Assembly (NCBI GenBank): GCA_025056865.1
Contig: JANWVO010000003.1
Span: 1-64,000, forward strand
Source: Bryobacteraceae bacterium
Lineage (GTDB): Bacteria > Acidobacteriota > Terriglobia > Bryobacterales > Bryobacteraceae
Reading direction: 5' to 3'
DNA length: 64,000 bases
The position numbers were made by a program, and so were the translations under genes. Each line of letters opens with the position of its first letter. The stretch's first letter is position 1. The notes beneath the pieces were generated by a model. The model was not told the origin of the DNA. It saw nothing but the letters and a program-made list of their open reading frames with translations, and made no database searches. This document shows positions 1 through 64,000 of this stretch, piece after piece.

Positions 1-3000
1 CCGGCCCGCGGCGTCCATCGTCATGCGAAGGTTCTGATCGTTGTTGACGAAGGACACGTTGGGGTGATTCGGCATGTTGTAGGCCGAGAAGCGCAATTGC
101 AGGTTCTTCGATTCGCTCCACCGGAAGTTCTTGAACACGGAGAGGTCCGTGTTGAAGAAGCCCGGGCCGCGGAAATACGGCATCACGATGGGACCGTTGA
201 CGCCGAACTGCCCGTTCTGGCCGGCGATAGGCGGCGCGAAGCAGGCGGCATTGAGATACTGCTTCGGGCCGAGGTTGGCGCGCGGGTTGCAGATCAGGAT
301 GGGACTTAGCGACCACGCGTCCGTGCCGGTGACCTCCATGGCGCTCATCGTATTGCCGGGCCGGATCTTCGAGGGCGCCTGGAAGGCGAAGTTGTTGTTG
401 CCAAGGTTCTGCCAGATGTTGACGCCGCTGGTGGCCTGGACGATGCCAGAGATCTGCCAGCCGTTGGCGAGGGCCTTGCCCAGAACGTTGCCGGTCCGCA
501 CGAGGTCGGGGATGTTCAGCACATAGCTGGCGGCGAGCACGTGCGTGCGGTCGAACGAAAGCGGGCCGTAGTTGTCCTTCATCCGCTCCGGGAGGGCGAG
601 GATCGGGTTGGTGACGATGCCCATCGCCTTCGACCACGTGTAGGCCAGCGTGTAGTTGGACCAGCCGGCCTGCTTGGTGGCAAACACCTGGAGCGAATTG
701 TAATTCGAGTATGACGTGTGGCTCGGGACGTTGAGATCCTGGTAATTCTTCAGCGGCCTGTATGCGTTGGTGTCGCCGCCGGGATCATTCAGCATCGCTC
801 CGATGGGCACGCGGTTGATGTTCTGGTAGCCGTTGTTGATCAGGTGGTCGGACATGTTGCCGACGTAAGAGACTTCGAGCAGCGTGCGGCTCGGCAGCCG
901 CTGGCTGATGGTGAAGCTGTAGCTCTGCGTGCGCGGCTGGCGGTCGTCGCGGCCGTCGACGGCGGTGCCGCCGAAAGCGAGCGATCCCTGCGTGGCTGTC
1001 GCATCGATGCCCGCCATGGTCAGGCCGCAGCAGACCGTCGTCGAGCGCACGCCGGCGGGCATGTCCATGGCATCGGCGGCGAGCTGCGGGTCATGGTAGT
1101 AGAACATGCCGTAGCCGCCGCGGATCACCGTCTTTCCTTTGCCAAAGATGTCCCAGGCGAAGCCGAAGCGGGGTGAGTAGTAAAGCGCCCGCGTCTGCCA
1201 TCCGGCCAGCGGCACGCTCTTGTTCTTCGCGTGCCACAGCACGCCCGGCAGCTCGGCCGAAGGGGCATTCGGGTTGTAGGCGGAGGGCACCCAGGTGGCG
1301 ATGCCAATGCCGTTGCGCGCCGTCCAGGGCTGCATATGCTGGATGCGCAGGCCGTATTCGAGCGTGAAGCGCGGCGTGATCTTCCAGCTATCCTGCGCGA
1401 AGAAGGCGACCTCGTTCCACTTGATGTCGCGGGCAATCTGCTTCGTGGCTTCCTGGTACCAGACGGGCAGGCCGGCCAGATAATCGGCCAGCACGTTGCC
1501 GGTGCTGGAATCGGACCAGGTGTCGAAAATGAGGTGGCCGTTCGAGTTGGCGTTGCCAGGCTGATTGTTGCGGATGTAGCCGTAGTAGCCGCCGAACTTC
1601 ATCGTGTGCGTGCCAGCGACCTTGCTGACGGTGTTGGTCAGCGTCACCAGGTGCTTGGTGGCGAACAGGATGGGATCGAATCCGCCGGTCGAGTACATGC
1701 CGGCGGTGGGCGCCGACCAGGTCCAGAAGGCGGGGATCTTGTCGTCCTGCCGGAAGATGCCCTTGTACGGGAAGTTGTTCGCCGCACGGGTCATCTTGTT
1801 GTAGTCCTGGTAGGAGTTCGGGAAGTCGACGAAAGTGTAGCCGAAGACAGTCTCGTTGGTCAGCGTCGGGGAAAGGACCTTGGTGAAGTTGAACGAGACG
1901 CTGTCGGTGCGGTTCTTGCCTTCGATCGGCGTGGGCAGCGGCACCGCGCCGGCGTTGCGCCACCAGAGCTGGATGGGGAAGGGTTGCAGCTCGTTCTGGC
2001 GGTTGTAGCGGACGAAGAGCTTCGTGTTGTCGCTGATGTTGTAGTCGACGCGGCTGAGGCTCTGCCACATGTTCTGGTCGATGACCAGCACCCTGGCGTA
2101 GTTGTAGCCGTTGCCTGCGCCGCCCGGGTCGGTGTTCGGCAGCGGAGTCAGCTTGATGAGGTTCAGCATGCCGGGGTCGAGCTGGCTGGCCGGGATGCGG
2201 CCGCCGGGGTAGCGGTCCGCCTTGAGCGGCGTCGCGGCGATGCCGGCCGCGTTCTGGAGCTTCTGCAAGTAAGCCGTATCGGAGAAATCGCCCTGCCGCA
2301 TGGCCTCCGTGTGGACGACCGAACGCAGCAGGCCGGTGTCGATCGTCTGCCGGAAGTTCTCGTAGCCGGTGAAGAAGAACAGCTTGTCGCGGTTGCGGTT
2401 GAACTTCGTGCCGGGCAGCAGCACCGGCCCGCTGAACGTCCCGCCCGGGAAGAAATACTTGTTGTTGGGCCGCCCGGCGACAGGCTTGCCGGTGCGGGGA
2501 TCCGTTCCCTGGGCGTTGTTCAGCCAGTCATTGGCGTTCAACGAGTAGTGCCGCGCATACAGGTAGGCGCTGCCGTGGAAATCCCGGCCGCCGGCTTTGG
2601 TGATCGAGTTCAGCACGACCGGGCCCTTGGCGTTCTCCGCGCCAAAGTTGGACTGCTGCACCTTGAACTCCTCGATCATCTCCGGGTTCGGGTTGACCGG
2701 GTTGGCGCAGTTGCAGCCCGGATCGCTCACGTGCGAGCCGTCTGCGACGATGTCGAGCGCCTCGGGCCGGGTACCGTTGGCCGAAAAGTTCCCGATGGTG
2801 CTCTGCTTGCCGCCATCGCCGTTGCCGTTGATGCCGATGTTTTCACCGTTAAAGCCGGGGCGGTTTTCCACGCCCGGGCTGATGAAGGCCATGCCGGGCA
2901 GGATCTTGATGTACTCTGCCGCGCTCCGCCCGACGATGGCCACGTTCTGCATCTGCTGCTGGCTCAGGACGACGTTCTTCTCGCCCGTGTCGACGGGCGT

Positions 3001-3411
3001 CAGCTCTTCGAGCACCGCCGTGACGCTGACTTCGGTGCCCGTGGTGGCCACCTGGAGGACAATCTCGCCCAGCGTGCGGCGGTCGCCGGCGTTGAACGTC
3101 ACCTTCTCCGCCTTGTACGGCTGGAAGCCAGGATGCTCGATGGTGACCGTGTAGGATCCGGGCAGGACGCCGGAAATCGAGAAGTAGCCCTCGGAGTTGG
3201 TCGTCGTGCGGCGGATGTCGCCCGACCTTTCATTGGTCATGGTGACCGTGGCGCCCGGCACCACCGCCGAGGAGCTGTCCATCACGATGCCTGTCAGGCT
3301 GCCGGTGATGATCTGTCCATGGCTCGCCACCGGAATCAGAATCACCACCACCAGAGCCATGAAGGCTCCGGCCGCAACCGGCAGGAACAATTTACGCAAG
3401 AGTCGTTTCAT
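1..3411 (-). CDS. Oar-like TonB-dependent outer-membrane receptor, 3' end outside window
   Basis: A reverse-strand reading frame stays open from an ATG at 3411 to the window edge, giving 1,137 residues without the C-terminus. An AAGGTG six bases before the ATG is a fair ribosome binding site. The protein opens with a signal peptide (MKRLLRKLFLPVAAG then a hydrophobic run to about residue 33). A carboxypeptidase-regulatory-like Ig fold follows at about 36-115 (GSLTGIVMDSSSAVVPGATV), then a plug and a long aromatic-rich barrel. Known role of the family: outer-membrane import or binding of large ligands, often glycans, in Acidobacteriota and Bacteroidota. The substrate cannot be read from sequence. 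It is divergent from the double-malectin regulator-like gene at 3642, which suggests but does not prove a link. Confidence 0.85.
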   Translation of the reverse strand, partial: MKRLLRKLFLPVAAGAFMALVVVILIPVASHGQIITGSLTGIVMDSSSAVVPGATVTMTNERSGDIRRTTTNSEGYFSISGVLPGSYTVTIEHPGFQPYKAEKVTFNAGDRRTLGEIVLQVATTGTEVSVTAVLEELTPVDTGEKNVVLSQQQMQNVAIVGRSAAEYIKILPGMAFISPGVENRPGFNGENIGINGNGDGGKQSTIGNFSANGTRPEALDIVADGSHVSDPGCNCANPVNPNPEMIEEFKVQQSNFGAENAKGPVVLNSITKAGGRDFHGSAYLYARHYSLNANDWLNNAQGTDPRTGKPVAGRPNNKYFFPGGTFSGPVLLPGTKFNRNRDKLFFFTGYENFRQTIDTGLLRSVVHTEAMRQGDFSDTAYLQKLQNAAGIAATPLKADRYPGGRIPASQLDPGMLNLIKLTPLPNTDPGGAGNGYNYARVLVIDQNMWQSLSRVDYNISDNTKLFVRYNRQNELQPFPIQLWWRNAGAVPLPTPIEGKNRTDSVSFNFTKVLSPTLTNETVFGYTFVDFPNSYQDYNKMTRAANNFPYKGIFRQDDKIPAFWTWSAPTAGMYSTGGFDPILFATKHLVTLTNTVSKVAGTHTMKFGGYYGYIRNNQPGNANSNGHLIFDTWSDSSTGNVLADYLAGLPVWYQEATKQIARDIKWNEVAFFAQDSWKITPRFTLEYGLRIQHMQPWTARNGIGIATWVPSAYNPNAPSAELPGVLWHAKNKSVPLAGWQTRALYYSPRFGFAWDIFGKGKTVIRGGYGMFYYHDPQLAADAMDMPAGVRSTTVCCGLTMAGIDATATQGSLAFGGTAVDGRDDRQPRTQSYSFTISQRLPSRTLLEVSYVGNMSDHLINNGYQNINRVPIGAMLNDPGGDTNAYRPLKNYQDLNVPSHTSYSNYNSLQVFATKQAGWSNYTLAYTWSKAMGIVTNPILALPERMKDNYGPLSFDRTHVLAASYVLNIPDLVRTGNVLGKALANGWQISGIVQATSGVNIWQNLGNNNFAFQAPSKIRPGNTMSAMEVTGTDAWSLSPILICNPRANLGPKQYLNAACFAPPIAGQNGQFGVNGPIVMPYFRGPGFFNTDLSVFKNFRWSESKNLQLRFSAYNMPNHPNVSFVNNDQNLRMTMDAAGR

Positions 3412-3604
3412 CGAAACACCTTGTGGAAAACGCAACTCACCACCCATGCCTGGGCAGCTACACTAATGTAGATCCACTAGCCGGACAGGGGAAGGCTAAA
3501 GCGGTTACCATTTGCCCCAGAGCCTCGTTACTTCCCATTAGTGGTTTATTTTCAGTCGCGTTACACGGATTCCACGCGAAGATGTAACGGGCCTGCGCAG
3601 TCGC

Positions 3605-3633
3605 TTTACGCCCACTCCTGTCCGTGCTATAGT
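3605..3633 (+). promoter_or_regulatory. Candidate sigma70-type promoter for the malectin-domain gene
   Basis: TTTACG at 3605-3610 and TATAGT at 3628-3633 are separated by exactly 17 bases, close to the TTGACA/TATAAT consensus. Transcription would start near 3640-3642, at the GTG start codon itself. This is a sequence match only. Confidence 0.4.
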
Positions 3634-3641
3634 GCGAATCG

Positions 3642-5228
3642 GTGGAAGACGGAAGACAGTCCCCCAGTCTGGGAACTTCGGCCACCTCGTTGGAAGCGGA
3701 GAGAGCCGAATTGCAGGCAGTGCTCTCCTCGGACATCTTCCACCGCGCCCCCACGCTGGCCCAATTGCTGGCATACATCTGCGAGAGATACTTCCGGGGC
3801 GAGATCGAGCTGATCAAGGAATACAGCATCGCCGTCGAGGCGCTCGGCCGGCCTGCCGGGTTCGATCAGAAAAGGGATTCGATCGTGCGGGTGGAGGCGC
3901 ACCGGCTGCGGAAGAGGCTGCGCGAGTACTACGAAACCGAAGGGAAGGATCACGCCATCCGCATCGAACTCCCGCCCGGAGGCTACGTCCCCCGGTTCGT
4001 GCAGCAGCGGCGGGACGTCGACCCGTCGGGTGGAAAAGGAATCGAGGCGGCGGGTTCCCCTGCTGATGGATCCGCCACCCGAAAGCGGCTGTCGGCGCGG
4101 ACCGGCAGGCCGGTCTGGTGGCTGGCGGCGGCGGGATCCATCGTGGCCGTGGCGGCGTTGGCCGGATGGCTCCTGCTCCGGGTGGAGAGGCCTGCGGCGG
4201 GACCGGCCCCGACCAGCCCGGCAGCAGTCCAGGCCGACGATCTGACGTCGGCGGCGAGGGTGGGAGAGATCCGCATCGCCGCGGGCAGCGCGGTGCCGGT
4301 GCGGGACAAGGATGGCGAGATCTGGCTCTCTGACCGCTACTTTCAGGGTGGGGAGGCGAAGTCCAGGCCTGACCTCGAAGTCGCGGGAACACTCACACCA
4401 GAGCTTTTCCGCAGTTGGCGGGAGGGCGAGTTCAGCTACCGGATTCCGCTCAAGCCGGGCGTCTATGAGCTGACGCTCTGGTTCTGCGAACCCCGGTTTC
4501 CAGCCGGCGGCGGCAATTCGGGGAGCTTCCGGATCCTGCTCGATGGCAGGCCGCTGGTTGAGGAGATTGACATCATCGCCGATGTCGGGGCAGGGCAGGC
4601 GGTGACGGCGCGCACGTTCCGCGACATCCGGCCGGGCGCGGACGGGGTGCTGCATCTGGAGTTCCGGCCGATCTCCAGCTCTGCGTTGCTGGCCGCGTTG
4701 TCCGTCGTCCCTGGGACCTCCGGGCGTCTGCGGCCCATCCGGATCGCCGCCCGCGAGGAACCCTACAAGGACAGCGAAGGACACGTCTGGTCGTCGGATC
4801 GTTTCTTCTTTGGCGGGCGGCTGGTAAAGCGCATCGAGCCAATCCAGGGCACGGAAGATCCCGAGCTGTACCGGGGCGAGCGCTACGGGCGGCTGACCTA
4901 CACCATCCCGGTACCGCCGGATTCCACCTACACGGCGGTCCTGCACTTCGCCGAGACCTGGTTCGGAAGCCGCCTCGGAGGCGGCGGCGAAGGGAGCCGC
5001 CTTTTTGACATTCTCTGCAACGGACTGCTGCTGGAACGGAACCTGGACGTCTACAAAGCGGCAGGCGGACCCTTCCGCGCCATGCGGAAAACATACCGGG
5101 GGCTGAAGCCAACGCCCAACGGCAAGCTGGTCTTCCAGCTCATCCCCAGCCGGAACTACGCGTTCCTCAACGCCCTGGAAATTCTGGATGAAGGGCGCGC
5201 CCCGGCGGCAACGCCCAGGGAGAAATAG
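3642..5228 (+). CDS. Winged-helix / transmembrane / double-malectin protein (possible one-component carbohydrate sensor)
   Basis: The 528-residue product has three parts. Residues about 20-120 match the winged-helix-like domain common in Acidobacteriota and Planctomycetota proteins, with the hallmark DSIVRVEAHRLRKRLREYY at 79-97 followed by ELPPGGYVPRF. One membrane segment lies at about 158-180 (VWWLAAAGSIVAVAALAGWL). Two malectin-type folds follow at about 208-358 and 365-517, each starting IRIAA and containing W(L/S)SDR(Y/F)F. The layout recalls ToxR/CadC: cytoplasmic DNA-binding domain, membrane anchor, outer ligand domain. Malectin folds bind glycans, so carbohydrate sensing is inferred. 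The start is GTG with no clear Shine-Dalgarno sequence and sits beside a promoter-like pair, so leaderless translation is possible. Possible target: the divergent TonB receptor. Confidence 0.75.
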   Translation: MEDGRQSPSLGTSATSLEAERAELQAVLSSDIFHRAPTLAQLLAYICERYFRGEIELIKEYSIAVEALGRPAGFDQKRDSIVRVEAHRLRKRLREYYETEGKDHAIRIELPPGGYVPRFVQQRRDVDPSGGKGIEAAGSPADGSATRKRLSARTGRPVWWLAAAGSIVAVAALAGWLLLRVERPAAGPAPTSPAAVQADDLTSAARVGEIRIAAGSAVPVRDKDGEIWLSDRYFQGGEAKSRPDLEVAGTLTPELFRSWREGEFSYRIPLKPGVYELTLWFCEPRFPAGGGNSGSFRILLDGRPLVEEIDIIADVGAGQAVTARTFRDIRPGADGVLHLEFRPISSSALLAALSVVPGTSGRLRPIRIAAREEPYKDSEGHVWSSDRFFFGGRLVKRIEPIQGTEDPELYRGERYGRLTYTIPVPPDSTYTAVLHFAETWFGSRLGGGGEGSRLFDILCNGLLLERNLDVYKAAGGPFRAMRKTYRGLKPTPNGKLVFQLIPSRNYAFLNALEILDEGRAPAATPREK

Positions 5229-5299
5229 TCCCTGCCCAGGCTATCAGACTGGTAGAATGAAACTTTGGCGGTAGTATCCGGGTTTGAGGCCCGTCTGGA

Positions 5300-6775
5300 A
5301 TGAGAACGCTTTTTCTGAACCCGCCCTCGTTTGAGGGCTTCGATGGCGGGGCCAGCTCCCGCTGGCCGGCGACGCGCGAGATCGAGTCCTACTGGTATCC
5401 GGTGTGGCTGTGCTACCCCGCCGGGATGCTGCCGGACTCGAAGGTGGTGGACGCGCCGCCGCACCGGATTTCGATCGAAGACACGGTCCGGATGGCGAAG
5501 GACTTCGAGCTGCTGGTGCTGTTCACGTCGACGCCGGGCTTCGACGTGGACGTGCGCATGGCGGCGATGATGAAGGACGCCAACCCGAAGCTCAAGGTCT
5601 GCTTCGTGGGGCCGCCCGTGACGGTAGAACCGGAGAAGGCGCTGGCGCACACGGCCATCGACTTTGTCATCCGCCGCGAGTTCGACTACCAGATTGTCGA
5701 TTACGCCAACGGCAAGCCGCTGGAAGAAATCCCCGGCGCGAGCTTCCGCAAGAACGGCGGCATCGTGCACAACCCCGAGGCGCCGTACATCGAAAATCTC
5801 GACGCCCTGCCTTGGGTGACGAAGGTTTACAAGCGGGATCTCGACTTCCGCCGCTACAACGTTCCCTTCCTGCTGCATCCGTTCATCGCTCTCTACACGT
5901 CCCGCGGGTGCCCGGCCATGTGCACGTTCTGCCTCTGGCCGCAGACGCATTCGGGCCACCGCTGGCGGCTGCGCTCGGTGGATGACGTCGTGGCGGAAGT
6001 CGCCTGGGCAAAGGAAAACTTCCCCGGGCTGAAAGAGATCTTCTTCGACGACGACACCTTCAACTACAAGGGCGCGCGCACCATCGAGCTGTGCCGGAAG
6101 CTGGCGCCGCTGGGCATCACCTGGTCCTGCACCAGCCGCGTGACCACAGACTACGACACGCTGGCGGCGATGAAAGACGCCGGCTGCCGCCTGCTGATCG
6201 TGGGCTACGAGTCCGGCGACCCGCAGGTCCTGAAGAACATCAAGAAGGGCGCGACCGTCGAGATGGCGCGCCGCTTCACGAAGAACGCGCACAAGCTGGG
6301 CCTGACGATCCACGCCGACTACATCATCGGCCTGCCCGGCGAGACGCGCGAGTCGATCCGCCGCACGATCGAGTTCGCGAAAGAACTCGACACGGAGACG
6401 ATCCAGGTTTCCATCGCCCACCCTTACCCCGGCACGGAGTTCTACGATTACGCGCAAAAGAACGGGCTGATCCAGATCGGCGTGTCGATGACCGACGAGC
6501 AGGGCCACCAGCTTCCCAACATCGTGTACCCGGGGCTGGACCGCGCCGAGCTGGTCGATTGGGTGCAGCGGTTCTACGACGAGTACTACTACCGGCCGAA
6601 GGCTGCCTTCCGCGTCGTCGCCAAGGCGGTGCTGAACGGCGACGTGAAGCGCCTTTACAAGGAGGCTCGCGAGTACCTGAGCCTGCGCGCCAAGCGCCGG
6701 CAGTTCGTCGCCGAGCAGAAGAGCCGCCCGGCGGAAGAGCCGGTGCGGGAAGCCGCTACCGCCAGCGGAGACTGA
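5300..6775 (+). CDS. hpnJ: Hopanoid biosynthesis radical SAM protein HpnJ
   Basis: The 491-residue protein has the HpnJ-type start (TLFLNPPSFEGFDGG), a B12-binding-like N-terminal half, and a radical SAM centre C204-x3-C208-x2-C211 (RGCPAMCTFCLWPQT). HpnJ acts after HpnI (GlcNAc transfer) and HpnK (deacetylation) on bacteriohopanetetrol, rearranging the glucosaminyl group to the cyclitol ether head group. The next three genes run in the same direction within a few bases or with overlap, ending in hpnI, which supports the assignment. A GAGG about ten bases before the ATG is a plausible ribosome binding site. The C-terminus after about 470 is a charged low-complexity tail. No hpnK is seen in the window. 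Confidence 0.92.
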   Translation: MRTLFLNPPSFEGFDGGASSRWPATREIESYWYPVWLCYPAGMLPDSKVVDAPPHRISIEDTVRMAKDFELLVLFTSTPGFDVDVRMAAMMKDANPKLKVCFVGPPVTVEPEKALAHTAIDFVIRREFDYQIVDYANGKPLEEIPGASFRKNGGIVHNPEAPYIENLDALPWVTKVYKRDLDFRRYNVPFLLHPFIALYTSRGCPAMCTFCLWPQTHSGHRWRLRSVDDVVAEVAWAKENFPGLKEIFFDDDTFNYKGARTIELCRKLAPLGITWSCTSRVTTDYDTLAAMKDAGCRLLIVGYESGDPQVLKNIKKGATVEMARRFTKNAHKLGLTIHADYIIGLPGETRESIRRTIEFAKELDTETIQVSIAHPYPGTEFYDYAQKNGLIQIGVSMTDEQGHQLPNIVYPGLDRAELVDWVQRFYDEYYYRPKAAFRVVAKAVLNGDVKRLYKEAREYLSLRAKRRQFVAEQKSRPAEEPVREAATASGD

Positions 6776-6782
6776 CGCGGCC

Positions 6783-7190
6783 ATGAAAGCGCGGGCGTTG
6801 TGGCACACGGCGGGCGTCGTGCTGCTGAACGCTGCCGGCAACTACGCGCTTTCTCTGGGGATGAAGCGGGCCCCTGCCGCGGCAGGCCCGGCGCTGGCGT
6901 TGCTGGAGCCCGCCGCCATCGCCGGAATCGCGCTGCTGATTGCGTGGATGCTGCTGCGGCTGAGGCTGTTGCAGATGGCGGATCTCACCTTCGTGCTGCC
7001 GCTGACGGCGGTGGGATACCTGTTGAACGCGGCCATGGGCGCCGTGCTGCTGGGCGAGCACGTCACGCTGGCCCGCTGGGCGGGCGCGCTGTTCATCAGC
7101 GGCGGAGCTGCCCTCACTTCGTTCACGCCCCACGAGACGGACGCAGGCGGGGCGGAGCCGGAAGGAGCCGCAGAGCGGCGGGAGGGATAG
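6783..7190 (+). CDS. EamA/DMT-type half transporter (first of a pair)
   Basis: The 135-residue protein has four predicted membrane helices, the size of one EamA repeat or an SMR subunit, plus a hydrophilic tail after about residue 115. It starts 7 bases after hpnJ and is followed two bases later by a second four-helix protein. Full DMT transporters carry ten helices and SMR proteins work as dimers, so this and its neighbour probably form a heterodimer. The nearest functional parallel is ArnE/ArnF, a pair of small DMT proteins that flips a lipid-linked amino sugar. Given hpnJ and hpnI on either side, flipping of a hopanoid or its sugar-bearing form is inferred. Substrate is unproven. Confidence 0.75.
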   Translation: MKARALWHTAGVVLLNAAGNYALSLGMKRAPAAAGPALALLEPAAIAGIALLIAWMLLRLRLLQMADLTFVLPLTAVGYLLNAAMGAVLLGEHVTLARWAGALFISGGAALTSFTPHETDAGGAEPEGAAERREG

Positions 7191-7192
7191 CC

Positions 7193-7507
7193 GTGCTGAT
7201 GCAGTGGCTGCTGGTGTCCGTGATCGTGGCCTGCACTGCCTGTGCCGACCTGCTTCAGGCCCACGGGATGCGGAACGGCGGCGCGCGATGGAAGGTGCCG
7301 CTGTCGATCGTGTTTCTCGCGCTGTCTTTCTTCTCCTTCACGCAACTGCTGCGGATCGCGGACCTGTCCTTCGCGGTGCCGGCCACGGCGGCGAGTCTCG
7401 TCGTGGAGACCGCCCTGGCGCGGCCGGTGCTGAAGGAACGGGTCGGCTGGAGACGCTGGGGGGGCGCGGCGCTGGCGGCGGTCGGCGTGGCGCTGCTGGC
7501 GCATTGA
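7193..7507 (+). CDS. EamA/DMT-type half transporter (second of a pair)
   Basis: The 104-residue protein has four hydrophobic segments and the EamA-like end KERVGWRRWGGAALAAVGV. The GTG at 7193 is preferred over the in-frame ATG at 7199 because GGAGG at 7181-7185 lies 7 bases before it. That places the gene two bases after the preceding half transporter. Its stop overlaps the TTG start of hpnI by four bases (TTGA), so the four genes are probably translationally coupled. See the preceding entry for the ArnE/ArnF comparison. Confidence 0.75.
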   Translation: MLMQWLLVSVIVACTACADLLQAHGMRNGGARWKVPLSIVFLALSFFSFTQLLRIADLSFAVPATAASLVVETALARPVLKERVGWRRWGGAALAAVGVALLAH

Positions 7508-8634
7508 TCGCCTGGCTTCTTCTGGCGGCAGCGGCGGTGGCACTTCTGTATCAGTCGGGTGCGCTCGCTGCGGCGGCCGCATTCCATCTGAAGACGCGGC
7601 TGCTGCCCCAGCGTCCGCCTGCCGCTCTGCCTCCCATTTCGATCCTGAAGCCTGTCTACGGGCTGGATCCGCAACTGGAAGAAGCTGTCGCCTCGCATCT
7701 CGCGCTCGACTATCCGGAGTATGAGCTGCTGCTGGGTTTCCAGAGGCCGGATGATCCGGCCATCCCGGTTCTCGGGCAGCTTCTGGCAAAGCACCCGGAA
7801 CGGCACGCCCGGATCGAAATCATCCGCACGGAGGCGAAGAACGCGAAGACCGGCGTTCTGGAAGGCCTGAGCCGGCTGGCGCGGCACCCGGTGATCGTCG
7901 TCAACGACGCTGACATCACCGTACCAAAAGACTACCTGCGGCGCCTTGCCGCATCGCTGGAGCAGCCGGGCGTGGGCGTTGTCACATGCCTGTACCGGGC
8001 GCGGGCCTCCTCGCTGGCCGGCTGTTTCGAGGCGCTGGGCATTGCCACGGATTTCATGCCCTCGGCACTGGTGGCGCCCTTCGTGGGCGTGCGGGAGTTC
8101 GGCTTCGGATCCACGCTCTGCTTCCGGCGCGCGGATCTGGAAGCGATTGGCGGCTTCCGCGCCTTTGACGACTACATCGCCGATGACTATCAGCTCGCAT
8201 CCCGCATCGCCGCACTGGGCAAGCGGGCCGTCTTTGCCGAGATTCCTGTTTTAACGTATCTCGCCGATCCGGACTGGCGCGCGGTGTGGCGGCATCAGCT
8301 CCGCTGGGCGCGGACGATCCGCTACTCGCGCCCCGGCGGCTTTGCCGGCATGCCGGTGACGCATGCCGGCCTGTGGGCGCTGCTGAACCTGGCCGCTGGC
8401 AATTTGGGCGCCGCCGCGGCGTTGTGGCTGGCCCGCAGCGTGATGGGCGCGTTCGCCGGATTCGCCGTGCTCGGCCACTGGCCTGCGCTCGCGGCCGCGC
8501 CGCTCATCCCGCTGTGGGACCTGTTCGCCTTCGCCATCTGGGCAGCCGCCTGGTGCGGCAACACGGCGTGGTGGCGGGGCCACCGAATCCGCCTCGGCCC
8601 GAAGGGCCGCATCCTGGAGAACCAGGTTCCGTAA
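7504..8634 (+). CDS. hpnI: Hopanoid biosynthesis glycosyltransferase HpnI
   Basis: The 376-residue protein resembles ceramide glucosyltransferases (GT21/GT2). It has an N-terminal membrane helix (1-25), the start PISILKPVYGLDP, a DxD-type motif D135-A-D137, an acidic pair in IADDYQLASRI, the HQLRW end motif at 264-268, and C-terminal membrane helices. HpnI adds N-acetylglucosamine to bacteriohopanetetrol at the inner membrane. The TTG at 7504 is chosen because it overlaps the upstream stop by four bases and gives the usual family length with an intact first helix; a longer frame extends upstream through the preceding gene. The expected deacetylase HpnK does not follow; the next gene is a convergent lipoprotein. 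Confidence 0.9.
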   Translation: MIAWLLLAAAAVALLYQSGALAAAAAFHLKTRLLPQRPPAALPPISILKPVYGLDPQLEEAVASHLALDYPEYELLLGFQRPDDPAIPVLGQLLAKHPERHARIEIIRTEAKNAKTGVLEGLSRLARHPVIVVNDADITVPKDYLRRLAASLEQPGVGVVTCLYRARASSLAGCFEALGIATDFMPSALVAPFVGVREFGFGSTLCFRRADLEAIGGFRAFDDYIADDYQLASRIAALGKRAVFAEIPVLTYLADPDWRAVWRHQLRWARTIRYSRPGGFAGMPVTHAGLWALLNLAAGNLGAAAALWLARSVMGAFAGFAVLGHWPALAAAPLIPLWDLFAFAIWAAAWCGNTAWWRGHRIRLGPKGRILENQVP

Positions 8635-8652
8635 GCACGTCCCGGCGCGCCC

Positions 8653-9240
8653 TTACGGCTGCTGGCTGGACTGCTCTCCCGCCGCCACCCGCCGGAAAAC
8701 CATCGGCTCCTTCCATGCCGCGGGGCCGCTTTCCGCCAGAAATCGCTGGAGCTGGGCGGGTCCCGCCATCACGACATAGTGCCTGTCCTCATCGCCGAAT
8801 CCGGTGACCAGCTCATACGGAAGCGCCCCCGCCTTCAGTTGTTTCACCATCCATTCCTGGTCTAACAGCGAGATGCGCAGTTGCTCGCCTTTGGCTTCCA
8901 CCCGCAGCAGGTTGTGGCTGGGGATTCCCGGACGCACAACCACCACGTCCGCATAAAGGACTCCGCCGAGCCTCACAAGACAAGCCCGCGCTTTGAACCT
9001 CCAGTCCCAGAGATCGCCCTCCAGCCTGAGGCGATCTCCGGGCTGGAAGCGCCACGCAGGGCACTGAGGATCCTCTGGATACGCACTGACCGTCAAGACG
9101 CCTTCCGGGCCTCTCCACTCGCCGGAGAGTCCCGGCTCCCGGACCAGATCCCGCTCCGTGAAGAGCGGGCGGAAAAAGTCCACGCTTTCGCAGCCGGACA
9201 GAACCAGCAGCGCGCTCACCGCGAGGGTGATCCGTCTCAT
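8653..9240 (-). CDS. Predicted lipoprotein of unknown function
   Basis: The 195-residue protein begins with a lipoprotein signal ending in LSGC (Cys17), so it should be lipidated and anchored in the envelope. GGAGGA lies about nine bases before the ATG. The mature part is a mixed beta-rich domain with several Trp and Arg residues and no family I recognise. It converges with hpnI, separated by 18 bases. A link to hopanoids is not shown. Confidence 0.75.
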   Translation of the reverse strand: MRRITLAVSALLVLSGCESVDFFRPLFTERDLVREPGLSGEWRGPEGVLTVSAYPEDPQCPAWRFQPGDRLRLEGDLWDWRFKARACLVRLGGVLYADVVVVRPGIPSHNLLRVEAKGEQLRISLLDQEWMVKQLKAGALPYELVTGFGDEDRHYVVMAGPAQLQRFLAESGPAAWKEPMVFRRVAAGEQSSQQP

Positions 9241-9512
9241 GGAAGTTGTTCCTCCGAAGAGAGAGGCATCCGCTGCGGCAGATGATTCCGACGCCGGCGA
9301 TGAAGCCGGGCAGGCAGCAGGCGCCGGGCCGCAGCCGGCGCCGCGGCCAGCCCGCCGGCCTCAATGACTGCGCTCTGCCATGCGCCCCCGCGCAAGGCCC
9401 GCCGCCTGCGCGGCTGCGGCGCGCCCGACGGCGGATGACCGGAGCGTAGGGTAGCACCGGGCCGTGCCCTGTGCAAGCCCCTCCGGGGTGCGGCCGGGCC
9501 GGAGCGCCGCGC

Positions 9513-11474
9513 TCAGATGCGGTGGAAGCTGCGGAGGATGTCGCGGTTCGAGTAGCGCAGAGCCACGGGACGGCCGTGCGGACAGCTCATCGGGTAGCGG
9601 GTGCGGGCCAGTTCGCGCACCAGCCATTCCATCTTCTCCGGCTCCAGCCTCGTGTTGATCTTGATGGCCGCCCGGCAGGCGAGCGACGCGGCCAGCGCGG
9701 CGCGGAACTCCTCCACGGTGAAACGGCGCAGCTCGGCATCGGCGATCTCGAGGATCTCGAACACGGCCTGCTCGATGTTCTGCGGCGGCAGATCCGCTGG
9801 CGCGGCCTTCACGGCAATGGTGCGGTGTCCGAAGGGTTCGGTCTCGAAGCCGGCGCGCGACAGTTCCCCAGCGATGCGCTGGTAGTCGGCTTCCTGCGCC
9901 GGAGTGAGCGTGAGGATCAGCGGCAGCAGCAGCCGCTGCTGTTCGGCGCGCCCGCGCGAGAGGCGGTCCAGGAACTTCTCGAAGAGGATCCGCTCGTGAG
10001 CCACGTGCTGATCGATAATCCACAAGCCATCCGGCCCGGCGGCAATGATGAAGCTGTCGTGGAGCTGCCCGAGGATCCGCACCTGCTCGAGCGCCGCCAT
10101 CGACGAGGGCGGATCGAGCGCAAGCCCCTCCGGAATGGAAGCGTGCGTGTCTGGCAGACGCAACCGGGAAGCCTCCGGACCCGGCGGAGCCGCCGCCGGC
10201 TCCGCGGCGGGGCAGGCTGGCGTTGGCGGCGCGGCTGCAGCGGGAGCCGGTCCCGGGGGAGTCGGCGGATCTGCGGGCTGGAGATCCAGCCGGGGCTGCG
10301 GCTCCGGCGGCGGCGCGAGAGTCAGTTCCGGGAGCACGGAACGCGGCGTGTCCGGCGGGATGCCAGCCAGGCGGAAGTCTTCGAGCGCCTGCGTGAACTC
10401 ACTGTATGGAAGGCGCGCCGCAGGCTGCGAGACGCCCGGGACCGGCAGCGAAGGCAGCGGCGCCGCGGGGGCGGGGCGGCTGGCAACGAGAGTTTCGCGC
10501 AGCGCGTCCCGGACAAAGTCATGCACGAAGCTGGCCGCCCGGAACCGCACTTCGGTCTTGGAGGGGTGGACGTTGACGTCCACTTCGCCGGGGTCGCAAT
10601 CGAGGAACAGCAGCGCGAACGGGAAAGCCGAGGGCGGCATGAGGTTGGCGTAGGCTGCCGAGATGGCGTGCAGCAGAAGGCGGTCGCGGATCAGCCGGCG
10701 GTTCACGAACAGGAAGATCGAGTTGCGGTTCGTCTTCTGCACCTGCGGCCTCGAGATGAAGCCGGAGAGCGTGAATCGGCCTTCGGCGGCGGTGCGGGGC
10801 TCGAGTTCCACAAGCTCCTCCAGCGTTTCGGCGCCGAAGACCTGGAAGACGCGCTCAGCCGCGGTGGCTACGGGCGCCGCTGACAGCAGCGTGCGCCCCT
10901 CGTGCACAAGCTCGAAGCTCTTCGCGGGATGCGCCAGCGAGTAGTGCGTGACCAGCGAGGCGATGTGCGCCAGCTCGGTCTGTTCGGTGCGCAGGAACTT
11001 GCGGCGCGCGGGGACGTTGAAGAACAGGTCGCGCACGGTGATGGAGGTGCCCGGCGGACGGACGCATTCGGAGACGGAAAGAAGGCGCCCGCCGGCGACC
11101 TCGACGCGCGCGCCCACCGGCTCCTCGGCGGCGCGCGTCTCGATGACCATGCGCGAGACACTGGCGATGGAGGGCAACGCTTCGCCGCGGAAGCCCAGCG
11201 TGGCTATGCATTCCAGCTCTTCGACGCGCGAGATCTTCGACGTGGCGTGGCGCTCGAGCGCCAGCAGAGCGTCGTCGCGCAGCATGCCGCAGCCGTCGTC
11301 GGTGACGCGGATCAGCCGCCGCCCGCCCCCTTCGGCTTCGACGCGGATGTCGCCGGCTCCGGCGTCGAGCGAGTTCTCAAGCAGCTCCTTGACCACGGAA
11401 GCGGGGCGCTCCACCACTTCGCCCGCGGCGATCTTGTTGGCGACCTGGTCTGGGAGGACGTGGATCCGGCCCAT
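9513..11474 (-). CDS. mutL: DNA mismatch repair protein MutL
   Basis: The 653-residue protein starts with the MutL signature (IHVLPDQVANKIAAGEVVER). It carries the GHKL ATPase motifs at E33/N34, DDGCGM (59-64) and GFRGEAL (94-100). A Pro/Ala-rich linker separates the ATPase from a C-terminal endonuclease domain with the metal motif DQHVAHERILFE at 488-499 (Val where Ala is usual) and CPHGRP at 631-636. This endonuclease-type MutL nicks DNA in methyl-independent mismatch repair with MutS. The start is fixed by family alignment. The ATG lies only a few bases downstream of a strong terminator hairpin that closes the export operon upstream, leaving little room for a leader. Confidence 0.96.
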   Translation of the reverse strand: MGRIHVLPDQVANKIAAGEVVERPASVVKELLENSLDAGAGDIRVEAEGGGRRLIRVTDDGCGMLRDDALLALERHATSKISRVEELECIATLGFRGEALPSIASVSRMVIETRAAEEPVGARVEVAGGRLLSVSECVRPPGTSITVRDLFFNVPARRKFLRTEQTELAHIASLVTHYSLAHPAKSFELVHEGRTLLSAAPVATAAERVFQVFGAETLEELVELEPRTAAEGRFTLSGFISRPQVQKTNRNSIFLFVNRRLIRDRLLLHAISAAYANLMPPSAFPFALLFLDCDPGEVDVNVHPSKTEVRFRAASFVHDFVRDALRETLVASRPAPAAPLPSLPVPGVSQPAARLPYSEFTQALEDFRLAGIPPDTPRSVLPELTLAPPPEPQPRLDLQPADPPTPPGPAPAAAAPPTPACPAAEPAAAPPGPEASRLRLPDTHASIPEGLALDPPSSMAALEQVRILGQLHDSFIIAAGPDGLWIIDQHVAHERILFEKFLDRLSRGRAEQQRLLLPLILTLTPAQEADYQRIAGELSRAGFETEPFGHRTIAVKAAPADLPPQNIEQAVFEILEIADAELRRFTVEEFRAALAASLACRAAIKINTRLEPEKMEWLVRELARTRYPMSCPHGRPVALRYSNRDILRSFHRI

Positions 11475-11479
11475 GCGGA

Positions 11480-11512
11480 AAAAGGCGGGCCCGCGCGGCG
11501 GGCCCGCCTTTT
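11480..11512 (-). terminator. Strong intrinsic terminator of the export operon
   Basis: AAAAGGCGGGCCCGC (11480-11494) and GCGGGCCCGCCTTTT (11498-11512) form a perfect 15-bp stem around a three-base loop. On the reverse strand the hairpin ends in a run of five T, 24 bases after the TolC-type gene and five bases before the mutL ATG. It reads as a terminator in both directions. Confidence 0.85.
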
Positions 11513-11535
11513 CATCTTAGGGGTTCGCCCCGGCT

Positions 11536-13308
11536 TCAGTCGATGACGATGCCGCGGTCTTCCAGCAGCGTGCCCAGCCGCTGCTGGAGGATCAGCAGGT
11601 TGCGGCGGTAGTTGACGGTCTGGTTGACGAGGTTCGACTGCGCCGTCGCCAGGTCGTTCTGCGCCGACAGCAGGAAGAAGATGTTGATCACGCCGAGGTC
11701 GTAGCGCTTCTGGTCTGCCTCGACGCGCTTCTGGGCGTAATCGACGGCGATCTGCGCCAGCCGCACGCCTTCGCGGCTGCTCTCCACGTTCGTGATGGCA
11801 TTCAGCACTTCCTGCCGGATCTGCTGCTCGAGCGAACGCTCGCGGAGCGCCGCCAGGCGCTTGTTGACAACGGCATCGGCGAGGTTGGCCGCTCCGGCGC
11901 GGTCCCGCAAAGGCAACTGGAGCTGGAAGCCGAACGAATACGTGTTGTAGTTGAAGCCGAACATCATGCTCCAGGCGTCCCATGCGGTGCCGGGAATAAA
12001 GATGGGGGTGCCGCCGACGCGCTGGAAGCCCGGACCGCCGCGCCCGAACGTCTGATAGGAACCGGTGAGGTTGAAGACGGGCTTGATGGAGTTGAGCGCG
12101 TTCTGGATCTGGAGGTCGTTGATATCGAGCGCCAGCTTCTGCGCCTTGATGTCCGGGCGGTTCTCAAGCGCAAGCTGCACGAGCTTCTCGCGGTCGTAGG
12201 TCACAGGCTCGGGCATCTTGCTGACGTCCTCGGTGAGCACGATCGGAAGGTCGCGCACATCAGGGTCGAGGTCGGCGCCGATCTGGCGGCGCAGCGCGTC
12301 CTCGAAGGCGCGCAACTGGTACTCGGTGCGGGTGACGTTGATCCGCGCGGTAGCGGCGTTCTGTTCGGGCTGGAAACGCTCGAGCTCGCTGGTGGCGCCC
12401 AGCTCGATCTCGCGGTTGGTGCGTTCCAGCGCGGCTTCGGCCAGCTTCAACGCCTCGAGATTGACCTTGAGGTTTTCGCGCGCGCTGACCACGTCCCAAT
12501 AGGCCTGCTCGGCGGTGACGAGCAGGCGCATGATCGCATCGCGGACGTTGAAGTCCTGCTGGCGCCTGGTGGCGCGGGCGATGGTGATGCCGATCTTGGT
12601 GATGTAAGGCCCGCGGCCGCGCCACAGCGGCTGGGTGAAGCCCATCTGCCACGTGGTCGTGTAGGCGGGGTTGTAGAGCGCGAACTGGTCATTGGTGGAG
12701 AGCTTGGACCAGTTGAGCTGCGTGAAGACGGTGGTGGAGGTCGGCAACAGTTGCTGGAAGCGCGTGTTCAGCGGCTGGTTGAGCTGGCTGACCACCTGGG
12801 CGCCCTGGAGCTGGTTGATGGCCGGCTGGCTGGAGCGCGTGGCGTTGAAGTTCGAGGTGATGGTGGGGTCGAAGATCGAGAACGCGCGCTGGATGGCGTT
12901 CTTGGGCACCTCGATCGAAAGCCGCTGGATGGCGATGTCGGTGTTGTTGGCAAGAACCAGGTCCAGGTAGTTCTTCAACGAGAGCACCAGCTTGCCGTCG
13001 ACGACGAAATCCTTCAGCCGCACCGGGGGCTGGATGGTGACGCGCGTGTCGCCGGGCGAGAAGACGCGGCGCATCCATGCTGGAGAGCCTACCCACGGAG
13101 CGGAGGCATCGTGAACGGCGAAATTCATCCTTGCCTCCGCGCCCGCGCCCACCGGAGGCTGGGCCGTCGTGGAGGGCACAGGCTGCTGCTGCGGAGCCGG
13201 AGTGCCGGGTTGCACGGGCGCCGGCTGCGCCGGTGCCGCAGGAGTGACGGGAGCCTGCTGCGCAGGCACAACGAGAGCAGAGACAAGAAAGACAACAAGA
13301 CTGCGCAT
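11536..13308 (-). CDS. TolC-type outer-membrane efflux channel
   Basis: About 590 residues: a signal peptide (MRSLVVFLVSALVVPA), a Pro/Ala/Gln-rich stretch, then two repeats of the outer-membrane efflux fold with long amphipathic helices (for example REIELGATSELERFQPEQN). TolC-family trimers form the exit duct of tripartite pumps. It is the last gene of the operon that holds three adaptors and a MacB-type permease and is followed by a terminator. The ATG at 13308 is chosen because it starts a clean signal peptide; an ATG at 13341 would overlap the permease gene and bury it. Confidence 0.9.
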   Translation of the reverse strand: MRSLVVFLVSALVVPAQQAPVTPAAPAQPAPVQPGTPAPQQQPVPSTTAQPPVGAGAEARMNFAVHDASAPWVGSPAWMRRVFSPGDTRVTIQPPVRLKDFVVDGKLVLSLKNYLDLVLANNTDIAIQRLSIEVPKNAIQRAFSIFDPTITSNFNATRSSQPAINQLQGAQVVSQLNQPLNTRFQQLLPTSTTVFTQLNWSKLSTNDQFALYNPAYTTTWQMGFTQPLWRGRGPYITKIGITIARATRRQQDFNVRDAIMRLLVTAEQAYWDVVSARENLKVNLEALKLAEAALERTNREIELGATSELERFQPEQNAATARINVTRTEYQLRAFEDALRRQIGADLDPDVRDLPIVLTEDVSKMPEPVTYDREKLVQLALENRPDIKAQKLALDINDLQIQNALNSIKPVFNLTGSYQTFGRGGPGFQRVGGTPIFIPGTAWDAWSMMFGFNYNTYSFGFQLQLPLRDRAGAANLADAVVNKRLAALRERSLEQQIRQEVLNAITNVESSREGVRLAQIAVDYAQKRVEADQKRYDLGVINIFFLLSAQNDLATAQSNLVNQTVNYRRNLLILQQRLGTLLEDRGIVID

Positions 13309-13333
13309 GGGTTTGGCCTGATGAATCGGGTGA

Positions 13334-14593
13334 CTACTCATAACGGATGGCTTCGATCGGATCGAGTTTGGCTGCCTGCACGGCGGGGTAAATGCCAAAC
13401 AGCAATCCAATGCCGACGCTGACGCCGAACGCCACGGCGATGGACGTGAACGTGACCACCGTGGACCAGCCGGCGGCGGCGGCAATGATCTGGGCCAGAG
13501 TGACTCCGAAGAGGATGCCGAGGAGACCTCCGATCATGGAGATCATGACGGCTTCGGTGAGGAACTGGCGGACGATGTCCGACTGGCGGGCGCCGATGGC
13601 GCGGCGGATGCCGATCTCGCGCGTGCGCTCGAGCACCGTGGCCAGCATGATGTTCATGATGCCGATGCCGCCCACCAGAAGGCTGATGCCGGCGATGCAG
13701 ATCATGACCACCTTGAAGATGTCGCTGGTGCGCTTCTTCTGCTCGAGCAGCCCGGCGGGCACGGTGACGCTGTAGTCGCCCGCGTCCTTGTGGGTGGCGG
13801 CGAGGATGGCGTTGATGACGGCCGCCGTTTCGATGGAGTCCACGCCGGGCTTGACGCGGAGATAGATGCCGTCGATTTCGTCCTTGAGGAAGCTGTTCTG
13901 ATCCTCGAAGCGGAACATGACCGTGCGCAGCGGGCTGACCACGAGGTTGTTGCGGGAGAGAATCTCGACGCCTTCGACGTCGGTGTCGCCGCCGGCCTGC
14001 TGCGCCATGACGCCGATGACCTGAAGCCAGACGTCATTGATCTTGATGTACTTGCCGACCGCCGGCTCATAGCCGAGCAGGTTGACCTTCGCCGTCTCCC
14101 CCAGCACGCAGACCGGCGCTGCGGTGGCGTTCTCCTCTTCGGTGAAGAAGCGGCCTTCCACAAGCCGGATGCTCTGGATGTCCATGTAGGACGGCTCGAC
14201 GCCGATCAGCATCGGCAGCTCGGCCGAGGTCTTCGGCAGGACCTTCGTCGGCTTGAAGCGCTTGCGGGGCGTCGCCTTGTCGATGCCCTGCGTGTTTTCC
14301 AGGATGGCCCGGTAATCGCGGAAGGTCATGCCCGGGCTGATGGCGCGGCGCGCCTGAAGCTCGGTGCGGTCAGTGGCTTCCTTGGCCTCGATGATGATGT
14401 TGTTCACGCCGAGCAGGTCGATGTAGGAGAGCATCTCCTTTTCGACGCCGGCGGTGATGGCAAGCATCGCCACCACGGCTCCGACGCCGAAGATCATGCC
14501 GAGCATGGTCAGCAGCGTGCGGAGCTTGTGCACGAGGAGGCTCGAAAGCCCCATGTAAATTTCAGGCAGATAGGCTTCGAGGAGGGCTACCAT
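13334..14593 (-). CDS. MacB/FtsX-type ABC transporter permease
   Basis: The 419-residue protein has the MacB layout: a helix near the N-terminus (LRTLLTMLGMIFGVGAVVAM), a large extracytoplasmic core domain at about 50-290, and three C-terminal helices with the FtsX signature ERTREIGIRRAIGA. Such permeases drive export by mechanotransmission and need a cytoplasmic ATPase. None is fused here and none lies in the operon. The ATG is three bases after the stop of the preceding adaptor, so expression should be coupled. Substrate is unknown. Confidence 0.9.
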   Translation of the reverse strand: MVALLEAYLPEIYMGLSSLLVHKLRTLLTMLGMIFGVGAVVAMLAITAGVEKEMLSYIDLLGVNNIIIEAKEATDRTELQARRAISPGMTFRDYRAILENTQGIDKATPRKRFKPTKVLPKTSAELPMLIGVEPSYMDIQSIRLVEGRFFTEEENATAAPVCVLGETAKVNLLGYEPAVGKYIKINDVWLQVIGVMAQQAGGDTDVEGVEILSRNNLVVSPLRTVMFRFEDQNSFLKDEIDGIYLRVKPGVDSIETAAVINAILAATHKDAGDYSVTVPAGLLEQKKRTSDIFKVVMICIAGISLLVGGIGIMNIMLATVLERTREIGIRRAIGARQSDIVRQFLTEAVMISMIGGLLGILFGVTLAQIIAAAAGWSTVVTFTSIAVAFGVSVGIGLLFGIYPAVQAAKLDPIEAIRYE

Positions 14594-14596
14594 GGC

Positions 14597-16681
14597 TTAC
14601 TGTCCCCCTTTCGTGCCCATCGGCATGACAGCGGCGGCGCCGCCCTGCTTTTTCTGCTGCTCCTTCTTCTTCCGCTCTTCGGGGGAGATGGTCGGATCCT
14701 GGAGCGCGATCACCTCGCCTTCCTTCAGTCCGGAGGCGATGATGGAGACCGTCTCCGAGCGCTTGGCGATCTGGATGTGGCGCGGCTCGAAACGGTCCTG
14801 CACCTTCACGTAGACGACGGGCTTGCCGTCCTTCTCGAAGATGCTCTGGTTGGGCACGTAAATGGCGTTGGGCACTTTTTCAACGATGATTTCCACATCG
14901 GCCAGCAGGCCGGGCCGCAGCAGGATTTCCATGTTGTCGCTGGCTTCCGGCGGCGGGGGCAGCTTGGCCTCGTCGAGATCCTTCTGCGTGAACTGGCCGA
15001 TGGAGGACGGCATGCCGCCGAAACCATTGCGGCCTCCGGGCCCGCCGGGTCCGCCCTGCGGGCCGGCCTGGGCCATGGCGGGGCCGCCCGCCTGCTGGCC
15101 CGGGCCGCCGCCCGGTGCTCCGCCGGGCTGGCCGGGCGCACCGCCCTGGCCGGGCGCGCCGCCGGGGCGCTGGCCGCGCTGCGGCAGTTCGATGCCTGCC
15201 TTCTTCGCTTCCTCGCGGAGCTTCTCAAACACCGCGCGGCGGTCTTCAGGCGACAGCTCCATCAGGTTCTTTCCGCCGAGAGCCTTCTGAAAGATCTCCT
15301 GCATCTTTTTCTGCTGCTCGGGCGTGAGCTGCGCGCCGCCGAACATCATGCCGCCGCCCATGCCGCCCATGCCGCCTGCGCCGCCCATCATCATGAAGGC
15401 GCGGCGCTGGCCCTGGCCGTCGCCGGACTGTCCCATCGCGCCGGGCATGCCGCCTCCCATTCCCGGCATCTGCCCTGCGCCGCCCTGCCCGAAGGCAATG
15501 GCGGCTCCGCCGCCCATGCCGCCTGCGCCGGGCATTCCGCCGGCGGCAGCCGCCATGGCGCTGAAGTCCGGCATGCCGCCGAACATCGACAGCGTCGGCG
15601 TCGCAATCGGCTTCTTCCGGTTGGCTTCCGCGGTGGCGAGGATGCGCGCGATCTGCTCCGGCTTCGCCCCAAGCTCGGTGAGCAGCTCCTTCATGTCGAT
15701 GGAGAACAGCACGTCGAACTTCTTGCCGGGATCCGCGCTGAAGACGTTGGCGCTGGCCGTGCCGCTCATCGACTTGATCTTGCCGTGGAAGACCTTGCCG
15801 GCGAGCGCGTCGAGCCGGATGAGCACATCCTGGCCTTCATGCAGGTTGGCGCGGTCAAGCTCGCCGATGCGGGCGATGACCTCGAGTTCGGACAGGTCGA
15901 GGATCTCCGCCACCGGCATGCCAGGCTGCACCTGGTCGCCTTCGCGGATGTCGGGAATCTGCGTGCCGAACATGCCGGAGAAGCCGGAGCGGTTCTGCTT
16001 GATGGCGACGAGGCCGCTGATGGGGGCCAGCAGCTTCACCTGCATCAGGCGCTGCTTTTCGCGGTTGATGTCGAGCAGGTTGCGGTTGCGGCGCTCGCGC
16101 AGCACGTTCAGCTCGGCCAGCGCCTGCTCCTGCTTGGACTTGATGTCGCTTTCCAGTTGCCGCAGCCGCCGCTGGGCCTCTTCGAGATTCAGCAGGTTCT
16201 TCTTCTGATCGATGGCAGGCAGCAGCGGGTTCTTCTTCACTTCGAGTTCGGCGCGGCGCACGGAATAGCGCGCGCGCAGCAGATCGACCTGATCCTGGTT
16301 GTTGCGGATGGCGAGGTCGGCCTGCGCCTTCTTGATCTGCTCATCGACCTGCTCCAGCTCAAGCTGGCGCTGCTCGAGCCGCGAGAGGACTTCCGAGTCG
16401 TCGAACTCGACAATCAGGTCCTTCTCGCGCGCGAAGGACCCCATCGGCGCGAGCTTGGTCACCTGCACCGTGCCGAACAGGTTCGGCGCCGTGAGCGTGG
16501 CCGAGCGGACGGCGCGAAGCTCGCCGCGGGCGAAGCTGCGCACGACGACGTCGCCGCGGCGCACGCGCGTGGTGGGCACGGTCTGCTGCCGCGACGGCAG
16601 GCCCTGGATCAGGCGGTAGATGCCGTAGCCGGCGCCGAGCACCGCCACTACCAACAGGAGTCTGGTAACAACCTTCTTCAT
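14597..16681 (-). CDS. HlyD/MFP periplasmic adaptor with a large Met/Gly-rich insertion
   Basis: The 694-residue protein has an N-terminal membrane anchor (about 5-25), a split lipoyl/barrel-sandwich domain around a coiled coil (about 95-215), and a beta-barrel. It is roughly 250 residues longer than usual. The extra part at about 331-585 interrupts the barrel region. It has a Met/Gly tract with 16 Met between 366 and 446, a short helical piece starting LTPEQQKKMQEIF (452-464), and a Gly/Pro/Gln tract at about 501-560. The adaptor fold resumes near 585 (EILLRPGLLADVEI). Adaptors link the inner-membrane permease to TolC. The Met-rich segment could bind soft metals or serve as a flexible spacer; neither is shown. 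Confidence 0.85.
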   Translation of the reverse strand: MKKVVTRLLLVVAVLGAGYGIYRLIQGLPSRQQTVPTTRVRRGDVVVRSFARGELRAVRSATLTAPNLFGTVQVTKLAPMGSFAREKDLIVEFDDSEVLSRLEQRQLELEQVDEQIKKAQADLAIRNNQDQVDLLRARYSVRRAELEVKKNPLLPAIDQKKNLLNLEEAQRRLRQLESDIKSKQEQALAELNVLRERRNRNLLDINREKQRLMQVKLLAPISGLVAIKQNRSGFSGMFGTQIPDIREGDQVQPGMPVAEILDLSELEVIARIGELDRANLHEGQDVLIRLDALAGKVFHGKIKSMSGTASANVFSADPGKKFDVLFSIDMKELLTELGAKPEQIARILATAEANRKKPIATPTLSMFGGMPDFSAMAAAAGGMPGAGGMGGGAAIAFGQGGAGQMPGMGGGMPGAMGQSGDGQGQRRAFMMMGGAGGMGGMGGGMMFGGAQLTPEQQKKMQEIFQKALGGKNLMELSPEDRRAVFEKLREEAKKAGIELPQRGQRPGGAPGQGGAPGQPGGAPGGGPGQQAGGPAMAQAGPQGGPGGPGGRNGFGGMPSSIGQFTQKDLDEAKLPPPPEASDNMEILLRPGLLADVEIIVEKVPNAIYVPNQSIFEKDGKPVVYVKVQDRFEPRHIQIAKRSETVSIIASGLKEGEVIALQDPTISPEERKKKEQQKKQGGAAAVMPMGTKGGQ

Positions 16682-16759
16682 ACCTTGCTTCTCATCCGGC
16701 GCGCCCGGATCCGCGGCCGCCGCCGAGCCTGCGGCAGGGCCAGCCCCAGGCGCGCACTG

Positions 16760-18061
16760 TCATAGTTTCCTGGCCCGCTTGGCGACTTCGGCCGGATTCT
16801 CGAGCGCGATACGCTCGCCCTCGCGAAGCCCCTTCAGCACGACGATGTCGTTGTCGTTGCGCTTGCCCACCTCGATGGGCCGCGCCTCCCACACGCCGGT
16901 TCCCTTCTGCACCCAGACATGGGGCTTGCCGCCCTGGAGGAAGCTGGCCTTGGCGGGGATCAGCAGGACATCCGGCAGGCTCTCGATGAGCACGATGCCG
17001 GTGGCGCTCATGCCGGGCCGCAGCCGCGGATCGGTCTGCTTCAGCGTGGCCCGCGCCGGGAACTGCTTTTCGTTGGCCATGCCGAAGCCGCGGAAGTTGA
17101 GCGAGGCGATCGGACTGATCCAGTCGAGCGTGGCATCGAACTCCCTGTCCTGGATGGCGTCGACGCGGACCTTCACGGTCTGGCCGAGCTGGATCTTGCC
17201 GCGGTCCACTTCCTCGAACTTCAGCTCGATGCGCATCTCGCTGAGATCAGGGATCTCGGCGATGGCCGCGCCCGTCCAGGCCGTGTCGCCCTCCTTGAAC
17301 GGCGGCGGCGTCGAACCCCAGTTGCCCTGGGCGCGGAAGTTCGGCAGCACGTTGAGAATGCCGTCGGTGGGGGCGCGGATGATCATCTTCTCCAGGTAGC
17401 CCTTCACCCGCTCCATGTCGCGCAGTGTCTTGTTCTTGCGCGATTCCAGCCTTTCGAGCTCGGCGCGCTGCGTCACGTCATGGCTCTTCACGGTCGCCTT
17501 CACCTGCTGAAGGGCGCCCTTGGAAAGGCCGACGTCGATGCGCGTCTTGGCGCCTTCGATCTCGGACAGGATCTCGGCCTTCGACGCCTCCAGCTCCGAG
17601 CGCTGCACGTCGTACTCGCTCGTCATCAGGTTCATCGCGTCGGCTTCGTCCGTGATCTTGTGGCTGGCCTTCGTCTGCACGATCTCGCTTTCGACCGTGC
17701 GCGCGTTGGTGACGAAGTTAAGATAGTAGTTCTCATACTGCGCCGTGTCGAACTCTACGACCACATCGCCCTTCCTGATCGGCTTGCCGGACTCGGCCAG
17801 CCGCACGATACGCGGATTGGGCACCTGGGGCGCCATGAGAACGGTCGAGCGGACGGCGCGGATTTCGCCGCGCGCGCGCACCGTATCGGCGAACTCGCCC
17901 CGGCGCACCGCCACGGTGGGCACCTCGACGGGCTTCGCCGCGGTGTAGCGGTAGGCCGCATAACCGCCGCCGGCGAGCACAAGCAGCAGCAGCGCGGAGC
18001 CGGCGATGCGGCCCTTGCCGTTCTTCTGACCCAGACGCCTGGACTTCACTTCCTTCGACAT
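16760..18061 (-). CDS. HlyD/MFP periplasmic adaptor
   Basis: The 433-residue protein is of usual length for the family: membrane anchor at about 19-38 (AGSALLLLVLAGGGYAAYRY), lipoyl half-motif, long coiled coil at about 100-220, second lipoyl half and beta-barrel, with the end module typical of adaptors (IPAKASFLQGGKPHVWV). It is the second of three adaptors, starting four bases after the first adaptor's stop and followed 78 bases later by the third. Expected role: periplasmic connector of the MacB-type pump. Confidence 0.9.
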   Translation of the reverse strand: MSKEVKSRRLGQKNGKGRIAGSALLLLVLAGGGYAAYRYTAAKPVEVPTVAVRRGEFADTVRARGEIRAVRSTVLMAPQVPNPRIVRLAESGKPIRKGDVVVEFDTAQYENYYLNFVTNARTVESEIVQTKASHKITDEADAMNLMTSEYDVQRSELEASKAEILSEIEGAKTRIDVGLSKGALQQVKATVKSHDVTQRAELERLESRKNKTLRDMERVKGYLEKMIIRAPTDGILNVLPNFRAQGNWGSTPPPFKEGDTAWTGAAIAEIPDLSEMRIELKFEEVDRGKIQLGQTVKVRVDAIQDREFDATLDWISPIASLNFRGFGMANEKQFPARATLKQTDPRLRPGMSATGIVLIESLPDVLLIPAKASFLQGGKPHVWVQKGTGVWEARPIEVGKRNDNDIVVLKGLREGERIALENPAEVAKRARKL

Positions 18062-18065
18062 CCAT

Positions 18066-19913
18066 TCACTCCTGCAATGGCCGGCGCCGCGGCAGCACGG
18101 CCGCCGGCAGAGCGCCCCACAGGATCACCGTGGGCACGGCCTCCATGGCGGCTGCGGGCTGCGGCGGGCGCTCCAGTGCCACCAGTTCGCCCTTCTTCAC
18201 CCCGGAAGCGACCGCCGCCTGGACGAAATTGGCCAGCCGGATCTCGACGGGGCGCTTCTCAAACCTGTCGCCATTCTTCACGTACACGAAGGGCTCGCGG
18301 CTGTCGGGCTCGCGGAACACCGCCTCGCGGGGCACCAGCAGCACGTCGTCCGCCCTGTCCACCAGCACATCCACGCTGACGCTGAGGTCAGGAATCACGC
18401 GCGGATCCATCCGGTCGATTTTCACCATCACCGGCACTTCGCGGACGTACTCCGCGCGAGCCCGACCCGGCTGCGTCATGGCGCCGATGCCCACCACATG
18501 CCCGGGCAGCTCCAGCCCCGGGAAGGCATCGAACCGCAGCGTCGCCTTCGCCCCGATGCGGACGGATTCGACGTCCGCCTGATTCACGGTGGCCGAAACC
18601 AGCATCGACCCGGGATCCACGATGCGGCCGAACATCTGACCCGGGAAGACCTGGTCGCCCGCCTGGATCTGGCCGAACTCGTTGCCGCGGCGGATCGTCT
18701 CGGCCACGAACATTCCGTCGATGGGAGCCCGGACGATCATCCGCTCCACGTTCCGCTGCGCCCGCTCGAGCTCGAGCTTCGCCTGCTGGAGATCCAGCTC
18801 CGCCTGCCGCCGCTGGCTGCGCAGGCTGATCTCCTGCTGCGGGATGGCCGCCTCCACCATGCGCAGGTTGGCCTCGGCCTGCTCGAGGCTCAGCCGCAGG
18901 ATCTCGGCGTCAATGACGCTGCGCACCGGGATTGTCTTGATGTCCAGCTTCGCCTTCTCCACGGCCGCGCGCGCCTGCTCCAGCGTCTGCCGGTAAGACT
19001 TGCGGGCCACGTCGATCTGGGCGTCCATGCTGCGCAGCGTGCGCTCGGCCTGCTCCACGGTCGCCCGGTAATCATCCAGCCGCAGGAGCTGGAACTGGGT
19101 GTCAAACTCGGCGACGACATCGCCCTTCCTGACGAACGAGCCTGGCCGGGCCATCGACTGGATGACCTGCATGAAGTCGCTGGCTCCGCCGCTCAGCCTA
19201 TCGCCGCCACCACCGCCGCCACCACCGCCGCCGCCACCGCCGCCCCCGCTGCCCGACGAGGACGAGGAAGAGGAGGAGCTGCCTGTAGAAGACCGGGAGC
19301 TGCTGGACGTCCGCGACGAGCTCGACGAGCTGGTGGTCGTCCGGGACGAGAACCGGTTGGATGCGCCGCGGAATCCGGACAGGCCGCTGGAGCCGCCGGA
19401 CCCGCCCGCGCCCGCCGTGGAACCCGAGCTCATGGATGCGGACGCACTGGAAGCGGCCGAAGGAGAAGAGGAGGAGGAAGAGGACCCGCCCGAAGAGCGC
19501 CCGCCCCCCTCTCCGCCGCCGCCACCCCCACCGCCTCCTCCAATGTCCACCGTCACGATCATGCCGCCGCCGGCGCGCTGAACGCTGATGTTGGCGCCGC
19601 GGCCTCCGCGCAACTGCGGGGCGATGAGACTGACATACTTCTCCGCCGTGGTGGTGCCCGCAAGGCGGAGAGTCTTCTCCAGCGATCCCTGGGCGACCGG
19701 CGCAGTCCTCACCCTCGCGACAGCCTGCGCGCCCGAGCGCGCCGCGGGATTGAGCTGCCTCCAGGCGAACCACCCGCCGACGACCAAGGCCGCGAAAACC
19801 AAGAGGAAGAGCCACGGGCTGCCCCGGCGGCGCCGGCGCACGGCAGGCTGCGGCTCGGCACCCGGCGCAATGCCCGGCTGCGGAAGCGGAGCGGGATTCG
19901 GTTGCGGCTGCAT
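18066..19913 (-). CDS. HlyD/MFP periplasmic adaptor with a Gly/Ser-rich insertion
   Basis: The 615-residue protein is the first gene of the export operon, with AGGAG seven bases before its ATG. After a Pro-rich cytoplasmic start and a membrane helix (about 33-50), the first lipoyl strand (EKYVSLIAPQLRG) is interrupted by about 113 residues that are almost all Gly and Ser (125-237). The lipoyl fold then resumes at SMARPGSFVRKGDVVAEFD (253-271), followed by the coiled coil and barrel. The tract sits where an ordinary adaptor has a tight turn, so it should loop out of the folded domain. Its role is unknown. Confidence 0.85.
   Translation of the reverse strand: MQPQPNPAPLPQPGIAPGAEPQPAVRRRRRGSPWLFLLVFAALVVGGWFAWRQLNPAARSGAQAVARVRTAPVAQGSLEKTLRLAGTTTAEKYVSLIAPQLRGGRGANISVQRAGGGMIVTVDIGGGGGGGGGGEGGGRSSGGSSSSSSSPSAASSASASMSSGSTAGAGGSGGSSGLSGFRGASNRFSSRTTTSSSSSSRTSSSSRSSTGSSSSSSSSSGSGGGGGGGGGGGGGGGDRLSGGASDFMQVIQSMARPGSFVRKGDVVAEFDTQFQLLRLDDYRATVEQAERTLRSMDAQIDVARKSYRQTLEQARAAVEKAKLDIKTIPVRSVIDAEILRLSLEQAEANLRMVEAAIPQQEISLRSQRRQAELDLQQAKLELERAQRNVERMIVRAPIDGMFVAETIRRGNEFGQIQAGDQVFPGQMFGRIVDPGSMLVSATVNQADVESVRIGAKATLRFDAFPGLELPGHVVGIGAMTQPGRARAEYVREVPVMVKIDRMDPRVIPDLSVSVDVLVDRADDVLLVPREAVFREPDSREPFVYVKNGDRFEKRPVEIRLANFVQAAVASGVKKGELVALERPPQPAAAMEAVPTVILWGALPAAVLPRRRPLQE
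19203..19541 (-). repeat. Low-complexity Gly/Ser-coding repeat inside an adaptor gene
   Basis: The coding strand is a near-continuous run of GGC/GGT/GGA and TCx/AGC codons, with tracts of 8-17 Gly codons at both ends and Ser runs between. The G-rich strand could form two-tetrad quadruplexes (for example the GGAGGAGGCGGTGGGGG part). It keeps the reading frame, so it is coding and not a gene break. Confidence 0.8.
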
Positions 19914-20147
19914 ACGAGACTCCTGGTCCGTTTAGGAAGGTGCCGCCCCTCGGCCTGGCGAGGGCTGGTTCCAGATAGCTATGACGGTGGCTCTGGTGGA
20001 AAGGTTATGCGGCTCCACCCAGAAAAGATCATCCGGCGGGCCGGAAGGACTCATCTTTTCTTCCATTTTGCCGTTCCTGCGCCACCGGCGGCGTCCCGCG
20101 CTGTCGCCCGCCGGACCGTGGCCAGCCCGGGCACCGTGCGCCACCGG

Positions 20148-20176
20148 TTCCCACAACAGCCGGGATGTGATATGGT
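20148..20176 (+). promoter_or_regulatory. Candidate promoter for the aldo/keto reductase gene
   Basis: TTCCCA (20148-20153) and TATGGT (20171-20176) are 17 bases apart, with TG one base before the -10 element as in extended -10 promoters. The leader would be about 30 bases and contains AGGAG at 20201-20205. The remaining 19914-20147 stretch between the divergent genes holds no gene I can support. Confidence 0.45.
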
Positions 20177-20213
20177 TCCGGTAACTGGACCCAGAGGGAA
20201 AGGAGTACCGCCA

Positions 20214-21095
20214 ATGAGCTGGACCACAAGCCGCCGCAGCTTCCTGAAGTCGGCTGGAGCGCTCCTGACCGGCAGCGCGCTTCCAGCCGCGCCAGCCAGA
20301 CGCAGCGCTACGGATTGGGTGGAGCTGGGCAAGTCCGGCGTGAAGGTGACCCGGCTCGCCTTCGGGACCGGCACGTTCGGGGGGCGCGTGCAGAGGGAGC
20401 TGGGCCAAGAGGAGTTCACGCGCCTGGTCCGCCATGCCTACGACCGGGGCATCCGGTTTTTCGAGACCGCCGACGCCTACCGGGAAATGCCGGTGATGCT
20501 CGGCAACGCGCTGAAAGGGCTGCCGCGGGACTCCTACCGCCTGATGACCAAGATCCGGCTCTCCGATGCCAACAACTTCCAGGCGACGTTCGACCGCTTC
20601 CGCCGCGAACTGCAAACCGAGTATCTCGACATCCTGCTGATCCACTGCGTGCGCTCCGCCACGTGGGTGGAGGACCTGGAACGGCTGCGGGACGCCATGA
20701 GCGAGGCCAAAGTGAAGAAAGTCCTGCTGGCGCACGGAGCCTCCTGCCACGGGCTGAAGCCGCTGGAGCGGTTTCCCGGCAACCGCTGGCTGGACGTGGC
20801 GCTGCTCCGCATCAACCACGACGGCACGCGCATGGACAACATCGAAGGAACCGAGTACGGCCGGGGCGACGTGCAGCAGGTGGTGGAGCGCATCGCCGCC
20901 GTCCACGCGCAGGGCACGGGCGTGATTGGAATGAAGATCATCGGCGAGGGCTCGTTCCGCACGCCGGAGCAGCGCGACGCCTCCATCCGCTTTGTGGCCA
21001 GGCTCGGCACGGTGGACTCGATGACCATCGGCTACAAGAGCACGGCGGAGATCGACGAAGCGATCGAGCGGCTGAACCGCCACCTGAACAGCTAA
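20214..21095 (+). CDS. Tat-exported aldo/keto reductase
   Basis: The 293-residue protein begins with a twin-arginine signal (RRSFLKSAGALLTG, from residue 7) and continues into an aldo/keto reductase TIM barrel. The catalytic tetrad is visible as Glu84, Tyr89, Lys113 and His144; the first position is normally Asp (DTAxxYG) but here reads ETADAYR. AGGAG eight bases before the ATG at 20214 supports this start; an in-frame open stretch runs much further upstream but lacks these signals. Family role: NAD(P)H-dependent reduction of carbonyls, often on sugars. It converges with a GH43-like gene. Substrate is unknown. Confidence 0.85.
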   Translation: MSWTTSRRSFLKSAGALLTGSALPAAPARRSATDWVELGKSGVKVTRLAFGTGTFGGRVQRELGQEEFTRLVRHAYDRGIRFFETADAYREMPVMLGNALKGLPRDSYRLMTKIRLSDANNFQATFDRFRRELQTEYLDILLIHCVRSATWVEDLERLRDAMSEAKVKKVLLAHGASCHGLKPLERFPGNRWLDVALLRINHDGTRMDNIEGTEYGRGDVQQVVERIAAVHAQGTGVIGMKIIGEGSFRTPEQRDASIRFVARLGTVDSMTIGYKSTAEIDEAIERLNRHLNS

Positions 21096-21104
21096 GCTGA
21101 TCCG

Positions 21105-23117
21105 CTAGCGGAAGCGCGCGCGGAAGCGGATGCCGTCGCGGCCGTCGGGCCGCGGGCCGGGGCTGTCGGCGAACACGCGCCCGCCCGCGTCCTCCACCCG
21201 CAGATAGCGGTGAGTGGCCAGCGACAGCAGGATCACGTCGCCATCGAACGTCTCCATCCACTGGAACGTCTCCGCCTCTCCGGGCGTGCCCGCGCGCAGC
21301 CCGGCCTGCCCGTCCCCGCCGATGGAGACGAAACCGGCGGGCGCGCGCAGCGCCACGCGGCCTGAGCGCAGATCGACGACGAGGAACTCCTCCGCTCCGG
21401 CGATCCGCAAAGCGGCCCCTCCTGCGGCCGCTTCCAGCCGGATCCGGCGGCCGACAGGAACGGGCGGCCGCGGTGTTTCCTCCACGTCGAAGCGGTCGAA
21501 GTCGGCATATCCGCCGGCCTGGCCCGCCCGCGTCTGGAAAGAAAACAGCGCCCATCGCACGCCCTGGAACGTGATCAGCCCGTAGGCCATGGTGTGGGGC
21601 TTCCCCACGGGCGTGAAGTTGCGTCCGTCGGTGCTAAAGAAGAACTGCGCCCGGTCGCGCAGGAAATCGCACGCGGCGCGGAGCCACACCAGCGGCTGCG
21701 CCAGCGGGACGCGGCTCGACTCTCCGGTGGCCTCGTCGAACTGAACCAGCGCGAATCCGCTGCCGCTGCGCTCCACGCCGATCCAGGCCCAGGGCCGGTT
21801 GAACAGGGCGAAGCCGGCCACGGCCCCGGGGGCGAGTCCTGCGGCGTCGAGCACGGCGGTGGCCGTGGAGCGCGGCCCCACGGCGCGCTGCGTCAGCGTG
21901 TTGCGCGCGCTCCAGAGATCCGGCGCCGGCAGCGCATGCAGACGGAGCCAGCCCGGCCGCTCGCGCAACGACCATTTCCCGTCCACCGGCACATGGTTCC
22001 ATTGCCAGACGGGATTCAGTCCCGGCCGCGCGAAATCGTCGCTGCGCTCGAACGGCGCGCGGGGCTTCGTCCGGTGCCCGGTGTCCGGCTTGATCCATGT
22101 GCGCGGCGAGCGGCCCAGATTGCCGGGAAGGCCGAAATACGGCCAGCCGTCTTTCCAGGTGACGGGCGAAAGCGCCGTGAGCCGACCCACGGAGTTGGCG
22201 TCCATCATGGAGAAGCCCCACCATTCGCCCTTCGGCGTGTCCACGATGCCGCCCTGATGAATGGCGCAGCGGCCGCGCTGGGACGGATCAGGCGGCAGGA
22301 TGCGGAACGGCGGCGTGCGCCCGGCGACGCGATGGCCGAGCGCGAGTCCGAAATCCTCGCCGCGGCTGATGTCCTGATTCACCTCCCAGGGGCCGTCCAG
22401 CCTGTCGGCGCGCGCCACCGGCATGCGCATCTCATCCAGGAACCATGCGCTCGTGATGTAGTAGCGGCCACGGATCTTGTAAAAGTGCAGGCCTTCGCCC
22501 ATGCCTGCCGCCGGCGGGATGATCTCGCGCTCGGTGCCGGGAACCAGATCGGTGAGATCTTCATTGAGCTGCGCCAGCCGGATGCCGCGGTATCCCCACA
22601 CGACGTAAGTGCGGCCGTCGTCGTCGAACAGCACCGACAGATCGTGCAGCGACCGCTTCATCGGAATGCGCTTCCACGGTCCGCGCGGATCGGTGGCGCG
22701 GAAGGTCTGCGCGGTCTGTCCGTTGACGTTGCTGAAGATGTAGAAGACCCCCTTGTGATAGCGCAGGCAGGGGGCCCAGATACCCCGGCCGTATTCGTTC
22801 TTCCCGTCCTCCAGGCGGAAGGAAGGTCCCAGATCCAGGCGGTCGAGCACATAGGAAAGGAAAGTCCAGTTCACCAGATCCCGCGAGTGGAGCACGGGCA
22901 GCCCCGGCATGCTGTGCATCGTCGTGCCGGTCAGGTAGAAGTCCTGCCCGACGCGGATCAGGTCGGGATCGGAGAACTCGTCGAAGAAAAGCGGGTTGGT
23001 GAACGTGCCGTTGCCGTTGTCGGCCCGCCAGGTGTAACGTTCCGCCGCGGCGGAAGCAGGCGCGCCGCTCAACAGCAGAGCGGCCGGGAGAAACGGTGCA
23101 AGAGCTCTCATTCGCAT
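21105..23117 (-). CDS. Glycoside hydrolase family 43-like enzyme with C-terminal accessory domains
   Basis: About 670 residues. A signal peptide (ALAPFLPAALLLSGAPASA) precedes a five-blade propeller typical of GH43, with the base motif FSDPDLIRVGQDFYLTGTT (Asp50), GIWAPCLRYHKGVFYIFSN, and the acid in MGEGLHFYKIRGRYYITS. The second half has the beta-sandwich that follows GH43 beta-xylosidases, then a small beta-rich domain with repeated hydrophobic/Arg pattern up to the end. Expected activity: release of xylose or arabinose from plant polysaccharides outside the inner membrane. ATGs at 23129, 23117 and 23111 are all possible; 23117 has GGAG upstream at suitable distance. Confidence 0.85.
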   Translation of the reverse strand: MRMRALAPFLPAALLLSGAPASAAAERYTWRADNGNGTFTNPLFFDEFSDPDLIRVGQDFYLTGTTMHSMPGLPVLHSRDLVNWTFLSYVLDRLDLGPSFRLEDGKNEYGRGIWAPCLRYHKGVFYIFSNVNGQTAQTFRATDPRGPWKRIPMKRSLHDLSVLFDDDGRTYVVWGYRGIRLAQLNEDLTDLVPGTEREIIPPAAGMGEGLHFYKIRGRYYITSAWFLDEMRMPVARADRLDGPWEVNQDISRGEDFGLALGHRVAGRTPPFRILPPDPSQRGRCAIHQGGIVDTPKGEWWGFSMMDANSVGRLTALSPVTWKDGWPYFGLPGNLGRSPRTWIKPDTGHRTKPRAPFERSDDFARPGLNPVWQWNHVPVDGKWSLRERPGWLRLHALPAPDLWSARNTLTQRAVGPRSTATAVLDAAGLAPGAVAGFALFNRPWAWIGVERSGSGFALVQFDEATGESSRVPLAQPLVWLRAACDFLRDRAQFFFSTDGRNFTPVGKPHTMAYGLITFQGVRWALFSFQTRAGQAGGYADFDRFDVEETPRPPVPVGRRIRLEAAAGGAALRIAGAEEFLVVDLRSGRVALRAPAGFVSIGGDGQAGLRAGTPGEAETFQWMETFDGDVILLSLATHRYLRVEDAGGRVFADSPGPRPDGRDGIRFRARFR

Positions 23118-23221
23118 TCGCTGCTCCATGCCGGCGCCCCACAAAGCGGCAGCCGGCGTGCTCCCCAGCATACCGGGGCCGCGCGTGCAGCGCGCGGCGG
23201 CTGCGGAGCAGAATAGGACTC

Positions 23222-25627
23222 ATGCAACGCGGGTACGCCGCGCCTGCGGTGTTTGCTTCCGCCGTGGCGGTCTGCCTGCACGGCGTGGCGGCGCACGGCC
23301 TGCTGCGACAGCCCGTGTGGACGGGAGAGGGCTGGAACCGCTTCCTTGTTTTCGCCGCCGTCTATGGCTGCGCCGCCGGTCTTTTCGTTCTTGTGCGTCC
23401 CCCCTGGACGCTGGCGGCGCTGGCGGCGGCGGCAGCCGTATTTACGGCGGCTGCCGTGGGGCCATTGGCACTCGCAGGCGTGGCATGGGCCGCGGGCGGC
23501 GCCTGGGCTGTGGGATGGCTTCTGTGGCCGCGCGCGCGGGACTCGCTGCGGCCGGCAGCACCGGTTCAGATGACGCTGGGGCTCGCCGCCTGGGCTGCCT
23601 GCGTGATGTGGACTGCGGCGCTGCCCGTGCATTTCCGTCCGCTCTACTGGCTGCTGCCGGCTGCCGCCATGACGGTGGCCTGGCAGCGCGGCTGGCGGCC
23701 GCTGCTCCGGATGAAAGGGCCGCAGACGCGTGGCGAGGCGGCTGTGTGGGCAGCCGGGCTCTTTCCGCTGTTCGCGCACTGGCTGATTGTCCTGAAGCCT
23801 GAAGTGAGCGCCGACGGGCTGGCCATGCACATGGTGATCCCCGCGCGCATGGCCGCTGCGCACCGCTGGCCCTTCGACGTCGCCGAATTCGCCTGGGCCG
23901 TGATGCCGATGGGCGGCGACTGGGTGTGGACCATCGGATGGATGCTGGGCGGCGAGGCGGCGGCGCGGCTGATGAATCTTCTGCTGCTCGTTCTCATCGT
24001 GTGGATGATTGCCTCCTTCGCAGCCCGCCGGATTCCCGCCTGGGCGGCCGCGCTGCTTGCGGGGGCGATGGCATCGACGCCGCTGGTGCAGCACGTGACC
24101 GGGTCGCTGTTCGTCGAGAATGCCACCGCGCTTTGGCTGACGGCAGCAGCCGTTGTGCTGGCAGGGACCGGCCTCGAGCCGGGACGCGCCCGGGTGGCCT
24201 TCGGCGTCCTGGCCGGGATGGCAGCGGCGACGAAGCTTGGAGCGCTGGCGTTTCTGATTCCGCTGTTCGCCGCCGGCTTGGTTCTGGCTGGGCTGCGCCC
24301 GATGGCCACAGCCCTGATCTGGGCGGCGCTGCCCGGTTGCACGCCCTATCTGAACGCCTGGCTTCGCACCGGGAATCCGGTGTTCCCGTTTCTGAACGCA
24401 GTCTTCCACTCGCCCTTTTTCGAGGCGGTGAATTTCCGCGACACCCGCTTCGAAACGCCTCTCGGCTGGACCACGTTTTACGACCTTGCTTTTCACTCCA
24501 GCCGGTTCATTGAAGGCTTCGACGGGGCGGGCGGGTTCTTCGTTTTTGCGCTGCTGCCGGCGTGCCTTGCGGCATGGAGGCGCCATTGGCCGGCGCCGCG
24601 TTCAGCGCTGCTGCTGACGGTGATCGCCGGCGGCGCGCTCAGCTACGGGGCTCAGTCCAATCTCCGCTATCTCTATCCCGTGTTGCCGCTGACGGCGCTG
24701 ATCGCCGCGGAGGTGATGGCAGAGGCGGGGCTGGAGCGCCGCTGGGCGCGGGCCGCGGCGGCTGCCGGGCTGGCAGCTCTCCTGCTGCTGCACCTGCGCC
24801 TGCTGCCGGCGGCAGGCTACTATCACCGCGAATTCTGCGCGGGGCGGTGGTGGCAGCCGCGGCAGGACATGGACTACATCCGGGAGCACGCGCCGGAAAG
24901 AGAGCTGGTGGAATGGCTGAACCGCAACGCGCCCGGCGCGCGCGCCGCCTGGCTGTGGGGCAACGCGATCGGGGACTTCAGAGGCAGAGCATGGACGGCG
25001 AGCTGGCACAGCCTCGATTTCTGGAAACGGCTTCGCGAAGCGTCGCGCGCCGAGCAGATCGAGCTGATGCTGCGCGGGCTCGGCGTCAGCCATGTGCTGG
25101 CGGCGGCGGCAGGCGGGCGTCGCGTCCCGCTGAATGTGCACGAGCGGGAGTTCCTGGATTCCTGCATGGCGCGGCAGGCTGCCGCGGGGGATATGGAACT
25201 TTGGACCTGGAAGCCGCAAGGCATCTGCTGGACTGGCGAGCCCACGCCCGCCCCTGCGGGCCTGCACGATGACACGTCTCCGTCGCTGCGTTTCGAAGGC
25301 TCGTGGATCCGCGACACGCAGTTCCGCCAGACGCACGGGGGGACGCTGGTCTACACGAACGAGCCGGGCGCCGAAGCGCGCCTGCGCTTCCGCGGCTCCT
25401 CCGCCCGGGTGATGTTCACCGCGGCCTTCAACCGCTGCGCGGCAGTGGCATTGCTCGACGGCGCAGAGGCGGGACGCTTCGACCAGCGCAGCGCGGAAAC
25501 ACGGTGGCAGCAGTGGAGCCCGTGGTTCGCTGCGCCGCAGCCGGGCGAGCACACGCTGTCGCTGCGCATCGCGCCGGGATCGCCCACGGGATGCTGGCTG
25601 GATCTCGATGCGTTCGAGGTCCGTTAG
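23222..25627 (+). CDS. GT-C-like polytopic membrane protein with C-terminal beta-rich domain
   Basis: The 801-residue protein has about a dozen membrane helices up to residue ~535, with an acidic loop typical of GT-C enzymes (EVSADGLAMHM) and GNPVFPF in a later loop. A soluble region then ends in a beta-rich domain (about 670-801) resembling carbohydrate-binding or discoidin-like sandwiches (TLVYTNEPGAEARLRFRG). GT-C enzymes transfer sugars from polyprenyl phosphate on the outer face of the inner membrane. Glycosyltransfer is therefore inferred; no catalytic proof is visible. The gene at 49477 shows the same plan. The ATG at 23222 follows AGGA; longer upstream frames overlap the divergent gene. 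Confidence 0.7.
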   Translation: MQRGYAAPAVFASAVAVCLHGVAAHGLLRQPVWTGEGWNRFLVFAAVYGCAAGLFVLVRPPWTLAALAAAAAVFTAAAVGPLALAGVAWAAGGAWAVGWLLWPRARDSLRPAAPVQMTLGLAAWAACVMWTAALPVHFRPLYWLLPAAAMTVAWQRGWRPLLRMKGPQTRGEAAVWAAGLFPLFAHWLIVLKPEVSADGLAMHMVIPARMAAAHRWPFDVAEFAWAVMPMGGDWVWTIGWMLGGEAAARLMNLLLLVLIVWMIASFAARRIPAWAAALLAGAMASTPLVQHVTGSLFVENATALWLTAAAVVLAGTGLEPGRARVAFGVLAGMAAATKLGALAFLIPLFAAGLVLAGLRPMATALIWAALPGCTPYLNAWLRTGNPVFPFLNAVFHSPFFEAVNFRDTRFETPLGWTTFYDLAFHSSRFIEGFDGAGGFFVFALLPACLAAWRRHWPAPRSALLLTVIAGGALSYGAQSNLRYLYPVLPLTALIAAEVMAEAGLERRWARAAAAAGLAALLLLHLRLLPAAGYYHREFCAGRWWQPRQDMDYIREHAPERELVEWLNRNAPGARAAWLWGNAIGDFRGRAWTASWHSLDFWKRLREASRAEQIELMLRGLGVSHVLAAAAGGRRVPLNVHEREFLDSCMARQAAAGDMELWTWKPQGICWTGEPTPAPAGLHDDTSPSLRFEGSWIRDTQFRQTHGGTLVYTNEPGAEARLRFRGSSARVMFTAAFNRCAAVALLDGAEAGRFDQRSAETRWQQWSPWFAAPQPGEHTLSLRIAPGSPTGCWLDLDAFEVR

Positions 25628-25669
25628 GATGCCCACCGATGCAGCGGCGGCTGCGCCTCTGCGGGTAAC

Positions 25670-26899
25670 ATGAAAATCATGGAAGTCGCCGTGGCGCCCG
25701 CCAGCGCGGTCATGGAGCTGGAGCGGGCTTATCTGCTACAGAATTACTCCCGCTACCCGCTGGTTCTCAAACGGGGCAAAGGCTGCTGGCTCTACGACGC
25801 CGCGGGGCGCCGCTATCTCGACCTTATCTCCGGCATCGGCGTCAACTCGCTGGGCCATGCGCATCCGCGCATCGTCCGCGTCATCCGCGAACAGGCGGCG
25901 CTGCTCATCCATTCGAGCAACCTTTATTACCACGAATTCCAGGGCCCGCTGGCGAAAAGGATCTGTGAAACGAGCGGAATGCAGCGGGTATTTTTCTGCA
26001 ATTCCGGCACGGAAGCGGTGGAAGCCGCCATCAAGATGGTCCGCGCCCACGGCCGCCGCATCGATCCGCAGAAATACGAAATCATCGCGTTTGAGAACAG
26101 CTTCCACGGGCGCACCATGGGGGCGCTTTCGATCACCGGGCAGCCGAAATACCGCGAGCCGTTCGAGCCGCTGCTCGAAGGCGTGCGCATCCTCTCCCCC
26201 TGCGACGATGCGGCGCTGGAAGCAGCCGTCAGCAGCCGCACGGCCGGCATCTTCGTCGAGCCCATCCAGGGCGAGGGCGGCATCTACCCCATGGCGGGGG
26301 CGTGGCTGCGAAGGCTGCGCGAAATGGCAGACCGCTGCAATGCGCTGCTGGTGTTCGATGAAATCCAGTGCGGCATCGGCCGGCCGGGCGTCTGGCACGC
26401 CTACCAGCTTCACGAGCCGCCGGTCCTGCCCGACATCGTGACGCTGGCCAAGCCGATGGCCGCCGGGCTTCCGCTGGGGGCCGTGGCCTGCAACGAGAAG
26501 GCGGCTTCGACCATCGCGCCGGGCATGCATGGAACGACCTTCGGAGGCGGGGCGCTGGCCTGCCGCGTGGCGCTGGAATTCTACGCGATTGTCGAGGAGC
26601 TGCTGCCGCAGATCCGGCGGGTCGGCGAGTACTTTTTTGCGGGCCTGCGGGAGTTGCAGGGCCAGTTTTCTTTTATCCGCGAGGTCCGCGGCGCCGGCCT
26701 GATGATCGGCGTCGAGCTCGACTTCCCCTGCAAGCATCTGGTGAACGAGGGCATCCGCCACGGACTGCTGTTCAACGTCACGCACGAGAAGGTGATCCGG
26801 ATGCTGCCGCCATACATCCTCACCGAGAAAGAAGTGGACCGGGCGCTCGGCGGCCTGCGGAAGGTGCTGCGCAACGCCCGGCCTGTCTCAGCCGCCTGA
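25670..26899 (+). CDS. argD: Acetylornithine aminotransferase (class III PLP-dependent)
   Basis: The 409-residue protein matches ArgD along its length: FCNSGTEAVEAAIKM (109-123), FENSFHGRTMGALSITG, VEPIQGEGG, FDEIQCGIGR with Asp230, and the PLP-binding Lys261 in TLAKPMAAGLPLG. It converts N-acetylglutamate semialdehyde to N-acetylornithine in arginine synthesis, and many members also act in lysine synthesis. No other arginine genes are near. Two ATGs (25670, 25679) lie close together and the first is kept. Its 3' end overlaps the convergent sensor kinase by 12 bases. A related class III aminotransferase function cannot be fully excluded. Confidence 0.85.
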   Translation: MKIMEVAVAPASAVMELERAYLLQNYSRYPLVLKRGKGCWLYDAAGRRYLDLISGIGVNSLGHAHPRIVRVIREQAALLIHSSNLYYHEFQGPLAKRICETSGMQRVFFCNSGTEAVEAAIKMVRAHGRRIDPQKYEIIAFENSFHGRTMGALSITGQPKYREPFEPLLEGVRILSPCDDAALEAAVSSRTAGIFVEPIQGEGGIYPMAGAWLRRLREMADRCNALLVFDEIQCGIGRPGVWHAYQLHEPPVLPDIVTLAKPMAAGLPLGAVACNEKAASTIAPGMHGTTFGGGALACRVALEFYAIVEELLPQIRRVGEYFFAGLRELQGQFSFIREVRGAGLMIGVELDFPCKHLVNEGIRHGLLFNVTHEKVIRMLPPYILTEKEVDRALGGLRKVLRNARPVSAA

Positions 26900-29800
26900 A
26901 CGGCGGTGGGCCAGCAGGGCAAGCGCTTCCCGAAGCTCTTCGAGATGCAGGGGCTTGCCGAGAAAGCTGTCCATGCCCGCCTCGCGCGCGGCGGCGCGGT
27001 CTGATTCGTAGACATTTGCCGACAGCGCGATCAGCGGCGTACGGCATCCCGCCGCCCGCAGGCGCCGCGCGGTCTCCAGCCCGTCGATGCCCGGCAGCCG
27101 GATGTCGATGAGAATGACATCGAACCGGCCTTCGAGAGCGTGCGCCACCGCCGATTCCCCGTCAGCGACCACCTCCGCCTCATGCCCCAGTGCTTCCAGC
27201 ATCCGCGCCACCATCCGCTGGTTGATGGGATGATCTTCCACGAGCAGGACGCGCAGGGGAGCCTTCGCCGAGGCCTCTTCCCGGCCGCTTTCCGGCTCCT
27301 CCTGCCGGGGCGGTTCGGCAGCGGGCAGCGGCAGCAGAACCCGGAACACTGAGCCGCTCCCGGGCGTGCTCTCGACATGAATGGAGCCGCCCATGGCGTC
27401 CACGAGCGCCTTCGTGATGGAAAGCCCCAGCCCCGTGCCAGCCGTTTCTTCCGGCGGGCCAGAAGCGATCTGCACAAAGGGCTGGAAGATGGACTCCAGC
27501 TTCTCCGGCGGAATGCCCCTGCCCGTATCCTGAACCACGATCTCGAACCCGACTCCGGATGAGTCCGCAGGCGCGCGGACACTGATCTCGACGAAGCCGC
27601 GCTCGGTGAACTTGACTGCATTAGACACGAGGTTCAGCAAGATCTGCTGAACGCGGTGGGCGTCGCCGAGGAACCACAGCGGCGCCTCCGGTGCGGTCAG
27701 CCGCAGCTCGATGCCGCGGGCGGCGGCCATGGGCCGCATCAGCGCAGTCACGGTCCGCGCCACCGCGGAAAGTTGGAAGGGCTGGGCGGCAAGCGCCAGC
27801 TTGCCCGCCTCGATCCGCGACAGGTCCAGAACGTCGTTGAGCAGATTCATCAGCACCGCCGCGCTCTCTTTCAGCGTCCGGACCAGTTCCTGCTGGTCCG
27901 GACTCAGCGGCGTGCGCAGCAGCAGGTCCGCCGTGCCGATGACGCCATGCATTGGGGTGCGGATCTCGTGGCTCATGCGCGCCAGGAACTCGCTCTTGAA
28001 CCGGCTGGCCTGTTCGGCGCGGCGGAGCGCCTCGTCGGCGCGCTCCTTTTCCGCATGAAGCTGGCGGGTGCGTTCCCGCACGGCGTCCTCCAGCCACCGC
28101 TGCCGCTGCTTCATGGCCCGGATCCGCCAGGCCCAGGCGGCCCGCAGCGCACCCGCCGCAGCCGCCACCAGAAGCATGCGGAACCACCACGTCATATGGA
28201 AGGGCGTCGGGATCACCACGGGAATCCGCAGCTCCGACGCGGCCAGGCCCGCGCGGGTGGACACGGCCCTGGCCTCAAACACATAACGGCCCGGCGGCAG
28301 CGAAGAGTAGCGGACCTCGGGGGAGTCGCTTTCGACCCAGTTCTCATGGCTGCCCAGAAGCCGGTAGTGGAAGCGGAGCCCGGAGCGGTAGCGGAAGGTG
28401 AGCGCCGCCAGCCCGGCGGCGAACGAGCGGCCCGGCGCGGCGGCTTCCACCGCGCCTTCCTGCCAGTGCGTGAACCGGCGTTCGCCGGCCTGAATCCATG
28501 CCACCGCGAGAGGAATCGCCCGGCGTGGGGAGGAAAGGGCCTCGTCAGGGCGCAACAGGCGCGTGATGCCGCGGGAAGTGCCAATCCAGACAGAGCCGTC
28601 GCTGGCCGCGAGGAAAGCATCCACCGCGCAGGAATAGGCGCCCAGCCCGTCAGCTTTGGTGAAGCGGCTCCATTGGGCGCCGTCTGTCACATCCAGTCCG
28701 TTGTCGCCTCCGATCCAGACGCGGCCGGCCCTGTCGGAGCGAACCAGAAGCGGAGTGGGGCTGGCGAGGCTTTCCACGAAATGCTCGACCCCGCCATCCG
28801 GCCGCAGCCGGCTCACGCCCAGAGGGCGGCGGTATCCCACCCATACGGTGCCGTCCTGGCCGAGGGCGACGTGGGTCACCGCCGCGTCCCGGAGTCCCTG
28901 CGAGGGGCCGTAGCGTGTCCATTGGCCGGCCTTCCAGCGGACCAGCCCTCCGGAGGCGGCTATCCAGATTGCTCCGTCCGCACCTGCGGCCATGCGGAAG
29001 TAAGCTTCGCCGGACGGGGATTCAGGAGGCTGGAGGCGCTCCAGCACGACCTCTTTTCCCCCGGCCGGGTGGCGGGAACGGAACAGACCTTCGAGGCTGG
29101 CCACCCAGAGATGGCCCTGCGCGTCGACAAGCAGCCCGTTGACACGGTCCGGCATCGGGGCGCCCGGCTGCCGGAGTGTCTGCGCAGGTCCCGAGGGCGG
29201 GATCCGCGATACTCCCCCGGGAAAGCAGCCGGCCCAGACGCTCAGGTCCGGCCCCATCACCAACGCCCGGATCTTTGTTCCGCACAGGTTCCCGTTCTGC
29301 CACTTCTTCCAGCGCCGGCTTCCCCGGACCAGGATGGCGATGCCGTCATCGGTGCCGGCCCAGATGCCGCCGCGGGAATCTTCCAGGATGGCGGAGACCG
29401 TGCTGCTGGCCAGCCCGTCCTGCACCGTCCAGCTTTCGGTCAACCCATAGCCGGCCACCCGCAGCAGCCCGAGTCCCCACAATCCGATCCAGAAGGACCC
29501 TTCGCTGTCGTGCAGGGCCACCGAGACAGACTGTCCAGGGAGTCCCTCGGCCACGCCGTATCTGCGCCAGCCGCTTCCATCGCGCACGAACAGCCCGTTG
29601 TCGGTCGGCACGATGAGACGCCCCTCATGGTCGATGGCAAGCGAGCCGAAAAACCCGGAGGCGGGCAGGGGGCCGGTGCTGTTTTCAAATGCGGCGGCGC
29701 CGGGCCGGAGCACGATGAGCGCATCCGCGCCGCGCACCCAGAGGGAGCCGTCGCGATCCGCGAGGAAATCGTCCCAACGCGAAACGGGCACCCCGCGCAC

Positions 29801-30427
29801 CGGCCCCCACTGCTCCGTCCGCCCGGAGGAGAGCTTCCACAGCGTCTTCCGGGCGCTCAGCCAGAGCGTGCCATCGGGCGCGGCAAAGACGGCGTCCACC
29901 GGGCTGCGGCCAGGCGGATCCGGCAGCGGATACGGCTCGAAACGGCTCCCGCCGGCCGGAGCGGAGAACAGGCCCTGTTCGGCGGCCACATAGAGGCGGC
30001 CGTCCCGGCCAGCGGCCAGCGCCCGCCTGCCGAAGATCTGCACGGGCCGGGGGAACGCGGCTGCGTGGAACCGGCCCTTGTCCCACCACGCCACGCCGCG
30101 CCGCGTCGCCACCCAGAGGCGGCCCCGTCCGTCTTCCAGCAAAGACTGGATGGTTTCATCTGGCAGCCCGGCGGATTCGCCGAACTTTTCAAACCTTTCA
30201 CCGTTGCCGCGGTACAGCCCGCTCATCGTGCCCACCCACAGGAAGCCGCGGGAATCTTCCAGCAGGCAGTTGACGGCGCTGTTGGCCAGCCCGCGGTCGA
30301 AGCCGAACTCCTCGAAAACGAGCTGCTGGGCCAAGAGCGGGCGGCAGAGCGCGGCCCCAAAGACGATGCCACGCAGAATCGCCGCCCGGGCGAACAGAAA
30401 CCGCCTGACTGTGGCGCCTGAAGACAT
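26888..30427 (-). CDS. Hybrid sensor histidine kinase with two-component-regulator propeller
   Basis: The 1,179-residue protein has an N-terminal signal/anchor, about 14 propeller repeats (blades with DSRG(F/G)(L/I)W(V/A)GT) filling about 35-690, a Y_Y_Y-type sandwich, a membrane helix near 770-790, a HisKA domain with His820 (ARMSHEIRTPMHG), a HATPase (NAVKFTERG, DTGRGIPPEKLE, GTGLGLSI) and a C-terminal receiver with Asp1108 (LIDIRLPG) and Lys in FLGKPL. This is the layout of hybrid kinases that sense glycans in the periplasm, but it lacks the DNA-binding domain of HTCS proteins, so it needs a phosphotransfer partner. The start at 30427 gives a clean signal. It lies downstream of rhaI on the same strand. 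Confidence 0.92.
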   Translation of the reverse strand: MSSGATVRRFLFARAAILRGIVFGAALCRPLLAQQLVFEEFGFDRGLANSAVNCLLEDSRGFLWVGTMSGLYRGNGERFEKFGESAGLPDETIQSLLEDGRGRLWVATRRGVAWWDKGRFHAAAFPRPVQIFGRRALAAGRDGRLYVAAEQGLFSAPAGGSRFEPYPLPDPPGRSPVDAVFAAPDGTLWLSARKTLWKLSSGRTEQWGPVRGVPVSRWDDFLADRDGSLWVRGADALIVLRPGAAAFENSTGPLPASGFFGSLAIDHEGRLIVPTDNGLFVRDGSGWRRYGVAEGLPGQSVSVALHDSEGSFWIGLWGLGLLRVAGYGLTESWTVQDGLASSTVSAILEDSRGGIWAGTDDGIAILVRGSRRWKKWQNGNLCGTKIRALVMGPDLSVWAGCFPGGVSRIPPSGPAQTLRQPGAPMPDRVNGLLVDAQGHLWVASLEGLFRSRHPAGGKEVVLERLQPPESPSGEAYFRMAAGADGAIWIAASGGLVRWKAGQWTRYGPSQGLRDAAVTHVALGQDGTVWVGYRRPLGVSRLRPDGGVEHFVESLASPTPLLVRSDRAGRVWIGGDNGLDVTDGAQWSRFTKADGLGAYSCAVDAFLAASDGSVWIGTSRGITRLLRPDEALSSPRRAIPLAVAWIQAGERRFTHWQEGAVEAAAPGRSFAAGLAALTFRYRSGLRFHYRLLGSHENWVESDSPEVRYSSLPPGRYVFEARAVSTRAGLAASELRIPVVIPTPFHMTWWFRMLLVAAAAGALRAAWAWRIRAMKQRQRWLEDAVRERTRQLHAEKERADEALRRAEQASRFKSEFLARMSHEIRTPMHGVIGTADLLLRTPLSPDQQELVRTLKESAAVLMNLLNDVLDLSRIEAGKLALAAQPFQLSAVARTVTALMRPMAAARGIELRLTAPEAPLWFLGDAHRVQQILLNLVSNAVKFTERGFVEISVRAPADSSGVGFEIVVQDTGRGIPPEKLESIFQPFVQIASGPPEETAGTGLGLSITKALVDAMGGSIHVESTPGSGSVFRVLLPLPAAEPPRQEEPESGREEASAKAPLRVLLVEDHPINQRMVARMLEALGHEAEVVADGESAVAHALEGRFDVILIDIRLPGIDGLETARRLRAAGCRTPLIALSANVYESDRAAAREAGMDSFLGKPLHLEELREALALLAHRRSGG

Positions 30428-30554
30428 CTCGACTGTGGTCTTTCGACGCGCGGCGGCGTTCGGACTTCCTGCGCGGCGGCAGCGCGCCAGCGCTCTCCCT
30501 GATTCTATCGGCAAAGCAGGGGCAGTCCGTGAGCCCTGTTGCCGGAACAGCGGC

Positions 30555-31751
30555 TCAGGCGTAGCTGGAGACCGCGCCGCGGTTGCGCTCGGCGCGCTCC
30601 TTTTCGGCACGCGCGGTGTAGCCGCTCTGGCGGAAGGCGTCCAGCGGATCCTCGGGAAGCCCCTTCGAGCGGCGCCACTCGGCGATCACGGGGCGCACGT
30701 CGGCGAAGAACGCCTCCCGCAGGCACTCTTCGGCGTCCACCAGGTTGCACTTCATCTGGTGGTCGCGCAGCCGCGCGTGGTCGACGATGGCGGCTTTCAC
30801 ATAGAGTTCCTGGGCGTTGTTGGCCGTCTGGATGGTCTCCTCGATCTTGTTCTTGAGGTTGTGCGACTGGTCGACCATGTAGGCGATGTCGGCCCGCCGC
30901 CCCGTCTCCCATTCGAAGTAGCAGATCTCGTGGAAGATGCGGAACACCTGGTAGGGGTCGATGCAGCCGAGCGTAAGGTCGTCGTCGGCGTAGCGGCGGT
31001 CGTTGAAGTGGAATCCGCCCAGCATGTCCTCGGCGAGCAGCCAGGCGACGATCTGTTCGATGTTCTGCGCCTGATAATGGTGGCCGGTGTCGACGAGCAC
31101 CCTGGCGCGCGGCCCGGCGTGCTTGGCGTAGATGTAGGACATGCCCCAGTCGGCGATGTCGGTGGCGTAGAAGGCGGGTTCGAAGGGCTTGTACTCGACG
31201 AGCATCCGCTGATCGCCGGACAACGCCTCATGCACGGCCTTCAGCCCTTCGATGAACCACTGCCGCCGGGCGCGGATGGAGCCGGAGCCGGGGTAGGAGA
31301 TGCCGTCGGCGAACCACAGCGACAGGTCGCGCGAGCCGGTGGCCTTCTGGATCTCGATCGAGTCGAGAATGTGCTGGAGCGCGGCCTGACGGATCTGCGG
31401 ATCCGGGTTGCCAAACGAGCCATACTTGTAGCACTGGTCCTGGAACACGTTGGGGTTGATGGCGCCGATGCGCACGCCTTCGCGGCGCGCCGTTTCCATC
31501 ACGGAAGGAACGTCGGCGAGGCCCCGCGGAAAGTCCCAAAGCACGTGCACGGCCACGGAGGGGCAGCAGCCGGTAAAGCGGTGCACCGCGGCCGCGTCGG
31601 CAATCTTCTCCTCCGTCGTCGTGGCGGCGCTCGCCTGGATGAACTTGCCAAAGCGGGTGCCGGTGTTGGCGAAGCCCCACGAGGGCAGTTCAATCGCAAA
31701 GGAATCCAGGGCGCGGAGTGCGGCGTCGGTCTGTGCGGACGTGAGCGGCAT
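30555..31751 (-). CDS. rhaI: L-rhamnose isomerase (RhaI type)
   Basis: The 398-residue protein has a xylose-isomerase-like TIM barrel with the RhaI hallmarks NTGTRFGKF, AVHVLWDFP, INPNVFQDQCYKYGS and the metal-site strand VDTGHHYQAQNIE, followed by GGFHFNDRRYADDDLT. It interconverts L-rhamnose and L-rhamnulose with Mn2+ or related metals and differs from E. coli RhaA. No rhamnulose kinase or aldolase is nearby, so the rest of the pathway must be elsewhere. It lies between a zinc-ribbon gene and the hybrid kinase, all on the reverse strand. Confidence 0.85.
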   Translation of the reverse strand: MPLTSAQTDAALRALDSFAIELPSWGFANTGTRFGKFIQASAATTTEEKIADAAAVHRFTGCCPSVAVHVLWDFPRGLADVPSVMETARREGVRIGAINPNVFQDQCYKYGSFGNPDPQIRQAALQHILDSIEIQKATGSRDLSLWFADGISYPGSGSIRARRQWFIEGLKAVHEALSGDQRMLVEYKPFEPAFYATDIADWGMSYIYAKHAGPRARVLVDTGHHYQAQNIEQIVAWLLAEDMLGGFHFNDRRYADDDLTLGCIDPYQVFRIFHEICYFEWETGRRADIAYMVDQSHNLKNKIEETIQTANNAQELYVKAAIVDHARLRDHQMKCNLVDAEECLREAFFADVRPVIAEWRRSKGLPEDPLDAFRQSGYTARAEKERAERNRGAVSSYA

Positions 31752-31820
31752 GGGGCAGAAACTCCGCGCGCATTATATCGCAGGGGGCCGGCAGGACAGG
31801 ACGGCCGCGGGGAAGGGGAG

Positions 31821-32090
31821 TCAGCGCTTCTTCTTCGCTGCCGCCTTTGTCGGAGGTTCGGCCGCAGGCGGAGGGCTCTCTTTCAGCATCTGTTCGAGGA
31901 GGGCCGCCTTCTGCAACTCCCGCTTGGTGGGCGGCACGACGCAGCGGCGGTAAGGCCCTTCGTTGTAGCAGGTGCGGCAGCGGACCTTGACGGGCTCGCC
32001 ATCGACGAGCGCGAGCACGGAATGGTTGGTGACGCGCTTGCACTTGATGCAGTAGTCGTCGATGTCGTCTCCGAGCCGCAGCGCGCCCAT
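31821..32090 (-). CDS. Small zinc-ribbon protein
   Basis: The 89-residue protein carries two Cys pairs (YCIKC near residue 15 and RCRTC near 39) about 20 residues apart, the spacing of a zinc ribbon, then an Ala/Pro/Lys tail ending KAAAKKKR. AGGAG lies six bases before the ATG. Such proteins are common in Acidobacteriota and have no assigned role; nucleic-acid or protein binding is possible. Confidence 0.7.
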   Translation of the reverse strand: MGALRLGDDIDDYCIKCKRVTNHSVLALVDGEPVKVRCRTCYNEGPYRRCVVPPTKRELQKAALLEQMLKESPPPAAEPPTKAAAKKKR

Positions 32091-32175
32091 ACCTCGCTCC
32101 TCTCCGGTGAGCCTATCACCGCCGGGGTTCCGGACTCAATCCCTGGCGGCGCGGATGCCCTATGATCAAAGCAGG

Positions 32176-33168
32176 ATGCGCGGCACGTGGGTCCTGTTCG
32201 CCGGGGTCGTCCTGCTGGGCGCGATCGGCGCCGGGGCGTACATGTGGCACCGGAAGCAGGCGGTTCCGCCGCAGCAGACGAAAGCGTCCGCCGAGCCGCC
32301 GCCCGGGACGGAGATCACGCTGGAGGGAATGATCCGCGCCGTCGAGCGGATCCCCCTCAACGCACCCGTGTCAGGCGTGCTCGAGGAATTCGCCGTCGCC
32401 CCGGGCGACGAAGTTCACGAGGGGCAGATCCTTGGCCGCATCGCCAACGACGCCATCCGCGAGGAAGAAGTGGAGGCGCGGCTGGAGCTAGAGCGGGCAC
32501 AGGCGCGGCTGCGGGCGCTGGAGGCGGAATTGACGGCGCTGCGGCTGGAGGAGTCCCGGCTGGCCGCCGATGCGGCCCGGGCGCGCAGCGAGCTGGCTCG
32601 CGCCGAGAAAATCTATCAGCGGCAGTCCGTGCTGCTCCGCGAGGGCGCCACGCCCCGGCTGGTCTTCCAGCGCGCGGAGGAGGACTACCTGGCGGCGAAG
32701 AAGGAACGGGACCGCGTGGAAGAGCTGCTGGCGGCGGCGCAGGAGCGCGTGCAGGCGGCAATCGCCGGGCTGGAAGAGGCGCGCAAGGCGGCGGCGGACC
32801 GCCAGGAGCGGCTCGAGGAGGCGCGCAGCCGCTCGGAAAGCTGCAACCTTGTGGCGCCCGCCGACGGCATCGTCGTCCGGATCGCGAAGAGCGCGGGCGA
32901 GAGCGTGGAGGAAGGCTTCGAAGGGCTGGTGGAGATCGCCACGGACTGGACGCACCTCGAGCTGGAAGCGGATGCGCCGGAGGCCTACACGAAGCGGCTG
33001 CGGCCGGGCGATCCGGCGCTGATCGTGCTGGCCGAGCTGCCGCAAGGCGCGCTGGAGGCCGAGGTGAAATCGGTGGCGAAGCAGCAGGTGGTGATCGGCT
33101 TTACCAGCTCCTCCACCACGCTGGTGCGCCCCGGCATGACCGCAGTGGCCCGCCTGAAGCTGCGCTGA
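32176..33168 (+). CDS. HlyD/MFP periplasmic adaptor without an adjacent pump
   Basis: The 330-residue protein has an N-terminal membrane helix (GTWVLFAGVVLLGAIGAGAYM), the lipoyl strand RIPLNAPVSGVLEEFAV, a very regular Glu/Ala/Arg coiled coil at about 95-215, the second lipoyl half (CNLVAPADGIVVRIAK) and a short barrel. It should act as a periplasmic connector of an ABC or RND exporter, but no permease, ATPase or channel lies beside it; fumarase follows. The ATG at 32176 starts the membrane helix cleanly; an ATG at 32155 is possible. Confidence 0.8.
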   Translation: MRGTWVLFAGVVLLGAIGAGAYMWHRKQAVPPQQTKASAEPPPGTEITLEGMIRAVERIPLNAPVSGVLEEFAVAPGDEVHEGQILGRIANDAIREEEVEARLELERAQARLRALEAELTALRLEESRLAADAARARSELARAEKIYQRQSVLLREGATPRLVFQRAEEDYLAAKKERDRVEELLAAAQERVQAAIAGLEEARKAAADRQERLEEARSRSESCNLVAPADGIVVRIAKSAGESVEEGFEGLVEIATDWTHLELEADAPEAYTKRLRPGDPALIVLAELPQGALEAEVKSVAKQQVVIGFTSSSTTLVRPGMTAVARLKLR

Positions 33169-33235
33169 AGGCGGCGTCCCTGCCCGGGCGGGCGCTACGA
33201 TGGAAACGGAAGCGTCGAAAGGAGCCGCTGCCGTC

Positions 33236-34750
33236 ATGGAATTCCTCAGAGACAGTCTGATCGAGCTGATCACGCAGACCTCCGTGAACCTGCCGCCGGA
33301 CGTGCGCGCCGCCATGGGCATGGCGCTCGAGCGCGAGCAGCCGGGCACGCAGTCCCACCAGGCGCTGTCGATCATGGCGCTGAACACGGACATGGCCTAC
33401 GAGGACGAGGGCCCCATCTGCCAGGACACGGGGATGCCCACCTTTATCGTGCATACGCCGGTGGGCGTCAACCAGATGGCCATCGCCCGGGCCATCCGCG
33501 AGGCCGTCGCCGAGGCCACGCGGCGCGGCAAGCTGCGGCCGAACAGCGTGGACCCGATCACGGGGAAGAACTCGGGCGACAATCTCGGGCCCGAGACCCC
33601 GGTCATCCACTTCGAACAGCATGAGCGGGACGACATCGAGGTGCGGCTCATCCTGAAAGGCGGCGGATGCGAGAACAAGAACATCCAGTACTCGCTGCCG
33701 TGCGAGCTGCCGAAGCTGGGCCGCGCGGACCGCAATCTCGAGGGCGTCAAGAAGTGCCTGCTGCACGCCGTCTGGCAGGCGCAGGGCCAGGGCTGCGCGC
33801 CCGGCGCCATCGGCGTCTGCATCGGCTCGGACCGCGCGCACGGATATCACCTCGCCAAGATGCAGTTGTTCCGCGCGCTCGATGACACCAACCCGGATCC
33901 CGTGCTGGCGCGGCTGGAGGCCGAAGTGATGGAGGAGGCCAACCGGCTGGGCATCGGCGCCATGGGGCTGGGCGGCGGCGTCGCGCTGATCGGCTGCAAG
34001 ATCTGCGCCGCCAACCGGCTGCCAGCCTCGTTCTTTGTCTCCGTCGCTTACGACTGCTGGGCCTTCCGCCGGCTCGGCGTCCGGCTGGATGCTTCCAGCG
34101 GCGCCATCACCGGGTGGCTCTACCGCGATCCATCCCGCCCCGTGGAGAAGCTGGCCCGCGACAGCGGCTTCCCGCTCACCGGGCGCGAGATCGTGCTCAC
34201 GCCGCCGCTTACCACCGAGCAGATGCGCGCGCTGAAGGTGGGCGACGTGGTGCTGATCCGCGGCGAGATGTTCACCGGGCGCGATGCCGTGCATGCCCAC
34301 CTGATGAAGAACGAGCCGCCGGTCAGCCTTCAGGGCGCCATCCTCTACCACTGCGGCCCGGTGATGCTGAAGCAGGGCGAGACCTGGTATGTGAAAGCGG
34401 CCGGCCCGACGACGTCGATCCGCGAGGAGCCTTACCAGGCCGAGATCCTGCGCCGCTACGGAGTGAAGGCCGTGGTGGGCAAGGGCGGCATGGGGAAAAA
34501 GACGCTCGAAGGGCTGAAGGAGACCGGGGCCGTGTATCTGCACGCCATCGGCGGCGCCGCCCAGTTCTACGCGCGGACGGTAAAGCGCGTCCTCGGCGTG
34601 CACCTGCTCGAGTTCGGAATTCCGGAGGCCATGTGGCACCTCGTGGTCGAGGACTTCCTCGCCGTGGTCACCATGGACGCGCACGGCAACTCGCTCCACG
34701 CCGACGTCGAGCAGGCAACGCTGGAGAAGCTGGCCGAAGCGAAGATCTGA
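33236..34750 (+). CDS. fumA: Class I (iron-sulfur) fumarate hydratase
   Basis: The 504-residue protein carries alpha and beta parts fused as in E. coli FumA. Visible features: PICQDTGMPTF (Cys62), GGGCENKN (Cys145), SDRAHGYHLAK and GGGVALIGCKICAANRLP. Three such Cys hold the oxygen-sensitive 4Fe-4S cluster that hydrates fumarate to malate in the TCA cycle. The beta part has AGPTTSIREEPYQAEI and VGKGGMGKKTLEGL. The ATG at 33236 follows GGAG by 11 bases and starts the family-conserved MEFLRDSLIELI; an upstream ATG at 33200 adds a poorly conserved extension. Tartrate dehydratase activity is a less likely alternative. Confidence 0.9.
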   Translation: MEFLRDSLIELITQTSVNLPPDVRAAMGMALEREQPGTQSHQALSIMALNTDMAYEDEGPICQDTGMPTFIVHTPVGVNQMAIARAIREAVAEATRRGKLRPNSVDPITGKNSGDNLGPETPVIHFEQHERDDIEVRLILKGGGCENKNIQYSLPCELPKLGRADRNLEGVKKCLLHAVWQAQGQGCAPGAIGVCIGSDRAHGYHLAKMQLFRALDDTNPDPVLARLEAEVMEEANRLGIGAMGLGGGVALIGCKICAANRLPASFFVSVAYDCWAFRRLGVRLDASSGAITGWLYRDPSRPVEKLARDSGFPLTGREIVLTPPLTTEQMRALKVGDVVLIRGEMFTGRDAVHAHLMKNEPPVSLQGAILYHCGPVMLKQGETWYVKAAGPTTSIREEPYQAEILRRYGVKAVVGKGGMGKKTLEGLKETGAVYLHAIGGAAQFYARTVKRVLGVHLLEFGIPEAMWHLVVEDFLAVVTMDAHGNSLHADVEQATLEKLAEAKI

Positions 34751-34768
34751 ACCGAAGCGCCGCCGCAA

Positions 34769-34800
34769 GAGGGCAGGCTGCCGCCGGGCCGCCTGCCCTC
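34769..34800. terminator. Hairpin between convergent genes, possible terminator
   Basis: GAGGGCAGGC (34769-34778) pairs with GCCTGCCCTC (34791-34800). A CGCCGC/GGCGGCG pair just outside could extend the stem. It lies between the stops of fumarase and the YHS-like gene. There is no T-run, so intrinsic termination is uncertain. Confidence 0.45.
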
Positions 34801-34816
34801 CGGCGGCGAACCTGCC

Positions 34817-35086
34817 TCACGCCCGCCCGTATTTCCTCGCGCACTCTTCCGAGCAGAAGTAGAGCGTCTCTCCGCCCGCCTCGCGCCGCACGGCCACCTG
34901 CTCGCTGACATAGACGCCGCACACGGGGTCGCGGTGCAGCCTGCCCCCGGCCGCCTGGCGCCGCCCGCCCCTGGCCGCGGGGCCGCTCACCAGATCATGC
35001 AGCGCGCGCGCCACAGCCCCGAGGAGAACCCGCAGGATGGGCACGACGAGGATGAACAGCAGCAGGAACGCAAGCAGCCGCAACAT
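34817..35086 (-). CDS. Small membrane-anchored YHS-like protein
   Basis: The 89-residue protein has one N-terminal membrane helix (about 2-24), a short Gly/Arg linker, and a C-terminal YHS-like motif with four Cys-type ligands (RDPVCGVYV and YFCSEECARKYG). YHS motifs bind metals or accompany metal transporters, but this stand-alone form has no known function. GGAGG lies eight bases before the ATG. Confidence 0.7.
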   Translation of the reverse strand: MLRLLAFLLLFILVVPILRVLLGAVARALHDLVSGPAARGGRRQAAGGRLHRDPVCGVYVSEQVAVRREAGGETLYFCSEECARKYGRA

Positions 35087-35106
35087 GGTTCAGGCCTCCG
35101 CGCAGC

Positions 35107-35135
35107 AAAAAGGGCGCCCCGCGGACGGGGCGCCC
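35107..35135 (-). terminator. Intrinsic terminator after the TPR protein gene
   Basis: GGGCGCCCCG (35112-35121) and CGGGGCGCCC (35126-35135) form a 10-bp stem with a four-base loop. On the reverse strand it is followed by TTTTT (35107-35111). It lies about 20 bases after the stop of the TPR gene and before the YHS-like gene. Confidence 0.8.
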
Positions 35136-35157
35136 CGCAGCCGGTTTCCGGTCCGGC

Positions 35158-36321
35158 TCACTTCTTCTTCTTTGTGGTCGCCTTCTTGGCGTCCGGGTTC
35201 TCGTAGGTGGTCTCGATCTTGCCGCTGATGAGCTGGAGCAGCCCCTTGGCGCCTTCGGCGTTCGGTCCGTTCGGATCCAGTTCGAGGTACTTCTCGCAGG
35301 CTTCCTTCATGCCCTCGGGCGGGATCGGGGTCCCGTCGGGCTTGAGCTGCATCTTGCCGCTCAGGGCGCTGCAATACTGGAACCACGCCGGGGCGTACTT
35401 CGGGTCGAGCTCGGTGGCCTTCTTGAAAGCGGCGATGGCCGGCTCGATCTGGTTCGTGTTGATGTAGACCGCGCCGAGGTTGAACATGTACTTGCCGCCG
35501 CCGGCCGGGTCCAGCGCGGTGGCCTTCTCCAGCTCCGCCGTCGCCTCAGCGAACTTCTTCATCTGGGCCAGCACCAGCCCGTAATTGTTGTGGATGCCTG
35601 CGTCGCCGGGCTGGAGCTCCAGCGCCTTGACGTAGGCATCGGCCGACTTCTGGAGGAACTCTTCCTTCTCGGTCCCGGTCTTGGTGCGCGCCATGCCTTC
35701 ATAGGCGGCCGCGAGCTGCACCCAGACGGCCACCTGCTTCGGGTCGATTTCGCTCGCCTTCAAAAGGTTGTCGATCGCCGTCTGGTAATCCTTGTTCTGA
35801 AGGGCCGCGTAGCCGGCGTTGAAGGCCTCGTTGAGGGCCTTGTTGCGGGCCATCTGCGCGGCGCGCTCCTTCATCTGGCGCTCCATCGCCGCCCGCTGCT
35901 CCGGCGTCATCTCCTTCAGCACTTCCTGCGAGACCTGGCCGGTCTGCTGCGCCTGCTCCATCGCCTTGCGCTTGGCCATGATCTTTTGCAGGTCGCAGAA
36001 GTCTTTCAGCTCCACGGGGTCGCCCATCTGGCTGCGCACGCCGTTCAGCACGTCCATGACCTGCCCGTTGTATTCGCAACTGATGGTGAAGGTGCCGCCG
36101 ATCGGCATCCCGCTGTAAACCCACTCGCCCCGCTTGTTCGTCTTGGTCTGCCAGTTGCCCTTGATGTCCTTGCGTTCGATCTTGATGACGACGCCCTGGA
36201 CCGGCTTTCCGTCTTCGCCCACCACCTTGCCCATGAATGTTCCCATCTGGGCGCTCGCCAGTCCGGCGCTCACGGCGCAGACCGCCGCCCACATGACAAT
36301 ACGCTGGATCGTGCGCAGCAT
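35158..36321 (-). CDS. Secreted CarboxypepD_reg plus TPR-repeat protein
   Basis: The 387-residue protein has a signal peptide (MLRTIQRIVMWAAVCAVSAGLASA), a carboxypeptidase-regulatory-like beta domain at about 28-100 (GKVVGEDGKPVQGVVIKIERK), a charged helical linker rich in Gln, Met and Lys, and four or five TPR repeats at about 165-330. It ends in a Lys-rich tail. TPRs hold protein complexes together. A periplasmic scaffold is inferred and partners are unknown. GGAGG eight bases before the ATG gives strong support for the start. Confidence 0.8.
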   Translation of the reverse strand: MLRTIQRIVMWAAVCAVSAGLASAQMGTFMGKVVGEDGKPVQGVVIKIERKDIKGNWQTKTNKRGEWVYSGMPIGGTFTISCEYNGQVMDVLNGVRSQMGDPVELKDFCDLQKIMAKRKAMEQAQQTGQVSQEVLKEMTPEQRAAMERQMKERAAQMARNKALNEAFNAGYAALQNKDYQTAIDNLLKASEIDPKQVAVWVQLAAAYEGMARTKTGTEKEEFLQKSADAYVKALELQPGDAGIHNNYGLVLAQMKKFAEATAELEKATALDPAGGGKYMFNLGAVYINTNQIEPAIAAFKKATELDPKYAPAWFQYCSALSGKMQLKPDGTPIPPEGMKEACEKYLELDPNGPNAEGAKGLLQLISGKIETTYENPDAKKATTKKKK

Positions 36322-36416
36322 TTAAAAGACCTCCAGATCCTGTTCAGACGATCAATTTCAGCGTACTACAGCGCCCGCATCCGTTGCATGACGCGCGCGT
36401 ACGCTTTCTGCCTCCC

Positions 36417-37331
36417 TCACGGCAGGAACTGCGCCAGATAGCCGCCAGCCTGGAGCAGCGCCGCCTGCCGCATTTCGAGACTGCCCTCGTAAGCCCGGTC
36501 CTCCACTTCGATGCAGACCGGCCCGTCGTAGACCTCCACCAGCACGGAGCAGAACCGCCCCCAGTCGACGTCGCCGAGGCCGGGCAGCTTGGGCGTGTGA
36601 TATTCGAGCGGGTAGGCGAGCAGCCCCACTTCGTTCAGCCGGTCGCGGTCCAGGCGCGCGTCCTTGGCATGGATGTGGAAGAGCCTGTCCCGGAATTCGC
36701 GCAGCACCCGGACGTAGTCCATGCCCTGCCAGACGAAATGCGACGGGTCGAAGTTGAGCCCGAAGTTCGGCGAGGGGATGTCGTTGAACATCCGCCGCCA
36801 GATGGCAGGGGATGTGGCCAGGTTCCTGCCGCCGGGCCATTCGTCGCGGGTGAATGACATCGGGCAGTTCTCGATGGCGATCTTCACGCCGTGGTCTTCG
36901 GCGAACTTCACCAGCGGCTTCCATGTCTTCAGGAACTGCGGCCAATTCTCGTCCACCGTCTTCGTCTGGTCGCGCCCGATGAACGTATTCACCACGCCCA
37001 CGCCCAGGAGCTCGGCGGCGCGGATCACCTTCCTGATGTGCTCCACGTAAACGCGCGCTTCGGCCGGGTCCGGAGCCAGCGGATTCGGGTAGTAGCCCAG
37101 CCCGCTGATGGAGACCTGCGTCTCCTCGCAAAGCTCCTTCACCCTCTGCGCATCGCTCTTGCGGAAGTTGGCGACGTCGATATGCGTGACGCCCGCGTAG
37201 CGCCGCTCGGCCTTGCCCACGGGCCAGCACATCACTTCGACGCAATCAAAGCCGCTCTCGCCGGCGAACTCGAGCACCTGCTTCAGGTCCAGATCCGGAA
37301 GAATCGCACTGACAAATCCAAGCTGAATCAT
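36417..37331 (-). CDS. Sugar phosphate isomerase/epimerase-like TIM-barrel protein
   Basis: The 304-residue protein belongs to the xylose-isomerase-like TIM-barrel group. Metal-site strands are visible: IAIENCP (Glu), [12 protein letters not shown] (Asp, His), LFHIHAKDA (His) and VCIEVEDR (Glu). These ligand sets coordinate a divalent metal in epimerases and isomerases of sugars or sugar acids. GGGAG about eight bases before the ATG supports the start. It sits directly downstream of the GH127 gene on the same strand (32 bases), so arabinose or related sugar use is plausible, but the substrate is not shown. Confidence 0.85.
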
Positions 37332-37362
37332 CGGTTGTCTCCCTCTTTACTCTACGCGCAAC

Positions 37363-39705
37363 CTAATCCACTCTCCACTGCTTCAGTTCCACGCCCCGCC
37401 GCGGGGCGAGCTCCACCTCCAGCCGCACGGCCTGCGTCTCCACCGGCGCGCCGGTCCATTCCTTCCAGGTTCCGGCTGCTTCCACGAGCACGCGCCACGC
37501 CTGCGGCGCGCCGCCGTCTCCCCACACCGGCTGCGCGCGCCGCACCGTCTTCGGCCACGGATACCGGTATTCGATCCATTCCTTCGATCCGCGCGCGCCG
37601 CCAAAGCGGAACCCGGGGCGGTCCGGAGGATCCTCATGCGTGGCGCGCGATGCCAGCACGATAGGCGCATTCGCATCCCATTCCGTTTCGCCGCCGGCCA
37701 CCGGAAACATCGTGATCCGCAGGCGCGCCGCGCCCATCGGGATCAGCACGGCTTCTTCAGCCGGGCCGTCCGCTCTCACCGGGCTCTGCTGAAGCTCGCC
37801 GGGCAGCCCGTTCGGCTCCAGCTTCCATTCCGGCACGCGGCGCGCCCGCGCGCGGATCCGCAGCGGCGCGGCCGCCGGCTCGAAGGGCTGCGCGGGCACG
37901 GGGCCGGCCGGCTCCAGCTTCAGCGGCGCTTCCAGGTCCAGCGCGTAGTTCCACGCGGATTTCGGAAACACTTCGTACTGCTTCCAGCCGCCTTCCCCGC
38001 CATAAGCGCGCCACTCCTCGTCGATCTTGAGGGAAAACGCCAGGGGGCCGTAGTGGACGCTCGCCGCGTTCATCCTATCCGGCCAGCGCCGCACCTCGAT
38101 CTGCCGTGGCAGCTCGAGCTCGACGCGGTCGCCTTCGCGCCACGTGCGTTCGAGCGTCACCCACGGCGCTCCCGCCGGAAGAGGCTCCGGCCGCCCGTTC
38201 ACGGCGAGCCGCGGCTGCCTCGCCCAGGAAGGAATCCGCAGCACGAGCGGGAACCGCACGGGCGCCTTCGTCTGGATGGCCATCCGCACGGCGGTGCCAA
38301 ATGGATAATCTGTCTCTTCCCGGATGACGACCTCCTCGCCGCGCCCCACGCGGGCCCGCACCGTGTTGGCCGAATAGAACACGGCGGCCAGCCCGTTGCC
38401 CCCTGCCGCCATCCACTGCCTTTCGGCAAACCACGGCCAGCCCATCGCGGCATTGTGCTGGCAGCAGCGGTAGCCGTAGGGGTTGTAGCTGTACATGTCG
38501 CCGCTGTTGTCGATCGCCGGGGCCTTGTCCTGCCGGTCGAGCTGCGGCTGGTTGGGCGCGGTGAGGTAGTGCAGCCCGCGCAGGTCCGGCGTCATCGAGG
38601 CGGGTAGCGAGTTGAAGGCGATCTCCTCGGCGCGCTCGGCCCACTTTGCGTCGCCGGTGATCGACAACAGCATCTCGTGGCTGAACATCAGCTCGACCCA
38701 CGTGCAGGTCTCCGTGCCCTGGCGCGGGCCGCGGAACCCGGGCCGCGCATTCTCGTCCGCCGCGAATCCGCCCCCGGGCCCGTTGCCGTACAGGCGCATC
38801 ATCGTGTCGTAGTTGCGCTCGGCGGCCCGCAGGTAGCGGGTGTCGTGCGTCTGCTGGAAATACTGCGCCGGCTCGCGGAAGCACTGGCCGAAGTTTACGC
38901 CGTGCCAGGAGGCGATGCCGCCCGCCCAGTCCGCCGTGCGCTCATGGTTCACCCGCGCGGCGTCCAGAAGCCACTTCTCGCCCGTTTGCGAGTACAGCCA
39001 GTAGATGTGGTCGAGGTTGTCGCCCCCGCGGTATTTCTGCCAGCTCGCCGGAAGGATGTTTTCAAGCGGCTGCGCGTGGAACCAGCGGTAGTAGCGCAGC
39101 AGGAAGGCGGGCACGCGGCGGTCGCCGGTGGCTTCATGGTGGGTGCGCAGCACGTAGATCATCACCATGTTCGGCCACAGGTCCAGCGCCTCCAGCCGTC
39201 CCAGCGTGTGCTCGCCGACGAGGTTCGCCGCCGGCCCGAACCAGCCGTCGTCCCGCTGCGACCTCAGCACCGCCTCCACCCATTGCCGGCTCTCGTTGAT
39301 GATGCGCTGGTTCCGCAGCACGTAGCCAAGGTTGATGTAGCCCTTCAGCCAGTAGGGCAGCTCCTCCCATCCGAAGCGCCCATGACCCTGCGGATCCAGC
39401 CAGGCATTGCCCTCGCGGCGGCAATACTGGCTGAGCTCCGGCAGCCGCCCGGTGAACCCGTCCGCCATGCGGCGGAGCTGTTCGGCGAGCCAGCCGCCCG
39501 GCTCGACCGCGCCCACGGGCAGTTTCACGAGCGGCAGCTCCCGCAACGGCGCGCGGTTGCCCGGATAGAGCGTGTTCTGGCCCGGCGGCAGTCCGGCACG
39601 CACGGACGGCGCGCCAGCCCTCTGCGGTCCTTTCGCCGGGGAGGGTCCCGTCTGCGCCGCTGCGGCGAGAGCGGCAAGCACGGCAAGGCACACCGCGCGC
39701 TGCAT
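37363..39705 (-). CDS. GH127-type beta-L-arabinofuranosidase (DUF1680)
   Basis: The 780-residue protein has a signal peptide (MQRAVCLAVLAALAAAA), an (alpha/alpha)6 barrel and C-terminal beta domains as in GH127/GH146. The catalytic zinc site known from HypBA1 is visible: the Glu-x-Cys of TETCTWVELM and the Cys pair of GYRCCQHNAAMGWP. These enzymes remove beta-L-arabinofuranose from plant glycans, with a Cys nucleophile. The ATG at 39705 starts the signal peptide; an upstream in-frame ATG adds a non-hydrophobic extension. It lies upstream of the isomerase-like gene and probably shares its transcript. Confidence 0.88.
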   Translation of the reverse strand: MQRAVCLAVLAALAAAAQTGPSPAKGPQRAGAPSVRAGLPPGQNTLYPGNRAPLRELPLVKLPVGAVEPGGWLAEQLRRMADGFTGRLPELSQYCRREGNAWLDPQGHGRFGWEELPYWLKGYINLGYVLRNQRIINESRQWVEAVLRSQRDDGWFGPAANLVGEHTLGRLEALDLWPNMVMIYVLRTHHEATGDRRVPAFLLRYYRWFHAQPLENILPASWQKYRGGDNLDHIYWLYSQTGEKWLLDAARVNHERTADWAGGIASWHGVNFGQCFREPAQYFQQTHDTRYLRAAERNYDTMMRLYGNGPGGGFAADENARPGFRGPRQGTETCTWVELMFSHEMLLSITGDAKWAERAEEIAFNSLPASMTPDLRGLHYLTAPNQPQLDRQDKAPAIDNSGDMYSYNPYGYRCCQHNAAMGWPWFAERQWMAAGGNGLAAVFYSANTVRARVGRGEEVVIREETDYPFGTAVRMAIQTKAPVRFPLVLRIPSWARQPRLAVNGRPEPLPAGAPWVTLERTWREGDRVELELPRQIEVRRWPDRMNAASVHYGPLAFSLKIDEEWRAYGGEGGWKQYEVFPKSAWNYALDLEAPLKLEPAGPVPAQPFEPAAAPLRIRARARRVPEWKLEPNGLPGELQQSPVRADGPAEEAVLIPMGAARLRITMFPVAGGETEWDANAPIVLASRATHEDPPDRPGFRFGGARGSKEWIEYRYPWPKTVRRAQPVWGDGGAPQAWRVLVEAAGTWKEWTGAPVETQAVRLEVELAPRRGVELKQWRVD

Positions 39706-39778
39706 GCCGCCAGCATACTGGAAGCGGGAACACGCCGCAGCCCGGTTTCGTATCCTGAGACGACAACGGGACACAGTC

Positions 39779-40390
39779 ATGGATGCCCTCCAACTGCTTG
39801 CGCTCGCTCTTGGCGGCGGCGTTGCTGCCGGGCTGCGGCTCTACGCCACCGTGCTGGGGCTTGGGCTGGCGATCCGCTTCGGCTGGCTGACGCTGCCCGA
39901 TCCTCTTCGCGGGCTGGAGACGCTGGCCCACCCGGCGGTGCTCGCCGTCGCCGCCGTGGCCTATGTGGCCGAGTTCATCAGCGACAAGATTCCCTGGTTC
40001 GATTCGCTGTGGGACGCCGTGCACACATTCATCCGCCCGGTGGGCGCCGCCGTGCTCGGCGCCGCGGCGTTCGCGCAGCTCGATCCGGCGGCCCGGCTGT
40101 CGCTGACGCTGCTGGCCGGCGGAGCGGCCGTTTCGGCCCATGCGTCGAAGGCGGCGCTGCGCTTTGCCGTCAACCACAGCCCGGAGCCGTTCTCGAACTG
40201 GGTGCTCAGCCTCGCCGGGGACTTCGCTGTGCCAGCGTTGCTGTGGCTCACATTCACGCACCCGCTGCTTGTGCTCGCCATCGTCACGGTCTTCCTGTGC
40301 GTGTTCACGTGGCTCGCGGTGAAGATCTTCCGGCTGCTGGCCCGCGGCGTGCGCGAGCTGCGCGCGCGATGGTCCCGCTCAGCGGCCTGA
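39779..40390 (+). CDS. DUF4126 membrane protein
   Basis: The 203-residue protein has about five hydrophobic segments and the DUF4126 pattern: AAGLRLYATVLGLGLA at the start, DKIPWFDSLWDAVHTFIRP in a loop, and a Lys/Arg-rich end. The function of the family is unknown. It starts divergently from the GH127 gene (73 bases between starts), and its end overlaps the convergent GT4 gene by 12 bases. Confidence 0.8.
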   Translation: MDALQLLALALGGGVAAGLRLYATVLGLGLAIRFGWLTLPDPLRGLETLAHPAVLAVAAVAYVAEFISDKIPWFDSLWDAVHTFIRPVGAAVLGAAAFAQLDPAARLSLTLLAGGAAVSAHASKAALRFAVNHSPEPFSNWVLSLAGDFAVPALLWLTFTHPLLVLAIVTVFLCVFTWLAVKIFRLLARGVRELRARWSRSAA

Positions 40391-41509
40391 GAGGCATTCG
40401 TCGTAAAGCGCCCGCCAGCGCTCCACCATCGCTGCCATCGAGTACTCGCGCACGGCGCGCTCGCGGTTGCGCGCTCCTGCCGCGCGGCGCAGCTCCCGCT
40501 CCGAAGCCCACTGCCGCAGTGCGCGGACATAGGACTCGAGATCGCCCGGCGGAACAATGGCAGGCAGGTCCGGCGAGGCGAGCATCCCGCTCGTGTCGCC
40601 CGCGTCGGTGCACAGCGCCGGCAGCCCCGAGGCCATCGCCTCCAGCAGCGCCAGCGGCATCTGCTCGGTGAGCGAGCTCATCACGAAGAGGTCAAACATG
40701 CGGTACCACGGCGCGGGATCCACCACGCCGGGAAACAGCACGCGTCCCTCGAGGCCCAGCTCCCGCGCCAGCGCCCGCAGACGTGCGCGTTCCGGGCCTT
40801 CGCCTGCGATCACCAGGCGGCTGGAGGGAATGGCCGCTTCGGCGAAGGCGCGCAACAGAAAGCCGTAGTTCTTCTCCGGCCGCAGATGGCCCACTGTGCC
40901 CGCGACGAACTCGTCTTCCGCGATGCCCAGCTCGCGCCGCAGCGCCATGTTCTCGCCGGGGCGGAAGCGGGAGCAGTCCACGCCATTCGGGATGCGGAGC
41001 ACCTTGCTTCGAGGCAGCCGGTAGACGTCGAGCGCCAGGCGTTCCAGCGTGACCGAGGGAACGGCGACGCGCGCAGCGAACGGCAGCACCAGCCGCCGCG
41101 CCCACACGCGCCGCGCCTTTGGCCCCGCGGCTTCATCCGCCCCGAAGCCGTCTTCGGTGTGCAGCAGCGGAACGCGTGCCAGCACGGCGCCCACCGCGGC
41201 ATCGAATGCCCCCCAGTTGTAGGTCTGCACCAGCGCCGGCCGCAGCCTGCGGATGAGGCGCGCAAAGCCAAGCGGCGTGGCGCGGCGGGGAACCTCCGCG
41301 AGCTCCCAATCCACGCCGGGCTCGAAGAGCGCGGTGGCGGAAGACCGCCCGGAGATCGGCGCGATCCAGTGCCGGAAACGGCCCCGCATGGCGTTGGCCA
41401 GCCGGACGAGGCGCATCTCCGCCCCGCCAGTCTCGAAGCCCCACATGACGTGCAGGATCGCCGGCCTTCGCCCGGACCCGGCCCCTGTTGCGCGCTCCAC
41501 GCCGCACAT
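40379..41509 (-). CDS. GT4-family glycosyltransferase
   Basis: The 376-residue protein has two Rossmann halves. The N-terminal half has LHVMWGFETGGAEMRLV with the Gly-Gly loop. The C-terminal half has VIAGEGPERARLRALA and the nucleotide-sugar motif SSLTEQMPLALLEAMASG with its E-x7-E pair. GT4 enzymes are retaining and use NDP-sugars to build envelope glycans. No polysaccharide cluster surrounds it. The ATG at 41509 is chosen for its fit to the family start; a longer frame continues upstream without similarity. Confidence 0.85.
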   Translation of the reverse strand: MCGVERATGAGSGRRPAILHVMWGFETGGAEMRLVRLANAMRGRFRHWIAPISGRSSATALFEPGVDWELAEVPRRATPLGFARLIRRLRPALVQTYNWGAFDAAVGAVLARVPLLHTEDGFGADEAAGPKARRVWARRLVLPFAARVAVPSVTLERLALDVYRLPRSKVLRIPNGVDCSRFRPGENMALRRELGIAEDEFVAGTVGHLRPEKNYGFLLRAFAEAAIPSSRLVIAGEGPERARLRALARELGLEGRVLFPGVVDPAPWYRMFDLFVMSSLTEQMPLALLEAMASGLPALCTDAGDTSGMLASPDLPAIVPPGDLESYVRALRQWASERELRRAAGARNRERAVREYSMAAMVERWRALYDECLSGR

Positions 41510-41681
41510 TGTCGCACGGACGTCTGTCCGGTGCTCCAGGCGGGAATCGCGGCAACGGAAGGCCCGCACGCCGCGGGCGCAGCGGACCGGTCCGCATGGG
41601 GAATGCTGCGGCCGCCCCTTGCCGGGGCCTGCGCGCCTCTCCCGCACTGCCGTGCGCGGCTTGCGGGCCACCGTCAGCGGA

Positions 41682-43049
41682 TCAGACCGACGGCTCCTTC
41701 TTCGGCCCCAGCGGATGGTTCCTGCCGTCGCCTTCGTAGGCGGGCCTCGCCGCGGCGCGGCGCGTGCGTTTCCGCGCCGCCGCATCGTAAAGCTTCAGCT
41801 CGCCCTCGCGGTAGCTCTCGCATCCGAGCATCACCGACAGCATGATCTGATGCGCGAGCTCCGGCCCCAGCACCGGCGTCTTCCGCGTCCGCATGCACTC
41901 GAAGAAGTTGTCCGTGTGCCGGCGGTTCATCTCCCGCTGCGCATTCCTGAACTCGAACGTGCGCGCCTCGGCAGGACGGTTGAGCGCCTTGGCAACGAAG
42001 GTCTCCGGCGTGACGATCACGCGGTCGTTCTCGACCACGATCGTGCCCGAGTGGCCGTAGATGGCCTGCGGCAGATAGCGGTTGGGCGCCGCGTTGGCCA
42101 TCGAGCCGGCGACGACGATCATGAAGCTCGGATACTCGACGATCATCGCCAGCGTATCCGGCACTTCACGGTCCTTCTGCACGTAGATGCCGCCGCCGCC
42201 GGCGACGCGGGTCGGATAGGCCGGCCCCATCGCATACAGCATCGGACCGACGCGGTGATAGTAGAGGTCGCTGGCGATGCCGTTGGAGTAATCCCAGTAC
42301 TTGCGCCAGCGGAAGAAACGCTCGGCGCTGAAGGGGCGCTTCGGGGCTGGGCCGAGCCAGCGCTTCCAGTCGATGGTCTCGGGCGTCGCTTCCTCGTCGA
42401 TGTAGTAATTCCACTCGCCGGCCACGGAGTTGCGGCTGTAAGTCGTCTGGCCCCACAGCACCTCGCCGATGGCGCCCTCGGCGATCAGTTCCTTCACCTT
42501 CTGCCACCGGGCATCGGACAGAAACTGGCTGCCCACCTGAAGCACGCGGTTGTACTTCTGCGCGGCTTCCATCACCTGGGCGCTTTCGTCCACGGTGAGC
42601 GTGCTGGGCTTCTGGAGGTAGACGTCCTTGCCGGCGGCGAAGGCGTCGATGGTCATCTGCGCGTGCCAGTGGTCCGGCGTCGCAATCAGCACGCAGTCGA
42701 TGTCCGGACGGGCAAGCAGCTCGCGGTATTCGACGTAGATGTCCTTGTCTTCGAGCTTCGAAATCGCCTTCGCGCGGTCGCGGTGGCGCTTGTAGACGTC
42801 GCAGACGGCGGCGACCTCGATATCCTTGTCCTGCTCCTGCTGCTGCACGAAGGCGCGCAGGTGCCCCGTGCCCATGATGCCGACGCCGATCATGCCAACG
42901 CGGATCCGGTCGTTGGCGCCGAGCACCCGCGAGGCGCTGCGGGCGGAGATGGACGGCTTGATCTTCTTCGCCTGCGCCTGCCGTACGGCCATCAGCGAGC
43001 CGGCGGCGGCGAGGAACAGGCGGCGGGTGGATGGATTCTCAGGAATCAT
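41682..43049 (-). CDS. Gfo/Idh/MocA oxidoreductase with Tat-like signal
   Basis: The 455-residue protein has an exported-type start (STRRLFLAAAGSLMAV) and a Rossmann fold (VGMIGVGIMGTGHLRAF). The usual EKP motif reads QKP here (GKDVYLQKPSTLT). A C-terminal alpha/beta domain follows with DWKRWLGPAPKRPF and HRVGPMLYAMG. The family oxidises or reduces sugars with NAD(P), and exported members may hold the cofactor tightly. It follows another Gfo/Idh/MocA gene, 24 bases away, on the same strand, and the two share the W(L)GPAP region, so they are probably a paralogous pair. Substrate is unknown. Confidence 0.87.
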   Translation of the reverse strand: MIPENPSTRRLFLAAAGSLMAVRQAQAKKIKPSISARSASRVLGANDRIRVGMIGVGIMGTGHLRAFVQQQEQDKDIEVAAVCDVYKRHRDRAKAISKLEDKDIYVEYRELLARPDIDCVLIATPDHWHAQMTIDAFAAGKDVYLQKPSTLTVDESAQVMEAAQKYNRVLQVGSQFLSDARWQKVKELIAEGAIGEVLWGQTTYSRNSVAGEWNYYIDEEATPETIDWKRWLGPAPKRPFSAERFFRWRKYWDYSNGIASDLYYHRVGPMLYAMGPAYPTRVAGGGGIYVQKDREVPDTLAMIVEYPSFMIVVAGSMANAAPNRYLPQAIYGHSGTIVVENDRVIVTPETFVAKALNRPAEARTFEFRNAQREMNRRHTDNFFECMRTRKTPVLGPELAHQIMLSVMLGCESYREGELKLYDAAARKRTRRAAARPAYEGDGRNHPLGPKKEPSV

Positions 43050-43073
43050 GACGGATGAAACGGAACCTCCCTT

Positions 43074-44240
43074 TCATGTTTCCACACGGCGCGCGGCGGC
43101 GTTCCACTTGAGGCGCCGCCCGGTGCGGAGCGAATCGAGCGCCATCGAGAGCACGATCACCGTGGCCAGGCCCGCTTCCACGGGCGCGTTCGGCTCGCGG
43201 CGCGTGCGCACGCATTCCAGAAAATTGCGGATGTGGTCGCGCGTGGCGGCGGCGAACGACCCCGGACGGGCCTCTTCGCGTTCAGGCGTCAGCTCCGGCT
43301 GGTTGGTTTCCGGATACAGCCGGAAGTGCTCGCGGCCGACGTCGCGCCGCGCGCGCGAGCCGTGGAACTGCGCGAGCTGATCCTGCCGCGGGTGGTAGCG
43401 CATCGCCTTGTAGCCGAGCGTGAAGACGGCGAAGTAGTTTTGAGGGTATTCGATGAGGATCGAGGCCGTATCGGGAACCTCGGCGCCCTCCAGATTCACG
43501 CGGCCGCCCGAGCAGGTGACGGCCAGCGGGGCGCGCGAATCGAGGAACCAGTGGAAGAGATCCACCATGTGCGCCGCCTGGCCGATCAGCAGCCCACCCG
43601 AGTAGTCGTAGAACCAGTACCAGTGAAAGAAGCGCAGCGGATCCAGCGGACGGCGCGGCGCAGGGCCGAGCCACTGCTCCCAGTCGAGCTCGCCCTCCAG
43701 CCTGCGCGCGGCGAGCGGCGCCTGGTGGTTGAGCCACCACGAATTCACCAGCCGGACCTCGCCCAGGCGGCCGCTGGAGGCAATGCCCTTCGCCTCCTGA
43801 AACAGCGGCGCGCTGCGGCGCTGCGTGCCCACCTGCACGATGCGGCGCGTGCGGCGCACCGCGTCAACCACCTGAAATGCCTCTTCGATGGTATGCGTGA
43901 GCGGCTTTTCCACGTAAACGTCTTTGCCCGCCTCCACGGCGTCGATCACCATGCGGGCATGCCAGTGGTCCGGCGTGGCGATGATGACGGCGTCGAGCGA
44001 ACGGTCTTCGAGCAGGCGGCGGTAGTCACGGTAAGCGCGCGCGCCCGTGCTGGCGGCTTTCAGCCCCGCCTCGAGGTTCGGCCGGTAGACATCGCAGACG
44101 GCGGCGATCTCCGCCCCGATCTCCTTGAACTCGGCGGTCAGCAGCCGGCCGCGGCCGCCGGAGCCGATCACGCCCGCGCGGATGCGGTCCGGCGGCTGAA
44201 GGAACGCGCCGGCGGAACAGAGGAAGGTGCGGCGCTGCAT
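43074..44240 (-). CDS. Gfo/Idh/MocA oxidoreductase
   Basis: The 388-residue protein has a short hydrophobic start (RRTFLCSAGAFLQ), the nucleotide-binding strand IRAGVIGSGGRGRLL, an intact EKP motif (GKDVYVEKPLTHTIEE), DHWHARMVIDAVEAG and DWEQWLGPAPRRPL. It is the upstream member of the tandem pair. NAD(P)-dependent sugar or polyol oxidoreduction is expected for the family. Signal status is weaker than in its partner, so location is uncertain. Confidence 0.87.
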   Translation of the reverse strand: MQRRTFLCSAGAFLQPPDRIRAGVIGSGGRGRLLTAEFKEIGAEIAAVCDVYRPNLEAGLKAASTGARAYRDYRRLLEDRSLDAVIIATPDHWHARMVIDAVEAGKDVYVEKPLTHTIEEAFQVVDAVRRTRRIVQVGTQRRSAPLFQEAKGIASSGRLGEVRLVNSWWLNHQAPLAARRLEGELDWEQWLGPAPRRPLDPLRFFHWYWFYDYSGGLLIGQAAHMVDLFHWFLDSRAPLAVTCSGGRVNLEGAEVPDTASILIEYPQNYFAVFTLGYKAMRYHPRQDQLAQFHGSRARRDVGREHFRLYPETNQPELTPEREEARPGSFAAATRDHIRNFLECVRTRREPNAPVEAGLATVIVLSMALDSLRTGRRLKWNAAARRVET

Positions 44241-44269
44241 GGCAACAGTCTACAGGCAGGCGGCCTTCG

Positions 44270-44860
44270 TCAGCAGCCGTAGGCCTGCGCGATGGAATCC
44301 GCCAGCGCTTCCGGGACGAGGTGTCTCCATGGCTCTCCGGCGGCGATGCGGCGGCGCACCTCGGTGGAGGAGATGCCATCCAGCAGCACGGGAACCATCA
44401 GCGTGTGGATGCGCGCGCGCAGAGGGCCGGGCGGGCGGAAGGGCAGCGGGCGGGGCGCGACCAGCAGCTCGTACTCCTCGAGCTGTTGCCCGATGGGAGG
44501 CAGTGCGCCGTAATCCCAGCTCAGGATGCGCGCGGCGGCATCGCTGCCGCAGACGTGGAAGATCCGCTGCGCGCCCAGCGCGCGGGCCTCGCGGGCCATC
44601 TCCAGAAACAGGCCGCCCTCGCTGATGGCGGCGGCGAAGCGGGGGTCGAGTCCGGCCATCGCGCGGATCCATTCGGCGCGCTTCGCGAAGGGCGCGCCTT
44701 CCATCGGCTTGTGCGGGAAGGCGCGCGGCAGGACGAAGACGGCCCGGCGCGCCCAGCCCAGCGCGGCGCGGGCCAGCTCTGCATGGGCGCGGGTGGGAGG
44801 ATTCCAGGCTCCGGCCAGCAGCGCCACGGAGCCGTCGAGCGCACCGGCGAAAAGCTCCAT
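44270..44860 (-). CDS. NadD-like nucleotidyltransferase
   Basis: The 196-residue protein has the nucleotidyltransferase layout of NadD. An N-terminal loop, LLAGAWNPPTRAHAELA, takes the place of GTFDPxHxGH, and the family's ISSTEVRRRI end motif reads SSTEVRRRIAAG. The first His of the usual motif is Thr, and Gly before the last His is Ala. NadD transfers adenylate from ATP to nicotinate mononucleotide in NAD synthesis. Because the signature is altered, a different nucleotidyl transfer is possible. Only 17 bases separate its ATG from the divergent enolase-superfamily gene; a GTG at 44827 would remove an odd 11-residue extension. Confidence 0.7.
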   Translation of the reverse strand: MELFAGALDGSVALLAGAWNPPTRAHAELARAALGWARRAVFVLPRAFPHKPMEGAPFAKRAEWIRAMAGLDPRFAAAISEGGLFLEMAREARALGAQRIFHVCGSDAAARILSWDYGALPPIGQQLEEYELLVAPRPLPFRPPGPLRARIHTLMVPVLLDGISSTEVRRRIAAGEPWRHLVPEALADSIAQAYGC

Positions 44861-44877
44861 GCCATCATCGTAGCGGG

Positions 44878-45984
44878 ATGAAAATTGAACGGGTCGAAGC
44901 GCTGGCAGTTTCCATTCCGCTGCCCCAGCCGGTGGCGGACGCGGTGCGGCGCATCACGCACCGGGACCATCTGATCGTGAAGGTGCGCGCCGAAGGAGGG
45001 CTGGAAGGGCTCGGCTTCGCGCTTGGCTACGACGGCTCGCGCGCGATGCTCGCGCTCATCGACGAGATCTACCGGCCCATGCTTGTCGGCGCCGGCGCAT
45101 TCGCCACCGAACATCTTTGGGCGGAAATGTACCGGCAGTCGATCCAGGCGGGCCGCCGCGGCGCCGCGCTGCGCGCCATCAGCGCCATCGACATTGCGCT
45201 GTGGGATCTGCGCGGCAAGGCCGCCAGCCGGCCGGTGATGGAGCTGCTCGGCGTGCACCGCACGCGCCTGCGCTGCTACGCCACCGGCGGCTATTACCGC
45301 GCCGGGCAGACCGTGGAGGAACTGGTGCGCGAGGTGTCGGCGGTAGCCGAGAAGGGGTTCACCGCGGTGAAACTCAAAGTCGGCGCGCTGCCGGCATCCG
45401 AGGATGCGCGGCGCGTAGGCGCGGTGCGGCGCGCGCTCGGCGATGACTTCGACATCCTGCTGGATGCCAACGGCGGCTGGAAGAGCGCGCCAGAGGCCAT
45501 CGCGGCCATGGAGCGGCTGGAGGAGTTCCGTCCCTTCTGGATCGAGGAGCCGGTGCGGGCGGACAACCTCTCGGCGATGGCGCGGATCGCAGAAAGGATC
45601 CGCACGCCGGTGGCCACGGGCGAGCTGGAAGCGACGCGGTGGGCCTTCGCGGAGCTTGTCGAGCGGCGCGCCGCGTCGATCCTGCAACCCGACGCAACGG
45701 TGTGCGGCGGCGTGAGCGAGTGGCTCAAGATCGCTCACATGGCGGCCGCATTCGACATCCCCATCGCGCCCCACTACCACTGGGACGTGCACACGCAGCT
45801 TTGCGCGTCGATCCCGAATGCGATCTTCATCGAGTACTTCCCCGCCGAGTCCGGCGTGAAGATGTTCGACGCGCTGCTGAGAGAGCCGATGAAAGTGACG
45901 GACGGCTGGATCGAGCCGCGCACGGCTCCGGGCTTCGGCATCGAACTGGACGAGGAAGCAGTCGCGCGCTACCGTATCGCCTGA
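44878..45984 (+). CDS. Mandelate racemase/muconate lactonizing enzyme (enolase superfamily)
   Basis: The 368-residue protein has the capping domain and a TIM barrel with the superfamily residues in place: the KxK of VKLKVG (Lys165, Lys167), metal ligands Asp196 (LLDANGGW), Glu223 (WIEEP) and Glu249 (TGELE), plus His299 in PHYHWDV. These enzymes abstract a proton next to a carboxylate, for example in sugar-acid dehydratases, racemases or cycloisomerases. With glycan-degrading genes nearby, a sugar-acid dehydratase is a reasonable guess. The exact substrate cannot be read from sequence. Confidence 0.88.
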   Translation: MKIERVEALAVSIPLPQPVADAVRRITHRDHLIVKVRAEGGLEGLGFALGYDGSRAMLALIDEIYRPMLVGAGAFATEHLWAEMYRQSIQAGRRGAALRAISAIDIALWDLRGKAASRPVMELLGVHRTRLRCYATGGYYRAGQTVEELVREVSAVAEKGFTAVKLKVGALPASEDARRVGAVRRALGDDFDILLDANGGWKSAPEAIAAMERLEEFRPFWIEEPVRADNLSAMARIAERIRTPVATGELEATRWAFAELVERRAASILQPDATVCGGVSEWLKIAHMAAAFDIPIAPHYHWDVHTQLCASIPNAIFIEYFPAESGVKMFDALLREPMKVTDGWIEPRTAPGFGIELDEEAVARYRIA

Positions 45985-46036
45985 GGATGAAGCGGATTCC
46001 GCGGCGGCGGCGTCCTATAGTGAAGTAGGGTTTGCC

Positions 46037-46807
46037 ATGTTCACCTGGATCTGTCCCGTGTGCGGCGCGGAGGTTCCTCCTTCCGAGCCGGAGTGCCCGC
46101 GCTGCGCGGAGCGCCGCCGGGCGGCCATGGCGCAGGAACAGCCCGCCGCGGCAACGCCTGCTCCTCCGCCGCCGCAGGCCCAGCCGCCTGCCGCCGCGCC
46201 GTCCTACGCGCCGCCTCCGCAGTACGCCCCGCCGCCTCATGCCGTTCCTCCGCAGTACGCCGCGCCACCGCAGTACGCGGCTCCGCCGCAGCCCGCGGCG
46301 CAGCCCGTCTATGTGATCGGCGAGAAGACGCCCGCCCGCGGCATCCCCGCATGGCTGGCTGCCGTGCTGACGGTCGCCGTGCTTGGGGGCGGGCTCTTTG
46401 CCTTGTATCGTTACGTCTCCTCCAGCGGGACGCAGCAGGGCGCTGCACAGAAGGCGGCGCCTTTCGAGCGCCCCGCAGGACAGGCTTCCGCGCATCCCTT
46501 CGCGAAGTACATCGAGGTCACCGGGGTCCGGCTGTTCGAGAGGCAGGACAAGACGTTGGCAGCACGCTTCGTCGTGATCAACCACGCTCCGGCGGAGCTG
46601 AGCGGCTTCCGGCTGCGCGTGACGCTGGAGGCTTCCAACGCGGCTCCGGGCGAAGCGGTGATCGCCGTTGTGGACGCCGCCCCGGGAGCGCTGCCTCCGC
46701 ACGGGATCAAAGACGTGGAGGCGCCGCTGACGACCCACCTCAAGGTGTACGAACTGCCGGACTGGCAGTTCATCCGGGCACGGCCGGAAATCATCGACGC
46801 GAAGTAG
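46037..46807 (+). CDS. Zinc-ribbon membrane protein with Pro-rich linker
   Basis: The 256-residue protein has an N-terminal zinc ribbon (CPVC and CPRC at about 6-24), a Pro/Ala/Tyr linker of repeated PPPQYA units (about 40-95), one membrane helix (about 103-123), and a beta-rich outer domain with conserved HAPAELSGFRLRVTLE. Function is unknown. The ribbon-helix-sandwich plan suggests a sensor or scaffold. Its end overlaps the convergent TPR membrane gene by 17 bases. Confidence 0.75.
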   Translation: MFTWICPVCGAEVPPSEPECPRCAERRRAAMAQEQPAAATPAPPPPQAQPPAAAPSYAPPPQYAPPPHAVPPQYAAPPQYAAPPQPAAQPVYVIGEKTPARGIPAWLAAVLTVAVLGGGLFALYRYVSSSGTQQGAAQKAAPFERPAGQASAHPFAKYIEVTGVRLFERQDKTLAARFVVINHAPAELSGFRLRVTLEASNAAPGEAVIAVVDAAPGALPPHGIKDVEAPLTTHLKVYELPDWQFIRARPEIIDAK

Positions 46808-48203
46808 CCGCCGTCAGCGCCCGGCGCTGGGCGCGCGTGAAGCGGCAGGGGACGGGCGGAGGCGGCTCGCCCAGGCGCGCCGCGGCCAGCCGCGCCGGCA
46901 GGTAGCACGGCTCCGCGGCCAGGGTACGGCGCAGCTCCTCGCGGGCAGCATCTTCGCGCCCCAGGGCGATCCATGCGGCAGCGCGCCCGGTGGAAGCGGC
47001 TGGATGGCGGGGGTCCATGGCAAGCGCGCGGTCGAATTCCGCCATCGCGTCATTCGGGCGGGAAGCCCGCAGCAGGGCCTGCCCGGCCGCAGCGGCCACA
47101 TCGGCGTTGTCCGGCCACTTCTGCTGCGTTTCGATCAGCAGCTCGATGGCCTGCGCGGAAGGCAGGAGCGGGGCAAGCGCAAGGCGGGGCTCCAGGCGGT
47201 TGGGCGCGAGCCGGACGGCTTCCATCCAGAGAGCCGCCGGATCGCTCCACTGCCGCGCGTGCGAGACCGCGAGCAGCGCCAACGCAGCCAGGTAAACGAC
47301 GGCCAGGCGCGCATCCGTCTGCGCCAGCACCAGCGCCGCCGAGGGCGCCAGCGCCAGCAGCGGCAAAGCCATGGAAGGCTGCTGATCCCCCGCCGGGAGG
47401 AAGTAGACCGAGACCAGCAGCACGATGGCAGCCAGCATCCAGGAACCGGCGGCAGTGCGGCGGGAAGCCGACATCGCGAATCCGATGGCCGCAGCCACGG
47501 CCAGCGCAGCCAGCGACGCCTGCCAGGCCGGCGCGCGCAGCTCCGGCACAGGCGTGAGTCCGAGCGGGAAGAAGAAGAGGAACAGGCTGCGCAGTGTGAA
47601 GACGCCGAGCCACGGCCAGCCGGACGCGCTCTGGCCGTGCGAGGCGGCGAATGCCGCCAGCCACAGTGCGGTCCCTGCAACGCCCAGCCAGGCGACCTGT
47701 CTGGTCAGCGGCGTGCCGCGCGCCACCAGCAGGAAGACGATGGGGGCGGCAGCCGCGGCAGGCTCGAACAGCAGGGCGGCGGCCGCAAGCGCAAGCGCCG
47801 CGCGGGCGCGCCCCTCCAGATGCAGGTGGATCCCCGTCAGCAGGAGCACGATGCCCGGCAGCGAGGCGGCCGTGGCTGACGCCGCCAGGGTCTCCGCCTG
47901 CATCGGGTGCAGCGCATACAGCAGGCCAGCCAGCAGCGCCGCGCGCGGCGGAAACAGCCGGTGCATCAGCCAGGCCAGCAGCAGGCTGGCGCTGGCGTGC
48001 AGCAGGAGGACCGCCGAGGCGTGTGCGGCGGGGGCGGGGTCCAGGGCGTGGTACAGCCACAACAACGCCGCCGCGCCGGGACGGGCGAGCCACGGCAGCA
48101 CGGGCGGCAATTCCGGGGGCGGAGGCGCGGGCACCTGCACGAAGGGCAAAAACACCAAGGCGGCGAGCGGCGGAAGGGCGATTGCGGCACGCAATGCTAC
48201 CAT
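46791..48203 (-). CDS. Polytopic membrane protein with C-terminal TPR-like repeats
   Basis: The 470-residue protein has about nine to ten membrane helices up to residue ~335 and a soluble C-terminal part with two to three TPR-like repeats (LLRASRPNDAMAEFDRALA, ALGREDAAREELRRTLA). This plan occurs in bacterial glycosyltransferase-like or O-antigen-ligase-like membrane proteins of unknown role. No catalytic motif is clear. The ATG at 48203 lies 23 bases from the divergent nth start. Confidence 0.65.
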   Translation of the reverse strand: MVALRAAIALPPLAALVFLPFVQVPAPPPPELPPVLPWLARPGAAALLWLYHALDPAPAAHASAVLLLHASASLLLAWLMHRLFPPRAALLAGLLYALHPMQAETLAASATAASLPGIVLLLTGIHLHLEGRARAALALAAAALLFEPAAAAAPIVFLLVARGTPLTRQVAWLGVAGTALWLAAFAASHGQSASGWPWLGVFTLRSLFLFFFPLGLTPVPELRAPAWQASLAALAVAAAIGFAMSASRRTAAGSWMLAAIVLLVSVYFLPAGDQQPSMALPLLALAPSAALVLAQTDARLAVVYLAALALLAVSHARQWSDPAALWMEAVRLAPNRLEPRLALAPLLPSAQAIELLIETQQKWPDNADVAAAAGQALLRASRPNDAMAEFDRALAMDPRHPAASTGRAAAWIALGREDAAREELRRTLAAEPCYLPARLAAARLGEPPPPVPCRFTRAQRRALTAATSRR

Positions 48204-48226
48204 GTTAGTTCTCAAACGATATCCCG

Positions 48227-48958
48227 ATGGCGAAAGCAGGCGCGCCGCGCAAGACACCGAAGAAGAAGACGGCGGCAAAGAAGGCGGCCCAGCCTCGCCG
48301 CATGACGGTGGGCAGGGCGCCGGACGCAGCCCGCCTTCAGACGATTCTCGCGGCGCTCGACCGCCTGTATCCCAACGCCACCTGCGCGCTGCACCACCGC
48401 AATGCGTGGGAGCTGCTTGTCGCCACCATCCTTTCCGCACAGTGCACCGACGAACGCGTCAACATGGTGACACCGCAACTTTTCGCGCGCTTCCCTACGC
48501 CGGAGGCGATGGCGAAAGCCGACGTGCGCGAGGTGGCCGAAATCATCCGCTCCACGGGCTTTTTCAACAACAAGGCGAAAAATATCGTCGGAGCCGCCAG
48601 GAAAATCGTGGAGGAATTCGGCGGCGAAGTGCCCCGGGAGATGGAAAAGCTCCTCACCGTTCCCGGCGCCGCCCGCAAGACCGCCAACGTCGTGCTGGGC
48701 ACCGCCTACGGCATTCCGAGCGGCGTGGTAGTGGACACGCACGTGGCGCGCATCTCCCGGCGGCTGGAACTGACGAACGAGAAAACGCCAGAGAAAATCG
48801 AGCAGGATCTGATGAAAATCCTGCCCCGGGACCGCTGGATTCTGTTCTCGCATCAGGTGATCCATTTCGGCCGCGACATCTGCAAGGCGCGCAGGCCGGA
48901 ATGCTTCCGCTGTCCGCTGGCCTCCATCTGCCGCGCGCCGGACAAGATCCTGCCGTGA
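48227..48958 (+). CDS. nth: Endonuclease III
   Basis: The 243-residue protein matches Nth. The helix-hairpin-helix reads TVPGAARKTANVVLG with catalytic Lys151, followed by Asp170 in VVVDTHVARIS. The 4Fe-4S cluster Cys have the right spacing (219, 226, 229, 235). It removes oxidised pyrimidines and cleaves the abasic site in base excision repair. It has a basic N-terminal extension of about 30 residues (Lys-rich) not found in the core enzyme; an internal ATG at residue 26 would remove most of it. The next gene's start overlaps its stop by four bases. Confidence 0.93.
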   Translation: MAKAGAPRKTPKKKTAAKKAAQPRRMTVGRAPDAARLQTILAALDRLYPNATCALHHRNAWELLVATILSAQCTDERVNMVTPQLFARFPTPEAMAKADVREVAEIIRSTGFFNNKAKNIVGAARKIVEEFGGEVPREMEKLLTVPGAARKTANVVLGTAYGIPSGVVVDTHVARISRRLELTNEKTPEKIEQDLMKILPRDRWILFSHQVIHFGRDICKARRPECFRCPLASICRAPDKILP

Positions 48959-49467
48959 AGGCCCGCATCCCCTGGATCGCCGTCCTCGTGGGCGCCCTGT
49001 CCGGCTGCGCGCGCCTGCCCGGCCCGATGCCGCTGCCGCCGCAGAAGAGCGATGGGGGCTCCGGGCCGCCGGCGCACTACCTCTTCTTCCGGGATCGGGA
49101 AGCCGCGCAGAGAATTGTCGCGGGCCTGAGCGGGGAAATCATTGACGACTGGCGATGGGCGAGCCGACGCGTTCTGCTCCGCCTGGCTGTCGAAGAAACG
49201 CAGGGGATCTTTTTTCAGGCCGTGCTGACCGTGCCGGATGAATTCGTCCGGGCAGGCGGCAGGGAGATTCAGGTCCGGATCCGCAGCCGGCTCCTCGGGT
49301 CCATTCCCGCCGGCAAGCCTGGCTACATCGTGTGGAGGCAGCCGGTGCCGGAAGCCTGGCTGGAAGCGGGGCGCGACATGGAAGTGGAACTGCTCGCCGA
49401 TGCCGAGTGGATGCAGGGCAGCACGCCCCGAGGCTACATCCTTTCGAGCGCGGGCTTTACGCTGTAA
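48955..49467 (+). CDS. Predicted lipoprotein of unknown function
   Basis: The 170-residue protein starts at a GTG overlapping the nth stop (GTGA) and has a lipoprotein signal ending LSGC (Cys18). The mature part is a compact mixed domain with several Arg and Trp residues and no recognised family. It is coupled to nth and lies nine bases before the GT-C-like gene, so envelope work with that gene is possible but not shown. Confidence 0.75.
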   Translation: MKARIPWIAVLVGALSGCARLPGPMPLPPQKSDGGSGPPAHYLFFRDREAAQRIVAGLSGEIIDDWRWASRRVLLRLAVEETQGIFFQAVLTVPDEFVRAGGREIQVRIRSRLLGSIPAGKPGYIVWRQPVPEAWLEAGRDMEVELLADAEWMQGSTPRGYILSSAGFTL

Positions 49468-49476
49468 GGAACCTCG

Positions 49477-51666
49477 ATGCCGAAGGTCTTCTCGGTTCTG
49501 TTCGGGGCCCTGTTCGCAGTCCTCTGCTCGTGGGCGCTGGGACGGATGCTTCTGAAGCGGGCGCGGCTCGCGCTGGCGCGCGAGGAGGCGCACGTGCTCG
49601 CCTTCGTCTGCGGCGCGCCGCTGCTGAGCACGCTGGTGTTCCTGCTCTGCATCGTCCGAGCCGTCTACGACGCCGTGTTTCTGGCTGCCGGCCTGCTGAT
49701 CCTCGCCGCCGCCTGGAGGGACGGAGCCTTCCGGAGCCATGCGGCGGAGCGCCTGCCCGCGCTCCCCCGCCTGTGGCGCTGGCTCTTCCCGCTGATTTAC
49801 GCCGTCTATGCCGCGGTGGCTGTGCTGGCGGCAATGGCGCCGGAGATCAGCCCGGACGGCAGCGGCTACCACCTGGGCTTTGTCGCCCGCTATTACCGCG
49901 GGCACGGGCTGGCGCGGATCGACACCAACATGTACGCGGCTCTCTCGCAGGGCATCGAGATGCTGTTCCTGTGGGCGTTCGCCTTTGGAAGGCACTCGGC
50001 CGCCGCGCTTGTGCACTGCACCTTCTTGCTGGCCACGCCGTTGCTGATGCTGCGCTTCGGACAACGCTTCGGCGCACCAGTGGCGGGAGCGGCAGCGGGC
50101 CTTTTCTTCCTGTGCGCGCCCGTGGTGCTGGTGGACGGCACCAGCGCCTACATCGACGCCGCAGCCGCGTGCATCGTCTTCGCCATCGTGTATCTGACGG
50201 AGCGCAAGGCGCCCCCCTGGCTGCTTGGCGTGATGGGCGGCTTCGCTTACGCGGTGAAGTACACCGCCGCTGTGGCTCTCCTGTATCCCCTGCTGCGGCT
50301 CGCCTGGAAGAAGCAGTGGCGGGCGCTGGTTCCGCTGTGCGCGGCGGCGGCGCTTGTGGCCGCCCCGTGGCCGCTGCGGAACTGGATCTTCTACGGGAAT
50401 CCGGCAGCGCCGCTGATGAACCGCGTCTGGCCCAATCAGTTTGTGCACGCGAGCTTTGAGCAGGACTACGTAGAATCGATGCGCCGCTACCCGGAAATCG
50501 AAAGCTGGCCGCAGGTGGCGATGGAGCTGACCGTGCGCGGCCGGCTTCTGGCGGGGTTCTGGGGGCCGCTGTTTCTTCTGGCGCCGCTCGGCCTTCTCGC
50601 GCTGCGCAGCGGCCTCGGACGGAGGATGCTTCTGGCCGCCGCCATCGCCGGCTCGACCTATTTTTCCAACATCGGCGCAAGATTCCTCATGCCGGCCGCG
50701 CCGTTCGTCAGCTATGCGATGGCGCTGGCCCTGCCCTCTCCAGTGCTGGCGGTGCTTGCGGCGGCGCATGCAGTGGCGGGCTTCCCCGACATGCCGGAGA
50801 AATACATGGAGAGTCCGGGATGGAGGCTGTCGAAGATACCCTGGCGCGCGGCGCTGCGGCTGGAGAGGGAGGAAGCGTGGCTCGCCGAGCAGTCAGCCGG
50901 CTACAGGGCGGCCCGGATGGTGGAATGGCTGACGCCGCCTGGCGCGCTGGTCTTCTCGTTCTCAGGCATCCCGGAAAGCTACACGTCGCGCGAAATCGCG
51001 GTGTGCTTTCAGAGCGGGCGCGGCGAGCGGCTGCTGGACCTGTTGCAGGTGGCGATGTTCACCGAGATGCGCCCGATGGCCGAACGGGTTTTCCGTTTCC
51101 CCCGGCAGCCGCTGACGGCCCTCCGCGTGGTGCAGACGAACACGCCCGCGCCGGGCAGCGACCGCGCAAAGGACCTGTGGAGCGTGTTTGAAGTGCGCGT
51201 TTCTCAGGGCGGCCGCGAGCTGGCGAGGGATGCATCGTGGCGCGTCTGGGCCGAGCCGAACCCGTGGGGCGCGGGGCTCGCCTTCGACGGCTCGCCCGTG
51301 ACGCGCTGGCGGAGCTGGGAACGGATCCGCGCCGGAATGTTTTTGCAGGCGGAGTTCGGCGGCGAGCGCGAGGCCGACGAAGTGCGGCTGGTGATGAGCG
51401 AAGATCAGCACGGCGTGCGCCTGCGGCTGGAAGGCAGGACGCCCGCAGGCTGGCGCACGCTGGGGGAGGATCCGCCCGTGCGCGGCATCGCGTTCCCGCT
51501 GACGTTGCGCCGGCTGGCGATGCGGGAACTCGGCCGCGGCGGCGTCACGCATCTTCTGGTGCACGAAAACGACTACGCGTGGGCCGATCTGTCGAAGCAC
51601 GCGCGCGCCTGGGGCATCCGCGAAATTGGCGCGGTGGACGGCTATCATCTCTTTCAGTTGGAATAG
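49477..51666 (+). CDS. GT-C-like polytopic membrane protein with C-terminal beta domain
   Basis: The 729-residue protein has about eleven membrane helices up to ~440, an acidic loop EISPDGSGYHLGF near residue 120 and GNPAAPL in a later loop. A soluble part follows, ending in a beta-rich domain (about 590-729) that resembles discoidin-like sandwiches (ASWRVWAEPNPWGAGLAFDGS). It shares helices, acidic loop and end domain with the product of 23222-25627, so the two form a family. Sugar transfer from a lipid carrier is inferred from the GT-C resemblance. AAGGA precedes the ATG. It is followed five bases later by a kinase gene. Confidence 0.7.
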   Translation: MPKVFSVLFGALFAVLCSWALGRMLLKRARLALAREEAHVLAFVCGAPLLSTLVFLLCIVRAVYDAVFLAAGLLILAAAWRDGAFRSHAAERLPALPRLWRWLFPLIYAVYAAVAVLAAMAPEISPDGSGYHLGFVARYYRGHGLARIDTNMYAALSQGIEMLFLWAFAFGRHSAAALVHCTFLLATPLLMLRFGQRFGAPVAGAAAGLFFLCAPVVLVDGTSAYIDAAAACIVFAIVYLTERKAPPWLLGVMGGFAYAVKYTAAVALLYPLLRLAWKKQWRALVPLCAAAALVAAPWPLRNWIFYGNPAAPLMNRVWPNQFVHASFEQDYVESMRRYPEIESWPQVAMELTVRGRLLAGFWGPLFLLAPLGLLALRSGLGRRMLLAAAIAGSTYFSNIGARFLMPAAPFVSYAMALALPSPVLAVLAAAHAVAGFPDMPEKYMESPGWRLSKIPWRAALRLEREEAWLAEQSAGYRAARMVEWLTPPGALVFSFSGIPESYTSREIAVCFQSGRGERLLDLLQVAMFTEMRPMAERVFRFPRQPLTALRVVQTNTPAPGSDRAKDLWSVFEVRVSQGGRELARDASWRVWAEPNPWGAGLAFDGSPVTRWRSWERIRAGMFLQAEFGGEREADEVRLVMSEDQHGVRLRLEGRTPAGWRTLGEDPPVRGIAFPLTLRRLAMRELGRGGVTHLLVHENDYAWADLSKHARAWGIREIGAVDGYHLFQLE

Positions 51667-51670
51667 AGGG

Positions 51671-52624
51671 ATGCCGAAGTACTTCCTTGGCGTGGATGGC
51701 GGGCAGTCTTCCACCACGGCGCTGATCGGGGACGAGACCGGACAGGTGCTCGGGCAGGGGCGCGGCGGCCCCTGCAACCACGTTTCCGGCGATCAGGCGC
51801 GCGAGAAATTCCGTTCCGCTGTCAGCGGCTGCGTGCGGATGGCCGCCGGGGAAGCGGGGCTGAAGCTCGAAGATCTCGAGTTCGAGGCGGGCTGCTTCGG
51901 CTTCTCGGGCGGCCCGGCGGACAAGGACGCGCTGATCGCCGAAATGTTCCGGCTGAAGAAACGGATTGTGACCCACGATGCATGGATCGCGCTCACCGGA
52001 GCGCACGCCGGCCAGCCGGGCATCATCACCATCGCCGGCACCGGGTCGATCGCCTTCGCGCGCAACGCGGAAGGCAGGTTCGCGCGCGCCGGCGGCTGGG
52101 GGTTCATTTTCGGCGACGAGGGCGGCGGATTTGACCTCACGCGGCAGGCGCTGCGGGCGGCGCTGCGCATGGAAGAAGGATGGGGCCCGCCTACCCTGCT
52201 GCGCCAGAAGCTGCTGGAAGCCACCGGGGCGCGCGACGCCAACGACCTGCTGCATCGCTTCTACACGCCGGAGTACCCACGGCCCCGGATTGCGGAGCTT
52301 TCCAGGCTGGTCGAGCAGGCGGCCGAAGAGGGCGACGACGTGGCCGCCGATATCCTCGTGGAGGCCGCACAGCATCTGGCGGGATTGACAATGGCGGCGC
52401 GGATGCAGGTGTTCACTCCGCAGGACCACGTGCGCGCGGCCCCCATCGGCGGCGTCTTCCGCTGCGCGCGGCTGTATGAAGAGTTCCGGCAACGGGTGGA
52501 GAGAGGCGGAAACACGACGGTGCATGCCCCCATCTACGGACCGGCGGCGGGCGCCCTGCTGGAGGCATACCGCGCGGCGGGCCTCAAGGTGGAGCTCAAA
52601 GGGGCGCCTACGGAGAAGAGCTGA
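51671..52624 (+). CDS. BadF/BadG/BcrA/BcrD-type ATPase, N-acetylglucosamine kinase-like
   Basis: The 317-residue protein has the ASKHA fold: phosphate-1 loop YFLGVDGGQSSTTALIGD, an adenosine region with ITIAGTGSIAFARN and GWGFIFGDEGGGFDLTRQAL, and a C-terminal repeat with APIGGVFR. This matches N-acetylglucosamine kinase-like members more than the iron-sulfur activators, as no Cys pair is seen. It may phosphorylate amino sugars from cell wall or chitin turnover. The ATG at 51671 is close behind the preceding stop. Confidence 0.8.
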   Translation: MPKYFLGVDGGQSSTTALIGDETGQVLGQGRGGPCNHVSGDQAREKFRSAVSGCVRMAAGEAGLKLEDLEFEAGCFGFSGGPADKDALIAEMFRLKKRIVTHDAWIALTGAHAGQPGIITIAGTGSIAFARNAEGRFARAGGWGFIFGDEGGGFDLTRQALRAALRMEEGWGPPTLLRQKLLEATGARDANDLLHRFYTPEYPRPRIAELSRLVEQAAEEGDDVAADILVEAAQHLAGLTMAARMQVFTPQDHVRAAPIGGVFRCARLYEEFRQRVERGGNTTVHAPIYGPAAGALLEAYRAAGLKVELKGAPTEKS

Positions 52625-52689
52625 AGTCCCGGAACCGGCTGGAGGGCCGCAGATTCCGGATGATACCATCTGGATGAGGTCTTCATCCC

Positions 52690-53859
52690 ATGCCGAAACT
52701 GTCCATCCGCGATCTCGATCTCAAGGGCAAGCGCATCTTCATGCGCGTGGACTTCAACGTTCCGCTCGCGCCTGGCGGGCAGGAAATCACCTCGGACAAG
52801 CGCATCCGCGCGGCGCTGCCGACCATCCAGTATGCGCTGGAGCAGGGCGCCGCGCTCGTGCTGGCCTCCCACCTCGGCCGGCCCAAGGGCAAGCCGAATC
52901 CGGAGATGAGCCTCAAGCCGGTGGCGCAGCGGCTGAGCGAGCTGCTTGGCAGGCCGGTGGCGATGGCTCCGGACTGCATCGGCGAGGAAGTGGAGAAAAT
53001 GCTGCCGAAACCGGGCGAGGTTCTGCTGCTCGAAAACCTCCGCTTTCACCCGGAAGAGGAGAAAAATGATCCCGAGTTTTCGAAGGCGCTGGCGCGGCTG
53101 GGCGACGTCTATGTCAACGACGCCTTCGGCACGGCGCACCGCGCGCATGCCTCCACCGTGGGCATTATCGAGTTCCTGAAACCGGCTGCCGCCGGCCTGC
53201 TGATGGAGAAGGAGCTCGAATACCTCGAGAAATGCACGAAGAATCCCGAGCGCCCCTGCGTGGGCATCCTCGGCGGCGCGAAGGTCTCCGACAAGATCGA
53301 AGTCATCGAGAACCTGCTCAAGTTCGCCGACCGGCTGCTGATTGGCGGCGCCATGGCCTACACGTTCCTCAAGTCGCAGGGCAAGCCCGTCGGCAGGAGC
53401 CTCGTGGAAGAGGACAAGCTGGAGCTGGCGAAGGGCCTGCTGGAGAAAGCGGGGGACCGCATCCTGCTGCCCTGCGACCATGTCGTGGCGGAAGTGCTCG
53501 AGGAGAACGCCCCGTACGAAGTGGTGGAAGAGATTCCTGAGGGCAAGATGGGCCTCGACATCGGCCCGAAGACCCGCGAGCAGTATGCGGAAGTGCTCCG
53601 GACGGCGAAAACGATCATCTGGAACGGCCCGATGGGCGTCTTTGAAAAGAAGCCGTTTGACGCCGGCACGGTGGCCATCGCGAAGGCCGTCGCCGACAGC
53701 GGCGCGCTCTCCGTGGTGGGCGGAGGCGACAGCGAGAAGGCGGTGAAGGCAGCAGGCGTGGCGGACCGCATCAGCCACATCTCCACTGGCGGCGGCGCCT
53801 CGCTCGAGTATCTCGCCGGACTGACGCTGCCGGGCGTGGCCGCGCTGACGGACAAGTAG
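52690..53859 (+). CDS. pgk: Phosphoglycerate kinase
   Basis: The 389-residue protein is a complete Pgk: [11 protein letters not shown] near the start, [48 protein letters not shown], and the C-terminal [13 protein letters not shown] and [13 protein letters not shown]. It makes ATP from 1,3-bisphosphoglycerate in glycolysis and works in reverse in gluconeogenesis. No gap or tpi gene is beside it. A clear terminator follows 55 bases after the stop. Confidence 0.97.
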
Positions 53860-53913
53860 TCTCGATTCGATCCCCGGGCGGGGCGGAGACTCCGCCCGGA
53901 TCCACTGGCGGAC

Positions 53914-53945
53914 GGGCAGCCGCACGGCTGCCCGCTTTCTTTTTC
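53914..53945 (+). terminator. Intrinsic terminator of pgk
   Basis: GGGCAGCCG (53914-53922) and CGGCTGCCC (53925-53933) form a hairpin followed by GCTTTCTTTTT. A second, smaller inverted repeat GGGCGGAG/CTCCGCCC lies just before it (53881-53897). Confidence 0.85.
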
Positions 53946-53984
53946 AGCCGCTCCGGAGGGCGCGAATCTGGAACGCATAGGCTG

Positions 53985-54635
53985 ATGGCCCGGAGACTCC
54001 TGCTGCTTGCGGCCCTGGCCGCCCCGGCCGCGCTGCTTTGCGCGCAGACGGAGACACAACATGGGTTCGACGCTGGCATTCGCTTCGCCCCGCGGCTGGA
54101 TCTCGTGCCGCACACGCGGATCCGCACGCAGCCGTCGGGGCTCGGACTGTATCAGGCGCGCGCCGGCCCGGTGCTTGAGTTTTCGCCGCACCGGAATTTC
54201 CGCTGGATCGCCGGTTATTACTACACACAGCAGGAGAATTCGCGGCAGGATTTCCTCGGCGGACACAGATATTTCGGAGGCGCGGAGGCGCGCGTCTGGA
54301 GCAACGGCGCTGCCGGCGCGGATCTCCGGGCGCTGGCCGAGCGCTTCCTGATGGCCGGAGGCAGGGATTTCGCCCGCTACCGGATCCGTCTGCGAGTCAG
54401 CGGCCGGCGCGCGGTGGCGCCATATGGAAGCATCGAGAATTTCCTGGACGCACACGGATGGCGATCCACGCGATACGCGGGCGGCGCCCGTTTCGGCAAT
54501 GGATCGCGGATGTCTTTCGACCTCGGCTATTTCTTTGAGCCGCGCAGAGGCGAGCTCGGCCGGGTGCGCCACATGGTGACCACCGCCGTGCACTGGAATT
54601 TCGGAACGAAGCGCCGCGGCGATCCGGATCTGTGA
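53985..54635 (+). CDS. Predicted outer-membrane beta-barrel protein
   Basis: The 216-residue protein has a signal peptide (ARRLLLLAALAAPAALLCAQ) and alternating hydrophobic/aromatic strands (FRWIAGYYYTQQ, SFDLGYFFEP, AVHWNFGTK) as in small barrels; a DUF2490-like family is possible. Function is unknown. It converges with the TonB receptor gene, 22 bases apart. Confidence 0.65.
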   Translation: MARRLLLLAALAAPAALLCAQTETQHGFDAGIRFAPRLDLVPHTRIRTQPSGLGLYQARAGPVLEFSPHRNFRWIAGYYYTQQENSRQDFLGGHRYFGGAEARVWSNGAAGADLRALAERFLMAGGRDFARYRIRLRVSGRRAVAPYGSIENFLDAHGWRSTRYAGGARFGNGSRMSFDLGYFFEPRRGELGRVRHMVTTAVHWNFGTKRRGDPDL

Positions 54636-54657
54636 GCCTCGGGCCATCCGCCCCGGC

Positions 54658-57330
54658 TCAGAACCGGCGGCGGAGTTTCAGCGTGACGCCGCGACCCAGG
54701 CCATCGATGCCCCATCCGATGCCCCGGTAGTTCCGGTCTCCCAGGTTGTAGAAGTCGGCCAACACGTCCGTGTTTGCGCCCAGCGGCGCGCCCAGGCGGA
54801 CGCCGAAGACGGCGTAGCCGGGAATCGCTGTGAACATCGGAGCGGCATTGGCGCTGCCCAGAACGCGCTGCTGGACTTCAGCCAGGGTCTCCCTGGTAGC
54901 GAAAAGAATGTTTCCATCCGTGAGCCCCCGCACCCGGGCGCCGTTACGGAAGAAGCTGGCGATGTTTGAACGTGAGCGGGCCGCGCCCACGCGGCGGTCG
55001 GAGAGCGCCAGCGTGGACAGCCGCGTCTGCCTGCGGGCGGCATCAGCATACGCCTCCAGGTAGAAGCGCCACCGCGGCGGGGCATAGGTGAGCGAAAGGC
55101 GGCCCTGCGGCGCCGGAACGCCCGGCTCGATGTCCGGCGGCGCGCCCGACAGCGCATCGGCCGCGCGAACCCAGGTCCAGGACTGCCGAAGGCGCAGCGC
55201 CGAATGGATCCGCCATTCAAGCATCTGCTCCACCCCCCGAAGGCGGGCGCCGCCATAGTTGGCGCGGACAAGCACCGGATTGGTGGCTGCGGGAACATAC
55301 ACGGCTCCGCTCGGCAGTTGCGCGGAGATGATCTGATCGCCCAACGGCAGCCCCACGGCGCCGGGCGGCAGGATCAGCGTCTGCGAAACAATTGCATTGG
55401 AGAGCTTCGACCAGAACGCGTCCACACCGGCGCGAAGGCGGTCCGTGCGGACGGTGAATCCGTAGTCGAGACTGTCGCCCGACTCCGGACGCAATGGCTC
55501 CACGGGGCGGCCCGTGGAGACCGCGTTCGCCGAGGCGTCCGAGCCGATGAATCCTCCCAACGCGGCGATGGATGAATACGACGCCTCGTAGTTGCCGTTC
55601 CCCTGAAGGCCAAGCGTGCCGAGGTCCGTGATGGAAGGAGCGCGGAAGGCGCGGGCGTAGTTCAGATGGAGCCAGAGGAAGCTTGCGGCGCGGAAGGTGG
55701 CTCCGGCTCGCCCGGAAAGGGCGTTGGCGGACAGCGAATCGTCCGGCCACAATGGCCGGCCGTTGACTAGTGGCGACTCCGCGGCCCGCGACCTGTACGA
55801 TGCGCCGCCGAAACGAAGCGCTCCGCTCAGGCGCAGCCGCGGGAGCGCTTCCGGCTCCCAGGCGTCCTGAAGGAAGAGCCCATAGCTCAGGTAACGCGCC
55901 CCGGAGGGAATGCGGGGGCGCGTAAGAGCCACCGCGCCGGAAACAGGGCTCCATGTGAAGGCCGGGGCGGCGCTCCGCTCGCGGTAGCCCTCCGCGCCGG
56001 CGTGCAGCGAATGCGCGCCGAGGCGGCGCTCGGCGGAAATCTGCACGCCCCAGACCGACATGCGCTCGTACTGATGTGTGATCGATGCGGCGGGGTTTCC
56101 GTTGCCGCCCTGGTTGACCCGCTCCTCGCGTTGCGCGTTGTAGCTGAACGACACGGAGGCGCGGTCAAGCAGCGGCAGGGAGAGGCTTTGCAGGCGGACA
56201 TAGCCGAAATCGGCCATCAGGTTGCGCAAATCAGCCACGAGGTTGCCGTCGCCGCCCAGGAGCTGGTCGTATCGTTTGGCTCCGTCCTGCTGGCTTCGGT
56301 CGTAGTGGACGTGAAGACGCAACGCCTCCGCAAGGCGCGCCTGCGCATGCAGGCTGCCGCCGTACTGCGTAAACGCCGTATCGGGCAGGCGCCCGGGAAG
56401 GATCGAGGAAGGAAGCCCGAGAAATCGCGTGATGGCGCTGTGCGAGTCCAGCCCGCGGCCCGTGCGCGCCGTGTTGATCCGACGTGCCGCCAGATAGGCG
56501 GATACGGCAAGCCGGGGGCCGTAAAGCGCGGGCGCAAGCTGGGAGCCGGCAGCGTTGGTCGCCGAATCGAGGAACGCCGCTGCGGAGCCCCCGTGGAAGC
56601 GCACCGGCGACAAAGGCGCGCCACGGCTCACCACATGGACCGCTCCGCCAATCGAGTCCGAGCCGTACTGGGCGCTGTTCGGCCCGCGCAGCACTTCCAC
56701 CGTTTCAATGGATGCCGGCTCCAGCAGATTGAAGAAGGTGCTGACGCCGCCGCGCTGCGCGGCTGTGGTGTAGCGCACGCCGTCGCGGTAGATGCTCACG
56801 TTCTTGCCCGTGAGTCCTCGCACGAACACTGCGCCCATCGCTGGAGCCGTACGCTGTTCGGCGACGCCTGGCTCGCCGGTGAATGCCTCGCTCAGCGTGC
56901 GCGCGGCCTGCTGTTCCAGCAGCCCGGAGGGGAAGGATGTCAGCCGCTGCGGCGTGAGGTGCGGCTCCACCAGGGCGCCCGATTCGGCGGAGACAGTCAC
57001 CTGTTCGGAACGCGGACCGAGCTCCAACCTGACCTGAAGGCGCAGCTCGCAGCCCGGCTCGACTACCACCGGCTTCACCCACGGCGCAAACCCAGGCTTC
57101 TCCACGCGCACCAGCAGCCTGCCTGCCGGCGCGTCATCGATGGCGAAGCCTCCGTCGGTGCTGGTCCAGCGGACTGCAAGATCCGCCTGCGCGGACTGCA
57201 CGCGCACGACGGCCCCTTCCACTGGACGCCCGGAGGGATCCACCACGACCCCGGCGAGGATCACCGCCCAAAGAAGAGCCAGCACCGCACAATGCTTCCT
57301 TTTGGAATGCTCATCGATTATCATACTCAC
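54658..57330 (-). CDS. Classical TonB-dependent receptor with N-terminal CarboxypepD_reg domain
   Basis: The 890-residue protein has a signal-like start (KHCAVLALLWAVILAG), a carboxypeptidase-regulatory-like domain at about 27-100 (GVVVDPSGRPVEGAVVRV), a plug with GPNSAQYGSDSIGGAVHV at about 215-232, and a 22-strand-type barrel ending in Phe. It resembles receptors for siderophores, cobalamin or metal complexes more than the Oar type, as seen in its plug motif and strand pattern. It diverges from the Oar-like gene at 57390 with 59 bases between starts. Ligand is unknown. Confidence 0.88.
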   Translation of the reverse strand: MSMIIDEHSKRKHCAVLALLWAVILAGVVVDPSGRPVEGAVVRVQSAQADLAVRWTSTDGGFAIDDAPAGRLLVRVEKPGFAPWVKPVVVEPGCELRLQVRLELGPRSEQVTVSAESGALVEPHLTPQRLTSFPSGLLEQQAARTLSEAFTGEPGVAEQRTAPAMGAVFVRGLTGKNVSIYRDGVRYTTAAQRGGVSTFFNLLEPASIETVEVLRGPNSAQYGSDSIGGAVHVVSRGAPLSPVRFHGGSAAAFLDSATNAAGSQLAPALYGPRLAVSAYLAARRINTARTGRGLDSHSAITRFLGLPSSILPGRLPDTAFTQYGGSLHAQARLAEALRLHVHYDRSQQDGAKRYDQLLGGDGNLVADLRNLMADFGYVRLQSLSLPLLDRASVSFSYNAQREERVNQGGNGNPAASITHQYERMSVWGVQISAERRLGAHSLHAGAEGYRERSAAPAFTWSPVSGAVALTRPRIPSGARYLSYGLFLQDAWEPEALPRLRLSGALRFGGASYRSRAAESPLVNGRPLWPDDSLSANALSGRAGATFRAASFLWLHLNYARAFRAPSITDLGTLGLQGNGNYEASYSSIAALGGFIGSDASANAVSTGRPVEPLRPESGDSLDYGFTVRTDRLRAGVDAFWSKLSNAIVSQTLILPPGAVGLPLGDQIISAQLPSGAVYVPAATNPVLVRANYGGARLRGVEQMLEWRIHSALRLRQSWTWVRAADALSGAPPDIEPGVPAPQGRLSLTYAPPRWRFYLEAYADAARRQTRLSTLALSDRRVGAARSRSNIASFFRNGARVRGLTDGNILFATRETLAEVQQRVLGSANAAPMFTAIPGYAVFGVRLGAPLGANTDVLADFYNLGDRNYRGIGWGIDGLGRGVTLKLRRRF

Positions 57331-57389
57331 CCAGAAGCTAAGTTGATCCGTAGGTCAGGTTTACGGACGAGCTGAAGGGGACAATTACC

Positions 57390-60300
57390 ATGAACAAGAC
57401 GACTCTGGCGCGCTGCGCCTTGCTGGCTGCGGCGCTTCTCATCGCGCTGGCAGGCATTCCTGCATCGGCGCAGGTGACCACAGGAACCATCTTTGGAACC
57501 ATCACGGACCAGCAGGGCGCGGTCGTCGTTGGCGCCACGGTGACCGTCGTGAACGAAGCCCAGGGCACCGTGTTCACGAGGACGACCGACCAGACCGGCA
57601 GCTACATTGTCCCGTTTCTGATTCCGGGCACCTACCGTGTGACCGTGGAACAGCCCGGATTCAAGCGGGCGGAGCAGAAAGACATCGTGGTGACGGTGAA
57701 TGCGCAGGTGCGCGTGGATCTGACACTGAGTGTCGGCAATGTCACGGAGACCGTAGAGGTGACGGCAGCCGCGCCGCTGGTGCAGAGCGCCAGCGCCGAG
57801 ACCGGCCAGGTGATCGAACAGCGCGCGGTGCAGGAGCTGCCGCTCAACGGGCGCAACTTTGCACAGCTTGTCTATCTTTCGCCGGGCGTGACCCCGGGGC
57901 AGGCGGGCGAGAACCTGTCGGGCGCGTCCACGTTCAACCCGCGCGCCGCTTCCAACTACAACCCGCTCGGCCAGCGCGCCAACGCCAACGGCTGGCTGGT
58001 CGACGGCATCGACAACAACGAGTACACGTTCAACACGGTGATCGTGCAGCCTTCGCTTGAGTCGGTGCGTGAGTTCAAGGTGCTCACCGGGAGCTTCTCG
58101 GCGGAATTCGGCCGGGGCGCCGGCGTGGTGAGCGTTTCCACGCGCTCCGGCTCCAACGACTGGCACGCCACGGCCTTCTGGTTCCACCGCAACATCGTCT
58201 TCGATGCGCGCAACTACTTCCAGACGCCGCAGGCGCTACCCAAAAAGCTCCCCTTCCGCCGCCATCAGATGGGCGCTGCCGCCAGCGGGCCGGTGATCCG
58301 CAACAAGCTGTTCTTCTGGGCCGACTACGCGGGACAGCGTGAAGTCCGCGGGCTTGACTATCTGAACACCGTGCCCACCGACGCTGTGCGCAACGGCGAC
58401 TTCAGCGATTTCCGCACGCCGGCTGGAGCGCTGATCCAGATCTTCAATCCCTTCACGACGCGGTTGAACCCGGCCAACCCGTCCGGCTTCATCCGTGACC
58501 CATTCCCGGAAAACCGCATCCCCGCCTCGCTGATCGGCCAGGTGTCGCGCAACGTGGCCAGCATCTATCCGCGTCCCAACCTGCCGGGCAATTTCAACAA
58601 CTACCAGTCGGCCCCGACGCGGACCATCAACGACAACCAGTACACGCTGCGGTTTGACTACCAGGCGTCGCAGAAAGACTCGATGTTCTTCCGGCTGGCG
58701 CAGCAGTGGTACGATCTCGATGCGCCGCAGGGCCAGGCCAACTGCTGCCTGCCCACCCCGCCCGAGGCGGCGCAGCGGTTCAAGCTGGGGCCCTTCGTGG
58801 CCGGCATCCAGTACACGCGGCTGCGCACGCACGGCGGCGCGTTCAACTGGAGCCGCGTCTGGTCTCCGGCCATTGTGGGCGAGTTCCGCGCCGGATGGGC
58901 GCGTACCAACCCCTCGACGGTGCATTCCGATTTCGGCATCCCTGCGGCGGAATCGCTGGGGATCCGGAACATCAACCTGACCGACAATTCCACTGGCATT
59001 CCGACGATCAATGTCACCGATTTCACCGGCCTCAGCGGCGGCCCCAGCTTCCTGCCCGCCCGGCCGAAGCAGGTGAATTACCAGATGGACTACAACGTCT
59101 ACTGGACGGTGAACCGCCACACGCTGAAGTTCGGCTACCACACGGTACGCCGCGATGTTTCTCCGTTCACCAACGCCGACACGCGCGGCCAGTTCACCTT
59201 TGGCCGCGGATTCACGATGGACCCGGTGACGCGCACCGGCGGCACCGGCTTCGCCACGCTGCTGCTGGGCCTCATCCAGAGCGGGCAGCGCGGATTCCTG
59301 CTGGGCGTGCCCGGTTTGCGCGCGTGGGAGAATGCATGGTTCTTCCAGGACGACTGGAAGGTGAACTCGCGGCTCACGCTCAACATCGGCGTGCGGTATG
59401 AGATCTTCCATCCGGAGACCGAGAAGTACAACCGCATGACCAGCTTCGATCTGCCGAAGCTGATGTTCGCCTACGCCAACGAAGGCGGCTACAGCAGGGC
59501 GCTGCGCAACACCGATCTCAACAACTTCGGTCCGCGCTTCGGCCTTGCCTGGGACATGTTCGGGGACCAGAAGACGGTGCTTCGCGCCGGTTACGGGCTG
59601 AGCTATTTCCCTGAGCCGTATTCGGCTTCGAACATGCTTACCCAGGGGCCGCCGCACCTGTTCAGCGAAAGCTTCAGCCTCAGCGACTTCCTCCTCGACT
59701 ACACGGGCGTGCCGCGCATCGAACAGCCGTTCGGCCCGCTCGTGCCGCTGAAGCCGCAGTCGACAGCGGAAATCAACACCCGGCGCCCGGTCGTACGCGG
59801 ATACTCCTTTAACAACCAGACACAGTATGCGCAGACCTGGACGTTCAACATCCAGAGGCAGCTCACCCGCGAATGGATGGCTGAAATCGGCTACGCGGGC
59901 AGCCGCGGCATCAACCTGCTGTACGGGTTCAACCACAACGAAGTGCGGCTCGGCGCCGGCTCGGTGGAAGACCGGCGGCCCATCCAGGCGCTCCGCAACA
60001 TCCCCAGCGTGACCATCTTCGAGCCGATGAACATGAGCACGTATCACGGGCTGCTGACAAAGGCCGAGCGCCGCTTTGCCAACGGCTTCCAGTTGCTCGC
60101 CGCTTACACCTGGGGCAAGAGTCTCGACTACGGCGGCTCGGTGGCGAGCGGCGGCGGACAGACGGGCGGGCCGCTCACGGTGACCTGCATCAAGTGCTAC
60201 CGCGGGCCTTCGGGCTTCGACGTCAAGCACCGCGCCGTGATCAACGGCCTCTACGACCTGCCATTCGGCAAGGGCCGCCAGGTGAATATCGAGAACCGCG

Positions 60301-60749
60301 CGCTCGATCTGATCGTGGGCGGGTGGCAGCTTGGCGGCATCGTGACAGCGACGACAGGCCGTCCCTTCAACGTGACCCTGCTTAACGGCGTGAACAACGG
60401 CGCTCCGAGCTGGCCGGACCGGATCAGGGATGGACGGCTGGACAACCCCGATCCGTGGTACTGGTTCGACGCAACAGCCTTCGTCGCGCCGCCGCCGAAC
60501 AACTACGGCAACGTGGCCCGGGGCGTGCTCTATTCGCCGGGCGTCGTGAACATTGACATGAGCGTGGTGAAGACCTTCCCCATCACCGAGCGGCTGAAGT
60601 TCAACTTCCGGTTCGAAGCGTTCAACCTGTTCAACACGCCGTATTTCGGCTTCCCGAATGCCGCCATTGGTTCGCCGACGGTGGGACGGATCACGACGAC
60701 TGTCGGCGACAACCGCAGCCTGCAACTTTCGGGCAGGATCACGTTCTGA
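57390..60749 (+). CDS. Oar-like TonB-dependent outer-membrane receptor
   Basis: The 1,119-residue protein has a signal peptide (NKTTLARCALLAAALLIALA), a CarboxypepD_reg domain at about 28-115 (TGTIFGTITDQQGAVVVGAT), the plug motif ELPLNGRNFAQLVYLSPGV at about 148-166, then long loops and a barrel ending LSGRITF. Such proteins are abundant in Acidobacteriota and are thought to take up or bind large polymers. AAGGGGA about eight bases before the ATG supports the start. It is complete, unlike the related truncated gene at 1-3411, and diverges from the classical receptor gene. Confidence 0.9.
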   Translation: MNKTTLARCALLAAALLIALAGIPASAQVTTGTIFGTITDQQGAVVVGATVTVVNEAQGTVFTRTTDQTGSYIVPFLIPGTYRVTVEQPGFKRAEQKDIVVTVNAQVRVDLTLSVGNVTETVEVTAAAPLVQSASAETGQVIEQRAVQELPLNGRNFAQLVYLSPGVTPGQAGENLSGASTFNPRAASNYNPLGQRANANGWLVDGIDNNEYTFNTVIVQPSLESVREFKVLTGSFSAEFGRGAGVVSVSTRSGSNDWHATAFWFHRNIVFDARNYFQTPQALPKKLPFRRHQMGAAASGPVIRNKLFFWADYAGQREVRGLDYLNTVPTDAVRNGDFSDFRTPAGALIQIFNPFTTRLNPANPSGFIRDPFPENRIPASLIGQVSRNVASIYPRPNLPGNFNNYQSAPTRTINDNQYTLRFDYQASQKDSMFFRLAQQWYDLDAPQGQANCCLPTPPEAAQRFKLGPFVAGIQYTRLRTHGGAFNWSRVWSPAIVGEFRAGWARTNPSTVHSDFGIPAAESLGIRNINLTDNSTGIPTINVTDFTGLSGGPSFLPARPKQVNYQMDYNVYWTVNRHTLKFGYHTVRRDVSPFTNADTRGQFTFGRGFTMDPVTRTGGTGFATLLLGLIQSGQRGFLLGVPGLRAWENAWFFQDDWKVNSRLTLNIGVRYEIFHPETEKYNRMTSFDLPKLMFAYANEGGYSRALRNTDLNNFGPRFGLAWDMFGDQKTVLRAGYGLSYFPEPYSASNMLTQGPPHLFSESFSLSDFLLDYTGVPRIEQPFGPLVPLKPQSTAEINTRRPVVRGYSFNNQTQYAQTWTFNIQRQLTREWMAEIGYAGSRGINLLYGFNHNEVRLGAGSVEDRRPIQALRNIPSVTIFEPMNMSTYHGLLTKAERRFANGFQLLAAYTWGKSLDYGGSVASGGGQTGGPLTVTCIKCYRGPSGFDVKHRAVINGLYDLPFGKGRQVNIENRALDLIVGGWQLGGIVTATTGRPFNVTLLNGVNNGAPSWPDRIRDGRLDNPDPWYWFDATAFVAPPPNNYGNVARGVLYSPGVVNIDMSVVKTFPITERLKFNFRFEAFNLFNTPYFGFPNAAIGSPTVGRITTTVGDNRSLQLSGRITF

Positions 60750-60756
60750 GGATAGC

Positions 60757-60796
60757 GGGCGCGGACGGAGCTCAGGGTCCTGTGCCGCCCGCGCCC
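60757..60796 (+). terminator. Possible hairpin terminator of the Oar-like gene
   Basis: GGGCGCGG (60757-60764) can pair with CCGCGCCC (60789-60796) across a 24-base loop, followed by TTCTCT. It begins 8 bases after the stop and reaches into the 3' end of the convergent gene. The long loop makes it doubtful. Confidence 0.3.
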
Positions 60797-62538
60797 TTCT
60801 CTGCGCCGCGTGGCCTCACTTCATAAGCTTTCCAGCCACGGCCTGTGTGGACCAGCCTCAGGAAGGAAGGATAGGCTCTGACAAGCAGCGTCATTCTTTC
60901 CGGCTCGGAAGGGCGAAAATAGGATTTCTCGCCTGTCTTCTCCGCCACGATCAGATATCGAACCTGATGCTTCTCGATCGCCTGAAGGATTCGTGATGGA
61001 TCGCCTGTCACAGGAAACGCGACGCAGCGGCGCCCGGTCATTCTGTGGACATAGGGGAACGTGCTGCACATGACAGTACCCGGCGGCTCGCGTCTGAGCC
61101 AGTCGACCACTTCTCTCAGATAGCCGTTGGGATGCGCTTCGGGCTGCGGGCGGAGATTGCGCATCGCGTCCGCTGCCTGCAAGCCCAGTCCAGCAAGGGT
61201 GAGCCCAGCGAGAATGGCGGGTGCCAGCGTGGATCGCAGGACGCGGAGAAACCTGTCAGCCTCCCACTTCCGCGCCAGTGAAGGAAGAGCGGCGCATATC
61301 GCAGCCCCCGCTGGCCAGAACACAAGCGAGAGCCTGTCCTGAAGACCCAGAGGGCTGGCAGACCGGAAGGTCATCCATCCTGCAACTGCCCCGATGACGA
61401 GCAGACCGGCCGCCACGCGCCGTGGGTGCTTCCAGAGCCGGGGGACCAGTTCGGCTCCTCCCGCCCAGGCCAGTACGAAAGCCGCCGGAGCGGCGGGTAG
61501 CATGAAGCGTGCCGTCTCCGCGAAGGGCCACAGGCAGAACAGGCCAAAGAAGCACGCAAAATACAGCCAGACCAGCAACCAGCGTGGATCTCGCAGCGAA
61601 CGCAACATGGCGGCCAGGAGCAGAACCGTCAGGCCAAAGGCCAGAGGGTTGTACCATCTGGGAGAGACCCAGGGCATTCGGCTGTAAATCTCCGTGATTT
61701 GCGCCGATCGCAGAGGCGCCGCTGAGAATAGCCGGGATATGATATCCGCAGGACTGGCGGGTCCGAGATCGGGAACGAGCGGATTCTTCAGCAGGAACTG
61801 GGAGGAATACGTTGCCATGTGGCCGCCCATTTCCTCGCGGCCCTGCATATCATCGACCCAGGCCATCCAGACACCGCACACGAGCAGTCCCACCAGCCCC
61901 GCGGCGGCGGCCCAGATTCTCGCCCGTAAGTCACTTGTATTGCCGGGCCATCCCTTGGGCCAGAATGCCCATATCAGCAGAGCCCCCGCCAGTGACACTC
62001 CTGCTGTTCTGGTCAGGACGGCGAAAGCGGTGCACATGATTGTGCTCAGGCCCCAGATCCATGGCACCCGAGCCTCCGGCAGGCGCAGACTGGAAAGGAT
62101 CGCCAACCCGCTTGGCAGCAGGTAGGGCAGATCAGCCATGACAGAGCGTGTAGCCTGTTGGAAATAGGCCGGAGATGAGACCGTGAGGATCACGGCCGTT
62201 GCGGCCAGTCTCTGCGTCGTCAACTGTCGCAGGACCGCCAGCCACGCCAGAAGCCCGAGGCCGCCAAACAGAGGCATGAAGCGGACCAGAAACTCGTGGC
62301 TGGCGTTGCCGGTCAGCCTCACGATCGGCGCCAGAAGGAGCGGCAACCCAGGCGGGTGCGTGGTGATCGGCACGCCTCCCATCTCATATTTTCCCTCGTA
62401 GGCGAGGCTCCTGGCGCCCAGGATGTAGATGGACGAATCGTGGCCCGGCCCTTCGAGTCTCTCCGTGGCCAGAAGATGAAACAGCGTCAGCGCGGCAATG
62501 AATACGACTGCCAGTTTCGCTGTTGAAAGATCATGCAC
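60772..62538 (-). CDS. GT39-like polytopic membrane glycosyltransferase
   Basis: The 588-residue protein has about twelve membrane helices and the GT-C acidic loop near residue 34 (GHDSSIYILGARSLAYEG), then THPPGLPLLLAP in the next loop. The C-terminal soluble part has YVHRMTGRRCVAFPV. Family members move sugars from polyprenyl-phosphate to lipids or proteins on the outer face of the inner membrane. By eye its DNA is clearly richer in A and T than the flanking genes, and codon choice is less G/C-biased, which may point to separate origin. It converges with the Oar-like gene. Confidence 0.8.
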   Translation of the reverse strand: MHDLSTAKLAVVFIAALTLFHLLATERLEGPGHDSSIYILGARSLAYEGKYEMGGVPITTHPPGLPLLLAPIVRLTGNASHEFLVRFMPLFGGLGLLAWLAVLRQLTTQRLAATAVILTVSSPAYFQQATRSVMADLPYLLPSGLAILSSLRLPEARVPWIWGLSTIMCTAFAVLTRTAGVSLAGALLIWAFWPKGWPGNTSDLRARIWAAAAGLVGLLVCGVWMAWVDDMQGREEMGGHMATYSSQFLLKNPLVPDLGPASPADIISRLFSAAPLRSAQITEIYSRMPWVSPRWYNPLAFGLTVLLLAAMLRSLRDPRWLLVWLYFACFFGLFCLWPFAETARFMLPAAPAAFVLAWAGGAELVPRLWKHPRRVAAGLLVIGAVAGWMTFRSASPLGLQDRLSLVFWPAGAAICAALPSLARKWEADRFLRVLRSTLAPAILAGLTLAGLGLQAADAMRNLRPQPEAHPNGYLREVVDWLRREPPGTVMCSTFPYVHRMTGRRCVAFPVTGDPSRILQAIEKHQVRYLIVAEKTGEKSYFRPSEPERMTLLVRAYPSFLRLVHTGRGWKAYEVRPRGAEKGAGGTGP

Positions 62539-62841
62539 GAAAGCCTCCAGAGAGAGCGCAGGGGTGTCACAGCCGGACTGCGAATGCGGCTCCGTCTGGT
62601 GTCTGCTATCTGACTTGCGAGTTTACCTTGCCTGCCAGGCCGACTGGCGGGAACGTCAGAAAGGGGGATTCGGGGAGACGGGAACTCCCCAGAGGGGCCG
62701 CCCTCCGGCAGGCGCAGCCGCCCATGTCGGAGAATGGAGGATTGGCTGCCGGTTGGTTTCCGGACTTCTGCCAGCATTGCGTCGGTTCCGCGCATCGATA
62801 TGAAGGAACACTTCGGACTCTTCCGCGTATTAAGGATTAGC
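62539..62841. other. 303-base divergent intergenic region
   Basis: It lies between the GT39-like gene (-) and the TolC-type gene (+). It contains the promoter described separately and two small inverted repeats (CCTGCCAG/CTGGCGGG near 62630-62652, GGGGAG/CTCCCC near 62672-62690). No gene or RNA with support was found. Confidence 0.6.
62777..62804 (+). promoter_or_regulatory. Candidate promoter for the TolC-type gene
   Basis: TTGCGT (62777-62782) and TATGAA (62799-62804) are 16 bases apart. The start of transcription would be near 62811, with AAGGA at 62832-62836 five bases before the ATG at 62842. This pattern also argues against the in-frame ATG at 62800, which lies within the -10 element. 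Confidence 0.5.
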
Positions 62842-64000
62842 ATGCAGGAAGGAATTTCCTTGCGCAGGGCGGCTGTGGCCGCCGTAACTGCTGTCGCCCT
62901 TCTTGGTACACTGCCGCCGGCTGCATATGCGCAGACGGCAGCAAGGCTCGAGCCGCCCAGAGGTGGCTGGGGCCCGCTGACGCGGCCTTACCAGGCGCGC
63001 TCGGCGCCGCCGGTGAAACTGGTGAACTCGCCGCGGCTCGAATCGCTGATCCGCGCCGGCAACCTGTATCTGTCGGCTCAGGACGTGATCGCGCTGGCCA
63101 TCGAGAACAACCTCGATGTGGAAGTGCAGCGGTACGGGCCGTTGCTCGCGCGCGAGGTGCTGCGCCGCGCCGAGGCCGGTGGCGTGCTCCGCAGCGTCGG
63201 CGCGCCGGTGGCCGCGGGGCCGCGCAGCGTGAGCCTTCAGGGCGTGAGCACCGCCACGGGGACTGTCACGGCGGCGGGCGCGGGCGTCGGCTCCGGCGGC
63301 GGCATCCTCACGCAGCTCGGCCCGCCCATTCCGTCCCTGGATCCCTCCATCACTGCCGTTGCGTTCTTCTCGCACCAGACAACGCCGCAGAGCAACACCG
63401 TGCTCACCGGCACCACGTCGCTCGTGCAGGACGCGCGCGTCTACCAGGTGCAGTATTCGCAGAACTGGGCCACCGGCACCAGCGCGCAGCTCGGCTATTC
63501 CAGCCAGCGGCTCAAGGTGAACAGCCAGTTCTTCAGCCTCAACCCTTTCACGCAGGCCAGCCTCGACCTCCAGATCACGCAGAACCTGTTGCAGGGCTTC
63601 GGCCGCAGCGTCAACATGCGCAATATCCTCGTGCAGCGCAACAACCTCAAGGTGAGCGACCTGCAATTCCGGCTCCAGCTCATCGAGACGGTCTCGGCAG
63701 CGCTGAACCTCTACTGGGACCTCGTCAGCTTCCACTACGAGGTGCGCGCGCGGCAGCAGGCGGTGGAGACGGCGCAGAAGCTGCTGAATGACAACCGGCG
63801 CATGGTGGAGCTGGGCACTCTCGCCGAAATCGAGGTGACGCGGGCCGAATCGCAGCTCTATGCCGCGCGGCAGGACCTCGTGATCGCGCAGACCAACCTG
63901 ATGCAGCAGGAAGTGATCCTGAAGAACGCGCTGAGCCGCACCGGCGTGGCATCGCCCGAGCTGGCCAACGTCCGCATCATTCCTCTCGACACGATGGTCA
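62842..64000 (+). CDS. TolC-type outer-membrane efflux channel, 3' end outside window
   Basis: The frame is open from the ATG at 62842 to the window edge, giving 386 residues of the N-terminal part. After a signal peptide (AAVAAVTAVALLGTLPPAAYA) and a Gly/Ala/Thr-rich segment, the efflux-channel fold appears (NNLDVEVQRYGPLLARE, ITQNLLQGFGRSVNMRN, LVSFHYEVRARQQAVETAQKL). It is related to the channel at 11536-13308 in plan. Partner genes are presumably beyond the window. AAGGA five bases before the ATG supports the start. Confidence 0.88.
   Translation, partial: MQEGISLRRAAVAAVTAVALLGTLPPAAYAQTAARLEPPRGGWGPLTRPYQARSAPPVKLVNSPRLESLIRAGNLYLSAQDVIALAIENNLDVEVQRYGPLLAREVLRRAEAGGVLRSVGAPVAAGPRSVSLQGVSTATGTVTAAGAGVGSGGGILTQLGPPIPSLDPSITAVAFFSHQTTPQSNTVLTGTTSLVQDARVYQVQYSQNWATGTSAQLGYSSQRLKVNSQFFSLNPFTQASLDLQITQNLLQGFGRSVNMRNILVQRNNLKVSDLQFRLQLIETVSAALNLYWDLVSFHYEVRARQQAVETAQKLLNDNRRMVELGTLAEIEVTRAESQLYAARQDLVIAQTNLMQQEVILKNALSRTGVASPELANVRIIPLDTMV

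Follow-up and report, generated by a model that had tools for sequence, protein, structure and literature searches.

RESULTS AND DISCUSSION

Two small membrane-protein genes lie between hpnJ and hpnI

The window, by which we mean the whole 64,000-nucleotide stretch that was analyzed, derives from a Bryobacteraceae bacterium and contains four genes on one strand in the order hpnJ-A-B-hpnI, with gaps of 7 nt and 2 nt followed by a 4-nt overlap:

5300–6775, + strand: hpnJ; TIGR03471 at 758.7 bits (cut-off 577.6), with Radical_SAM and B12-binding domains (Pfam)
6783–7190, + strand: A subunit, EamA/ArnE-like half-transporter; 135 aa, ATG start, four helices
7193–7507, + strand: B subunit, EamA/ArnE-like half-transporter; 104 aa, GTG start, four helices
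7504–8634, + strand: hpnI; 376 aa, TTG start; TIGR03472 at 302.6 bits, slightly below the curated cut-off of 310; Glyco_transf_21 at 142.7 bits

Both hpn genes belong to the tailoring of hopanoids, which are sterol-like lipids of bacteria. We take the hpnJ product to be a B12-binding radical SAM enzyme responsible for the cyclitol-ether step, and the hpnI product to be a GT21-type glycosyltransferase of the BHT N-acetylglucosamine transferase family. The initial annotation had placed two four-helix EamA/DMT halves of these sizes and spacings between the two genes, and our analysis confirmed this arrangement. An alternative start for B, the ATG at 7199, would give a protein of 102 aa. The GC3 of both genes is high (0.87 for A and 0.89 for B), as it is in hpnJ and hpnI. 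Against the Pfam EamA family (PF00892), B scores 32.5 bits, above the cut-off of 28.2, and A scores 24.5 bits, below it. AF2 models built from the window A and B sequences alone have four helices each, at low confidence (mean pLDDT 56). Since A and B belong to two families that are conserved 3′ of hpnJ in 54 of 60 loci (see below), we consider them to be genes, and not chance open reading frames.

The surroundings of the four genes deserve a brief description. A 528-aa malectin-domain protein is encoded immediately 5′ of hpnJ (3642–5228, + strand) and is perhaps co-transcribed with it. Genes for a TolC-type protein (OEP), a MacB-type permease and an HlyD-type adaptor lie ~3 kb past hpnI (11536–16681, − strand); the TolC family (F3) is present in 41, and the HlyD family (F4) in 35, of 60 related loci, and the region 5′ of hpnJ in loci of class f2 often encodes a TolC-type protein together with an HlyD adaptor and a TPR protein (named in L045). 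These genes may be candidates for an onward export route for hopanoids. In the gene layout of relatives, a Zn-dependent alcohol dehydrogenase accompanies hpnC-D-E, which by itself suggests an acidobacterial origin for the window. In seven of 60 loci, a conserved protein of ~240 aa (family F25; for example L067:10462–11184, + strand) is encoded divergently from hpnJ; at E ≤ 1e-5, neither Pfam nor NCBIfam gives a match for the L067 member. Elsewhere in the window genome (G000) there is a second HpnI-family gene (G000:C32:40080–41198) which, at 318 bits, exceeds the cut-off and scores better than the window copy. HpnK is represented in this genome by a sub-cut-off match only (183 bits, at C50), in line with the report that, in acidobacterial subdivisions 1 and 3, hpnI and hpnJ are present and hpnK is absent (PMC5462960).

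The A/B pair recurs 3′ of hpnJ

At E ≤ 1e-120, 62 of the 396 genomes sampled from the window's phylum encode HpnJ, in 60 of them above the cut-off. We sampled the loci of 60 of the 61 other HpnJ genomes, up to ~9 kb on each side and less at contig ends; G208, on a short contig, is outside this set. An A+B pair lies 3′ of hpnJ, on the same strand and within 9 kb, in 54 of the 60 loci. The A stop is at most 0.7 kb from the hpnJ stop in 36 of them, hpnK intervenes in eight, and in ten the pair is more distant, with other genes intervening. The gene orders seen are hpnJ-A-B-hpnI, hpnJ-hpnK-A-B-hpnI and hpnJ-A-B; in class-f2 genomes the pair stays with hpnJ, and hpnI is at another site.

Three of the six genomes with pairless loci carry the pair elsewhere. 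The genome behind L055, a short contig, has it at the end of another contig (G195, C53), and that behind L039 (G267) has it directly after hpnK on a different contig (L188). In G291, whose hpnJ locus (L092) is pairless, the order hpnK-A-(B::HpnI) occurs on a different contig (L187). The remaining three (G029, G278, and G192) form an HpnJ clade of their own, with support of 100/100.

The L187 gene (L187:10092–11714) is an in-frame fusion of the B half to HpnI, 540 aa long, that directly follows hpnK and A; its GTG start at L187:10092 overlaps the A stop. We rejected a reading of this locus as an A-B-HpnI fusion, as A has a frame of its own and HpnI is joined to B alone. Since it is present in a single genome, the B::HpnI fusion could be an assembly or sequencing error. 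Fused pairs were also rejected at L190, where A and B are in separate frames, and at L191, where they are two separate ORFs.

To express the association genome by genome, we defined a strong half as a protein scoring at least 69 bits with the B profile, and searched all 396 genomes. A strong half is present in 58 of the 62 HpnJ genomes versus 12 of the 334 without HpnJ (Fisher p = 2e-52 with relatedness ignored; the genomes are related, and the counts are not independent). Weaker B-profile matches occur in another 44 genomes, mostly of family f24 (~53 bits), and the one f24 member that was placed in our tree falls outside the clade of the halves considered here. The initial annotation had set a location mostly away from hpn genes against its own hopanoid proposal, and we found the opposite.

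Single halves predominate in a second phylum

We also scanned the contigs of other genomes with the HpnJ alignment. Among the best 80 loci, almost all of which are proteobacterial by name, the A and B profiles found no pair; a single 323-aa ORF matches the A profile weakly, at 19.8 bits. In the phylum of a Nitrospira sp. MAG (L169, genome G418), referred to below as the second phylum, 45 of 198 genomes encode HpnJ, in 32 of them above the cut-off, and 20 loci from 18 genomes were sampled. In 14 of these 20 loci the middle of a half lies within 4 kb of the middle of hpnJ: one is a true pair (L221, in the order hpnI-hpnK-hpnJ-A-B) and the other 13 have a single half, which in L229, L233, and L234 is on the opposite strand. 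HpnL takes the place of the half in L227, and neither a half nor HpnL was found near hpnJ in L220, L228, L231, L238, and L239, the last two of which have a sub-cut-off HpnJ. Genome-wide, a half of at least 79 bits is present in 27 of 31 over-cut-off HpnJ genomes of this phylum (of 32; G517 was excluded). The A and B proteins of L221 group in the tree with those of the same two genomes (L068 and L089), so the pair seems to travel together.

HpnL-like proteins alternate with the halves

In the clade without a pair, an HpnL-like protein adjoins hpnI/hpnJ in G029 and G278 (L034 and L035) and lies at a contig end in G192. The HpnL-like proteins of L034 and L035 match PF03706, the lysylphosphatidylglycerol-synthase transmembrane region, which we take to be the flippase domain of MprF. 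HpnL itself (TIGR03476) is an hpn-cluster membrane protein whose function is described as not established (PMC12583986). At E ≤ 1e-10, a threshold at which the HpnL search also matches one control genome, HpnL-like proteins were found in seven of 55 tested genomes of the window's phylum, none of the 55 exceeding the curated cut-off of 195.65 bits; the window genome has no HpnL at E ≤ 1e-10 anywhere. The HpnJ of L034 is up to 73% identical (best segment) to proteobacterial HpnJ and 50% identical to the window HpnJ, and this closeness suggests that the no-pair cassette was probably exchanged as a unit.

Among the best 80 HpnJ loci, phmmer with two single HpnL queries found HpnL at 22, and an iterated HpnL profile found it near hpnJ at 28; these local counts are underestimates, as many contigs are cut. 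We searched 30 HpnJ genomes from this set, mostly with loci that lack HpnL nearby, with TIGR03476, and found HpnL in 29, with 28 over the cut-off. The one miss, the Rokubacteria MAG G421, carries a half scoring 85.9 bits, and six others of the 30 have weak half matches only (31–47 bits). In the second phylum, HpnL was found in three of 31 genomes, namely G418 (over the cut-off), G599 (beside hpnJ), and G620, the latter two below the cut-off. Both half-bearing phyla hold both solutions, and all but one of their HpnL-like hits are below the curated cut-off.

Across the 106 HpnJ genomes that were tested for both proteins, 67 have a half only, 33 have an HpnL-like protein only, three have both and three have neither (Fisher p = 1.5e-20 at E ≤ 1e-10 for HpnL, with relatedness ignored). 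Where both are present (G265, G291, and G620), the HpnL-like protein is on a different contig from hpnJ; the genomes in which neither was found are G208, G471, and G456. When HpnL is counted over the cut-off only, it is present in 28 of 36 half-less genomes versus none of 70 half-bearing ones. HpnL and the half thus have the same genomic role in HpnJ genomes, in near-mutual exclusion, but they are unrelated: HpnL is an LPG_synthase_TM protein of ~320 aa, whereas A and B match EamA and not PF03706. On balance, we lean towards the view that there are two unrelated solutions to hopanoid flipping, an MprF-type HpnL and an ArnE-type small DMT protein, which are swapped together with the hpnIJK cassette.

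Halves without HpnJ, and pairs in other settings

Eight of the 12 strong-half genomes without HpnJ (G037, G274, G203, G196, G306, G330, G235, and G066) have HpnH and HpnK over the cut-off, and HpnI is over the cut-off in all five of the eight that were searched for it. A single half abuts hpnK in G037, G274, G196, G306, G330, and G066 and adjoins hpnI in G235, so that seven of the eight have it next to one or other gene; in G203 the half and hpnI/hpnK are on different contigs. The occurrence of halves with HpnI and HpnK but without HpnJ argues for recognition of an HpnI-derived sugar, rather than solely of what HpnJ makes.

The other four (G215, G169, and G201 of family f19, and G074) have an A/B pair without HpnH, HpnI or HpnJ, which implies that the family is not exclusively hopanoid. 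Such pairs lend weight to an alternative in which the pair flips another glycolipid or a polyprenyl-phosphate sugar, its place among hpn genes being due to a shared sugar pathway rather than to hopanoid as its substrate. So do the second pairs that accompany the hopanoid pair in four genomes (G257, G370, G233, and G329): those of G370 (L185) and G233 (L186) are ~3–6 kb from HpnI-like glycosyltransferases, with a UDP-sulfoquinovose-synthase-like gene (503 bits; cut-off 575) in the neighborhood of L185 and PMT and epimerase genes in that of L186. The second pair of G257 (L184) adjoins a universal stress protein. The alternative is difficult to reconcile with the fact that, in two phyla, the strong half tracks HpnJ (or, in genomes that lack HpnJ, HpnH/HpnK) and alternates with HpnL-like proteins, and with the fusion of B to HpnI in one genome, and we regard it as unlikely.

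Two further sets of single halves have neighbors that are in keeping with that same alternative. The 85.9-bit half of the Rokubacteria MAG (L202:1492–1842, − strand), which may lie apart from the hpn locus, directly precedes an ORF judged by eye to be PMT/ArnT-like. Single EamA halves in L196, L197, L199, and L200 adjoin DegT/ArnB-like aminotransferases, suggestive of other amino-sugar lipids; the L196 and L197 halves are weaker relatives outside the main clade, and in L200 (G274) the order is HpnI-HpnK-half-DegT aminotransferase.

ArnE ranks first of six E. coli references by profile score

Profiles built from 55 A and 55 B proteins were scored against six E. coli proteins and, per profile, ~1390 shuffled sequences. 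E. coli ArnE ranked first of the six with both profiles, at 27.0 bits (A) and 34.1 bits (B), and the other five reached at most 16.7 bits (A) and 11.6 bits (B), with shuffle maxima of 8.9 and 11.7. With the A profile, MdtJ scored 16.7 bits and EmrE 9.7 bits. ArnF, at 3.7 (A) and 1.0 bits (B), did no better than shuffles, and hhalign did not separate ArnE (92–93%) from the EmrE/MdtI/MdtJ set (93–94%), so it is the HMM scores that place A and B near ArnE. Neither protein reaches the NCBIfam equivalogs: B scores 16 bits against a cut-off of 92 for ArnE and 13.5 against 99 for ArnF, and A matches neither.

In a tree of 93 rows and few columns, 80 halves are set apart from ArnE and the SMR proteins (99/99), in a clade that takes in the non-hopanoid pairs of f19/f44 and L202. 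In the same tree B forms one clade (96/86), and A is not resolved as a single clade. Matches in the PDB are weak (CMP-sialic acid transporter, SLC35B1, and NIPA2). The halves share PF00892 homology with the 10-helix EamA/DMT transporters, such as YddG and the SLC35 proteins, but are half their size and encoded by two genes; with the A and B profiles, moreover, the YddG halves stay at the level of shuffled sequences, and we rejected a 10-helix DMT transporter.

A and B resemble ArnE/ArnF, the flippase for undecaprenyl-phosphate-Ara4N in the lipid subtype of SMR proteins, in being an adjacent pair of small halves (111 and 128 aa in E. coli) encoded in an operon for an amino-sugar head group, in their four helices and ~100-aa size (from models of low confidence), in their EamA-type sequence (ArnE scores 40.9 bits) and in the absence of the central SMR glutamate. 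They differ in lying in an hpn and not an arn operon, with no ArnT-type gene in the window cluster, in falling below the ArnE equivalog cut-off with ArnF unscored by either profile, in forming a clade that excludes ArnE (in the tree with few columns), and in their presumed substrate, which would be a hopanoid in finished form instead of an Und-P sugar donor.

Small paired four-helix proteins could also be ordinary exporters of small molecules, such as SMR drug, polyamine or guanidinium exporters, in an accidental location; some SMR pairs pump drugs or polyamines (PMC9574504), and the hhalign values for the EmrE/MdtI/MdtJ set are compatible with this. However, PF00893 (SMR) is not reached by A (11.9 bits against 23.7) and not matched by B, none of 55 A and none of 54 B proteins has a Glu where the central SMR residue aligns, and the location is kept in 54 of 60 loci. 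We therefore rejected a drug-efflux SMR, and consider small-molecule efflux in general to be very improbable. E. coli ArnE itself reaches 25.6 bits with PF00893, and ArnF matches neither PF00893 nor EamA. At the central position, Asn is present in nine of 55 A proteins, including that of the window, and in one of 54 B proteins, the residue being mostly Ala in the others. Replacement of the central Glu by Asn is a mark of the lipid-subtype SMR proteins, with a possible lack of proton coupling (PMC9574504), and by analogy the A/B pair may not be proton coupled. In transmembrane helix 1 of A, the residue after an invariant G is D (44/55) or N (11/55), and the matching place in B is D (35/55) or E (20/55); an acidic residue here may bind the head group, glucosamine or cyclitol, by its amine.

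Mean charge bias is −8.4 for B and −0.2 for A, with A above B in all 47 scored pairs and opposite signs in 13 of the 47; eight proteins could not be scored, and the loop limits are crude and in part misplaced. The window pair scores +3 and −5, with the same crude loop limits. The bias is compatible with a B that is fixed and an A that complements it, and agrees in part with the pair rule of the SMR family.

A proposed flippase for glycosylated hopanoids

Enzymes that use UDP-sugars or SAM are presumed to be cytoplasmic, and this location is presumed for HpnI and HpnJ, which use these substrates. HpnI adds GlcNAc, HpnK removes the acetyl group and HpnJ forms the cyclitol ether (PMC12583986). 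In our model, HpnI (with HpnK, where present) and HpnJ would equip bacteriohopanetetrol with its sugar or cyclitol head group on the cytoplasmic side of the inner membrane, in which A and B would form an antiparallel ArnE-type heterodimer. The dimer would hold the head group between its helices while the hopane body stays in the bilayer, and would bring the finished or sugar-bearing lipid over to the periplasmic leaflet; its onward passage toward the outer membrane would fall to an export system. HpnL, of the unrelated MprF-flippase-domain family, would take over this flipping task in the proteobacterial HpnJ genomes and in some others. HpnN resembles the pair in serving hopanoid trafficking toward the outer membrane (PMC12583986) but is an RND transporter, presumably acting at a later step.

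The flipping of glycosylated hopanoid suggested in the initial annotation thus gains support from comparative genomics, through the linkage to hpn genes and the alternation with HpnL. We conclude that A and B probably constitute an ArnE-type heterodimer that flips HpnI-derived glyco-hopanoid and is interchangeable with HpnL. This reading draws on gene order, conservation, co-occurrence with hpn genes, alternation with HpnL, one fusion and the rank of ArnE among six references. The second, better HpnI at C32 and the sub-cut-off HpnK of the window genome argue against a firm call of the substrate.

The same proteins might instead be accessory subunits of HpnI, HpnK or HpnJ that transport nothing and act as an anchor, substrate presenter or assembly factor, as the B::HpnI fusion of one genome, the tight operon spacing and the occurrence of the pair with differing subsets of hpnI, hpnK and hpnJ could indicate. 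We find this decidedly unlikely, given that hpnI is unlinked from the pair in f2 genomes, that the partner in the alternation, HpnL, is a PF03706 protein, and that ArnE/ArnF are reported to be glycolipid flippases (PMC9574504).

An ArnE-type small flippase is an already known kind of transporter, and what would be new, should A and B flip hopanoids, is its substrate class and distribution. In the open-licence literature that was searched, we found no assignment of a hopanoid role to an EamA/ArnE-type pair, and the text available from PMC12583986 names no protein for the inner-membrane crossing of hopanoids. For a Leptospirillum hopanoid cluster, an EamA-like transporter is among the listed domains, with no role given in the text available (PMC12654047). 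Within that literature, the hopanoid setting, the alternation with HpnL, and the occurrence of the ArnE-type small DMT protein as a single half, as a pair or fused to HpnI all appear to be new.

Composite hopanoids are presumably made at the cytoplasmic face, yet traffic of hopanoids to the outer membrane is described (PMC12583986). The alternation of HpnL-like proteins with ArnE-type halves offers two candidate flippases for one step, the crossing of the inner membrane. If our reading is correct, it would give both HpnL and the A/B pair a function, and hopanoids would join the substrates of the small DMT flippases.
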